IMG/VR virus record: IMGVR_UViG_3300008110_000329
Coordinates: 1-45,557 of that record
Length of the DNA: 45,557 nt
From: a virus
Direction: 5' to 3' (one strand)
The notes under the pieces were generated by a model that saw only the letters and a program-made list of their open reading frames with translations, did not search any database and had not been told where the DNA came from. Of the stretch, positions 1 through 45,557 are shown in pieces. A program made the position numbers and the translations under genes. Numbering within the stretch: the first letter of the stretch is position 1; every line of letters starts with the position of its first letter.

Positions 1-270
1 CTTACCAACCTGACGACCTGCCTTTACGATTACGCGACGATTGTCATTGATATCACTAACAACTTGCTTTTGAAATGGATACAAAGAGATTTGAACAAAA
101 CCTTTATCAAGTGTGATGATCTTGACATAGTTTTCAATAAAATATGTTGGATCTTGCGCGCACTTAACATACTCACGGACTTGATCTTCCGTGAGTTGCA
201 TTGACATATTGACGCGCTTTAATTTGGGATTGCCCAAATAGTGTTTGAGTTTAGCCGCTATTGGATTCAT
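1..270 (-). CDS. 17: Terminase large subunit (gp17-like), N-terminal part
   Basis: This is the packaging motor ATPase/nuclease of the T4-type terminase; only its first 90 codons lie in the window and the rest runs off the left edge. Translating from the ATG at 270 gives a protein starting MNPIAAKLKHYLG. At the edge it reaches a Walker A P-loop, GRQVGK (residues 85-90), preceded by the hydrophobic strand RRVIVKA. T4 gp17 carries the comparable motif SRQLGKT. The adenine-binding-type segment LYPFQKQVV lies just before it. The start overlaps the end of the small terminase gene by 20 nt, so translation is probably coupled. The family call is secure; the nuclease domain cannot be checked here. Confidence 0.9.
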   Translation of the reverse strand, partial: MNPIAAKLKHYLGNPKLKRVNMSMQLTEDQVREYVKCAQDPTYFIENYVKIITLDKGFVQISLYPFQKQVVSDINDNRRVIVKAGRQVGK

Positions 271-661
271 TCTTTAATTGTCTCAACAACTCGGCAGTGC
301 TTCCAACGAATACTGCTTTGTCTACATTAATATTAGTTGGTCCTGCTTGCTCGTCTTTCGGTTTTAATTCTTGCTGTTGCTTTTGAAGAATCATAAGTTT
401 TTCTGTGACGTCAGAGAGATTCTTGATCATATTTGCTGCCACTTCATATGCTCTTGGATGCTGCGATTCTTTAGCAACTTCTAAAATACCATCAAGGGCT
501 TCGTTGCCTTTTTCAATTAGATTATAATAATTTGCGCGTGAGTAATCCGCATCAGGATTTTCGTTTTCTGATTGGTGTATTGTTACTGGTTTATCTTCAC
601 GTACAACAGGAATATAATCAGTATTCAAAATATTTGACAAATTTTTATCTACGTCACTCAT
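251..661 (-). CDS. 16: Terminase small subunit (gp16-like)
   Basis: A 136-aa protein in the T4 gp16 position, directly before TerL. In the family it forms a ring that recognises viral DNA and regulates the gp17 motor. The central part (about residues 45-100) is predicted helical and contains a heptad-like stretch, VAANMIKNLSDVTEKLMILQKQQQEL, split around residues 70-97, as expected for the coiled-coil core of gp16. The N-terminal 40 residues look disordered. The start ATG overlaps the gp15 stop in an ATGA junction, and the 3' end overlaps TerL. The call rests on gene order, size and helical pattern; small terminases diverge strongly in sequence. Confidence 0.82.
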   Translation of the reverse strand: MSDVDKNLSNILNTDYIPVVREDKPVTIHQSENENPDADYSRANYYNLIEKGNEALDGILEVAKESQHPRAYEVAANMIKNLSDVTEKLMILQKQQQELKPKDEQAGPTNINVDKAVFVGSTAELLRQLKNESNSG

Positions 662-1656
662 GTAATATTAGGGAATTCCTGTATAATTTCATCAAACCCA
701 AAGGCAGATTCAGCATTTGCATTAGATGGGCTAGGCGTGATAACCAATTTGCTTAATTGAGCATCAATTGATTCAAACGATTGAATCGTATACGATGCGT
801 TGCTCACAGCACCTGTTAAGTTTCTGTTTGTTTTCAAGATGCCATTCACATCAGAAACAATTAATGTATTTGTGCTTGGGCTCCAAGAATCAACGAATGC
901 TGTTGCATTTGCTGCTCCTAGTGTGATGCCATCATACACCAACTCACCAGTCTGATATACACCAGAACCAGTTGACATAGTCATTGCTCTCTTATTCTCT
1001 GTATCAAATACAGAATTAAATGTATTCGCAGTAACTTTTCTGATAATATCGCGAGAAATAATTGGACCGAACATATAACCTTTTGCGGTAAATGTTAGTG
1101 TCCAAATTAATACACGAGTTGTGTCTCCGCTTCCTAAATCATCAACTTCGTAAGAAACGTTTTGAAGAATAAATGGCACATCGACTTTTTGGTCTGACAG
1201 TCCAATAATATCAATTGTTAAATTATAATCTGGATTAAAATATGGTAAAATTTGTTCTATAATCTGAGTGCCGTCTTCAGTATTGCGAACATAAATGTTA
1301 AGCGCGAATTCAAAATTATATGGCGTTGTTCGTATTGATTTTACTGTCGTACTTGACTCGGGTGAAAAACTTTCGGCAAATAAATTTCGTTTGCGAAGTG
1401 GGTCATATGCAATAGAAGTTAATTCAAAACTCATACGTGGCAATGTAATCTGGACTTCTTTTGTAAGTTCAGGATCTTGCGTTATACGTTGATAAAATTT
1501 TTCTTTTTGTGAATATTGCAATGGAACATTAATACGTTCAATTTCTTGCGTTCCCGCTTTGTTATATCGAACTAAACGAATGTTATTAAACAATGTTCCA
1601 AACGCAACAACCATTTTGCGCGTAACACGATGATAAAAATGGACGCTAGATAGCAT
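658..1656 (-). CDS. 15: Tail sheath stabilizer / tail completion protein (gp15-like)
   Basis: A 332-aa homologue of T4 gp15, which caps the head-proximal end of the tail tube and sheath and joins it to the neck. The N-terminus shows the family pattern: YHRVTRKMVVAFGTLFNNIR, a basic residue-rich stretch, then KEKFYQRI and ITLPRMSFEL (about residues 8-80). The IIEQILPYFNPDYNL segment (about 138-150) also matches gp15. T4 gp15 is about 270 aa; the extra length is mainly a C-terminal insertion (about residues 230-295) containing ELVYDGITLG, which resembles segments in gp14 and gp7 of this phage. It sits between gp14 and gp16 as in T4, with TAATG and ATGA overlaps on its two sides. Confidence 0.9.
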   Translation of the reverse strand: MLSSVHFYHRVTRKMVVAFGTLFNNIRLVRYNKAGTQEIERINVPLQYSQKEKFYQRITQDPELTKEVQITLPRMSFELTSIAYDPLRKRNLFAESFSPESSTTVKSIRTTPYNFEFALNIYVRNTEDGTQIIEQILPYFNPDYNLTIDIIGLSDQKVDVPFILQNVSYEVDDLGSGDTTRVLIWTLTFTAKGYMFGPIISRDIIRKVTANTFNSVFDTENKRAMTMSTGSGVYQTGELVYDGITLGAANATAFVDSWSPSTNTLIVSDVNGILKTNRNLTGAVSNASYTIQSFESIDAQLSKLVITPSPSNANAESAFGFDEIIQEFPNIT

Positions 1657-2543
1657 TATGGTTCACCGAATGGATTTAGTTCAGTAAAATCAATAATATT
1701 GTCTGCTTCTTCTTCAATTCTTTCGTTATCTTCCATCGCTTCATTATTAACATTGCGAAGAACTTCTGGTGCTTGATGCAATACCCATTGAGCATTACTA
1801 CTGTTGCCTTTAACAGCCGTCCCGCCTGTAAATGCTCCAAATATATTTCGAATTTTCAATTTACGAGTAGGAAGATCCCATTTAGCAACAACACCTTTAG
1901 CAGTAGCAGTAGCAAGTGAGCTGCCTTGATACACGACTTCATACTTGGTAAATGTGCCGCTGCCACCAGCGTTAACATCTAGTTCTAGTGCATAACCCTG
2001 AACGTCGCCAATACGATCAATTTCTTCAGTTCCAGTTTGAAGTAATTCGCCATTGTATTTGAATGCTTCAATAGTCAATCCGTACATATATGGATTTCTC
2101 GAATCGCGACCCAACTGGAAAAAGTTTTTTTCTTCTTCAACAAATTTAATTTCCATCAATTTAAATTGAACAGGAAGATAAATCAAATCGCCTTCTTTAG
2201 GTACGTGCCACCCACTTCCCATCATTCGACTTACTTGGCTTTCGAATCTTCTTCTGGCAACACAAAGTCTTGCTGTTTCTTGAATTTCTAAACCGAATTT
2301 ACTAAAAAATTCTTTATTGCCTTCATAATCTTGAAACGACTCAAGGTACATTTCAAGTTTAATTGCTCTGCGATACATTTTGACTGGATCATCACCAAAT
2401 AGTTCGCCGATATATGACTGCGACTCTCTTGGTAAATAGTAAACGTCTATGCCATGATTACGAATAGACTCGATGATTAGATCTTCGAGTAAATTTTGTT
2501 CATGAATGGCTTTTTGATTGTTAAAGTATACGCTAGTTGCCAT
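1656..2543 (-). CDS. 14: Neck protein (gp14-like)
   Basis: A 295-aa neck protein; in T4, gp14 with gp13 forms the collar that seals the filled head and receives the tail. The N-terminal 120 residues carry the recognisable family features: a start with VYFNNQKAIHEQNLLEDLI, the YYLPRE motif, a stretch of dimension-setting helices (MYRRAIKLEMYL) and FFSKFGLEI. A C-terminal insertion at about residues 195-255 contains EVVYQGSSLATA and recurs in gp15 and gp7 here. The tail end is very acidic (DNERIEEEADNIIDF). The start ATG lies just after the gp13 stop; the stop overlaps gp15 in a TAATG junction. Confidence 0.9.
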   Translation of the reverse strand: MATSVYFNNQKAIHEQNLLEDLIIESIRNHGIDVYYLPRESQSYIGELFGDDPVKMYRRAIKLEMYLESFQDYEGNKEFFSKFGLEIQETARLCVARRRFESQVSRMMGSGWHVPKEGDLIYLPVQFKLMEIKFVEEEKNFFQLGRDSRNPYMYGLTIEAFKYNGELLQTGTEEIDRIGDVQGYALELDVNAGGSGTFTKYEVVYQGSSLATATAKGVVAKWDLPTRKLKIRNIFGAFTGGTAVKGNSSNAQWVLHQAPEVLRNVNNEAMEDNERIEEEADNIIDFTELNPFGEP

Positions 2544-2544
2544 T

Positions 2545-3303
2545 TTATCCTACTAGGAATGGTGTTGGTTCTTCGTATGTATCGCGAAGTTTAATTTCAA
2601 GTTTTTCAACTTCGACCGAAGCCTCATCATAAATTTGTTGACCATTAATGATCAATCCACCAGGAAGAACGTAGTTGCCATATTTCTTTAGGTTTGTTCC
2701 CCATTGTTGCTTAAACAATGCGGTTGTGTATTCTTTTAGCCAAAGATCGTTATATGTTTTGCTATATGTTTCTTCATCAACGACTCTAAATCCCTCAAAT
2801 GCCATATAATTGCCAACATTAAATTTACCCCAATCTGTAATGACTGTAAGTTTATTAACATTTTTATTGTATGTGTATGGCATTTCACCAGTAACAATCA
2901 TATCCAACATCGCTAAATGTTCGCGCGCAATAACGTAGTATGTGTAAGATGAAGAAGTAAGGTTGTAAAAGTCGTTCAAGCGCAACTGATAGTTAATGTC
3001 AAACATATTAAAACCAGTTGAGGAAGTTGAACCTACTGTAGATCCAGTAAAAGCAAATACTCTAGAAACACCAGTAATGTTATCGCATAACTTAAGATAA
3101 CCATTAAGAATATCAGCGTTGGTTAGTTTTTGAGCCAAATATACTCTTTCGGTGCCATCATAATGATAAATTTTAAAGTGCTGCAAAGCATCGTCGATAC
3201 GATCGTCTAGTTGGTCGTCGTCGACGTTAATATCAACAACTGGGAAACCGAGTTTGCGGAGGCAGTAGTCTTTAAGTTGAGTTCGAGTGCTAGGTTGCGC
3301 CAT
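2545..3303 (-). CDS. 13: Neck protein (gp13-like)
   Basis: A 252-aa neck/head-completion protein. The N-terminus matches the gp13 family: an RTQLKDYCLRKLGFPVVDIN helix, the acidic repeat DDDQLDDRIDDALQHF, and YHYDGTERVYLAQKLT. In T4, gp13 binds the portal side of the neck together with gp14. Size and position before gp14 agree with T4. The first 14 nt overlap the 3' end of an unrelated glycosyltransferase gene, which marks the boundary where the accessory block joins the conserved neck cluster. The start ATG at 3303 gives MAQPSTRTQ, typical of the family. Confidence 0.9.
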   Translation of the reverse strand: MAQPSTRTQLKDYCLRKLGFPVVDINVDDDQLDDRIDDALQHFKIYHYDGTERVYLAQKLTNADILNGYLKLCDNITGVSRVFAFTGSTVGSTSSTGFNMFDINYQLRLNDFYNLTSSSYTYYVIAREHLAMLDMIVTGEMPYTYNKNVNKLTVITDWGKFNVGNYMAFEGFRVVDEETYSKTYNDLWLKEYTTALFKQQWGTNLKKYGNYVLPGGLIINGQQIYDEASVEVEKLEIKLRDTYEEPTPFLVG

Positions 3304-4030
3304 TTAGAACCTCTCTAATTATTGTATATTTAGTTACTCTACCAGTTGACCAGTTTGGTTCTCCAGGCTCTATCCTTTTACCCACAGTTTCTTCTCCAAT
3401 GTGGTGAATTAGATTCTCGCCGTTGGGACCTTTAAGGGTTGCAGCATACATTTGATGAAAGAAATTTAAATACACCATCACCATACCCTCATTAACGTTG
3501 AATTTCCAGTACTCTCTGAAGGAGTATTCGAGTATGGATTTACGGTACAGGGAAAAAATAATGGGAAATGTTTTGACGTTTTTAGAGTACCAGTAGTTGC
3601 CGAACGGTATATCACCTTCTTCAATTTTCGTTTCTTGTTCGTGGAAATACCATGGCTGGCGTTGCAATACAACAGAAGCCATTTTACAATCTGATTCTAG
3701 GCAATTGATCATATCATCAATTCGTATTCTGCGGTTTAAAAGCACATCGTCTTCTTGATGTAAGATATAGTCGTAATCTTGCTCCTTGAGCCAGTCAAAA
3801 AACGCACTCCAATTTACAGAAAGACCTAAATTGGTCTCATTGAATGTAACATTAAACCCATAAACCTTAGAAACTAAATCAAATATGGCAGGATTACGGT
3901 TTCTTGGATAATCGTCTATGATTAATTTGTCAACTGTATGGTCACCATAATCCAACTTGTTCAAGGATTCTAGCGTCGGAATCAAATACTTGATCCGATT
4001 AGTTGAGAACATTACATGAAGAATCTTCAT
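3290..4030 (-). CDS. GT-A fold glycosyltransferase (family 2-like)
   Basis: A 246-aa protein with a Rossmann-like nucleotide-sugar binding start (MKILHVMFSTNRIKYLIPTL) followed by a KLIIDDYPR segment. The acidic metal-binding signature HQEDDVLL (residues 91-98) corresponds to the DxD/EDD motif of GT-A enzymes. The family transfers a sugar from a nucleotide donor; donor and acceptor cannot be read here. It is the last gene of the accessory block before gp13, overlapping gp13 by 14 nt and the preceding oxygenase by 1 nt (TAATG). Either modification of a virion protein or of the host surface would fit; the location beside fibre genes favours the former. No signal peptide or membrane segment is seen. 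Confidence 0.72.
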   Translation of the reverse strand: MKILHVMFSTNRIKYLIPTLESLNKLDYGDHTVDKLIIDDYPRNRNPAIFDLVSKVYGFNVTFNETNLGLSVNWSAFFDWLKEQDYDYILHQEDDVLLNRRIRIDDMINCLESDCKMASVVLQRQPWYFHEQETKIEEGDIPFGNYWYSKNVKTFPIIFSLYRKSILEYSFREYWKFNVNEGMVMVYLNFFHQMYAATLKGPNGENLIHHIGEETVGKRIEPGEPNWSTGRVTKYTIIREVLNGAT

Positions 4031-4587
4031 TAGTATTCGGTATTAAAGAAAAAGGTTTGGAACAATCTACCGTTTTTTGAATTACTTCCGAAATAGTCCA
4101 GGGAAGCGTGATAAAGATTGCCTCTGTACATCACAATACGATTGTATTTGTTAGCAACATAATCAGTTTGTTCCCATTTAGTATAATCATATCCATCATA
4201 TTGCGGGCTATTATTATCTTGGCGTTCGTATTCTTTTGTTTCTTTATAGCGATACAACGCAGTTCCTGAAGATAATGGCGCATCTGGGGTTAGATAACAA
4301 ACTGCCGCCCAAGTATTAAAACTGTCAGCATGAATCCAAGTGCGATCTTTCGCAGTACAAATTTGAAATGCGCCAGTATATCCAGAGTCTTCGAACCAAT
4401 GAGTAATCTTACCACCAGCATTCTGAATAATCCATTGCATGGATGCTTTTAAATCATCAGGAAGCCATGGTTTTGTTCTGAGACCAGGGTAATTGCCTGA
4501 AACTTCAAATGGCTGTGAAAGCGCAAATGCTCGAACGTCATCAGGATTTTGATAAAAATCGTCAGTAATAATCAATGATGTTTTCAT
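4030..4587 (-). CDS. DUF6445-like putative 2OG-Fe(II) oxygenase
   Basis: A 185-aa protein resembling the DUF6445 family, with a double-stranded beta-helix dioxygenase layout. Likely iron ligands are H86 and D88 in WIHADSF, and H160 in LYHASLDYFG. R174 in GRLFQTFFF is the expected 2-oxoglutarate-binding arginine. The N-terminal SLIITDDFYQNPDDVRAFAL is typical of this group, where a residue-counting helix follows the first strand. The substrate is unknown. It is flanked by genes for glycosyltransferase-type proteins and lies in the same transcription unit as the collagen-like fibre, so a role in protein or glycan hydroxylation is possible but is inference. The metal ligand set appears complete. 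Confidence 0.65.
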   Translation of the reverse strand: MKTSLIITDDFYQNPDDVRAFALSQPFEVSGNYPGLRTKPWLPDDLKASMQWIIQNAGGKITHWFEDSGYTGAFQICTAKDRTWIHADSFNTWAAVCYLTPDAPLSSGTALYRYKETKEYERQDNNSPQYDGYDYTKWEQTDYVANKYNRIVMYRGNLYHASLDYFGSNSKNGRLFQTFFFNTEY

Positions 4588-4594
4588 ACTTTAC

Positions 4595-5347
4595 CTAATA
4601 ATACATAAATCGACCAGATGTCCCATCCCAACCAGATACAATCCAGTCGGTTTCAATCACATCGGCTTCAAACGGTCTTGTAAAATAATATGACAATGTT
4701 TCTATGTCATAATGCGACATCTTAGAATTATTTAGAAGATTGACAGTGGCTTCATTAATATCAATAAACTTATCCAACTGAGAACTGCCAAACCCATATA
4801 ACACAGTACAATACTGATGCAATCGGTTATTATTTTGACAATTTCTACGATCTACAAATTGATATTTCCAACTGTCATTCCATTCAAAATTTAATGGGCG
4901 CTTGAAAAATATTTTATTTTTATTTTTCTCTGTGAATAGAGAATTGTTTAAATTGAAATAAAAATACCGACCAGTTGCCTTTAAGATATAATCATATTGT
5001 TGTAATTGTTTTTTGTTATGTTTAAGATATGTGTTGAGTAGCAAAGACTCGCAAAGACTTTTGTTTGGGTGAGAGTTAACTATCTCATGGGCTTCCACTG
5101 ATAATTGTTTTAGTTGGACAAATTCTACATTCCTAAGATGACTCAAGGTTATGATATACTCATAAACATCTTCGGACGAATCTACAATTACAATTTTTGT
5201 ATTTGGTAAACTATTTTGTAAAGAATTAACTGTAAATATAGTTTGCCTTAATCTTTCTTCTGCGTCAAATTTAGATCGTGTTGGGCTGTAAGTAAAAGTT
5301 CCTGGTCTTGGGCTGATTGACGATCCAACAACTACAAGGTTATTCAT
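4595..5347 (-). CDS. Unknown protein, possibly glycosyltransferase-like
   Basis: A 250-aa protein that I do not confidently recognise. The N-terminus NNLVVVGSSISPRPG and the later TKIVIVDSSED (about residues 50-60) look like alternating strands of a nucleotide-binding fold. YDYILKATGRYFYF (119-132) carries a K-x-x-GRY motif that I associate with phage and bacterial proteins annotated as glycosyltransferase-like. Aromatic residues are abundant (FNLNN, NDSWKYQF, GRFMYY). It overlaps the GT4 gene by 8 nt and lies 7 nt before the DUF6445-like gene, so it is co-transcribed with surface-chemistry enzymes. Base composition is more AT-rich than the neighbouring neck genes. No membrane segment is apparent. 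Confidence 0.5.
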   Translation of the reverse strand: MNNLVVVGSSISPRPGTFTYSPTRSKFDAEERLRQTIFTVNSLQNSLPNTKIVIVDSSEDVYEYIITLSHLRNVEFVQLKQLSVEAHEIVNSHPNKSLCESLLLNTYLKHNKKQLQQYDYILKATGRYFYFNLNNSLFTEKNKNKIFFKRPLNFEWNDSWKYQFVDRRNCQNNNRLHQYCTVLYGFGSSQLDKFIDINEATVNLLNNSKMSHYDIETLSYYFTRPFEADVIETDWIVSGWDGTSGRFMYY

Positions 5348-6335
5348 AAAATTGATTCTTGATTACTTTATCTAAATACTGCTTATGCTTTAAATGCACC
5401 ATTTCATCAGAAAAATTTAATCCCCATCCACGACAATCAGATGATTCAATTTTGTCTATTGAATTCATAGCAGTTAATAATGATTTAAAATCTCTAACTC
5501 TGTATCCTGTTTTGCCTTCCACCACAGTTTCAGTAAATCCGCCCCAATCAGTTGTGATTGATGGTGTGCCAGATAGATTTGCTTCGATGACCATGTTACC
5601 GAATGGCTCAACATAATGCGTTAATCCGATTAAACACTTTGCTTTACGCATCAACTGTTTTCGTTGTTCAGCATCAGCAATGCCAAACATCGTAACATGA
5701 TCTGGAGTTTTGTTGTATCCTAAACTCTGCAACGATCCAGGACCAGCAATAATAAGTTTTTTGCCTAGCCTTTCTGTTGCTTGAATTGCAAGATGAACAC
5801 CCTTTTCTTCAACGACTCTACCAAAATACAAAAAATAATCATCTTTAAAATCACAATATTCAAACTCACTAACTGTAAATGGATTTGGAATTACTGCATC
5901 GAACCAAGAAGGATTCATGAGCATCCCACGCTCACCATAAAAGAAATGCATGTTAGCATAAGAAGTAAACACGCGATATGGCGCAAATATTCCATTGGCT
6001 CTATATCCAATAGATGGTTCAACTGGTTTGCAATTTGGATTCATTTCGCAAGCAAGTTGATTATCAACTCCAAAAAAACAAGCAATTATATCTCCATCGC
6101 TTGCTCTTTTACGAATTTCTTCACCAGCAATTTCATTGAAACGTTTTATTTCTGTTGGTGTTGTTGGAATATCAACATGTTCACACTCAACCTGTGCGCC
6201 AGGAATTCCATAGTGAATCATATGGAAATGCTGAGAAAGATGCTGGATATATTTGTATGTGTGAACAGCAAAAGGATCAACGCGATTTGTTAATCCTGTA
6301 GGTGTGCGAGGATTCCCCAATACATGAACTTTCAT
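5340..6335 (-). CDS. GT4-type (GT-B fold) glycosyltransferase
   Basis: A 331-aa retaining glycosyltransferase of the GT-B class. The C-terminal Rossmann domain begins at about residue 165 with DDYFLYFGRVVEEKGVHLAI, a classic GT4 donor-domain start. The donor-binding EPFGNMVIEANLSGTP motif lies at 243-258, followed by TDWGGFTETVVEGKTGY, and the distal E of the E-x7-E signature is present (E243...E251). The N-terminal acceptor domain is shortened compared with bacterial GT4 enzymes. It is the first gene after the collagen-like fibre gene (26-bp gap) and starts a run of four accessory genes reaching gp13. The likely role is attaching sugars to a virion or host surface component; the acceptor is unknown. 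Confidence 0.85.
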   Translation of the reverse strand: MKVHVLGNPRTPTGLTNRVDPFAVHTYKYIQHLSQHFHMIHYGIPGAQVECEHVDIPTTPTEIKRFNEIAGEEIRKRASDGDIIACFFGVDNQLACEMNPNCKPVEPSIGYRANGIFAPYRVFTSYANMHFFYGERGMLMNPSWFDAVIPNPFTVSEFEYCDFKDDYFLYFGRVVEEKGVHLAIQATERLGKKLIIAGPGSLQSLGYNKTPDHVTMFGIADAEQRKQLMRKAKCLIGLTHYVEPFGNMVIEANLSGTPSITTDWGGFTETVVEGKTGYRVRDFKSLLTAMNSIDKIESSDCRGWGLNFSDEMVHLKHKQYLDKVIKNQFYE

Positions 6336-6361
6336 AACAAACTCAAATTACCAATATAAAA

Positions 6362-9300
6362 TTATTTAGCATCCTTCATTGTCAAGGTTCCCCAGTACGT
6401 TGATCCACCATCATAGGTGATAAACGTCCACAAGTCACGTGCATTTGATGCTACTGTAGCAGGCGGTATAGCACCACCAGCCCAATAAACAGTGTTAGCA
6501 AATGTTGGGTATCTTCCACCAGTTCCATCTTGCAATAATAGTAACGTAAACAATTGACCTGTTCCTGATGAAGGAGCATTGGTAAATGTAAATGCTACGT
6601 TTGCAGTCATAACATGACGGAAATAATTTGAGTCTGTAAGATTTACAGTATTTGCGCCATTCGTATTAGTATTAGCAACAATAAAATCTTTGACTGCTTT
6701 TAGTGTTGCGCCTTCGTTTGGTCCTGTTGGACCTTGTGGTCCCTGTGGTCCCTGCGGTCCTTGAGGACCAACAACACCCTGCGGACCTTGAGGACCTGTA
6801 ACACCCTGCGGACCTTGTGGACCAGTGTCACCTTTATCACCAGTGCGCACAAATGTCATCGTTACATTTGCGCCATTAGGGAATGATGTTACACCAGTTG
6901 TGTGGTCAACAGGAATAAAGAAGTAATCTGCAACATGATCATGCAGACCAGTTATATTAAAGAATGCAAAATTTAAAACGTTTGCGGTATTCGCAATTTT
7001 AAATGTTCCTTTAATACTTGATGTAGAATCGTCAATCGTTTGCAAATAATTAAACACATTTGCGCCGTTGTCGTCAATAAAATCAAGTATCATCGTATTT
7101 GCTGTTGAGAAATCAGCACTGTCAAATTTAACGTTTGCGGCACCTGGATCAGTGTTTGCAGTATTTGTTAAGTACACAAACTCAAAGGTTGCGCCACCGA
7201 ATTCACCAGTATCACCCTTCAATCCTTGTGGACCCTGTGGACCCTGTGGACCTGTGTTTCCTTGTGGACCCTGTGGTCCAGTTGAACCATTAGAACCTGC
7301 TGGACCTTGTGGTCCTTGAGGTCCAGTCACTGAGTCACCAGTTGATCCGATAGGACCTTGTGGACCCTGTGGACCCTGTGGTCCTTGTGGACCAACAGGA
7401 CCAACATCACTGATGTTGATTGTTCCAGCCATTGACGAGTGGAACTGGCAAACATAATACAACACGCTTGGTGCATCATATGGAACAGCAAATGTAATTG
7501 TACCAACAGCAACACCACCATTTGTTATTCCATTGGTGTATATGTTTCCAGAACTATATGCCCCAGAAACTGTTTGAATCCAAAATGGATGACCAGAAGC
7601 ATTAACACTAAATGTATAGGTAAATCCACGCAACAGATTCAATGTCGGATTATTTGAACCATCAATTACATAAGCACTTGCGCCGCTGTTTGTGACTGTA
7701 TAATTTCTTGCGCCAGTAGCACCCTGTGGACCCTGCGGTCCTGTTGATCCTTGCGAACCTTGTGGACCCTGAGGACCCTGAGGACCAGCAACAGTTGATG
7801 CATCACCCTGTGGACCTTGTGGACCTTGTGGTCCAGCATTACCAGTTAATCCTTGTGGACCCTGAGGACCCTGAGGACCCTGCGGACCTGTTGAACCTTG
7901 TGCGCCTTGAGGACCCTGAGGACCTGTTGATCCAGCAGCGCCTTGTGAACCCTGAGGACCTTGTGGACCTTGCGGTCCAGCATCACCTGTTAATCCTTGA
8001 ATACCTTGAGAACCTTGTGGACCTTGCGGACCTGTCACGGAGTTTCCTTGCGGACCTTGAGGACCCTGAGGACCAGCAACAGTTGACGCATCACCCTGTG
8101 GACCTTGTGGACCTTGTGGACCCTGAGGACCAGTATTACCTGTTAATCCTTGAATACCTTGTGCGCCTTGCGGACCTTGTGGACCTTGAGGACCTTGAGG
8201 ACCAGGAACAGTTGATGCATCACCTTGCGCGCCTTGAGGACCTTGTGGACCCTGCGGACCTTGTGGACCAACAACACCTTGTGGACCTTGAGGACCTGTA
8301 TTTCCAGCAGGACCTTGAGGACCTTGTGGACCTGGGTCACCAGTGCTGCCTTGAGCACCCTGCGGACCTTGTGGACCAAGTGGACCCTGCGGACCTGCTA
8401 CACCCTGCGGACCTTGTGGACCCTGAGGACCAACATCGCCTTGCGGACCTTGCGGACCTTGTGGACCTATCGCTCCTTGAGGACCCTGCGGACCCTGTGG
8501 ACCAGTTGTTCCTTGAGGACCCTGCGGACCTTGAGGACCAACGATAGGACCAGCGTCAATCCAAGATGAAGTTCCAGAACTCCACACATACAAATGACCA
8601 TCAGCGGTAACAATATATGCATCGCCATCCGATGCACCGCCAGGAAGATTTCCCACAGTTAATACTGTGCCAAGAACTGTGATGCCAGTTCCTGTTGCTC
8701 CAGATGGACCAGATGGACCAGCAACACCCTGTGGACCTTGAGGACCTTGCGGACCTGCTAATGATGGACCTGTTGGACCTAAAGCACCTTGCGGACCTTG
8801 AGGACCTTGTGGACCTAGATCGCCCTGATTACCTTGCGCGCCAATTAATCCTTGTGGACCCTGTGGACCCTGTGGACCCTGTGGACCTGCTACGCCCTGC
8901 GGACCTTGTGCTCCAGTAACGCCTTGTGGACCTTGAGGACCTTGCGGACCAGTTTCGCCTTGATCGCCTTTCGGACCCTGAGGACCAATACTTCCTTGAG
9001 GACCTTGTGGACCTTGCGGACCTGTAACAGAATTTCCTTGTGGACCTTGTGGACCCTGTGGTCCAGGAACAGTTGATGCATCACCTTGTGCGCCTTGAGG
9101 ACCTTGCGGACCAAGTGGACCTTGAGGACCAACAGCACCCTGAGGACCTTGTGGACCAGCATTACCTTGCGCACCTTGTGGACCTTGAGGACCAGTTGAA
9201 CCTTGTGGACCCTGCGGACCTGCTAATCCTTGAATGCCTTGTGATCCAGTTACACCTTGAGGACCTTGAGGACCAGTTGAACCTTGTGGACCCTGCGGAC

Positions 9301-9538
9301 CAGTAACTGATGCGCCTTGCGGACCAGAAGGACCTTGAGGACCAGCGACAGTTGAATTAGCACCACTTGGACCACTAGGACCTTGAGGACCTAATACGCC
9401 TTGCGGACCAGAAGGACCTTGCGGACCTTGAGGACCTGTCGCGCCACTGGGACCTTGAGGACCTGTAGAACCATCTGGACCCTGAGGACCTTGTGGACCT
9501 TGTGGTCCTGCAGCGTATGTAATGCCAATTGTCGTCAT
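6362..9538 (-). CDS. Collagen-like tail fibre with cupredoxin-like insert
   Basis: A 1058-aa fibre made mostly of Gly-Pro-Gln collagen triplets (about residues 11-940). The repeats are interrupted by three non-collagen islands. Residues 283-333 ([14 protein letters not shown]...WIDAG) form a short module common in phage fibres. Residues about 609-710 form a cupredoxin-like beta domain with H650, C697, H700 and M703. Residues about 775-905 form a beta-rich domain. The C-terminal 115 residues (from about 943) form a tip domain shared with the fibre gene at 16899-18269. The collagen part should form a trimeric triple helix. It overlaps the preceding 111-aa gene by 4 nt (ATGA). Function as a receptor-binding or adhesive fibre is inferred. 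Confidence 0.88.
6716..9508 (-). repeat. Gly-Pro-Gln collagen-coding tandem repeats
   Basis: The region is built of 9-bp units (for example ccttgtgga, ccctgcgga, cttgaggac on the plus strand) coding GPQ triplets, in several blocks separated by non-repeat domains. Glycine and glutamine codons vary synonymously between units, so protein periodicity is better conserved than DNA identity, which would limit recombination between units. Long open frames on the opposite strand here are a by-product of the periodic sequence. Confidence 0.9.
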
Positions 9539-9870
9539 TTCGTTACCTGTGGATTAACTGTTATAATACCTTCGAACATTCTTGTTGTTGCATTCGAAGT
9601 ATCAATTTGTTTAATATCAAACACATAACGACCTGCTTTGATATTTGCAGTCGATGCGGAATTGAGAGAAAATCGCACATTACCATTCGCAGCATTTACT
9701 ACTGAAACAGTTAAATTTGCGGTTGCGCTGGTAGAATAGAATGATTTGCGCATAGATGATGAAAAGGTGTATCCTGCAACGTTGATTACGCTGCCATCAT
9801 CTCTTCGGACTACGATATCGAGATTAAAATCTGTGCCCTGATCGAGGTCTACTTCTACAAATTGCGCCAT
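9535..9870 (-). CDS. Small beta-sandwich virion protein next to fibre
   Basis: A 111-aa protein with short alternating strands: [20 protein letters not shown], then [39 protein letters not shown] and FEGIITVNP. This pattern looks like an Ig-like or BppU-N-like domain, as found in small phage proteins that sit beside fibre genes; I cannot name the exact family. It overlaps the start of the collagen-like fibre by 4 nt, suggesting coupled synthesis, so it may be an attachment or base protein for that fibre. A late-promoter-like motif and an AGGA ribosome-binding site precede it, so it may start a transcription unit with the fibre. No cysteines and no membrane segment. Confidence 0.6.
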
Positions 9871-9895
9871 TTAGGAATTCCTGAATTTATATGGG

Positions 9896-9903
9896 TATTT
9901 ATT
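9896..9903 (-). promoter_or_regulatory. T4-type late promoter-like motif
   Basis: On the minus strand the 63-bp gap before the 111-aa gene reads TAATAAATACCC, one mismatch from the T4 late consensus TATAAATA, followed by a second A+T box CATATAAATTC closer to the gene. It is placed 26 nt before the start codon. It could drive the small beta protein and the collagen-like fibre. The gap lies between two genes that otherwise would be packed, which supports a regulatory role. Confidence 0.5.
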
Positions 9904-9933
9904 AATATTGGAATCCTTCGATTCAGTCACAAA

Positions 9934-10893
9934 CTAGGTTCTGTCAGGCACCTCCCAATCCACCACAACTCCTGGGTTTGGTGTGATTGCTCTGGAGATA
10001 GCGCGGTTTTCTAATTTTCTATTTATATAATCAACCCCTGTAATCTTGCGATAATGTTCAAGTTGATCTTCAGATAAAGAGTAAATGTAATCAATAATCT
10101 CTTTCTTAGAACGATTATGATTCATTTCCAGTTTTTGCGGATCTGCAACTGGGTTGATAGTTTGTTTGGTATCATGGCTGCCAGAACGGACGTAATGATA
10201 CACGCGGATTCTTCTTTGGTGGTAAATATGGTATCCAGCCAAAATCGTGCTAATAACGAATATTTGCTCTTCGCCTTCAAAGAAGATTTTGGTATTATAT
10301 CCCACATCTTTAATCCAACTTACTGGCATAAAGAAGTTGCCAGCGCAAATATGAATAGATGGAGTTACATGCTCAGTTGCAGAAACCCAAGGACCATGAG
10401 CGTGGAGACGGAGATCTTTATCGAATTGAAAATATCCTAACTTAACAGTGATGTCATCTGTTAGGGTGTGTTTAATAATTCTGTTTTCTTCAAGATCAAA
10501 GTTTTTTGTGCCAGCAGTTAAAACAACTTTATCTGTATTGGCGATTTTTCGAGCATCATTGTAATCTAGAATTAACTGGTGATCCCAATCTTTGTCGAAC
10601 AACATATGAGAATCAATTTGATATTGAAACTCTTCGTCGTAGATTTGCATTGAATTGATACTTCGCGCCCAGACTACTCCGTCAGAGAACTCAGGATCAA
10701 TGCGTTTATATCTAATTCTAGGATGTTTAACTAGATCAGGGTTTGTAGTTTGTAAACTGTTCTCAAGTTTAGTTTGCTCAAACACACCATATGTGATTTG
10801 GTTTCTACCTGATTCAGTATCAAGTAGACTCTGTATAGTTGGTGCTAATAACTTGTCTCTATAAGAACATATGTTTACAAATATTTTAGCCAT
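9934..10893 (-). CDS. GlcNAc-transferase of the Skp1-GnT1 type (PF11397-like)
   Basis: A 319-aa glycosyltransferase with clear signatures of the family that includes the Dictyostelium Skp1 polypeptide GlcNAc-transferase. These are an IFVNICSYRDKLLAPTI start (4-20), GVVWARS (72-78), the metal-site motif YQIDSHMLFDKDWD (91-104), FFEGEEQIFVI near residue 220, and YHIYHQRRIRVYHY (about 233-247). In eukaryotes this family adds GlcNAc to hydroxyproline on Skp1 after a prolyl hydroxylase has acted. Here it lies 63 bp upstream of the small gene and collagen-like fibre, and in the same unit as a PKHD-type oxygenase. The target is unknown; the fibre is an attractive candidate. It overlaps the next gene upstream in a TAATG junction. 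Confidence 0.8.
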   Translation of the reverse strand: MAKIFVNICSYRDKLLAPTIQSLLDTESGRNQITYGVFEQTKLENSLQTTNPDLVKHPRIRYKRIDPEFSDGVVWARSINSMQIYDEEFQYQIDSHMLFDKDWDHQLILDYNDARKIANTDKVVLTAGTKNFDLEENRIIKHTLTDDITVKLGYFQFDKDLRLHAHGPWVSATEHVTPSIHICAGNFFMPVSWIKDVGYNTKIFFEGEEQIFVISTILAGYHIYHQRRIRVYHYVRSGSHDTKQTINPVADPQKLEMNHNRSKKEIIDYIYSLSEDQLEHYRKITGVDYINRKLENRAISRAITPNPGVVVDWEVPDRT

Positions 10894-11633
10894 TATTCTA
10901 CTTTCTTATTGAGTGTATACTTTTTACGAATCATATAATACTTTCTGTAAAAATTAGATTCGTGAAACCATTTTAATATTTTGTTATAATCATCTTGCTC
11001 TTGAGTGGCAGCACCATAACTCGCAACTATTGTTTTATCAGTAATAAATGGAATTACGTGCAAAATAGGATCACCTGCTTTGATTTCTAATTCGCATTCT
11101 CGTTTAGGTGAGCAAATAAAATTAACTGTTGTGAAGCCTTTGTAATCTACAACTCCTGGATACACATAAAGATCATCTAAGAACGTAGAGTGATAAAACG
11201 CTGGCATCACAAGTGCTGAAATATTACCATTACCATGAATTTTCCATGCTCCAGGAAAATTTAAAATTGATGGCTGAACGCCACCTTGAGGCGCAAAGAT
11301 TCCATCAACAATGCCTATGTCCATATATTGTGGCTGACCCAGAGGGGTTTGACGTTTTTTAGAATCTTCTCCAGCGTTTCCAACTACACCAACAAATCCT
11401 GCTTTGTTTGCTTTGATATGAAAATTGCTCCAAGCAGGAATAATATATCCTATTCTAGCATAGTCATGCATACCAGGACATTTAGGGAAATTGTAATTAT
11501 CAAACTTTTTTTCTTGATGTTCTTTAAATGGTTTTAAATCTTTAGCAAGAATAGGCGGATAATGCGGATAAACTACTTTAGATTTGTCCACAAACTCAAG
11601 ATCTGGTTTATCTTTTTTTAAAAAATTAAACAT
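10893..11633 (-). CDS. Unknown protein, paralogue A of a tandem pair
   Basis: A 246-aa protein of unrecognised function, related to the gene at 11636-12370. Shared features are DYARIGYIIPAWSNFHIK against AMSLGFTIPICADLHIR, then LNFPGAWKI against LNRWIIKTAPGW. Both then have a MPAFYHSTFLDDLYVYPGVVD-type segment and EIKAGDPILHVIPF against HIPAGTPLVTAIPI. The architecture (a strand carrying P-W, a GVVD-type strand, then an AGDP turn) resembles the DUF6065 group, but I am not certain of that link. The C-terminus is basic and aromatic (FYRKYYMIRKKYTLNKK). It sits between the GnT1-like transferase and its paralogue, all overlapping or nearly so. Confidence 0.5.
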   Translation of the reverse strand: MFNFLKKDKPDLEFVDKSKVVYPHYPPILAKDLKPFKEHQEKKFDNYNFPKCPGMHDYARIGYIIPAWSNFHIKANKAGFVGVVGNAGEDSKKRQTPLGQPQYMDIGIVDGIFAPQGGVQPSILNFPGAWKIHGNGNISALVMPAFYHSTFLDDLYVYPGVVDYKGFTTVNFICSPKRECELEIKAGDPILHVIPFITDKTIVASYGAATQEQDDYNKILKWFHESNFYRKYYMIRKKYTLNKKVE

Positions 11634-11635
11634 AA

Positions 11636-12370
11636 TTATTTCTTCTCTCTCAATTCATAAGTATAGTAGTGCGTTCTATTATTTTGAATTCTGCCTATTC
11701 TTTCAACAGTTTTAAACTCACTTTGCGTAATTGGTCGAACTACAGGCTTCTTCTCAAACGAATTTCGTTTGATTGGTATAGCAGTAACTAATGGTGTGCC
11801 TGCAGGAATGTGAACATCAGCATCAAATATATTTAACAACGCAGGAAAATTAACTTCTTTAGGATATTTGTCCGTATCAACCATTGCGCTTAAACATGTA
11901 AACGGTTGATCAAAATGATTTAGTGGGCTAATGAATAGCGTTGACCAACCTGGTGCTGTTTTAATGATCCATCGATTTAAAAATTTTAGCGGATTACCAT
12001 GATTAGGTCTTGCTGCGTTTGGACCACCAACTTGATCAGCAGTATGAAACTCGCAAACTTTAAGACCAGGAGGATTAATCACATCTATTTGACTATTATT
12101 ATGATTACTACGAATGTGGAGATCGGCACAAATAGGAATAGTAAATCCTAGCGACATCGCATCTAATAACGGTAAACAACGTTTTGCTGACATTGCTTTG
12201 TTACCAAATGAGTCACGATCATCACCAAACGTTGGCTCAAGGTTCTTAAACCAATCAGGAAGATGTTTAACAGCAGCTCTTGGCTCAGGGATAATACCAA
12301 CCAAATCAGGATGACAATAAAACTCTATGATTGGATTATCCCAAAACTTGAGTTTTTTAAATGTTACCAT
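11636..12370 (-). CDS. Unknown protein, paralogue B of a tandem pair
   Basis: A 244-aa protein, the sister of the next gene downstream. It opens with EFYCHPDLVGIIPEP and LPDWFKNLEPTF, then KRCLPLLDAMSLGFTIPI, FISPLNHFDQPF, LSAMVDTDKYPKEVNFPAL and VHIPAGTPLVTAIPIKR. The repeated order of these blocks in both proteins shows duplication followed by strong divergence. It overlaps the preceding PKHD-type oxygenase gene by 7 nt. Function is unknown; the conserved His, Asp and Trp positions could suit small-molecule or glycan binding, but no catalytic motif stands out. Adjacent oxygenase and glycosyltransferase genes suggest participation in surface or fibre modification. Confidence 0.5.
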   Translation of the reverse strand: MVTFKKLKFWDNPIIEFYCHPDLVGIIPEPRAAVKHLPDWFKNLEPTFGDDRDSFGNKAMSAKRCLPLLDAMSLGFTIPICADLHIRSNHNNSQIDVINPPGLKVCEFHTADQVGGPNAARPNHGNPLKFLNRWIIKTAPGWSTLFISPLNHFDQPFTCLSAMVDTDKYPKEVNFPALLNIFDADVHIPAGTPLVTAIPIKRNSFEKKPVVRPITQSEFKTVERIGRIQNNRTHYYTYELREKK

Positions 12371-12966
12371 GTATTTTTACCCATCACCCAAGCAACCAAC
12401 GATTTTCGAATACCAGAAGTCACTGGTCGAACACGATGTGGCATTTTGGAATCAAAGAAAATCACATCACCAAGTTCTGGTTTAGCGAGAAATGGTTCAT
12501 CAACACGACCATTTAATACGCACTCAAACTCACCGCCTTCATATTTGCTTGGGTCAGTAAGAACAATAGTTGCGCTGATTTTTCTTTCAAATGGAGTTGA
12601 CAAATTTGATGCATCAACATGCCAATCATAATGTTGTTTGTCTTTAGACTTGTAAACAGTGTATTGAAAATTTTCAAAACCATCAACATCATACATAAAA
12701 TGATCATAATTGACGGCAGAAACTAAACTAGAAAATTTTTGATAAAGCCAATCTGAAGTTTGGTCATGCATAATCCACATGACTTCACTATCACGAGTTT
12801 TTTTGTTGACTTGACCCTTACCTGTCCCAGCGCCGACGGCACCTTTTTGAAATTTTTGCAGGTCTTCTAGGTCTAGGATCTTTTCTATTTCGTCTTTGGT
12901 AAATGCTTTTGTAGCAACACAAAAACGATTCAAAACACGAGCATAACGTTGCACTGGATACGGCAT
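12364..12966 (-). CDS. PKHD-type 2OG-Fe(II) oxygenase (prolyl-hydroxylase-like)
   Basis: A 200-aa dioxygenase of the PKHD / prolyl 4-hydroxylase-like group. The iron site is complete: H116 and D118 in YDWHVDAS, H177 in SKMPHRVRPV, and R187 in SGIRKSLVAWV for 2-oxoglutarate. Supporting blocks are FQYTVYKSKDKQHYDWH, ISATIVLTDPSKYEGGEF and LGDVIFFDS, which are typical of the family. Known members hydroxylate prolyl residues or small molecules. The gene is the first of a unit that continues through the paralogous pair to the GnT1-like transferase. It follows a CATAAATA late-promoter-like box and has a GAGG ribosome-binding site 8-11 nt before the ATG. The substrate is not determined by sequence. 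Confidence 0.85.
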   Translation of the reverse strand: MPYPVQRYARVLNRFCVATKAFTKDEIEKILDLEDLQKFQKGAVGAGTGKGQVNKKTRDSEVMWIMHDQTSDWLYQKFSSLVSAVNYDHFMYDVDGFENFQYTVYKSKDKQHYDWHVDASNLSTPFERKISATIVLTDPSKYEGGEFECVLNGRVDEPFLAKPELGDVIFFDSKMPHRVRPVTSGIRKSLVAWVMGKNTW

Positions 12967-13004
12967 AAAATAAACCTCAAAAATAACGAAATCAAATTAT
13001 AACT

Positions 13005-13012
13005 TATTTATG
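13005..13012 (-). promoter_or_regulatory. T4-type late promoter-like motif (CATAAATA)
   Basis: In the 80-bp gap before the PKHD-type oxygenase the minus strand reads TTTCATAAATAAGTTATAA, one mismatch from TATAAATA. The box ends 38 nt before the ATG, leaving room for a leader with a GAGG site. This is one of the few real intergenic spaces in the minus-strand series. Confidence 0.5.
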
Positions 13013-13019
13013 AAACTTT

Positions 13020-13050
13020 GTAAAGTATATTTGTACGACTTTATACTTAC
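13020..13050 (-). terminator. Hairpin after TNYN-repeat gene A (weak terminator candidate)
   Basis: The minus strand reads GTAAGTATA, a 12-nt loop, then TATACTTTAC, giving a 9-bp stem with one bulged base that includes the stop codon of the upstream gene. It is not followed by a U-tract, so it is a weak intrinsic terminator at best and might instead be an mRNA end or processing structure. Confidence 0.25.
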
Positions 13051-15056
13051 TCAAGTTTGATGACAATTTGTCCACCAGGAGGAACAGCAACAGCAAGATT
13101 ATCAATTGGAAATGAATCATATGGAACAACTGTTTCTGGAATAGTTGGAGCCACAGTTGAGATTGGTCCACCTGGGAAGTATACGCCAAGAATAGTTTGC
13201 GCTTGCCCAACATTTCCTGGTGTATATGCTGTAATTGGGCGACCTGTTTCTGGTTGATTAGCAATTGGGTATGCTATGTTGTAGTTGGTGCTATAGTTGA
13301 CGCTATATGCAGTAACTGGTCTAGATGCTTCTGGTTGATTTGCTACTGGATATGCAATATTATAATTGGTATTATAATTGATCGTGAATGCAGTCGCTGG
13401 CTGATTAGCAATCGGCTGGTTAGCAACTGGATAAGCAACATTATAATTTGTGTTATACAAAATACTATATGCTGTTGCTGGTTGGTTAGCAATAGGATAC
13501 GCAATATTGTAGTTTGTGTTGTAAAGAATACTGTACGCAGTCGCAGGTTGGTTAGCAATTGGCTGATTAGCAACAGGATACACAGTATTATAATTTGTAG
13601 AATATGCAGTAACTGGTCTAGATGCTTCTGGTTGATTTGCTACTGGATATGCGATGTTGTAATTAGTTGAGTACGCAGTAACTGGGCGTGACGCCTCAGG
13701 TTGACTTGCTACTGGATACGCAACATTGTAGTTAGTATTATAGAGAATCGTGTACGCAGTAACAGGTCGACCAGTTTCTGGTTGGTTAGCAATTGGATAT
13801 GCAACGTTGTAATTTGTGTTGTAGAGAATAGTATATGCTGTCGCAGGTTGGGTTGCGATAGGATATGCTACGTTGTAATTCGTTGAGTATGTAATCGAAT
13901 ATGCAGTTGCAGGTTGGTTGGCTATAGGATATGCAACGTTGTAGTTTGTATTGTAATTTGCGTTGTTACCACCAGCAGGAGTGCAAACAAAATTTGCTGT
14001 ATAATACACCTCAAATTCTGGATAGAAGTTATAATCGATTGAATAATATGTGAATGGTGTGGGGCATGAACCACTTCCATTATAATTTCCTGATGTATTG
14101 AATGCTCCATAAAAATTATCAGAATAATATTCATTCGCATACCAGTTAAAACTTGTCGCTGGATTGTAACTTGCGATTGGTTGGTTGGCTACTGGATATG
14201 CAATATTATAATTCGTTGAGTATGCAGTAATCGGTCTTCCAGTTTCAGGTTGGTTGGCAACTGGATAAACAGTATTGTAATTTGTAGAATATGCTGTAAC
14301 AGGTCTAGATGCCTCGGGTCTATTCGCAACAGGATATGCAGTATTATAGTTAGTTGAATATGTGATGCTATAAGCAGTCGCTGGTCTTGATGCTTCAGGT
14401 CTATTTGCTACTGGATATGCAACGTTGTAGTTCGTGTTATAGAGAATCGTGTAAGCAGTGATCGGCTGATTAGCAATAGGATACGCAACGTTATAGTTGG
14501 TATTATACAGAATAGTGTATGCAGTAATCGGCTGATTGGCAATAGGATACGCGACGTTATAGTTGGTGTTATAATTTGTGCTGTAAGCAGTTGCAGGACG
14601 CGATGCTTCTGGTCTGTTTGCTACTGGGTATGCAACATTATAGTTTGTAGCCCAAGCAGTAATAGGTCTAGATGCTTCTGGCTGTGTTGCAATCGGATAT
14701 GCAATATTATAGTTGGTGCTGTAGTTTGTACTGTATGCAGTTGCAGGACGAGCTGCTTCAGGTTGTGATGCGATCGGATATACTGTATTGTAATTTGTGT
14801 TGTACAGAATACTGTACGCCGTCGCTGGTTGATTAGCAATTGGCTGATTTGCGATCGGATAAACAGTGTTATAATTTGTTGCATACGTGATTGCGTATGC
14901 TGCAGCCACTGGATCATTACCCGTTCCAGCGCGCCCAGATATGGTTCCCTTGAATTGACCATATGGAATCGTAAGGTTTCCAGGGGCATTGAACGTGGTA
15001 ACTGCTCTGGCTGCACCTAAAATCCAAGATTTTGATAAAATTAATGGCTTTGACAT
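13047..15056 (-). CDS. TNYN-repeat fibre/adhesin candidate A
   Basis: A 669-aa protein in three parts. Residues 1-50 form a conserved cap (LSKSWILGAARAVTTFNAPG, IPYGQFKGTISGRAGTGNDP). About 70% of the protein is degenerate repeats of 17-27 residues built around TNYNTNYNVAYPIANQP and an EASRPVTAYS linker. The C-terminal 55 residues form a second cap (ILGVYFPGGPIST, PETVVPYDSF, PPGGQIVIKLE). One unique island (about residues 299-365), rich in Tyr and with two Cys, interrupts the repeats. The gene at 15097-16893 has the same plan. The repeats should give an elongated beta structure. Function as a host-contacting fibre is inferred from the position among fibre genes; I know no named family. Confidence 0.65.
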   Translation of the reverse strand: MSKPLILSKSWILGAARAVTTFNAPGNLTIPYGQFKGTISGRAGTGNDPVAAAYAITYATNYNTVYPIANQPIANQPATAYSILYNTNYNTVYPIASQPEAARPATAYSTNYSTNYNIAYPIATQPEASRPITAWATNYNVAYPVANRPEASRPATAYSTNYNTNYNVAYPIANQPITAYTILYNTNYNVAYPIANQPITAYTILYNTNYNVAYPVANRPEASRPATAYSITYSTNYNTAYPVANRPEASRPVTAYSTNYNTVYPVANQPETGRPITAYSTNYNIAYPVANQPIASYNPATSFNWYANEYYSDNFYGAFNTSGNYNGSGSCPTPFTYYSIDYNFYPEFEVYYTANFVCTPAGGNNANYNTNYNVAYPIANQPATAYSITYSTNYNVAYPIATQPATAYTILYNTNYNVAYPIANQPETGRPVTAYTILYNTNYNVAYPVASQPEASRPVTAYSTNYNIAYPVANQPEASRPVTAYSTNYNTVYPVANQPIANQPATAYSILYNTNYNIAYPIANQPATAYSILYNTNYNVAYPVANQPIANQPATAFTINYNTNYNIAYPVANQPEASRPVTAYSVNYSTNYNIAYPIANQPETGRPITAYTPGNVGQAQTILGVYFPGGPISTVAPTIPETVVPYDSFPIDNLAVAVPPGGQIVIKLE
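13215..14895 (-). repeat. Degenerate TNYN/AYP repeats in gene A
   Basis: Units of about 50-80 bp code for variants of TNYNVAYPIANQP plus linkers EASRPVTAYS, ANQPATAYSI or LYN. Units differ at many third positions, so amplification is not recent. The array is broken once by unique sequence at about 13960-14165. Confidence 0.85.
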
Positions 15057-15079
15057 GTTCGCTCGCTACAACCGCAAAA

Positions 15080-15087
15080 GTATTTAG
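15080..15087 (-). promoter_or_regulatory. Possible late promoter (CTAAATAC)
   Basis: The 40-bp gap upstream of TNYN gene A reads GCTAAATACTTTTGC on the minus strand. It shares TAAATACT with T4 late promoters but lacks the usual first bases. It is placed 24 nt before the ATG at 15056. The assignment is weak. Confidence 0.3.
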
Positions 15088-15096
15088 CGATTCGAA

Positions 15097-16893
15097 TCAC
15101 TCAATCTTTACGATGATTTGTCCGCCAGAAGGAACCTGTACTGGGTAATTTTCATTATCCTTGAAGTCCCAATAATTAACAACAGTTTCAGGCACAGTTG
15201 GAGCAAGCGAGGCAACATCACCGCCTGGGAAATACACACCTAGCACATTTGTTGGTGTTCCAGGCGCACCAGGAATATAAGATGTGAGCGGTTGGTTAGC
15301 AATTGGCTGATTTTGTATAGGATATACGACATTATAATTTGTGTTGTAGTTTGTTGACCATGTGGTAATTGGTTGGTTGCCAACAGGATAGACAATATTG
15401 TAATTTGTATTATAGTTTACTGAGTATGCTGTAGCAGGCTGATTGGCGATAGGTCGATTTCCTTCCACTGCAACTACGTTATAATTCGTTACCCATGCTG
15501 TTGCTGGTTGGTTTGCTATTGGCTGATTAACTACTGGATATACAACGTTGTAGTTGGTGTTGTAGTTTGTGGTGTATGCAGTTGCTGGCTGATTAGCAAT
15601 AGGTTGTGCAGCAATCGGATATGAAATGTTGTAATTTATGTTATAATTCGTAACCCATGCATTTGCAGGCTGATTAGCAATAGGTTGACTGCCGATAGGA
15701 TATGAAATGTTATAATTAGTAGTATAATTCGTTACCCATGCAGTAATTGGCTGATTGGCAAGATTTTGTTGACTGATTGGATAAGCAATATTGTAGTTGG
15801 TGTTATAGTTTGTTTGCCAAGTTGTTGCTGGTTGGTTTGCGATTGGCTGATTAACTACTGGATATACAACGTTGTAGTTGGTGTTGTAGTTTGTTTGTAA
15901 TGCAGAATAAAAAATTTCAATATAACCCGATGTTGGATCTCCTGGTAATGGGCTTCCAAATTCGTCTCTAATTGCATTAGCGTACATACTAACAGGATCT
16001 GGCAAATTTGTATTTGTGCCTAATGAATCCCATAAATTTGTGCCATAATTTCCCGATGTTAACTGTATGGGATATTGCGAGAATTGGTAATCAGCCCCGC
16101 CTACCCAATATGATGCAGCCCAATCTACATTACCGATTGGCTGATTTCCGACAGGATATGCGACGTTGTAATTAGTATTATAATTAGTTACCCATGCTGT
16201 TTCTGGCTGATTTGCTATTGGCTGATTAACTACTGGATACACAACATTATAAAATGTTGCATAATTCGTTACCCATGCTGTTGCTGGTTGATTAGCAATA
16301 GGTCTGTTTCCAGTGCCATAGACAATATTGTAAAAAGTGACGTAATTAGTTGAATATGCAGTTGCTGGTTGATTACCAATAGGTCTGTTACCTTCAACTC
16401 CGACAGTGTTATAGAAGGTGACATAGTTTGTCACCCAAGCAATTGCTGGTTGATTGTCTATTGGACGATTTTCAATAGGATATACGACATTATAATTCGT
16501 GTTGTAATTAGTTGAATATGCAGTTGCTGGTTGATTTCCGATTGGATAAACAATATTATAATTTGTACTATAATTTGTAACCCAAGTTGTTGCAGGCTGA
16601 TTCGCAACAGGTTGATTAACTACTGGATATACTACATTGTAGTTTGTAATCCAAGCAGTAGCAGGTCTATTGGCAATAGGTTGAGTCGCGACTGGATACG
16701 CAACATTATAATTTGTATTGTAATTTACTGTATAAACTGCAGTAGGAACGTTACCAGAACCACCGCGACCAGAAACAGTTGCAATGTGTCTTCCGTAATC
16801 TATGAAAAGATTAGTTGGTGAATTGAAGGTCTGCGTACCGCGCGAAGGACCTACGATCCAGGATTTTTCTAATGTATCTGGTCTACGTGCCAT
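15097..16893 (-). CDS. TNYN-repeat fibre/adhesin candidate B
   Basis: A 598-aa paralogue of the next gene downstream. The N-terminal cap reads LEKSWIVGPSRGTQTFNSP with IDYGRHIATVSGRGGSGNVP; the C-terminal cap reads VLGVYFPGGDVAS, PETVVNYWDF and PSGGQIIVKIE. Repeats take the form TNYNTNYNVVYPVVNQPIANQPATAWV, split here across residues 50-250 and 335-540. A variant unit with TFYN replacing TNYN occurs in the first half. A unique island (about residues 253-331, containing DWAASYWVGGADYQF and DEFGSPLPGDPTSGY) replaces the repeats once. The two proteins share both caps but have unrelated islands, a pattern suggesting duplicated scaffolds with swapped binding domains. It starts 5 nt after the fibre gene stop, so the two are coupled. 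Confidence 0.65.
   Translation of the reverse strand: MARRPDTLEKSWIVGPSRGTQTFNSPTNLFIDYGRHIATVSGRGGSGNVPTAVYTVNYNTNYNVAYPVATQPIANRPATAWITNYNVVYPVVNQPVANQPATTWVTNYSTNYNIVYPIGNQPATAYSTNYNTNYNVVYPIENRPIDNQPAIAWVTNYVTFYNTVGVEGNRPIGNQPATAYSTNYVTFYNIVYGTGNRPIANQPATAWVTNYATFYNVVYPVVNQPIANQPETAWVTNYNTNYNVAYPVGNQPIGNVDWAASYWVGGADYQFSQYPIQLTSGNYGTNLWDSLGTNTNLPDPVSMYANAIRDEFGSPLPGDPTSGYIEIFYSALQTNYNTNYNVVYPVVNQPIANQPATTWQTNYNTNYNIAYPISQQNLANQPITAWVTNYTTNYNISYPIGSQPIANQPANAWVTNYNINYNISYPIAAQPIANQPATAYTTNYNTNYNVVYPVVNQPIANQPATAWVTNYNVVAVEGNRPIANQPATAYSVNYNTNYNIVYPVGNQPITTWSTNYNTNYNVVYPIQNQPIANQPLTSYIPGAPGTPTNVLGVYFPGGDVASLAPTVPETVVNYWDFKDNENYPVQVPSGGQIIVKIE
15285..16735 (-). repeat. Degenerate TNYN/VVYP repeats in gene B
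   Basis: Units of about 60-80 bp code for TNYNVVYPVVNQPIANQPAT-type segments with an AWVTNY linker. They differ from gene A mainly in the linker (AWV against AYS) and in NQPIANQP doublets. The array is interrupted by unique sequence at about 15900-16135. Confidence 0.85.
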
Positions 16894-16898
16894 GAATA

Positions 16899-18269
16899 TT
16901 ATCTAGCGTCTTTAACAGCAAGTGTGCCAATATAGGTCGCGCCACCGTCATATGTTGTAAATGTCCAGACATCTGTTCTTCCAGCAGCGGAAGTTGTTGC
17001 TGGAGGCACTTGCCCACCAGCCCAATAAACAGTGTTACTCCAAGAAACAGTTTTACCACCCCCACTACCTTGGATAACCACCAATGAAAACGTCATAGCA
17101 GTTCCTGATGGTGGTGCGTTGGTGAAGTTAAACGTTGTACTACCAGACAAAGTATATCTGAACCAGTTAGAATTAGCAAGGTTTGCTGACACAGTTCCTG
17201 AAACAGTGCTAGTGTCTAAGAAATCCTTGACAGACTTCATTGTTCCTGTGATGTTACCAGAAGTATTGATTTCACCAGTTACAGTTAAGTTTGCAGCAGT
17301 TAAATTACCAGTGTTTAGAGGTGCTGGTAGTCCATTTGCTAGGAAATTCCAAGTATCCGTAATATCATTCCAAAACAATTCAGCGTTACCAGAAACAGCA
17401 GAACGCTGCACTCGAATTGTTCCGTTGCCGTCTGTTGTTGCACCGAAGCGTAGGATATACTTGTCATCAGCAGTTGTTGCTGGTGCTTGGATTGGATCAA
17501 TTACAGTCAATGTTGTGATTGTAGCATTGATCAAATTAGCATTCGCAATATTAGCAAGGCTAACTACTGCTAGATTATTTGTTTGAGTTCTATTTGAAAC
17601 AACGAGGTTCCCTGATGTTGTGTTTTGTGTAACAGCAAGATTTCCAGTTGATGTATTTTGAGTTACAGAAAGATTACCAGAGAACGTATTTTGAGCAACA
17701 AAAGCATTACCAGTAAATGTGTTCCAAGTTACACCGAGATTAGAATAAAGATTTGCGTTGCCTGTAACTTCTAGTCTTGATCCAACGTTAACATTTCCTG
17801 TGACATTGGCACTAGCAAAAAAGAATGTATTTGGCGTCACTTCAAACGTTGCAGCGCCATGAGTATTTGCTACATTAACATGGTTGCCAAAGAAGTATGT
17901 GTTTGGCGATACGTTAAAGCGAGCATCAGCAGTTGTATTTGAAACTCTTACTTTCTGCGATGAAATCGTTGTATTTGATTCAACGTTAAACGTGCCACCT
18001 GCTTGCGTATTTGAGATTACGACATTTGATGCCGTGATTAACGTATTTGAAGAAACGTTGAATGTGCCGCCAACAGTTGCATTTGAAATGCTTACGTTTG
18101 TTGCATAGATAACTGTGTTTGTATTAATCTGATACAAGTCAGTAGCACCCATGCGGCGATAGTGAATATCACCAGCATCAACATATAGGTGATTGGTTGA
18201 GTTGTCTAATTCGACGTTGAATACTGTTAGAGTTCCGTCGATATTTGTGTCATCAGCGACAAATAACAC
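16899..18269 (-). CDS. Tail fibre, main part (frameshifted relative to its N-terminus)
   Basis: A 456-aa beta-repeat fibre protein. Residues 40-240 hold short repeats of the form NTxxxASNVxISNTxxGGTFNV and then GNLAVTQNTTSGNL, typical of phage fibre shafts. Residues about 262-320 (DDKYILRFGATTDGNGTIRV, ELFWNDITDTWNF) form a head-like module. The last 115 residues are the same tip domain as in the collagen-like fibre ([45 protein letters not shown]). The open frame starts at a GTG (18269) and lacks a fibre N-terminus. That is found in the overlapping frame at 18253-18447, so a one-base frameshift separates them. Confidence 0.75.
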   Translation of the reverse strand: MLFVADDTNIDGTLTVFNVELDNSTNHLYVDAGDIHYRRMGATDLYQINTNTVIYATNVSISNATVGGTFNVSSNTLITASNVVISNTQAGGTFNVESNTTISSQKVRVSNTTADARFNVSPNTYFFGNHVNVANTHGAATFEVTPNTFFFASANVTGNVNVGSRLEVTGNANLYSNLGVTWNTFTGNAFVAQNTFSGNLSVTQNTSTGNLAVTQNTTSGNLVVSNRTQTNNLAVVSLANIANANLINATITTLTVIDPIQAPATTADDKYILRFGATTDGNGTIRVQRSAVSGNAELFWNDITDTWNFLANGLPAPLNTGNLTAANLTVTGEINTSGNITGTMKSVKDFLDTSTVSGTVSANLANSNWFRYTLSGSTTFNFTNAPPSGTAMTFSLVVIQGSGGGKTVSWSNTVYWAGGQVPPATTSAAGRTDVWTFTTYDGGATYIGTLAVKDAR

Positions 18270-18447
18270 CGCCAGTAGTATTTGCGATTCGAAGATAACC
18301 CTCGTTGATCGTCACATTTCCGCGTGGCTTTACAAAGTTGCCGCGAGTAATTTCGTTCACATCATTTGCAACAAGATTGTCATTAATACGCCATTGATTA
18401 AACGTATTTGATGTGCTAATAATTGCAACGTTAATTGTATTTGCCAT
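18253..18447 (-). CDS. Tail fibre N-terminal fragment (or part of a frameshifted gene)
   Basis: A 64-aa ORF whose sequence (STSNTFNQWRINDNLVANDVNE, GNFVKPRGNVTINEGYLRI) is the type of N-terminal attachment segment seen at the start of marine T4-like fibre proteins. It runs out at a TGA after GVICR. The continuation expected after NTTG (VLFVADDTNIDGTL) is present one base away in the frame of the next ORF. Skipping a single G in GGCGGTG at about 18270-18275 would join the two into one protein of about 515 aa. The frameshift may be a mutation, a sequence error or a programmed +1 event. The ATG start lies 3 nt after the previous stop. Confidence 0.55.
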   Translation of the reverse strand: MANTINVAIISTSNTFNQWRINDNLVANDVNEITRGNFVKPRGNVTINEGYLRIANTTGGVICR

Positions 18448-18450
18448 GTT

Positions 18451-18678
18451 TTATTTCTCGCCGCCAACGGCTTTTAAAATTTGCCCTAACATATTTTTGA
18501 TATCAGAAACTTCTGACTTCAGATTATTTATCTCTGATTCCACATTCTTTTGTCTGCGAATCTCAGCTATTTTTTGTTGATGCTTAACAACTGCAGACTT
18601 GTTTGTATTTAATAACGCAAAGTTGTTCATATCCTTCACGAAATCCATATTATCTGACACTCTTGCTTTATCTTCCAT
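18451..18678 (-). CDS. Small coiled-coil protein
   Basis: A 75-aa acidic/basic helical protein. Residues about 25-70 (KHQQKIAEIRRQKNVESEIN, LKSEVSDIKNMLGQILKAV) form continuous heptads and predict a coiled coil, probably oligomeric. The start was set at the ATG at 18678 (MEDKARVSDNM) because a strong GAGGG ribosome-binding site lies 6 nt upstream; a longer frame would need a TTG. It fits between a large baseplate protein and the fibre, so it may be an attachment or trimerisation factor. No family is recognised. Confidence 0.6.
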   Translation of the reverse strand: MEDKARVSDNMDFVKDMNNFALLNTNKSAVVKHQQKIAEIRRQKNVESEINNLKSEVSDIKNMLGQILKAVGGEK

Positions 18679-18679
18679 A

Positions 18680-21600
18680 TTATCCCTCAGGAACAGCAAT
18701 AATTCTCAAGTTGCGAACTTTAGGAACAATTGACGCATCGCTGGATGTTAAACAAATTTTAACTTGGAAGTTTTTGAATGTTCCACCGATAGGATATGAA
18801 ATACCATTTTCAGTATAGTTGATTCTATTTTCTTCCAACGAAGGACGGAATTCTAACCCAACTAATGTTTGTGCGTTGCGCGAAAATACTTCTTTGACTT
18901 TGTCCATACGAAGCCAGCTCTTATCTGAAATTCTATCTGGATCATCTGAGGAAAGAACTTTGTAGTATACTTCGATGCCGCAAGCTGTTGGTAAAATCGC
19001 ATCCATAAACACGCGAATATCACCTGACTCAAATCCATCACCGAGAACGATTTCGCGAGTAATGTACTTGGCTAGGATATTGCCGCCGTTCTTACCTGTT
19101 TCACCAGACACTAGAGCAACAGCTTGTACTGCTGATGCAGCATTACCATTTGCGATAGTCATTGTTGGTGATTCTAGATATCCCTTACCAACTGTTGTTA
19201 TAACGATATGACTTATTGTGTTAGAGCCGTCGGTATTTGCTACAGCAAATCCTGTTGCGCCACTACCATTATCGTTTGCGTTATTGGTAATTGTGATGTT
19301 ATAGAAACCAACGTTCCAGTTATTCGCATAGAACGTTTGACGATATAGTTGAGCAAAGTTATTAAGTGATGTATTTGATCCACCAACAATAGAGTTGCCG
19401 CTATTTGCGTGGGCATTATATCCTGCACCAACGTTGGTGATTGAGATATCGCTATTACTTAAACCTGCATTGTTAATGCCGAAGGTCACAGCAGCGACAG
19501 ACAAACGCTCAGTATTAACAATTGGCGAAACGTCTGGGTTACTTGATGACATTTGAACAGTCATTACGAAACTATTTGCATTTCCGCGTTCAATCACACG
19601 ACGATTTAAGAACGTTGCTGAAGATTCTTTACCAGAACGATCGAGCAATGTGCCGTATTCAAGAGCAACGTGTGGTGTTAAGAATACACCAGCGTTTTCT
19701 AGTGTTCCATCAATCGCATACTTACCCTTTAGATTGTAATCAACAATACCAACTGGGAATCGTAAATCTGATGACATCAACATAACACGATCAACTAATG
19801 TATTTGCTGTTGGCGTTTCATCAAGACTAAACGTTGCCGTACCAGCAGATTCAAAGACTGCTTTATTTAATACGAACATTAGGTCTTGATTTTGATATGG
19901 CGTCCAAGTTGATGAGTTTTGTGAGCGGAAGAATGAACCAGCATATGGTTGCTCTGAGATACGACGTGCTGGTGTTATACCTAGAACATCTGTTCCCAAC
20001 TCAGCAATCCAAACTTCATAGTCTGGGGAATCTGATCCAATCACAATAGCATATTCACGATTTGGTTCTAAGTATACTGGGTCATCAAATGTAAACTTTG
20101 TGACAGTTGCGACATTTGATGTGCTTGGAACTTCAGAGATCTTTACATCTTTTGATTGTAATGTTTTCGCAGCCAAGTAGTTCTTTGTTGGATAACCATT
20201 TTGAACTTCGGCAATCTTAACTGTAACAGGAAGTTGTAAAGACCCACGTGAAATTAATTTAGAATTTTGGAAATACTGCGCAACTGATGGCTTACTCTTA
20301 AAGAACAAGTCAATTGAACTACAGAAGATACCATAATCCTGCTGATTTCCGTTTGGCTTTGGCGTAAAGAACGTTTGAGCCAACCCGTCTCCAAGAGGAA
20401 TACGTGGTGTTGTGGATGCTGTTGAACCAGTAACAGGAGACTTTGTTGCAGATCCATTAAAGGTTCTATCAGCAGGAGAAACTGGTGCGACTGGAATATC
20501 AGCAAAAGTTTCTGGAAGAGGTGGTAATACAGGAGTCGTTTGAATTCTCTGTGTTTGTTTTAATATACCACTTGCCGCATAAGTTGCTGCTGCGCGCATT
20601 TTGTAATCAGGATCATTAAAGCGAGCAGTATCTGTGATCGTAAAGACACGATCGCCAGTTTTAAACTTAAACGTTGGGTATGATGGAATATGGAAAATAC
20701 CAGCAAGAGTTCCGTACTGATCAACTTCGAAATTACCGATTGAGTAGTGCGTGTTTGTTGTTGGAGTAAATGATAATGCGCTGTTTAATACAGCTTGTGC
20801 GCCGCTGATTGACACAACACGACGCAACTCACCAACACCAGTTCCTGTTGTGAAGTAAATCAAATTACCGTTTGCAGGATTATTTCCGCTGCTCGTCACC
20901 AACATGACTGTTGATGTGTTAGGAGCAAGAGTATTAGCAATTACACCAGAGCGATGGATGAATGAACTTACGTTGATATTAACAGAAGTGTTTGTGACGC
21001 TACGAATAAAATTATTTGAAGCGATGCCGAGTGTGTTGAAGTCGTTAGCAGCAAGAGGTTTTGCTGCAGGGTTTGATGCGTTCCACATTTGAACAAGAAC
21101 ATTTGATCCAGCAACATTTGAGTTTGCTACAATGTTACCGTCCATAGGCTCAATAGCAATAGAACCTGCACCACCAACATTGAAGAATCGAACGACGCCT
21201 TTAAACGTCGCAAGATCATATCTGTTTGTTCCGCTGGCTGTCTGATAGATAATGTCGCCATCTTTATAATCAGAACTCATTGACGAAAGAACATTAACAC
21301 CAACTGCATCTACGTTTAGGTTGATGTAGTTTTGGTTAACGTAAAGAATATTTTCGCCTGAAGTGGCAATAACAGTCGCAAAAGCATTATTTCTTTGCGG
21401 AGCAATAACACCTTCGCCAGGATAAAAAGAATCAGAAGTTTGGAAATCTGTTACAGAAACAACATTACAATTTGCGTACACTGTACCACTGCTTACGTTT
21501 TCAATAAACAATTGAGCAGTTTCATCAAAGTCGCCGCTTAACCGACGAATAATGATTGTTGAGTTAGCAGAATAAAATGCTTCAATGCGACCATTAAAGG

Positions 21601-21889
21601 TGTTAACAGTATTTGATGTTCCTTGGAAAACAATATCTGTTTGTGCGTCATTCGCAGAAGTAGTGATCGTGGTAGAATTATTTCGACTTACTGCGATAAT
21701 TTTTTTAGAATCAAGAAGCAATCTTCCGCCAGCCTGACAAAAATTATTAACTGCGACGTCATCGAAGAATAACTTTGCAAGAGTATATGGCATAAGATTA
21801 TGCGCAGTAAACTCAACATCGTTATATCGAATGTATGGAATTAGACTTGTATCTACTACCAATTTACCAAAATTAGTTGTAATTGCCAT
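18680..21889 (-). CDS. Large baseplate/fibre-base structural protein (1069 aa)
   Basis: A protein of 1069 aa of the type found next to DUF4815 proteins in marine T4-like phages. The start (ITTNFGKLVVDTSLIPYIR, VEFTAHNLMPYTLAKLFFDD) is well conserved in that group. A Pro-rich hinge lies near residue 460 (TTPVLPPLPETF, PVAPVSP). The C-terminal domain (TREIVLGDGFESGDIRVFMD, IEVYYKVLSSDDPDRI, NFQVKICLTSS) looks like a carbohydrate-binding-type beta fold. GxGY-type segments lie at about 817 and 900. It takes the place of T4 gp9/gp10 in the gene order, but no clear sequence match to them is seen, so the symbol is left blank. Function as baseplate periphery is inferred. Confidence 0.6.
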   Translation of the reverse strand: MAITTNFGKLVVDTSLIPYIRYNDVEFTAHNLMPYTLAKLFFDDVAVNNFCQAGGRLLLDSKKIIAVSRNNSTTITTSANDAQTDIVFQGTSNTVNTFNGRIEAFYSANSTIIIRRLSGDFDETAQLFIENVSSGTVYANCNVVSVTDFQTSDSFYPGEGVIAPQRNNAFATVIATSGENILYVNQNYINLNVDAVGVNVLSSMSSDYKDGDIIYQTASGTNRYDLATFKGVVRFFNVGGAGSIAIEPMDGNIVANSNVAGSNVLVQMWNASNPAAKPLAANDFNTLGIASNNFIRSVTNTSVNINVSSFIHRSGVIANTLAPNTSTVMLVTSSGNNPANGNLIYFTTGTGVGELRRVVSISGAQAVLNSALSFTPTTNTHYSIGNFEVDQYGTLAGIFHIPSYPTFKFKTGDRVFTITDTARFNDPDYKMRAAATYAASGILKQTQRIQTTPVLPPLPETFADIPVAPVSPADRTFNGSATKSPVTGSTASTTPRIPLGDGLAQTFFTPKPNGNQQDYGIFCSSIDLFFKSKPSVAQYFQNSKLISRGSLQLPVTVKIAEVQNGYPTKNYLAAKTLQSKDVKISEVPSTSNVATVTKFTFDDPVYLEPNREYAIVIGSDSPDYEVWIAELGTDVLGITPARRISEQPYAGSFFRSQNSSTWTPYQNQDLMFVLNKAVFESAGTATFSLDETPTANTLVDRVMLMSSDLRFPVGIVDYNLKGKYAIDGTLENAGVFLTPHVALEYGTLLDRSGKESSATFLNRRVIERGNANSFVMTVQMSSSNPDVSPIVNTERLSVAAVTFGINNAGLSNSDISITNVGAGYNAHANSGNSIVGGSNTSLNNFAQLYRQTFYANNWNVGFYNITITNNANDNGSGATGFAVANTDGSNTISHIVITTVGKGYLESPTMTIANGNAASAVQAVALVSGETGKNGGNILAKYITREIVLGDGFESGDIRVFMDAILPTACGIEVYYKVLSSDDPDRISDKSWLRMDKVKEVFSRNAQTLVGLEFRPSLEENRINYTENGISYPIGGTFKNFQVKICLTSSDASIVPKVRNLRIIAVPEG

Positions 21890-21904
21890 GTATTTTTCTA
21901 CCCT

Positions 21905-24900
21905 TTAATTTCTGTCATAATTAAAATCTTCAAGATCTCCGCGACCACCACCGCCGCTTAATTGCGCATCAGTAAATCCACTGATACCACCACTGAATGA
22001 ATTATCTAGTACGATTGGTGGTGTAACTGTTGGATTTGGTGATGGTATTGAGTCTGGTTCAACTGTAAATACTGTTGGTGGATAACTTGGAGCCCATAGG
22101 TTATCTCCGCCTAGTGTGCCACCAAATTGCCACAAATTTCCATAAAAACGAGGAATACCACCCCACCATGGATCATAACTGAATATAATAGGTGGGTCAA
22201 TAATTTCCAATACAGGTGGTGGTTCTGGTTCTGAAGGAATGATTGGAATTACTGGAGCAGGTGGTGTTGGTGGTGTAACAACAACATCATCATCTCCAGA
22301 TGGAGCTGGTGGATCGCCACCAGGAGTTGTAATAATAACTGTGTTAGCATTACTTGTTGGTGTTGGAAGAGTTGGTGGCGAAGGTGGCTCAACAACTGTT
22401 TCTCTGATCACCGTAGTATGTTCAATAATTCTCTCAGGAACTGAAATAATTTCTGGTTTGAGATCTTCAGCTGACCAGTAATCTGTATCTGGCGTCAATG
22501 AAATTGATCCATTAAATTGACCGAATAAGAATGGCTGGACGCCAACGCCCTTGTTAGAAACAAGTCCCTGAGAAATTGCTGGTGTTTCAGTAAATTCTAG
22601 GGAAACTGTTTTCTTATTCAAAGTTGTATTTGTTAAGTTTGTTTTCTTAAACCCAATAGGCGTGATCTTCATTGTTGGAAGCATAAAGCCATTTTCTAGA
22701 GCAACTTTAAAGTCGCTCGACTTAAAGTCAGCAATATTAAAGTTTAAGAAATTCTCGCCAACAATACCATACTTCTCTTTATCAGTACCATCTTCATATT
22801 GAGTCTTGTCTGACATAGCAAGTTTTTCAACATTGTTTAGTGATACGAAGAACTCAACTTTTTGTAGACGTTTCTCAATCGAAGAAATATCCTTCATTGT
22901 GAAACGGCGATTCTCAACATACTTTGTTTTAATCTCACGAATATCAGCCACATATGGTGGGAGATATAGTGTGTACAATGTCATTGCGTCATCTAGATCT
23001 TCAGGAGGTAGTGGTCTTGGAGCAGACTTACCTTGAATGACGCGGAATTCTTTATCCTTTGATAGCACCAACTTGTCAATGCGAGGTAGATAATAATCTA
23101 ATGACAATTCCGTAACTTCATCTGGTGATGGAAGATTTGGAACTGTTAGAGTCTCAGCTGTATCGCCGATTGGTCTAGTTGGACGGAAATCTAAACAATC
23201 GCGCAAGTAATATACTTTGCCTGTTGACGATGTGTAGATAGGGATTGCTCCGCTCTCATATTGATTTTGCGAATATGAGTCTACAGAGAAGAATGATACG
23301 TTTGCGCCAGCAACATAAACATGCTGATAGAAATCCACATGCACCAATAATTTGGCGCTTGGACTATCGTAACCAGCCTTAAGAATAAGTTTAGCGTGAT
23401 CATACACATCATCTCGTTGACCATAATCAACATAAAAACGCTCAGTCACGTCAGTGACATTGTTTACATCAGGTAAGTGAGTTGTGTTACCTGCAAGAAC
23501 TTTGCGAACTTTAACAACGTCTGGGACAAACAATGATATTGAATCGCCAGGACGTACAGTATTAAATGTCACATCGGTTAAGAAAACTAATCCAGCCGCC
23601 ACATCAACATTCGCAACTACACCATAATTTGGCACAGTTACTGTTGTGTTACCGCTTGGGCTGCTTGGGTATGTGAAGTTAGTTCTTGTGCCAACAAAAG
23701 TTGTATTGCTAAAGAAATTCTTTTTACGAATCTTATCCTCAGCATCATTTTGTTTCACATTAATTAAAATATCAACTTTAAGAATATCAGGAACATATGT
23801 GTCTACTGTAACTGTTGTTGCTGGAGATCCGATAGTTACATTAGCAGCAGTAAGCTGAAGAATAGAACCATTTGGATAACTTGTATTTCCATTATTGTCA
23901 CGGACAACAACAATCAAATTATCTTGAATAGCCGCAGTAGAATCAGAGAACGGAATAGTTTCAAACGTTTCTAAACCAGCGCCTTGAGCCAATGCGAACT
24001 GATTTGCTGTACCAGTATTTGAACGATTTAAAATAATTTTATTATAATTGTAGTCAGAATTATTAAGTGATGCGCGTTTAATATAGTTTCCAGGAAGCTG
24101 GAAAATTAATCCGTTGCGCAATTTATCTTCAATAACAGTTTCGCCGCCAACATATTGAGATTGGATAGAAATATTCATTGAGGCATTAGCGCCAGCAATA
24201 AGAACATTTGCAACTGAAGGTCCAGCAATAAATGATTCTGCATGCGCCATATCAAAGTCTAATTGCACAACTGAGTTTACGTCAGCGATACCATTATTAT
24301 CGAACGCAGAATCTAGGAATGCTGTTTTAGTCGTGCCGTCATATCGTTCAATTGTTCTTGTTTGACTGGATACGTTTTGATTATATGCAGTTTGAACAAA
24401 TACTTGAAGTGGGTTTGTTGAAGAATTTGTGCCAACAATTGTTTGAGTAAATTCTGTATTGACGGTTAAGAAATCCCCAGCAGCATTAACGGAAATTACT
24501 TCGCGAACATCATTACCCACGCGAATTACTGAACCGACGCTAACATTTGCACCGCTGAATACACTTGCTACAGCAGAATTAGCGTTCAATCGATAAGATC
24601 CAGCAAACACATTTGCTACTGCGACATTAGGGATAGCATCTAAACGAACAGGCAAAATTGTTACTGAGACGTTGCGATAAGCATTATTGTAGTCTGACAT
24701 TTTATCTTGGAATCTAATGGTGTTAGCATTCGAAGACGCAGCAGCAACTTTTACCACCTTCGGATCCATGTTAATTTCTGACATGTAAAGAGCATAGACG
24801 CCATTCGAATCTCTAACAGCATCAAAAGCATCAGCTGTTGAGCGAATAAAGTTTTTCACACGAACTGAGCCGATACGAGTATTTTGGTATAACTGTGCGT

Positions 24901-26086
24901 TTGCTGATGTGCCAAGACCAACGGCAACTTTGGATGTGTCTACGCAGTGTACATCAATCTTTTCTAATGCAGCAATATTAATAAATCCGTTGCTGGAACC
25001 ACGAAGCGCTGTAACGTATACAAAATTGCCATAAGAAATATCTACGTCTGTGTCGACAAGTGATTTAACATCTGACGGTGAGCGTGGTTTCGGTGCATCA
25101 ATCTTTAGAGTTCCGATTGTTTCGAACTCAAATCCCTTAACATAAGCCTTACCAGGCTCAATTGAAATAGTATAATTGTTTGCGTCTGTGCCATCTAATA
25201 AAGATGCGCGGAATGGCTTAACTGTATAATCTCCAGACTCATCAAACGTGCGACGAGCAAGTGTTTTCTCAAGTTCTGCATAAATTGGATACTTAACTTG
25301 TTTGGTGACTGCACCATTTTCTACGCGCATCAATTCGAAAAACTTTGATTCGTCAACAACAGTGTCAAGTGGACGAGTTGAGAGCGTTAAATTAAACTGA
25401 TAACGATCAGCGCCAGGAGCCTGATAGTTAAACGAACCTTGTGCTGGATCAAGTAGAGTTGAATCGACGTCGCTATCAATAAAGTCGTCGCTGATCTCTA
25501 GACCAATTTTAACATTTGCGCTGGTTGTATATGCAGAAACAACTGCAGTTTGATCACCGACTTGGACGAAGAATCCGTCAGCGTAGAATACGCCTTCGTT
25601 GATTGAGACAACAGTACCAAAACCAGTTGCGTTGGAAGCAATCAACTGAGCACGAGTTGTAGTGCCAGCGATTGTAACAACATCACCATCTGTGAATTCG
25701 TTACCAGTAATATAACGAACTAATAGAGTTGGAATGCCGTCAGTAGGGAAGTATGTGGTTAATACTTTAGCCTGAACTGTGCCAGCTGTGTTTCTAATTA
25801 CAGTGCCATTAAATTCTTCAATTTCAATGTCAGCATTCTCAAACGTTTCTAGGAGTTTAAGATACTTAACTTTATTATCAAGAGTTAGATTACCACCGAT
25901 AACGGGAGAACCGTCTTGGAAAACGTGATCGCCAAATTGTTTAATTTGATTTTGTAGAATAGACTGAATTTGCGTCAATTCGCGCGCCTGCACAGCCTTT
26001 CCAGGCTTGAACATAATGCGCATATAGTTATTATCTAATGCGTTTTGCGCAAAATCGTCGTTGTAAGGATCAATATTGAATTCCAT
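21905..26086 (-). CDS. DUF4815-like large baseplate protein (1393 aa)
   Basis: A 1393-aa protein. The N-terminus NYMRIMFKPGKAVQARELTQ followed by IQSILQNQIKQFGDHVFQDG is a strong match to the DUF4815 family of marine myophages. The body is beta-rich with many short repeats. A SVIRVGNDVREVISVN module lies at about 494-550 and has relatives in gp7 and gp8. A helical/acidic section (about 1080-1180) is followed by a long Pro-rich region (VVEPPSPPTLPTPTS, VVTPPTPPAPVIPIIPSEP; about 1240-1310) and a Gly-rich C-terminal tail (SGGISGF, GGGGRGDLEDF). Such proteins are virion components, probably at the baseplate rim. It is placed between gp8 and the 1069-aa protein with only short gaps. Confidence 0.65.
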   Translation of the reverse strand: MEFNIDPYNDDFAQNALDNNYMRIMFKPGKAVQARELTQIQSILQNQIKQFGDHVFQDGSPVIGGNLTLDNKVKYLKLLETFENADIEIEEFNGTVIRNTAGTVQAKVLTTYFPTDGIPTLLVRYITGNEFTDGDVVTIAGTTTRAQLIASNATGFGTVVSINEGVFYADGFFVQVGDQTAVVSAYTTSANVKIGLEISDDFIDSDVDSTLLDPAQGSFNYQAPGADRYQFNLTLSTRPLDTVVDESKFFELMRVENGAVTKQVKYPIYAELEKTLARRTFDESGDYTVKPFRASLLDGTDANNYTISIEPGKAYVKGFEFETIGTLKIDAPKPRSPSDVKSLVDTDVDISYGNFVYVTALRGSSNGFINIAALEKIDVHCVDTSKVAVGLGTSANAQLYQNTRIGSVRVKNFIRSTADAFDAVRDSNGVYALYMSEINMDPKVVKVAAASSNANTIRFQDKMSDYNNAYRNVSVTILPVRLDAIPNVAVANVFAGSYRLNANSAVASVFSGANVSVGSVIRVGNDVREVISVNAAGDFLTVNTEFTQTIVGTNSSTNPLQVFVQTAYNQNVSSQTRTIERYDGTTKTAFLDSAFDNNGIADVNSVVQLDFDMAHAESFIAGPSVANVLIAGANASMNISIQSQYVGGETVIEDKLRNGLIFQLPGNYIKRASLNNSDYNYNKIILNRSNTGTANQFALAQGAGLETFETIPFSDSTAAIQDNLIVVVRDNNGNTSYPNGSILQLTAANVTIGSPATTVTVDTYVPDILKVDILINVKQNDAEDKIRKKNFFSNTTFVGTRTNFTYPSSPSGNTTVTVPNYGVVANVDVAAGLVFLTDVTFNTVRPGDSISLFVPDVVKVRKVLAGNTTHLPDVNNVTDVTERFYVDYGQRDDVYDHAKLILKAGYDSPSAKLLVHVDFYQHVYVAGANVSFFSVDSYSQNQYESGAIPIYTSSTGKVYYLRDCLDFRPTRPIGDTAETLTVPNLPSPDEVTELSLDYYLPRIDKLVLSKDKEFRVIQGKSAPRPLPPEDLDDAMTLYTLYLPPYVADIREIKTKYVENRRFTMKDISSIEKRLQKVEFFVSLNNVEKLAMSDKTQYEDGTDKEKYGIVGENFLNFNIADFKSSDFKVALENGFMLPTMKITPIGFKKTNLTNTTLNKKTVSLEFTETPAISQGLVSNKGVGVQPFLFGQFNGSISLTPDTDYWSAEDLKPEIISVPERIIEHTTVIRETVVEPPSPPTLPTPTSNANTVIITTPGGDPPAPSGDDDVVVTPPTPPAPVIPIIPSEPEPPPVLEIIDPPIIFSYDPWWGGIPRFYGNLWQFGGTLGGDNLWAPSYPPTVFTVEPDSIPSPNPTVTPPIVLDNSFSGGISGFTDAQLSGGGGRGDLEDFNYDRN

Positions 26087-26096
26087 GAATTTCTAC

Positions 26097-28097
26097 CTAG
26101 AATGAAAGTACGATCTTAATTTGATCAATTTGGTTATCTTTACGGACTATATTCGTTCTATTTTCAGCATAAATCAAATCACCGCTAAAGATTCTAAGGT
26201 CCGAGTTAGCGATTTCAAGGATCGGAACCGATGCACCTGAAGTCACGCCCTTAATAATCTGTTGCGCAGTAAACGTCCCAGTAATGTTATTTATGTACAA
26301 ATAATTATCGCCTGGAGCCCAATGAGCAACATTAGCAACTGCAGTTGCGGTCTCAATTTCGCTTCCAAGATACACGGTTTCGTCGTCTCTAAAGTTGGTA
26401 ATTCCTGGATCGGCAACCAATAAGCGAGTAGATAGACGATAATTGGTTGCATTTGCATAAAATGCGCCATTAGCCACCCATGGGTCTTGTAAAACACCGA
26501 CTTGATTAAAGTCGAATGTATTTGTAGAATCGCTCATTGGGATAGTATCGTTTTCTGTATCGCTGAACTCAACTGTAATCATTAAACTATGAGCGCGCAA
26601 TTCGGTAACTGGGTCAGAGCCATGACCACCATGAGGTCCAATTTGAATATCAAAAGCGGCATTTGAGCGTGTAACTACAGCAATTTGACTATTCATATTG
26701 CTAAACGCAGTATTCACAGTCAAATATGTTGAATTGACCACCGTCACAACATTTCTGGATTGACCATCAACCGTGATGATATCATTAGTCTTAACATTAC
26801 CAACGAAATATGTCAAGTTTGATGTATTGCCAGTTACTACTGCTCCAGAAACGTTGACAGTTCCTGCTAATGACAAACTTCCTAATCTATTAGGATCATT
26901 TACTGTAATTGTACCACGAGTATAATTATTGCCACCATTTAAAATTGTTACGCTTTGAATACTGCCATCAACAACCTTGGCATACAAGTTAGCACCTGCG
27001 CCATCTGTTCCCGTTACAGTTAAAATAGCAGCTGTGTTGCTGTTGCCACCATCAACGAAACCAGAACCACCCCAAAGAACATTAACAACATCGATTCTAC
27101 CATCAACAGCAGCTGTAGTAACAGCTGGATCAGAAACAACTGGCATCCACTTATTAGTGAAGAATTTTTGTTTTAGTCCAGGCGGAATGGTATAGAGATA
27201 CTTCCACTTATATCCGTCTGCTGTTTGAATAAACGCATTCTCAGGCAATTGACCGTCGATGTCAATAGTAGGTTCAATGGTTGAGTTTGCATAACCGTTG
27301 TTGAACAAACACTTAAAGACCTGGTCTCTTGTGTTACGAACATAGAATGTATTTGCAGTAAATGGGAATGTATTATCTTTTCTAGAGATAGTTACGTTTG
27401 AATTTGAATATGTTAAGTTAGCATTCAACGAAATAACTTTATTACTTAATACAGAAATTACTTCGCGCGTATCTTCTCCGATTACAATAACATTGCCGCT
27501 TTCTACATTACCGATAAATGCTGCGCTGTTAGCAATAACAATTCTAGCATTTGCTATTTTAGTGATAGATGATCCAGTATTAACATTGGCAAATGCGCTG
27601 TTTACAATTAAATGATCGTTATTAGTTACTGTAACAACAGACTTAATTGAAGAGTTTACAGAAATTAAATCGCCAGGAAATACAAAGGTTAAGAACGAAG
27701 TGCCATTTCCGACTACAACATTAGAGCCAGATATATTAGCAGTTCCTGACAAAACTGTATTAGCATTAGAATTTGCTGTTCCTAGATTAAAATAATCTAG
27801 ATATGAAAATAACTCAATATTATCTTCGTAAGAATCGTATTTTGTATTGACCGCCCAATCAACACGCGAAACTACTGGTTGAACATCAGCTAATTGGATT
27901 TTTTTAGCGCCAACCATATTACGATAAAATTGGTTGCGTTCATTTGTGGTCCAAATAATGTCAGGAATATTGGCAGAATTACTGCCGAAATCTAATGCGC
28001 GTCCAATAAAAATAAATGTATTGGCATCATTGATAAAATGATCTTTAATATCATTAATCAAGAAGTTACTGAATAATGGTGTGAGTAAAGATTTCAT
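26097..28097 (-). CDS. 8: Baseplate wedge protein (gp8-like)
   Basis: A 666-aa wedge component. The start, FINDANTFIFIGRALDF, with later WTTNERNQFYRNMVGAKKI and DVQPVVSRVDWAVNTKYDSY, is typical of T4-like gp8 in marine phages. T4 gp8 is about 334 aa, so this one is roughly doubled. The extra sequence is largely beta-barrel modules (about 117-240 and 412-470, each with a GD/ND-I-x-V-N and VVTV-N pattern) and a GGSGF segment near 340. In T4, gp8 dimers connect gp10, gp7 and gp6 in the wedge. It follows gp7 in the T4 gene order with a short gap. Confidence 0.78.
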   Translation of the reverse strand: MKSLLTPLFSNFLINDIKDHFINDANTFIFIGRALDFGSNSANIPDIIWTTNERNQFYRNMVGAKKIQLADVQPVVSRVDWAVNTKYDSYEDNIELFSYLDYFNLGTANSNANTVLSGTANISGSNVVVGNGTSFLTFVFPGDLISVNSSIKSVVTVTNNDHLIVNSAFANVNTGSSITKIANARIVIANSAAFIGNVESGNVIVIGEDTREVISVLSNKVISLNANLTYSNSNVTISRKDNTFPFTANTFYVRNTRDQVFKCLFNNGYANSTIEPTIDIDGQLPENAFIQTADGYKWKYLYTIPPGLKQKFFTNKWMPVVSDPAVTTAAVDGRIDVVNVLWGGSGFVDGGNSNTAAILTVTGTDGAGANLYAKVVDGSIQSVTILNGGNNYTRGTITVNDPNRLGSLSLAGTVNVSGAVVTGNTSNLTYFVGNVKTNDIITVDGQSRNVVTVVNSTYLTVNTAFSNMNSQIAVVTRSNAAFDIQIGPHGGHGSDPVTELRAHSLMITVEFSDTENDTIPMSDSTNTFDFNQVGVLQDPWVANGAFYANATNYRLSTRLLVADPGITNFRDDETVYLGSEIETATAVANVAHWAPGDNYLYINNITGTFTAQQIIKGVTSGASVPILEIANSDLRIFSGDLIYAENRTNIVRKDNQIDQIKIVLSF

Positions 28098-28104
28098 TTA
28101 TTCC

Positions 28105-31100
28105 TCAATATGCTGTAAGAGTCACGACCGTAAATCCGTGATCCTCAATCCCTAAATTTGGAGCAACAAGATAAACAAGATTAGAAACGTTTGCGTTATA
28201 TGCAATATTTAATGTCATTGTATTACCAGAAACAGAAAGAACATTTGCGTTTTGACTTGTTGCTCTCTTGTATAGTATTTTACCTGACATGTTTGATGAA
28301 GAAGTGGCGTTCACATTCATTACAGTATTATTAGCAATATTTATTACCTGTTTTAACTGCCCATTAATCATAACAATATCGTTTGCTTTTACTTCGGTCA
28401 AGAAATTAGTTGAAATTCCAACAACCAACGTATTAGTTGTAAATACTTGAACTGTTCCAGTTTGCGCGCCCATGACGTTTGCAGCTGCAATGTTAAATGA
28501 TACGTTGTCGCCAGCCTGTACCATTTCATAAACGCCATTTGTATTTCCATAAACAACCAATGTTGTATTAGCGAGTTTATATACTGCTTGGGCTGTTGAT
28601 GTATAATTTAGATTTGCGTTCACTATCAAGTGATTGGCGTTTGTAACAGTAATAACTTCACGAATTTCATTGTTTACTTTAATTAAATTATTTGCGACTA
28701 GTTGCGTATTGAATGCAGCACCAGTGCCAACAACCACATTACTGTCTGTTGTGGTTGCAGCAACCCCAGTAAGAGTTGTAAATTGAACATTACTCTTAAC
28801 TAATCCTTGACCAGCATATATAAAGTCGCCATACACTTCTAGTTGAGTATTGCTAATTACATTTGAAACAATGCGAGAAATAGGTAAGCGAGTTGAATCT
28901 ATAACGATAAACAAATCGCCAACATTTACGCGAGTATTTGAATAATTAATGCTGCCAACATTAGGCATAAACAATGTTGAATTACCAATTACAACATTTG
29001 AATACGAGTTTAGTATTTGGACATTCGACGTGCCATTACCTGGCATAATCAAATCTACGTTAGCGAATACTGGGATTTCTCCGCTCTTTTCGTTCTTAAC
29101 GACAGTTTTAGAAATGAGTTCCAATCCTGTTGGGTGAACAATATTTTTAATTGGTGTTTCGAAATCAACCAAATTTTTCTCTGATTGAACAACATAAGAG
29201 AAGTTGTGGTAGATTGTATCGTCTTGTAGAACTTTATCTGCGCTAACGAATCCGTCTGTATTCAAGAAGAAGCCGTTAAATTCAATCAATCCATTCGCAA
29301 ATTGGGCATTTGCTCTAGCCCGACCATTACCGTAATACATTGGATTTGGTAAACCACTAGCAATTACTGTAGATGGATATTGTGATGGTGCAGACACATT
29401 TGCTGATGTATTTACATTACAGTAAACACCATTTGCTGTAATTAAGTCAATAGTTTTATTAATTGCGCCAGAGAAGTTATAAAGGCGCAATAAACCAGTG
29501 TTGGCATTATACGATTTTACATTAGCGCGGAACGTTGAACTGGCTAACGAAGCTCCTTGGTAAATAATTTCGGTTTCTGTGAACGTGTTTGCTTCAGGAA
29601 CAGGGTTAATGATAACATCGACGATCTTTAACGATACGTTAGGGTTTGCGACATAATCGTAACCACGATAAATTAAACGAATATCTCTTACGCGACCGAC
29701 AGCGCTTGTTTCAATTGTGTGTTCTTCGCCATCACCAAACAAATACCCTGTAAGAACAGCATTTGCACCACCGCTAGATTGTACTGTAATTTGTGGTCTG
29801 GCGTAATATCCTTCGCCGCGATTATCAAGTACAATTGATGTGATTGCACCAGTTCCACTTACAGTTTGAACGTAACCATTTGCTTCGTATCCGCGACCAC
29901 TAAATCTTAAACCATCACCAACTGTATATCCGTCACCGCCATTGTTAATATAAACGTGAGCGATTAATCCAAGATCTTTAAATGTTTGCCAATGTGTTTT
30001 CTTTAGAGCCTTTTGAGAACTGTAACTGTATTGCTCAGAAAGATGTGTATCGTAATGAGATGAAACGTTAATATCTGGCTCACTTCTAAATCCTGCGCCA
30101 CCATTTAATACTGAGATTAATGCAACACCGCCAGTGTTAACAGTATCAAAATCAAGACACTGAATAATCATACTGTTAGCATTTGCAGGAACAGGATATG
30201 TTGTAACAGAATTAAACGCAAAAGACTTTGATGTATTTTTCGTATTAATTTGCGAACCAGTTAAAACAGTTGTGAGTGGACCTGTGTTAGAAATATCATA
30301 TACTAATAGTCCACCAGTGTTTGCGCTAACACCACCAAGACCAAAAATAGAGTTGTTTGGCGTTGCAATTTTTGCTGTAAATAGCGCATCTGTAAAGTTT
30401 GTTCCATTCGCCCAAACTTCTTCAAAATTATTATACGGATCATCTTGATCATTTTCAGTTACATTGATTAATGCATTGAACGTGTTAACAGTAAATGCAG
30501 CATAGTTTGCATTACCGATATCCGTATCAGACAAATAATCGATTACCGTCTTATCATAAGTAATTGGTTCTAAGAAATTTAATTGACTATTTGATGTGCA
30601 TGCAGATGAGTTCAACTGCAATACACGCAAATCTGTTGATAGATTTGCATTAGGATCGTCGCCGACTGAACGATAGACGATCGTTTCTGTGTTGGAATAT
30701 AAACGATAACCATATCCTGGGAAGATCATGGTTACTGCTTCAATAGATCCTAGTGTGACATTGCCAACGACAGCAGCAGCATCATTTGCTTCTGCAGAAT
30801 TACCTAATCCACCAACAATAACAACAGGGTCGCCGATGTTATATAACAAACCGCGACGGCGCTGTTGTGGATCAGTTCTGATATTTGAATCAACGCGAAT
30901 ATTAGAAAGAGTGCCAATAATGCGCTCATTAAATACTCTTGAAACGCCATTTGCGTCGACGTAGTTGATCTCAATTAACTCGCCATTGTTGAAATACTTT
31001 TTGATGTTGGAGATATAAATCTCCATAATCTCACGACCATTTGTTGGGTCGATATTTCTATTTGCCGATTCAACAATACAAGTAGCACCAGACTCTGTTC

Positions 31101-31611
31101 CGTACACCAATCTTTTTTCTAATAGATTGACGTCAACATTTTTATTAAATTCAGTAACAGTGATTCTGAATGCGCGTGGTTTAATCCATTTACCGTCAGA
31201 TGTTTTTAAAATTTCTTCTTTTGGATAAGTAATTTCAACATCTTCATCAAATAATGCTTTAAATAGCCAACGTACTGATTCGTCACTGCCTTTTTTGCTA
31301 TAAAATTCTCTTGCGCTTTTGAGAATTTTCTCAGTGCTTAGAGAAGTATTTTCTGGGAAATAAGGCAATAATTCTTGTTTAAAATACTTGATAAACTCTG
31401 GTGGAGTTTGATCGATATCGCGATAATTCTCAATACCCATTGCATGGTAAATTGTGTTACCAGCTGTATTAGAAATACCATTGGCTGAATTATTTTCTAG
31501 CCAAGTGTAGTATAACTCTACGAATCTTTTGAATTTAGGGTGATCGGCATTAACAAAGTCTGGTAATTGAGACTCGACTAATCCCGAAATAGTTTTTACA
31601 GAATCAACCAT
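28105..31611 (-). CDS. 7: Baseplate wedge protein, gp7-position
   Basis: A 1168-aa protein starting with a helical domain (SQLPDFVNADHPKFKRFVELYY, TWLENNSANGISN, then FIKYFKQELLPYFPE) that is characteristic of the large wedge protein following gp6 in marine T4-like phages. The rest is beta-rich: GxGY-type segments at about 500, 557 and 597, an EIIYQGASLASS module at about 675-735, and beta-barrel modules at about 947-1005 and 1050-1108. T4 gp7 is 1032 aa and initiates wedge assembly with gp10. The symbol follows gene order and size; direct similarity to T4 gp7 was not verified. It starts one base after the gp6 stop. Confidence 0.65.
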   Translation of the reverse strand: MVDSVKTISGLVESQLPDFVNADHPKFKRFVELYYTWLENNSANGISNTAGNTIYHAMGIENYRDIDQTPPEFIKYFKQELLPYFPENTSLSTEKILKSAREFYSKKGSDESVRWLFKALFDEDVEITYPKEEILKTSDGKWIKPRAFRITVTEFNKNVDVNLLEKRLVYGTESGATCIVESANRNIDPTNGREIMEIYISNIKKYFNNGELIEINYVDANGVSRVFNERIIGTLSNIRVDSNIRTDPQQRRRGLLYNIGDPVVIVGGLGNSAEANDAAAVVGNVTLGSIEAVTMIFPGYGYRLYSNTETIVYRSVGDDPNANLSTDLRVLQLNSSACTSNSQLNFLEPITYDKTVIDYLSDTDIGNANYAAFTVNTFNALINVTENDQDDPYNNFEEVWANGTNFTDALFTAKIATPNNSIFGLGGVSANTGGLLVYDISNTGPLTTVLTGSQINTKNTSKSFAFNSVTTYPVPANANSMIIQCLDFDTVNTGGVALISVLNGGAGFRSEPDINVSSHYDTHLSEQYSYSSQKALKKTHWQTFKDLGLIAHVYINNGGDGYTVGDGLRFSGRGYEANGYVQTVSGTGAITSIVLDNRGEGYYARPQITVQSSGGANAVLTGYLFGDGEEHTIETSAVGRVRDIRLIYRGYDYVANPNVSLKIVDVIINPVPEANTFTETEIIYQGASLASSTFRANVKSYNANTGLLRLYNFSGAINKTIDLITANGVYCNVNTSANVSAPSQYPSTVIASGLPNPMYYGNGRARANAQFANGLIEFNGFFLNTDGFVSADKVLQDDTIYHNFSYVVQSEKNLVDFETPIKNIVHPTGLELISKTVVKNEKSGEIPVFANVDLIMPGNGTSNVQILNSYSNVVIGNSTLFMPNVGSINYSNTRVNVGDLFIVIDSTRLPISRIVSNVISNTQLEVYGDFIYAGQGLVKSNVQFTTLTGVAATTTDSNVVVGTGAAFNTQLVANNLIKVNNEIREVITVTNANHLIVNANLNYTSTAQAVYKLANTTLVVYGNTNGVYEMVQAGDNVSFNIAAANVMGAQTGTVQVFTTNTLVVGISTNFLTEVKANDIVMINGQLKQVINIANNTVMNVNATSSSNMSGKILYKRATSQNANVLSVSGNTMTLNIAYNANVSNLVYLVAPNLGIEDHGFTVVTLTAY

Positions 31612-31612
31612 A

Positions 31613-33682
31613 TTACGATTCTACCACCGCATTAATTGCTGTAGAAATTGCGCTAGGATCTGTTGTATCTAGTGTTACAATTCTATTGCGAACTGACGAG
31701 AAAATTTTCTTTGCTGGTATCGCTTTAAGAATAAGAGTTCCAAAAGGATCAGAAACAGCAGTTGGTGCAAAATTATTTAACGTTACTATGCCATTCAAAT
31801 AATCTATTAAACCAATATTATCGTTTAATGTTTTCTTAACATTTTGTGTGTCGAAATAATAAATCTTTAAACGACCAATACGACCTTGAAGACTTGCGCG
31901 AACAAGTGCACCTGATCCACCACCACCGCTGACTGTTACTGTCGCAGATGTATAGCCTGTGCCAGGGTTTGTTATCTCAACTCGTTTCAATGCACCATTT
32001 ACAATTAATGCTCGAGCTGATGCACCTGTTCCATCACCATCAATTGAAACTGTTGGCGTTGAAACATATCCACTGCCACCAGTAAGGACTTCGATACTCT
32101 CTACACCAGTAAACGATTGAAGAACTTCTTCGATAAAACAATTTCTAGTGATGCCAGCATCATCTAGATATGAGAATGATGGCGTAGAAATAAGTCTTTC
32201 AGCAGTTGTTCCTTGTTTTAATTCAGTACCAAAGTCTAAACTATAACTTAATGATCTCGTAACGTCTGGTGCGAATCGCTTTTCAAGATACACTCTAACA
32301 TCATTACTCGTAATTGAAGGATCAGCATCATCAATTGCTCTTGACAACTGAGAAATTTTGAATGACGAGTTAAATGTATCAAGATTATTGATAGCAAACG
32401 ATTTAATTGCAGAAATTACTGCCGCATCGATCTCATTTGCTGTTCTATTTGTCTTTGTTGGGTCAAAATTTACGTCTACAGCGACATTTACATAGTTGTA
32501 ATCAGCTTCAACGTATTCAGGTGTTACTGTTAACATTGAAAATGGCTTAATGATTGAATTTTTTACGAATTCAACCTCAGTTACCGTAATTTCATACCCA
32601 CCAAGTGGTTTTGCTGTAAAAAACACTTTACCAAATACTGGTGGAATGTTTTCTTCACCACCCCAAACGTTTACAGCCTCAAAATATGGGTACTCGCGAT
32701 TAATAAGAGCGATATAATCGTTCTTTGTGACCGCACGATTTTGAGCGATAAATGATTTTGGTGCTGTAAAGCGAATTTTCTCGATATCTTCTTCGGCTGC
32801 ACCTGATGAAGACGCGCTAACCAAAGTCACAGCGACGTTTGCGTTGTTTAGAATAGTATCAAGTGGTTTAAATTCGCGTAAATTGTTACCAGCGGAACCA
32901 GATGTGATCAAGTAAGAAACAACTACGATGTTGCCATTGATTAATGCCTTACCAATTACACCATCACCGAAGTAAATTTGATATTTGCCGTTTTTATTTT
33001 CTTCAAGATAATAGACTGTAGCGTTTTCATCAACATCAGTGGCGTCTTGAGCAAGAATATATGTTTCTTGATTGGCGTTTTGTGCTGATTTTTGCACTTT
33101 TATTTGAATTGTTGATGTATCAATGCCAACATCAGGTAGTTCAAAAATTTGTTTTGGGTTTGTTTGAGCATCATAGGTAAAAGTGATGCCGTTTGGCTGA
33201 CCTTCTTTAAGTTCTAGATTCTCAACAACGAATAACCCAGATGATAAATTCTTAGAAACAACTCTGGCTGATGGATTCACGAAAATATAGTTAATACCAT
33301 CTTTAGATTCTGATGCAAATCTGGTAAATCTTGGAACTGAAATAGAACTGTTTGCGTCATTTGCGACTGGAGTGATAGTTAGATTGACCAATGCTCTTGG
33401 CGCGATACGTGAACGAGGAACATATCCTAGTAATTTTGCGTGTGAGACTACTGATCCGCGTTTGATAGCAGTGTCGATAAACATCTCATTGGACACCATG
33501 TTCAAATAGTATCCCATATAATGAGTATTGTATGCTAGGACGTCTAAGAGAATGGCTAGACCAGAACCTTCGAAATCATAGTCGCTAAACTCTGACTGAG
33601 ATTTCATAAAGTCCTTAAGATTGGATTTGATTGCATCGAAATCCAACTCGGCAACTTTTAGTTTTGAATCAACATTTGCCAT
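31613..33682 (-). CDS. 6: Baseplate wedge protein (gp6-like)
   Basis: A 689-aa wedge protein; gp6 forms the ring that bolts the six wedges around the hub. The N-terminal part has the family pattern: FDAIKSNLKDFMKSQSEF, YDFEGSGLAILLDVLAYNTH, YYLNMVSNEMFIDTAIKRGS and the KLLGYVPRSR motif (about residues 14-110). The IRFTAPKSFIAQNRAVTKND segment (about 305) with DYIALINREYPYFEAVNVWGG is shared with P2 gpJ-like baseplate proteins. A GSGYVSTPTVSIDGDG insertion lies at about 530-590. T4 gp6 is 660 aa, so the size agrees. It starts right after gp25, as in other contractile-tail baseplate operons. Confidence 0.92.
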   Translation of the reverse strand: MANVDSKLKVAELDFDAIKSNLKDFMKSQSEFSDYDFEGSGLAILLDVLAYNTHYMGYYLNMVSNEMFIDTAIKRGSVVSHAKLLGYVPRSRIAPRALVNLTITPVANDANSSISVPRFTRFASESKDGINYIFVNPSARVVSKNLSSGLFVVENLELKEGQPNGITFTYDAQTNPKQIFELPDVGIDTSTIQIKVQKSAQNANQETYILAQDATDVDENATVYYLEENKNGKYQIYFGDGVIGKALINGNIVVVSYLITSGSAGNNLREFKPLDTILNNANVAVTLVSASSSGAAEEDIEKIRFTAPKSFIAQNRAVTKNDYIALINREYPYFEAVNVWGGEENIPPVFGKVFFTAKPLGGYEITVTEVEFVKNSIIKPFSMLTVTPEYVEADYNYVNVAVDVNFDPTKTNRTANEIDAAVISAIKSFAINNLDTFNSSFKISQLSRAIDDADPSITSNDVRVYLEKRFAPDVTRSLSYSLDFGTELKQGTTAERLISTPSFSYLDDAGITRNCFIEEVLQSFTGVESIEVLTGGSGYVSTPTVSIDGDGTGASARALIVNGALKRVEITNPGTGYTSATVTVSGGGGSGALVRASLQGRIGRLKIYYFDTQNVKKTLNDNIGLIDYLNGIVTLNNFAPTAVSDPFGTLILKAIPAKKIFSSVRNRIVTLDTTDPSAISTAINAVVES

Positions 33683-33683
33683 G

Positions 33684-34076
33684 TTATCTTATCCGTTCTA
33701 AGAAAAATGAGACCGTAATCGGCTCTAGTGTATTGTTTACGAAGAAGGTGATGTAAACATCGTAACGCTGATCTTCGTAGTTTGGCGCTGCAACAACTTC
33801 TTGAATCGTGACTCTAGGCTCATAGTTCCGAATTGTTTCGAAGATCATATCCTGGATAATCGAAGTTGTTACATTGTCGATTGGTTCAAACAGTAGTTTC
33901 TTAAGGTTTGATCCAATATCAGGGTTGAATAGTCGCTCATAGTGAGAGGTCAGGAGTAAATTTCTGATCGAAGCAGCAATTGCGTTTTCGTTTAATTTCT
34001 TAGACACGTCCTTGGTAACAGGATGCGCTGTAAAATTAAGGTCTAGATCAGAAAATTTACGTGCAATTAGCGACAT
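33684..34076 (-). CDS. 25: Baseplate wedge protein (gp25-like)
   Basis: A 130-aa protein of the gp25/GpW family, the small conserved core of the wedge that binds gp6 and the first sheath ring. It has the N-terminal DLDLNFTAHPVTKDV segment, the LLLTSHYERLFNPDIGSNLK block (about 40-59) and the diagnostic EPR motif (residues 86-88, in NYEPRVTI). Length matches T4 gp25 (132 aa). It directly precedes gp6. In T4, gene 25 is far from gene 6, so this clustering is the ancestral-like arrangement also seen in P2-type phages. A perfect late promoter motif sits 28 nt before its start. Confidence 0.93.
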   Translation of the reverse strand: MSLIARKFSDLDLNFTAHPVTKDVSKKLNENAIAASIRNLLLTSHYERLFNPDIGSNLKKLLFEPIDNVTTSIIQDMIFETIRNYEPRVTIQEVVAAPNYEDQRYDVYITFFVNNTLEPITVSFFLERIR

Positions 34077-34103
34077 TTGTTATTCTAGGCTGATTATTTG
34101 ATA

Positions 34104-34111
34104 TATTTATA
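34104..34111 (-). promoter_or_regulatory. T4-type late promoter (perfect TATAAATA)
   Basis: The minus strand reads GTATAAATATATC, an exact match to the T4 late promoter box. It lies 28 nt before the gp25 start and overlaps the stop codon of the upstream gene. It would give a late transcript for gp25-gp6-gp7-gp8 and genes beyond. In T4-type phages these boxes are read by RNA polymerase with the gp55/gp33 factors. Confidence 0.75.
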
Positions 34112-35285
34112 CTTCGCTATACGAAGCATCTAGTCCAGCTGTAAAGGTGCCTTGAGTTAAATCAATGTTGTAATCGACGTTTACAGTGATAGAAGTTGGC
34201 ATTCCAATCAACTTTAGGAACTTGCAAAAGTCGAAATTGATCCATTCAGTGAGCGCTGATAGTCCGATTTTCTCGAAGAATTTGACAACTTTTTGCATCC
34301 ATTTTTTAAGTAAAAACTCTGGCCAATCTTCTCCGAAATCTCTTGCAGCTTCAGTATAACGATTAATTTTTTCCTCTGGGCTGCGAATAAAATCGTCAAT
34401 ATCCCCACCGATAATATCCAATAAACTGTATCCAGCAATATTAATGGATTCTAGTTTGTCGATAATTTCTTGGTAGATTCTTAGTCTAACTTCTTCTGCA
34501 GCTCCCTCAGCTTGAGCCTTGAGAGAGCCGATTAGCGAATTAATGATGCCCTCAACGCCGAGATCTAGAAGCACAGGTAAAGGTGGTAATCCTAAAGTGT
34601 CCCATATTGTCTTAAATTTGCTAATTAATCCAGCCATAGCGGTGTGAATTATTTTTATCGCGCCTTTCTTGACCATTGACATAATGTAAGACCAGACGCC
34701 CTGAGCCTTGATCTCTTTCGAATAGACGCCCAACTTACCTTCATAAGACTTATATGCGTCTGGCACCAGAGCACCTAACGAATCAACCTCATCCACAATC
34801 TGCTGTTTTAAACTGGCTCGATAACTTGCGCTGCTAAATAACTGAACGATGTCAATGTTAATACCTAATACTGGAATAGAAAAACTTATTGGCAAAACGT
34901 TATTGATGATCTCCATAATTTTCGCTTGGACGTAAAGATGATATTCCTGCGTCAGAGCAGTCATCTTTCGCTCCCACTCATCGTCGGGGATTTTTAAACT
35001 TTTATAGTATGGTTTACTGGCAGAAATTGGAAAATTGCCCAGAGCCTTATCAACTTTTTCGAGAATCTCGCGAACCTGTTCAGCTTGGGCTTCAATCGGA
35101 GCGATCTTATCGTACAACGCCTCGCGGACTGCCTGTTCTACATTTGGACCATCAATCTGCGCACGAATTTTCTCAGCTTCTACTTGCAGCTGCGATGGGA
35201 TATCTGCAATCTTAACAAAAATATTTGCTAGATCAGCTTTTGTTGGAAGCAGAGTTCCATTACAAGGAATACTAAACTCAGCCAT
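34107..35285 (-). CDS. Conserved virion protein between gp5 and gp25, function unknown
   Basis: A 392-aa, mostly helical protein. It starts at ATG 35285 (MAEFSIPCNGTLLPTK); a GTG one codon upstream is possible. Residues 35-85 (QLQVEAEKIRAQIDG, APIEAQAEQVREILEKVDKA) form a coiled coil. A middle part with hydrophobic stretches (IMEIINNVLPISFSIPVLG, IIHTAMAGLISKF, LGLPPLPVLLDLGVEG) could pack in the hub or approach membranes. The last 40 residues turn to beta structure (TSITVNVDYNIDLTQGTF). The gene overlaps gp5 by 8 nt, and its stop contains the promoter of gp25. Its position between spike and wedge genes suggests a baseplate hub or cell-envelope-penetration role, but I recognise no family. Confidence 0.6.
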   Translation of the reverse strand: MAEFSIPCNGTLLPTKADLANIFVKIADIPSQLQVEAEKIRAQIDGPNVEQAVREALYDKIAPIEAQAEQVREILEKVDKALGNFPISASKPYYKSLKIPDDEWERKMTALTQEYHLYVQAKIMEIINNVLPISFSIPVLGINIDIVQLFSSASYRASLKQQIVDEVDSLGALVPDAYKSYEGKLGVYSKEIKAQGVWSYIMSMVKKGAIKIIHTAMAGLISKFKTIWDTLGLPPLPVLLDLGVEGIINSLIGSLKAQAEGAAEEVRLRIYQEIIDKLESINIAGYSLLDIIGGDIDDFIRSPEEKINRYTEAARDFGEDWPEFLLKKWMQKVVKFFEKIGLSALTEWINFDFCKFLKLIGMPTSITVNVDYNIDLTQGTFTAGLDASYSEV

Positions 35286-36843
35286 CACCAGTCGTCTTTG
35301 TTTCAGTCAATGGATAAATGTGTTTACCGATAACTGTTTTAACAGCATCGACTGCCTTTTTCGGCAACAGCTCTGGGTCTATGTTAAACTCAAGATTTTT
35401 TGCGATCGCTTTATCGCTAACTTCGCCAAGTTTATTTGTAACCGTTGCTTTTAGATTGTCCTTAAGAGACAAAATTTGCCCCTTTGTTTGATTGGCTGTA
35501 GTTTCAAGATCAGAAAGTTTTTGTTGAATCTCACCGAGAGGAGTTTTACCAGCAAAATCTTGTAGAACTTTATCTGCAGCAGCTGTAACTTTCGAGAACA
35601 CATTGCTGATTGTAGCAGTTAATCCGCCGCCCAATGCCTTACCGATTGTTGATCCTGCCGTTGTTTCAGCAACACGCTGAGCAGTTATAGTGACTTCTTC
35701 CAATCCATCAGAAGCTGCAGCTGCAACTGCAGTATTTGCAGCTGCTTCAGTTGCTGCTGTTAAATCTTCGACGTTTGGTACAACGCCACCACCAGACAAT
35801 CCTGCACCAGAAGCAGATGTTGCGGAACCTGATTGCATATTAATCTGAGCAGCAGGAAGATCAATAATAGCACCCTGAAGTGCTGCGTTTTGACCCTTGA
35901 GACTGAGTTTCTTGGCAGAAGTCATGTTGCCGACGCCGCCAGACTTGATATTCAAATCTGACGTAGATTCGACAAAGACTTTCTTACCCTTCATTCGAAT
36001 GTCGCCGCCTGCTGACATATTAATGCCGCCTGCGACTTCGACGTTCATATTTCCACCAACCTTTAAATTACAATCACCACCGACTGTTACTGAACATTTG
36101 CCATTGATGTAAACATAATCCGAGCCCATCACAAGTTCATAGTTATCTTTTACGACTTTGTGGACTTCGTTGCCTTCTTTATCAATTTCAAAAAAAGTTC
36201 CCTTACGATGCGCTAGATGGATACGCTCTTGTCCTGGAGTATCATCGAACTCAAGAGCATGACCTGATTCTGTTTCAAGCGCATTATTGTATGGATAAGT
36301 TGGATTAAACGCAGGAGGTGGTTCTGCCCAAGAAACACCACCAGCTGAAACAATATTTTTCTTGAGGTTTTTCTTGCGCGTGGCAATTACAGTAGAATCA
36401 GTTTTGCCTCGAGAAAGTCTGTTGGTCGTTTGTTCCTTTAGGTACTTACCTTTTGGATATGCTTCAGCAGGATCATCTGGTTTATTTGGCGCAGAACCAA
36501 AATTTGTTCTTGGATCGCTAAAACCTTTTTGGTAATCTGGTTTACCATCTGGCTTCCCTGGTAACACACCCATGATTGCTGGGTTTTGGGCGTTATACCC
36601 GTCAATAAAAAATCCAAACACCATGTCACCTTCTTTTGGTGTATACATGTTTGGATTATTAACTGGGATTACTGGGTGCGCCCATGGTAGAGCATCAGTA
36701 GGAATAAGTTCTTTCTGATCATTGTGCCAACCAAAACAACGCACGCGAACGCGACCAAGTTGTTCTGGATCATTGCGGTCTTCAACAACCCCAATCCACC
36801 AGATAAAACCTTCAAGTCCAATAAAGTTTTTTTTGGCTGACAT
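35278..36843 (-). CDS. 5: Baseplate central spike (gp5-like, without lysozyme domain)
   Basis: A 521-aa spike protein. The N-terminal OB-fold (about residues 7-95; FIWWIGVVEDRNDPEQLGRVR, YTPKEGDMVFGFFIDG) and the beta-helix needle (about 225-330; KCSVTVGGDCNLKVGGNMNV-type repeats) match T4 gp5 and VgrG. T4 gp5 has a lysozyme domain between these parts. Here the linker (about 110-200) is too short and lacks any lysozyme motif. A C-terminal extension of about 180 residues is helical and contains EEVTITAQR (382-390). The start was set at the ATG (36843) overlapping the gp27 stop as TGATG; a GTG one codon earlier is possible. Confidence 0.88.
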   Translation of the reverse strand: MSAKKNFIGLEGFIWWIGVVEDRNDPEQLGRVRVRCFGWHNDQKELIPTDALPWAHPVIPVNNPNMYTPKEGDMVFGFFIDGYNAQNPAIMGVLPGKPDGKPDYQKGFSDPRTNFGSAPNKPDDPAEAYPKGKYLKEQTTNRLSRGKTDSTVIATRKKNLKKNIVSAGGVSWAEPPPAFNPTYPYNNALETESGHALEFDDTPGQERIHLAHRKGTFFEIDKEGNEVHKVVKDNYELVMGSDYVYINGKCSVTVGGDCNLKVGGNMNVEVAGGINMSAGGDIRMKGKKVFVESTSDLNIKSGGVGNMTSAKKLSLKGQNAALQGAIIDLPAAQINMQSGSATSASGAGLSGGGVVPNVEDLTAATEAAANTAVAAAASDGLEEVTITAQRVAETTAGSTIGKALGGGLTATISNVFSKVTAAADKVLQDFAGKTPLGEIQQKLSDLETTANQTKGQILSLKDNLKATVTNKLGEVSDKAIAKNLEFNIDPELLPKKAVDAVKTVIGKHIYPLTETKTTGDG

Positions 36844-38135
36844 CACTTACCCTTCTTGGTTAACACATTAATACCATCTTTTGCTTCTGGTAGAGATTCA
36901 GCAAACGAGTCAGCAACTAACTCAACAATAGACTCAAATGTGTCCGCATTAAATTTATGATTGATAGAGGCAACAAGATATCTAGCAGTTCTATACTCAT
37001 CTAACTTTTTACCGCTAGAATCTGCGCTCTCGAATGCAGGGAATTCATATTCTACAACATCACCTGCTTTTAATACAATGTCTCCAGGAATTACAATCTG
37101 AATTCTGAAATGATTTAACAATGACATATGCATTGCTCTTGGCATCATCCAATTTTTAACATCATTACTTTTCTCTGAAGCAGTATCGTTGATTGACAAA
37201 TAAGTTCTAAAGAAAGAATATGGGGAGTTAAACAACGTTTGGTTTTGAGAATTTTTAAACGAATTTACTGGTTTAAATTTATTCAGTAGATTTCCCTGCG
37301 CTTCTGCTTGCAGTAAACTGTAGTCTATATTCTCAAACTTTTGACTAAAGATGTCAATAGACAATAAACGGGAAGAAAATGATCCATTAGATATGGATGT
37401 GATCATATCAAAATCATTAATGATATTAAACTTATCAATTGAATCTTTATTGAGAGCAGGATCGCGATTAGTATTCTTCAACTCATACTTTAATGTTTTA
37501 TACGATTTTTGTTTGACTAAAGTTTGCAAAGAAGTTAAATTAAATCCATCTTTGTTTTCGAAGAAAAAATAACAAAACTTTTTCTGATCATAACCACGCG
37601 CAGTCACCCATTGAATTGCCTCAAGAGGTCTATATCCTGGGATAACAAGATCAAATGAACCAGAAGTTTCTTCTAAACTTGCTATTCTTTGCGGATCAAC
37701 TTTAAGTTCGTTGATTAGTATGTCATTAACTATATTTCGTATTTTAGTAGACTTATATGATTTACTTACGATCAATGACTCAGAAGAAATCATTTCGTCT
37801 GAACAAAAGTGAATTAGGTATACTTGACCTGAATCCGTTGATGGGCGACGATCAGAGACTTTATAAACTCTGAATAATCTCTCAAGCGGAAGATTTAATC
37901 CAGGTTTGTCAATAGAAATCTTAAGATATTCATTACCACACATATAAAAATTGGTAAACACATCATTACCATCATTGATAAGGATGTTCCCACTCATAAC
38001 TGATGCGTAGATGTCTTGGAAGATTTGCATCTCCAAGAAAATATTTCGCAAATCTACTGTTTGCCCACCAGAATTAATTAGCTCGAGACTCTTAATGTCA
38101 TAGTCTTTTGAGCCATATAAACCATTTTCAGCCAT
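36843..38135 (-). CDS. 27: Baseplate hub protein (gp27-like)
   Basis: A 430-aa hub protein; gp27 trimers form the ring that links tail tube and spike. The sequence shows the tube-like fold of the gpD/gp27 group: SLELINSGGQTVDLRNIFLE, MQIFQDIYASVMSGNILIND, FRVYKVSDRRPSTDSG, then a lower-domain section with YRPLEAIQWVTARGYD (about 168-183). The last third (IQIVIPGDIVLKAGDVVEYE, TARYLVASINHKF) is also typical. Length is close to T4 gp27 (391 aa). It overlaps gp53 at its start by 8 nt and gp5 by 1 nt. The gp27-gp5 adjacency, absent in T4, mirrors other contractile systems. Confidence 0.85.
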   Translation of the reverse strand: MAENGLYGSKDYDIKSLELINSGGQTVDLRNIFLEMQIFQDIYASVMSGNILINDGNDVFTNFYMCGNEYLKISIDKPGLNLPLERLFRVYKVSDRRPSTDSGQVYLIHFCSDEMISSESLIVSKSYKSTKIRNIVNDILINELKVDPQRIASLEETSGSFDLVIPGYRPLEAIQWVTARGYDQKKFCYFFFENKDGFNLTSLQTLVKQKSYKTLKYELKNTNRDPALNKDSIDKFNIINDFDMITSISNGSFSSRLLSIDIFSQKFENIDYSLLQAEAQGNLLNKFKPVNSFKNSQNQTLFNSPYSFFRTYLSINDTASEKSNDVKNWMMPRAMHMSLLNHFRIQIVIPGDIVLKAGDVVEYEFPAFESADSSGKKLDEYRTARYLVASINHKFNADTFESIVELVADSFAESLPEAKDGINVLTKKGK

Positions 38136-38802
38136 TACTCATTAGGCTCCTAAATTCATCTTCAACTCTTTGAACGAATTTTTCATCAAGAAGTTTAATC
38201 TGTCGCTTTTTTTCGTTCTCATTCACTTCATATGTGTAGTTTGACACTGCTCTATTGACAGTTGTAATCTTAAGACTGTAGTTTGGATAAGCAATTGTTT
38301 CTGTGCTGACAACCAAAGAGGTATCTGCTGTTCCAGGTAATGTTGCAGGTGTAATTGAGTTGTCAGAATAATCTACTTCAAATTCACCAATAATAAACGT
38401 TTCAGTCGTCTTATCAATTAGTAATCCATTATACATTGCTTCTTTAGTCACTTCTTTCTCATAATGGTGAATTGTCGTCAAAGCCTGATTTATTGTTTGG
38501 CTATATTTGTTTTCGATATAAGAATCTAGAGCAACAGATGTGAGTGGAAAATCATAATATGGATTTATGATTTGATTGAACAACAAAACGATCCAGCTTC
38601 TATATGCATCGCCATAGACTTTATGCGCAATAATTTCTGCAGTATCGGTTTCTTTTACATTATATTCGTAAGCAACCGAAGTGTTATTTGCAATCTCACG
38701 AAGAAACGTTGATCGAGCAAGAATGTCAGTGACAACTTGCTGATTGATAGTATTTTTATCAAACGTATATAATGTTCCAGGAAAACTCTCGAAGTATTTC
38801 AT
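38128..38802 (-). CDS. 53: Baseplate wedge protein (gp53-like)
   Basis: A 224-aa protein matching gp53, the last wedge component, which helps lock wedges around the hub. It begins with MKYFESFPGTLYTFD and has a LysM-like segment at about residues 43-90 (VAYEYNVKETDTAEIIAHKV, YGDAYRSWIVLLFNQIINPYYD), as in T4 gp53. The C-terminal half is variable and ends in a charged helix (NENEKKRQIKLLDEKFVQRVE). T4 gp53 is 196 aa. It is translationally coupled to gp48 (TAATG) and overlaps gp27 by 8 nt. Confidence 0.85.
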   Translation of the reverse strand: MKYFESFPGTLYTFDKNTINQQVVTDILARSTFLREIANNTSVAYEYNVKETDTAEIIAHKVYGDAYRSWIVLLFNQIINPYYDFPLTSVALDSYIENKYSQTINQALTTIHHYEKEVTKEAMYNGLLIDKTTETFIIGEFEVDYSDNSITPATLPGTADTSLVVSTETIAYPNYSLKITTVNRAVSNYTYEVNENEKKRQIKLLDEKFVQRVEDEFRSLMSNG

Positions 38803-40064
38803 TAAAACCCGTTCCTAATAAGTTCTTTGTGCATAATCTCGACTTCTTTAAATCGAAGTTGCATTGCAATCTCAACAGGCATACCGTCTTGGAATGCGGT
38901 CCATTGCCCAGCGCTGCCATAGTTGACGTCAATTCCTTGTAATACGCAAGTTGAAATTTTAGGTAATTTTGTATTTCTTTCTGAACCGACCATAAACTGG
39001 ATGTCAAATTCAGAAGGTGGAATAAAGTAGCGACCGTTGCCATTGGATGGAATTTCAGGAGCAGCGAAAAATCTAAATGTTTGAATAATCTTGATCACTT
39101 CATCTGCTTCTGCTTTGTTTCTTGGTGCAAACTTAAAGTCAAACAAAAACTCACGGTTCTGAATAGTGCGGAATAGCAATTCAACTTGAGGGTTTTGGGC
39201 GTAACCAGCAGAGAATAATAAAGCGTCTGTAATACCTTGCCCGAATACGCCAGTTTTTTCTGCTAAAGCACCTGCTAATTCACTTGCTCCAGCAGATCCT
39301 GGTGTTTGTCCGAAGGATAGGTCGCCTTTCATAGCAGCATCAAATGCGCCTTGTGTTAATGATCCACCTGCTTGTAAAACCAATCCAGCTGTGCCCAACG
39401 CTTGAGTCATACTTACTTGATCGTAATCGTTAACAATAGTTTGCTGGACTGTATCTGGCATGTATAGCCCGATGGTTGCTGCGGCGCGACGAGTCTTACG
39501 AGTTAAATCAATAGAACTGATAATTGCACCAGCAAAAACACCAGCAGCGGCACCGACTCCGCCACCAACTAGCCCTCGAACTCCTGCAGTAGCAACAACA
39601 GTCGGATCATTACTTGTTATTGCTCCAGCGAATTCAGAAGCAGCGCCGTAAAGACCTAAAGCAGCTCCGAGACCAACTGTCGTTCCAGTGCTTCCAATTT
39701 GATCTGCACCAGAACCAAGCTGTCCGCCGAGATTTCTTCTATTTGAATCCGCAACACTCAAAACGCCAGCAGTTCCACCAGCTTTCTTTACGTTATAACT
39801 AGATTTTTGTTGAACATTTGGTGTAAATTTAATCCAATGCAGTAATTTGTTTGGTCCGCCAATGTTATTTGGGAAGCGAAGATCATTAAACTCATATGGA
39901 GTTGTTTCCGTCTTTGCTTGCTTACCAGTTGGTTGTCTAGAATTACCGCTAGTGGGCGAAGGAGATTGAGCGTTGCCCTTTGTAACAGTTGTACCACTGA
40001 TAAAGGATCTTGCGGAATCGACTGCCTTGGTTGCTTTCGATTTAAGTTCGTCGAATATTGACAT
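38802..40064 (-). CDS. 48: Tail tube initiation/cap protein (gp48-like)
   Basis: A 420-aa protein. The N-terminal 60 residues are low-complexity (Thr, Ser, Gly, Lys). FPNNIGGPNKLLHWIKFTPN (about 64-83) and the C-terminal VELLFRTIQNREFLFDFKFA with RNKAEADEVIKIIQTFRFFAAP and PPSEFDIQFMVG are typical of gp48, which sits on the hub and starts tube assembly with gp54. A glycine/alanine-rich hydrophobic section (about 130-185) separates the parts. It is the first gene of the minus-strand series; its ATG is 23 bp from the divergent gp4 ATG, with GGAAG as ribosome-binding site 6-10 nt before the start. T4 gp48 is about 364 aa. Confidence 0.8.
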   Translation of the reverse strand: MSIFDELKSKATKAVDSARSFISGTTVTKGNAQSPSPTSGNSRQPTGKQAKTETTPYEFNDLRFPNNIGGPNKLLHWIKFTPNVQQKSSYNVKKAGGTAGVLSVADSNRRNLGGQLGSGADQIGSTGTTVGLGAALGLYGAASEFAGAITSNDPTVVATAGVRGLVGGGVGAAAGVFAGAIISSIDLTRKTRRAAATIGLYMPDTVQQTIVNDYDQVSMTQALGTAGLVLQAGGSLTQGAFDAAMKGDLSFGQTPGSAGASELAGALAEKTGVFGQGITDALLFSAGYAQNPQVELLFRTIQNREFLFDFKFAPRNKAEADEVIKIIQTFRFFAAPEIPSNGNGRYFIPPSEFDIQFMVGSERNTKLPKISTCVLQGIDVNYGSAGQWTAFQDGMPVEIAMQLRFKEVEIMHKELIRNGF

Positions 40065-40075
40065 TCAAACTTCCG

Positions 40076-40083
40076 AATAAATA
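40076..40083 (+). promoter_or_regulatory. Late promoter-like motif before gp4 (AATAAATA)
   Basis: The 23-bp divergent spacer contains AATAAATA on the plus strand, only 4 bases before the gp4 ATG. If used, the transcript would start at or next to the start codon, giving a leaderless or nearly leaderless mRNA. A second AATAAATA lies at 40124-40131 inside gp4. Given A+T-rich DNA, chance occurrence is possible. Confidence 0.35.
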
Positions 40084-40087
40084 GGAT

Positions 40088-40522
40088 ATGGCTTACAGTG
40101 GTAAATTTAGTCCCAAAAATACCAATAAATATTTAGGTGATCCTACGAACATCTGGTACAGAAGTCTCTGGGAGCGCCGAGTCATGGTGCACTTGGATAT
40201 CAATTCAAGTGTCGTTAAATGGTCGAATGAAGAGATCGTAATACCCTATTTATCGCCAGTTGACAATCGCTGGCATCGTTACTTTCCAGACTTCTTTGTT
40301 CAAGTTAAGAATAAGCAGGGGATTCTAGAAGCCATGATTCTTGAGGTAAAACCTAAAAGTCAAGCCAGACCACCAGTCAAGAAGTCTAAAATAACAAAGA
40401 GTTATATTAACGAAGTCATGACTTGGGGCGTCAACGAAGCCAAATGGAAAGCTGCAGTGGAGTATTGTAAAGATCGCAGTTGGCAATTTAAGGTGATAAC
40501 TGAAGAGGATCTAGGAATCTAA
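40088..40522 (+). CDS. 4: Head completion protein (gp4-like, nuclease fold)
   Basis: A 144-aa homologue of T4 gp4 (gp50/65), which completes the filled head before tail joining. It shows a restriction-endonuclease-like core: E29 in YRSLWERRVM, D68 in YFPDFFVQVK, and E86-x-K88 in ILEVKPKS, in the expected order. This is the TnsA/PD-(D/E)xK layout attributed to this family. The start MAYSGKFSPKNTNKYLGDPT is standard. AGGA lies only 1 nt before the ATG, an unusually tight spacing. It overlaps the next gene in a TAATG junction. Length is close to T4 gp4 (150 aa). Confidence 0.88.
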   Translation: MAYSGKFSPKNTNKYLGDPTNIWYRSLWERRVMVHLDINSSVVKWSNEEIVIPYLSPVDNRWHRYFPDFFVQVKNKQGILEAMILEVKPKSQARPPVKKSKITKSYINEVMTWGVNEAKWKAAVEYCKDRSWQFKVITEEDLGI

Positions 40523-41070
40523 TGCCATCCCTATTTGATAAAGTAAGTAAAGAATTACGAGCAGCTGGGATAAGTCCAAGAACTGACGCCGCTCGTTCTT
40601 GGCTTTTTGATAAAATCGCTAAAACACGCATACCTTCCAATAGATCTAACGTTTTAAATGACGCCAAACGAGTTTCGGCGAGAGCATTTGTGGGTAAGAT
40701 GTATCTATATCAATATGATCCAAAATTAAAGGAAGAGTTGCCTGTATACGATAAGTTTCCATTAGTAATCCCAATGGATATCTATTCTGATGGCTTCCTT
40801 GGATTAAATTTGCACTACCTTGATCCATACAGCCGATTGGCGCTGTTGGATCGTTTACACGATTTCATAAACAACGATAAATATGACGATACGACAAGAT
40901 TTAGATTAGCCTACGATTTGCTGTCTAAATCCAGACGGTATCAACTTATAGAACCATGCATCAAGCGATACTTGTTCTCACATATCGTCTCGCCGTTAGT
41001 TTACGTTGAGCCAGATAATTGGGAGACGGCAATATTTCTTCCATTCGAAAAGATGGTGTACAAACGTTAA
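40522..41070 (+). CDS. Conserved T4-like protein downstream of gp4, role unclear
   Basis: A 182-aa protein conserved in marine T4-like phages. Visible blocks are KELRAAGISPRTDAARSWLF (10-29), GKMYLYQYDPKLKEELPVYD followed by KFPLVIPMDIYSDGFLGLNL, HYLDPYSRLALLDRLHDF, and a C-terminal EPCIKRYLFSHIVSPLVYVE with WETAIFLPFEKM. I remember such proteins next to gp4 with varying labels, and I cannot assign it to a named T4 gene, so no symbol is given. The tight coupling (TAATG on both sides) to gp4 and to the tube protein suggests a role in head or tail completion. No transmembrane or enzyme motif is evident. Confidence 0.6.
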   Translation: MPSLFDKVSKELRAAGISPRTDAARSWLFDKIAKTRIPSNRSNVLNDAKRVSARAFVGKMYLYQYDPKLKEELPVYDKFPLVIPMDIYSDGFLGLNLHYLDPYSRLALLDRLHDFINNDKYDDTTRFRLAYDLLSKSRRYQLIEPCIKRYLFSHIVSPLVYVEPDNWETAIFLPFEKMVYKR

Positions 41071-41732
41071 TGGCATTTAATATCAATTCATTTCGAGATC
41101 ACTTCGCTCGACACCAAGACTTCGCCAAATCATCTCGATTTGATGTTCGTATCAGCCCACCTGCTAAACTTGGTTATAATACGTTCGATCTCCGCTTTCA
41201 ATGCGAAGCATCAGAACTACCAGGATACAATATCAATACAGTAGACGGCAGGTACTATGGCGTTGCCAGCCCAGTCGCCTCAGTCGCATCGTTTAATGAT
41301 ATCACGCTGACGTTTATTTCTGCAGGAGATTTTTGGGAAAAGCGAATGTTTGATAAATGGATGAATTTGATTATTCCATTTAACAATTACAATCCAGAAT
41401 ACAGAGACAATTACGTTAGCCCTAAAATTGAAATCAATCAATTTGCTGACTATGGCGAAGGGTCGTCATCTACCCCAAAAATTATCTATACAGCTGCTTT
41501 GTTCAATGCGTTTCCAGTTACAGTCGCTCCACTTCAAATGAATTGGGCAGACGACGGTATACACAGATTAAGCATAACATTCAAATATGAATACTGGATT
41601 ACTGGCGACATTGAAGGTCAAGGTAAGGCATACAATATTAATGACTTGGCGCCGATTGAAATAACTTCTAAACGCAAGCCTTCTGGCTCAGTGCCACCAA
41701 ATAGTGATAAAAAATCTACATCAGACATATAA
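41070..41732 (+). CDS. 54: Tail tube-fold protein (gp54/gp19-like)
   Basis: A 220-aa protein of the gp19-like tube fold. Supporting segments are SSRFDVRISPP (about 22-32), the FDLRFQCEASELPGYNINTV block (39-58), DITLTFISAGDFWEKRMFDK, and the long C-terminal AFPVTVAPLQMNWADDGIHR followed by LSITFKYEYW. The pattern of a polar start, EASELPG and a final IxFxYxYW strand is common to tube and tube-initiator proteins. Given gp48 nearby, gp54 (the initiator on the hub) is the best guess, while gp19 (tube, 163 aa in T4) would normally be beside gp18. The start was set at the ATG at 41070, overlapping the previous stop as TAATG; a longer ATG at 41019 would lie within the upstream gene. Confidence 0.6.
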   Translation: MAFNINSFRDHFARHQDFAKSSRFDVRISPPAKLGYNTFDLRFQCEASELPGYNINTVDGRYYGVASPVASVASFNDITLTFISAGDFWEKRMFDKWMNLIIPFNNYNPEYRDNYVSPKIEINQFADYGEGSSSTPKIIYTAALFNAFPVTVAPLQMNWADDGIHRLSITFKYEYWITGDIEGQGKAYNINDLAPIEITSKRKPSGSVPPNSDKKSTSDI

Positions 41733-41743
41733 TGGAGTAAATT

Positions 41744-42460
41744 ATGCTTCCTAAAATTGAACATCCTGTGCATGAAGTGTTTTTAAAATCGTTAGGCAAA
41801 AACGTTCGCTTTAGACCATTTTTAGTAAAAGAAGAAAAGTTACTATTAATGGCAAAGGAATCTGACGACATTGAAGAAATCACAAAGTCTATCAAACAAA
41901 TTATTACCAATTGTTGTTTGGACAATATTGATGTAAATAAATTACCAACCTTTGATGTTGAAATGTTTTTCTTACATCTAAGAATTAAATCAGTTGGCGA
42001 AACTGCTCAAATGGTTTACACTTGTGATAACATTGTTGATGGTAATGTGTGCGAACACCAAACTGATTTCGATTTAGATCTTAAGAATGTCACTTATGAA
42101 GAATCAGAAGGACACACTAACACTATTAAGTTAACAGAAAAGATCGGAGTGTCATTTAACTATCCATCACTTAATATGCCAGAAGCAGCATTGAATGAAA
42201 AATTTGAAGATGGCGGGTATGAACTTATTTCTCAGTATCTAGATTTTATTTACGATGATGAACAAGTTTATAAACGAGAAAGCGTATCAAAGGAAGAACT
42301 GACTGCATTTTTTGACAACTTATCGTTAAGTCAAGTAACGCAAATCAAAAGGTTTTTCTTAGATGCACCAAAGGTTGTTTTAAAACAACAACTAACTTGT
42401 AAAAAATGTTCTCATGTTCATGATGTGAATGTGGAGGGCGTTCTAAATTTTTTCGACTAA
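41744..42460 (+). CDS. 26: Baseplate hub assembly / tail chaperone (gp26-like)
   Basis: A 238-aa gp26-like protein. The start KIEHPVHEVFLKSLGKNVRF and RPFLVKEEKLLLMAKES are typical of this family, as is the helical C-terminal part. Four cysteines (C94, C103, C219, C222) form a CX8C...CX2C pattern suggesting a zinc ribbon. It has a good GGAG site 6 nt before the ATG. In T4 this protein is needed for hub formation. At its 3' end the codons CTA AAT TTT TTC GAC TAA contain the heptamer A AAT TTT, which would allow a -1 shift into a 66-codon extension. The gene precedes a tape-measure candidate, matching the tail-assembly chaperone position in other phages. Confidence 0.8.
   Translation: MLPKIEHPVHEVFLKSLGKNVRFRPFLVKEEKLLLMAKESDDIEEITKSIKQIITNCCLDNIDVNKLPTFDVEMFFLHLRIKSVGETAQMVYTCDNIVDGNVCEHQTDFDLDLKNVTYEESEGHTNTIKLTEKIGVSFNYPSLNMPEAALNEKFEDGGYELISQYLDFIYDDEQVYKRESVSKEELTAFFDNLSLSQVTQIKRFFLDAPKVVLKQQLTCKKCSHVHDVNVEGVLNFFD
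42445..42451 (+). promoter_or_regulatory. Putative -1 ribosomal frameshift site (A AAT TTT)
   Basis: The heptamer AAATTTT fits X-XXY-YYZ with the gp26 reading frame exactly (A | AAT | TTT), three codons before the gp26 stop. Slipping one base back places the ribosome at TTT-CGA-CTA and opens 66 codons. A short inverted repeat, TAAC(5 nt)GTTA, begins 6 nt downstream (42458-42470), the right distance for a stimulator, although it is only 4 bp. Confidence 0.72.
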
Positions 42461-42651
42461 CACTTGGTTATGAGAGTTTAAAGAATTACTATACAACTAA
42501 TTTTACATTATTGCAACACCATAAGTATTCTTTAACTGAATTGGATAATTTGATACCTTGGGAAAAACAAATTTATGTCACTATGTTGGCGCAATATTTA
42601 AAAGAACAAAATGAGCAAATGAAGATGCTCGAAATGCAGAGAAGAAAGTAA
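42451..42651 (+). CDS. 51: gp51-like C-terminal extension in -1 frame of gp26
   Basis: A 66-codon reading frame beginning FRLTLGYESLKNYYTTNFTL and continuing with QHHKYSLTELDNLIPWEKQI, YVTMLAQYLKEQ, then a charged end. The IPW-E-x-x-IY block followed by an acidic helix is the form I associate with short marine gp51-like proteins and with the T part of tail-chaperone fusions. It has no in-frame ATG or GTG until codon 45 (42583) and no ribosome-binding site at its front. Its frame opens at 42424 inside gp26. It would therefore be expressed as a gp26-gp51 fusion of 302 aa through the shift at 42445-42451. Because it has no start codon, ordinary gene calling would miss it. Confidence 0.75.
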   Translation, partial: FRLTLGYESLKNYYTTNFTLLQHHKYSLTELDNLIPWEKQIYVTMLAQYLKEQNEQMKMLEMQRRK

Positions 42652-42654
42652 TAA

Positions 42655-45102
42655 ATGGCAGATAAAAACGACAAACTCAAGAAAGGTTTACTTAAAGACA
42701 TCTTAAAACAGGTGAAGGGAGTAAACGAACAGTTTGAAAAAGTCGCTCAAGCTGAAATGGAAGCTGCTGCCGAAGGAAAGGGATTTATCTCTGGAACATT
42801 TGCGAAAGCCAAAGCAAGAGAAAGAATTGCCCAAGAATATATGATGGCAACGAAAGGAACCATCAATAAAAGACAAGCCATTTTTGATGCACTAGGTTTA
42901 GAAAAAATTGGTAAAATGGCAGAGGCATTTTCCCCAGGCGAAAAAGCTGAGCCTCCTGCTGAATTAGTTAAGAAATTTGGATTAGATAAGAAGTCAGCAA
43001 AACAAGGTGGTGCAGCTGGTAGAAATATTGCGAAACCACTATCGCTTATTCTAAGAAATGTCATTGAAACAAATAAGATAGTAAAGACTATCGAAAAAAG
43101 TTTAGCAAAAGCCAGCGCACCAAGAAGCAGTCGTTACGTGTTTGATCCAAGAATGGCTGGTGGCGGAAGATATCGAGACACAGTTACAAATAAACTTGTA
43201 TCAACTAAAGTAGCACAAGGCGAAAGAACAGCTGCCTTGACTGCTGCTATCGGTGCTGATGAGCAACCATTGGTTCAATTGAAAGAAACATTAGATAGTC
43301 GCTTTGAAGAATTAGATGAATCAATAAAAAATATTAGGAAACTCGAAAGCGCTGTCAGTGGCATTAAGTTTTCGATTGATGGCGTTATTCCAAGAATGGT
43401 AGGACTTTCAGTACACAGTAAGTTAGATTTAATTTTAGCAAAAAGTTCTGCACCTGACGTAGATCTACCTGATAGCAACAGAAGAAAACCTTCTGTTCGA
43501 GACAGACTAAAGAAAGGTGTTAAGGGTTTGGGGAGACTCGCAACTCGAGCAATAGGTGTCGCAACATCAGCACCAGTTGTTGCTGCAGCTGGTGCCGCAG
43601 CTGTTGTTGGCGCAGGAGCATATGCATTAAACAGAGGAATGACTGCTGCAGGTAATACTGCGAAGTCAGCTATGGATGCGCTTGAGAAAAAATATGGTCT
43701 CAAACCCATATATGATGCAAAGGGTAATGCGACTGGATACAGTGTAAATGGAAGGAATTATGGATTAACCGATTTACCACAAGAATATAAAGACTTGATT
43801 GCGGCTTATGGTCCAGGTGATAAAAGAAGTTTTGATGCTAGACAAGCACTAGCAAGAATTAATAAAAACCCTGAAAAGTATAGAATGTTGGAAATTGGTT
43901 ATAAGCCAAAACCTGCAGCAGCAATTTCTACTCCTCCTGTTCAATCAAAAGTAACTGGTGCACCAACAACAGCTGCACCAACAAGCACAGCTCAAAGAGC
44001 TATTTCTGCTGTTAGAGGAACTGTCTCAGCTGCTGTTACAGCAGGATCTACTGCAGCAAGCAAAGTCGGCAGTACTGTAGGTGGCGCTGTCACCTCAGCA
44101 GGTGCAGCAGTGAGTGGCGCTGCAAGTGGAATTATGGGAACAATAACCTCAGCAATGAATAGTGTTGGGTTAACAAATAAATTTGCTCAAATAGCATTAC
44201 TAGCGAATATTAAAAAAGAATCAGGATTCAAACCTACGGGCGAAAACCTAAAATATTCAGGCACATCAAACGATCGCATTCGTAAAATTTTTGGTTCTCG
44301 CGCAGCAAAATACTCTGACGAAGAATTGAATGTAATTAAGAAAGATGAATATAAAATGGGCGAATTGATGTATGGTAAGGATACTCGTGTTGGTCAAAGT
44401 ATGGGTAATAAAGAAGAAGGTGATGGATACAAGTATCGTGGGCGTGGCTTTATTCAGCTAACAGGAAAAAATAATTATGCTGCATATGGCAAACAAATAG
44501 GTGTTGATTTAGTTGGTAATCCAGATTTAGCAAACGATCCTGTTATTGCTGCGCAAATAGCAGCAAGATTTATTATGACAGGATTAAAAAATAAAATAAA
44601 CTTCACTGATCAAAAATCTGCCAACATGGCTGTTACTAAAACGATTGGTGGTAATCTTGATTTATCAAAGGGATATGGTGCTGAAATTTTAGCGAAAGTA
44701 GATGCTTATTCAAATGATTTCGGCAATATTTCTGGCGGATCGACAAGTGGATCAACTGGCAGTGGACCTATGTTAGCATCAACAACTGCACCAAGTAGTA
44801 GTCCTATGGTAGCATCAACAACTCCATCTTCTTCATCAATAACACCTGCACAGAATACAACAGGAACTCAAGTTGCTCAAGGTTCTTCGCAACTCGAAAC
44901 ATCAAAGATGGTTGCATCAACAGCCCAACCTGCGGCACCAGTAGTTATTAATAATTCTGTTGGTAACAATAATATGCCACCACAAGCACCAAAGCAACCA
45001 TTGCCTATGGCGTCGACAAGACCATCTGACAATGCATATAATCGTGCTATCGCAAAAGACTTCGCTCATCCAACGGCATTTACTTCTGTCGGTATGGCAT
45101 AA
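42655..45102 (+). CDS. Tape-measure/hub candidate with GH19 lysozyme domain
   Basis: An 815-aa protein. The N-terminal third is charged and helical (KLKKGLLKDILKQVKGVNEQ, then FEELDESIKNIRKLESAVSG). A hydrophobic segment at 307-326 (PVVAAAGAAAVVGAGAYAL) could cross a membrane, as in tape-measure proteins that help DNA entry. A long Ala/Ser/Thr-rich linker follows. Residues about 500-685 form a GH19 chitinase-type lysozyme: catalytic E522 in NIKKESGF, E530 in GENLKYS, and YRGRGFIQLTGKNNY (594-608). The C-terminal 115 residues are Ser/Thr/Pro-rich and low-complexity. It follows the gp26/gp51 frameshift unit, where a tape measure is expected; T4 gp29 is the analogue, but I see no clear match, so no symbol is given. 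Confidence 0.68.
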   Translation: MADKNDKLKKGLLKDILKQVKGVNEQFEKVAQAEMEAAAEGKGFISGTFAKAKARERIAQEYMMATKGTINKRQAIFDALGLEKIGKMAEAFSPGEKAEPPAELVKKFGLDKKSAKQGGAAGRNIAKPLSLILRNVIETNKIVKTIEKSLAKASAPRSSRYVFDPRMAGGGRYRDTVTNKLVSTKVAQGERTAALTAAIGADEQPLVQLKETLDSRFEELDESIKNIRKLESAVSGIKFSIDGVIPRMVGLSVHSKLDLILAKSSAPDVDLPDSNRRKPSVRDRLKKGVKGLGRLATRAIGVATSAPVVAAAGAAAVVGAGAYALNRGMTAAGNTAKSAMDALEKKYGLKPIYDAKGNATGYSVNGRNYGLTDLPQEYKDLIAAYGPGDKRSFDARQALARINKNPEKYRMLEIGYKPKPAAAISTPPVQSKVTGAPTTAAPTSTAQRAISAVRGTVSAAVTAGSTAASKVGSTVGGAVTSAGAAVSGAASGIMGTITSAMNSVGLTNKFAQIALLANIKKESGFKPTGENLKYSGTSNDRIRKIFGSRAAKYSDEELNVIKKDEYKMGELMYGKDTRVGQSMGNKEEGDGYKYRGRGFIQLTGKNNYAAYGKQIGVDLVGNPDLANDPVIAAQIAARFIMTGLKNKINFTDQKSANMAVTKTIGGNLDLSKGYGAEILAKVDAYSNDFGNISGGSTSGSTGSGPMLASTTAPSSSPMVASTTPSSSSITPAQNTTGTQVAQGSSQLETSKMVASTAQPAAPVVINNSVGNNNMPPQAPKQPLPMASTRPSDNAYNRAIAKDFAHPTAFTSVGMA

Positions 45103-45125
45103 AAAAAGGGGGACCGAAGTCCCCC
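45101..45125 (-). terminator. Rho-independent terminator of gp32
   Basis: A perfect 7-bp G+C-rich stem, GGGGGAC with GTCCCCC around a four-base loop, is followed on the minus strand by seven T residues (seven A residues at 45101-45107 on the plus strand). It lies 30 nt after the gp32 stop, an arrangement expected for a strongly expressed single gene. It also marks the convergent end of the plus-strand operon. Confidence 0.88.
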
Positions 45126-45154
45126 TGAAAACATCTACCGTTTTCTAATCGAAA

Positions 45155-45557
45155 TTACTCAGCAGCAAGTTTCTCGAAGAATGCCATGTCGTCATCATCA
45201 GAGACGCTGACATTTTCCGCAGTGACTTTCTTGGCAGGAGTAGAGCGAATGACAGGAGCGGCTGCTTCTTCATCATCAACTCGCTTGGCGGATGCACCAG
45301 CAACGCCACCAGCACCAAGAACCTTATCCAACTTCGCCTTGAGTTCATCATAGGATTTGAAGTTATCAGCCTTCAAGAAATCCTTGAGCGAATGCGCTGA
45401 CTTCCAAACCTGTTCAATCTTCGCATCGTCGCTATCGAACAATGCAGCAGGAGATTCAAACTCCGACTTGTCATAGTTGCGATAACCTTCGACATTACGA
45501 ATCTTGACCTTGAAGTTTGCGCCCTTCCAGAAATCGAAAGGATTCATTGGAGTCTCA
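45155..45557 (-). CDS. 32: ssDNA-binding protein (gp32-like), C-terminal part
   Basis: The end of a gp32-like single-strand binding protein; the gene begins beyond the right edge. The open frame continues upstream of the internal Met as ETPMNPFDFWKGANFKVKI, a hallmark of the gp32 core end, followed by GYRNYDKSEF. The linker has acidic and Ala-rich runs, and the very C-terminus is SDDDDMAFFEKLAAE, the acidic tail that in T4 gp32 recruits replication and recombination proteins. The orientation is opposite to the tape-measure unit, and the gene has its own terminator. This places a replication gene directly beside the late operon. Confidence 0.92.
   Translation of the reverse strand, partial: ETPMNPFDFWKGANFKVKIRNVEGYRNYDKSEFESPAALFDSDDAKIEQVWKSAHSLKDFLKADNFKSYDELKAKLDKVLGAGGVAGASAKRVDDEEAAAPVIRSTPAKKVTAENVSVSDDDDMAFFEKLAAE

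Follow-up and report, generated by a model that had tools for sequence, protein, structure and literature searches.

How is a reading frame translated that opens inside another gene and has no start codon there? The question is raised by an IMG/VR virus record of 45,557 bases, classed as linear and probably a fragment, which was analyzed over its whole length (hereafter, the window). Near the end of the window, a gene of the gp26 family of T4-type phages overlaps, in the -1 frame, an open reading frame (ORF) resembling gp51. A preliminary description suggested that the two act as counterparts of G and GT of phage lambda. The conservation of the overlap and the comparison with phages carrying two genes support this suggestion, as does, more weakly, the predicted fold of the N-terminal domain. 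We consider it very probable that a T4-type tail assembly chaperone gene is present at this locus and that two products are made from it via programmed -1 ribosomal frameshifting, the slippage itself being deduced from sequence comparison.

Under the proposed mechanism, most ribosomes would terminate at the TAA at 42458 and release a 238-aa short chaperone (gp26). A minority, as the presumed rate of slippage, would be held by pairing of the 16S rRNA with the upstream GGAGG, shift back by one base on T TTT TTC and synthesize a 302-aa fusion, comprising gp26 residues 1-237 and 65 residues encoded in the -1 frame. By analogy with lambda G and GT, the short form would coat the tape-measure protein, and tail-tube subunits would be recruited by the fusion through its C-terminal part.

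The overlapping reading frames and the ORF that follows

The gp26 ORF ends with CTA AAT TTT TTC GAC TAA (Table 1). The -1 frame is bounded by a TGA at 42421-42423 and a TAA at 42649-42651, and contains no ATG, GTG or TTG before a TTG located 53 nt downstream from the first base of the gp26 stop codon. The overlap of the two ORFs and the lack of an upstream start in the second one are thus as initially described, and the size given for the fusion was reproduced by computation (237 + 65 residues). Given the match to phrog_634, the -1 ORF is evidently a real gene segment. The family labels are 'baseplate hub' for phrog_150 and 'baseplate hub assembly catalyst' for phrog_634. A search of NCBIfam yielded no family for either gp26 or the -1 peptide, and a sequence search of the PDB yielded only two weak matches, neither of them phage-related. 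One PF12322 gene was found in the window record, which is probably a fragment.

Table 1. Features of the probable chaperone locus in the window
Feature	Position	Strand	Evidence
gp26-family ORF, putative short tail assembly chaperone (G / TAC-N), 238 aa	41744..42460	+	phrog_150 E 2.9e-61; PF12322 E 4.9e-58
-1 frame ORF; predicted extension ('gp51', T-domain equivalent) of 65 residues from the slip, 42454 on	42424..42651	+	phrog_634 E 5.9e-27; phrog_150 C-terminal part E 2.3e-05
GGAGG, Shine-Dalgarno-like element in V-E-G codons, 10 nt before the heptamer	42433..42437	+	anti-SD energy -9.8
AAATTTT, valid X XXY YYZ site, not conserved	42445..42451	+	at that place in 30/261 unique loci
T TTT TTC, conserved candidate -1 slippery heptamer	42448..42454	+	in-frame T TTT TTN in 259/261 unique loci
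815-aa ORF following the chaperone gene, in the tape-measure position, GH19 domain	42655..45102	+	PF00182 E 3.4e-11

Residues 219-222 of the window gp26 are C-K-K-C, and a Cys-x-x-Cys motif is also present near the end of T4 gp26. In several gp26 proteins of cyanophages and marine phages (L036-L041), NPKT or NPNT takes its place.

The preliminary description also had a tape-measure protein bearing a GH19 domain follow the chaperone. A match to GH19 was found, and the tape-measure role is suggested by position: the best PHROG match of the 815-aa ORF is to an endolysin family (phrog_181, E 1.6e-35), the match to the tape-measure family phrog_58 is weak (E 0.0032), and in Cr30 and HTVC008M the annotated tape measure lies one small ORF further on. 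Homologous ORFs follow gp51 in 15 of 258 other loci, with the best-matching segment in the N-terminal part in 11 and in the C-terminal half in four. Among six homologues tested for the hydrolase domain, four contain VanY (PF02557; L016, L007, L012 and L026) and two contain GH19 (L023 and L010), so that the ORF after the chaperone has, by all appearances, undergone a domain swap within the clade.

A conserved heptamer and a conserved -1 frame

We examined 297 loci, namely, the window, IMG/VR loci and stretches of 23 named phages. The IMG/VR loci were obtained from alignment scans as the best 80 per query, chosen by similarity, and are accordingly a non-random sample; scans with single proteins gave two relatives each for Cr30 gp26 and nt-1 gp26, and six for T4 gp26. 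A gp26 match was detected in 295 of the 297 loci, the exceptions being L022 and L216. After four loci with two paralogues were set aside, 291 single-gene loci were left, with 261 unique regions that form 70 clusters at 60% identity and 30 at 50%; because the loci are mutually related, counts over the 261 regions are not independent. In one contig (L227), the tblastn match to gp26 (403-1091) includes 18 stops in one frame, which suggests an indel.

The preliminary description named A AAT TTT as the slippery site. This heptamer fits X XXY YYZ exactly; the conserved site, however, is T TTT TTC, which was not named there and sits one codon past it. AAATTTT was ruled out as the conserved slip site on the counts in Table 1; close relatives mostly read CTA AGT TTT TTC at this place. 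Alignment of the relatives, proposed at the outset as a check on both AAATTTT and the -1 frame, bore out only the latter.

An in-frame T TTT TTN occurs within the last 14 codons of gp26 in nearly all unique loci. All members carry the heptamer in 68 of the 70 clusters at 60% identity and in 28 of the 30 clusters at 50%. In the remainder of these genes, 44 of 56,090 codon positions have T TTT TTN, so that a stretch of equal length would be expected to contain it about 0.01 times per gene. The placement of T TTT TTN at the end of gp26 is, judging from these counts, not due to chance. The heptamer is missing in two unique loci, those of Vibrio phage D524 (L044) and Salmonella phage Maynard (L055). 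In both, the gp26 gene without the heptamer is accompanied by no significant gp51 match.

Could the T run be a mere by-product of a conserved Phe-Phe end of gp26, in a case of ordinary compact gene packing? The FF end of gp26 is indeed conserved, and TTT is the favored codon, with a mean P(TTT|F) of 0.72. However, NNT TTT TTN encodes the FF or FL end in all 259 loci, against 0.43 per gene predicted from the genes' own codon use, and is retained even in high-GC3 phages, such as PhiW-14, RL38J1 and X1. T4 keeps FF but encodes it as TTC TTT after GAG. Furthermore, the overlap shows constraint on the -1 frame, as detailed below. Compact packing is, in our assessment, the least probable of the alternatives considered here, with hardly any weight left to it.

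The -1 frame is conserved from the slip onward. A gp51 model was built from the -1 translations of 18 loci of the set and searched against all three frames; the -1 frame gave its best match in 290 of the 291 single-gene loci, with E<1e-3 in 284, and in one incomplete locus of the 291 no match was found. The six weak matches came from three incomplete loci and from L044, L053 and L055. The first -1 codon after the slip encodes Arg in 205 of the 214 loci in which the last base of the heptamer is C, and this residue is fixed by a single G; in the gp26 frame, the residue at the same place varies among G (76), A (55), V (36), D (20) and E (18). In ten loci, the gp26 stop lies 24 nt further on, and the family motif is found in the -1 frame from the slip, beginning with R-I in nine of the ten; the gp26-frame tails of these loci are also alike, so that the selected frame is undecidable from these ten alone.

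Candidate signals around the proposed slip site and alternative routes to a second product

Upstream of the heptamer, the candidate Shine-Dalgarno-like element of the window pairs with the anti-Shine-Dalgarno (anti-SD) sequence more strongly than the encoded peptide would require. The mean energy under a synonymous-codon null is -6.15, and a value as low as that of the window was reached in 0.5% of 200 draws. Across the 259 loci, anti-SD pairing peaks at this place with a mean of -6.8 kcal/mol, compared with about 0 over all offsets (s.d. 1.6), and the set mean of -6.90 compares with -5.04 under the synonymous-codon null (s.d. of the null mean 0.08). Consistently, the Glu preceding the conserved Gly is encoded by GAG in 146 of 193 cases, as opposed to 1,388 of 5,538 elsewhere, and with one locus taken per 60% cluster, GAG is used in 36 and GAA in 13. 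The element thus appears to be favored beyond the need of the peptide and may stimulate slippage. Energies of -5 kcal/mol or lower are reached in 195 of the 259 loci, such that a strong element is missing in part of the set. In 11 two-gene loci, the best energies, taken over a wider stretch, range from -2.4 to -7.5 (the latter in L304), which makes for a weak and not a clean contrast between one-gene and two-gene loci. As given in a passage of PMC5009743, Shine-Dalgarno stimulators of -1 shifts, with dnaX named as a case, are spaced by 9-14 nt, a range that includes the 10 nt found here.

Downstream of the heptamer, 50-nt windows are more stable than their shuffled versions (mean z -1.61, n 254; control windows -0.20), with z < -2 in 39% of the 254 loci and in 8% of the control windows. 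Hairpins of 14 bp and 6 bp were predicted in cyanophages S-PM2 and P-HM2, respectively. Changes on both sides were seen in 1 of 11 and 2 of 12 pairs, in two groups that were picked mostly for their hairpins. In the window itself, no downstream RNA structure was detected (z +0.42 to +0.87), and in its clade, a search of pseudoknot-free structures revealed no convincing hairpin or longer structure.

A fusion of the same sequence could also arise if an extra base were added within the T run in some of the mRNAs. The slip site lies in a run of T, insertion of one U would lead into the same frame, and the run comprises eight T in 18 of the 259 loci. Nevertheless, it comprises exactly six T in 229 and seven in 12, without general lengthening, and both the Shine-Dalgarno-like element and the hairpins that some relatives have are of the kinds that stimulate ribosomal frameshifting. 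Transcriptional slippage is accordingly given very little credence, only slightly more than compact packing.

Termination-reinitiation is another route, by which translation would begin anew at or close to the gp26 stop and the second ORF would yield a small protein of its own, with GGAGG serving as its ribosome-binding site or as a ribosome holder. An ATG overlaps the gp26 stop in 17 of the 261 unique loci, one of which, L044, lacks the heptamer; some ATG, GTG or TTG is present between the opening of the -1 frame and the eighth codon past the slip in 115 of 259 loci; and GenBank records, such as that of S-PM2, annotate gp51 with its own start. Over the same span, 144 of the 259 loci are start-less, as is the window, where the first start is the TTG at +53. 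The other 16 loci with the overlap keep the heptamer; the anti-SD energy just before the ATG is -3.6 in one of them and between -1.7 and +1.9 in 15, whereas 12 of the 16 reach -5 or lower at the distance appropriate for the heptamer. Moreover, the conserved first -1 codon precedes the overlapping ATG, and the long form of T4-type phages is an in-frame fusion. The preliminary description counted relatives with an independent start and no slippery site as evidence against frameshifting; among the loci with the overlapping ATG, this combination is represented by L044. We regard reinitiation as very unlikely, although it is the strongest of the three alternatives to -1 ribosomal frameshifting.

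The heptamer and the stop/ATG overlap coexist in L042, L043, L045, L047, L054, L056, L095, L142, L164, L171, L172, L177, L189, L289, L296 and L297, and these 16 loci may yield a free C-terminal product. The two parts are never joined in the 18 annotated one-gene stretches, gp51 being either a separate CDS or unannotated. Frameshifting, if it occurs, would explain why gp51 has doubtful annotated starts or is absent in the records examined.

One gene or two, probable chaperone function and comparison with known systems

The counterpart of the one-gene arrangement is provided by T4 and other phages with two genes. The two T4 proteins are paralogues: gp51 has a match to phrog_150 at 13-280 of 282 and a further one to phrog_634, and gp26 has a match to phrog_150 at 14-235. 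T TTT TTN is absent from the last 14 codons of all 14 short genes of two-gene loci, several of which are nearly identical to T4. With the gp51 model, 13 of the 14 long forms were recovered, that of L305 being missed, whereas all 14 are matched across the junction by a model derived from 28 in-silico fusions, with the match to T4 gp51 covering model positions 26-282 of 299. In T4, the roles of the short and long forms would accordingly fall to gp26 and gp51, made without a slip site. In whole-genome searches, the 13 one-gene phages chosen had a single PF12322 gene each, and the nine two-gene phages chosen had two each; likewise, each of ten chosen IMG/VR records, six of them longer than 100 kb, had one gp26 match. 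Both arrangements occur within Straboviridae, with one gene in nt-1, Ah1 and EniLVp02, and two in T4, Aes508 and KP15.

We advance, as a tentative scenario that might well not hold, that phages belonging to a single family have exchanged recoding for gene duplication, the slip site being lost once a long copy exists; that the T4-type cassette is dnaX-like, comprising the Shine-Dalgarno-like element, the heptamer T TTT TTC and a stem-loop, the last in some of the relatives; and that the minority of loci with the stop/ATG overlap make three products, namely, the short form, the fusion and a free C-terminal domain. If the frameshift reading of the locus is correct, related phages that make the two chaperone forms via slippage or via two genes represent a clean natural experiment, and swapping the two solutions would allow the required ratio of short to long form to be tested.

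The AlphaFold2 model of gp26, built from 57 sequences, has a mean pLDDT of 88.7. Its first ~90 residues gave matches to 3FGX (Z 7.9), 2OB9 (Z 7.3) and YqbN (3KLU, Z 6.9), the next match having a Z of 4.5. The HK97 tail assembly chaperone 2OB9 superimposes on gp26 residues 1-84 with an rmsd of 3.3 over 83 residues, although Z scores below 8 can reflect a common arrangement. We take 3FGX and 3KLU to be chaperones as well. A Foldseek search with the model returned no PDB match at E<=0.001. The modeled N-terminal domain of gp26 thus appears to resemble the HK97 chaperone. In the lambda scheme, as outlined in a passage of PMC5009743, G attaches to the tape measure, and GT uses its T part to attach to the tube subunit; the same source, in 2016, named T4 as an exception to this scheme. 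If the reading of gp26 and gp51 as a frameshifted chaperone pair is correct, the old 'baseplate hub' names would be tied to tail assembly through the G/GT scheme.

Vladimirov, Gautam and Davidson reportedly identified the tail assembly chaperone genes of T4-like phages in 2022 (Virology 566:9); from the short gene and long fusion gene that were described, these would be gp26 and gp51. Passages of PMC10885494 describe some T4-like phages in which a short gene and a longer fusion gene take the place of frameshifting, and passages of PMC12846349 mention, for the TAC-N genes of such phages, -1 signals of the poly-T type; both refer to the 2022 study of Vladimirov and colleagues. According to these passages, this kind of system is already in print, and the initial remark that no such arrangement had been described for T4-type gp26 and gp51 looks outdated. 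Among the listings searched, no open paper was found by title on gp26/gp51 frameshifting in T4-like cyanophages. The Shine-Dalgarno-like element, the hairpins in some relatives, the tested one-gene/two-gene pattern and the uncultured clade may be new.

Among the known systems, T4 gp26/gp51 is of the same family: the window gp26 belongs with it in phrog_150 and PF12322, and the match of the fusion model to T4 gp51 spans the junction, but T4 has two separate genes without a slip site whereas in the window both forms would come from a single gene with T TTT TTC. The slip sequence of lambda differs from T TTT TTC, and the window, unlike lambda G/GT, contains a Shine-Dalgarno-like element. The resemblance to lambda consists in the gp26 N-terminal domain, with its apparent similarity to the HK97 chaperone, and in the predicted pairing of a short chaperone with a minor -1 frameshift fusion, a pairing described for lambda in a passage of PMC5009743. 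The chaperone frameshift of Vandenendeviridae and Andersonviridae, for which a passage of PMC12846349 presents phage Adele, compares by its motif, GTTTTT, with T TTT TTN here.

With Escherichia coli dnaX, some relatives of the window share a downstream stem-loop. The slip codons of dnaX are AAA AAG and its shifted product is the shorter one, whereas the slip codons of the window are TTT TTC, the predicted shifted product is the longer one, and no stem-loop was found. What the window and dnaX have in common is an X XXY YYZ heptamer preceded at 10 nt by a Shine-Dalgarno-like element, the kind of stimulator for which a passage of PMC5009743 names dnaX; if the frameshift reading is correct, this element is an addition that is both specific and testable.
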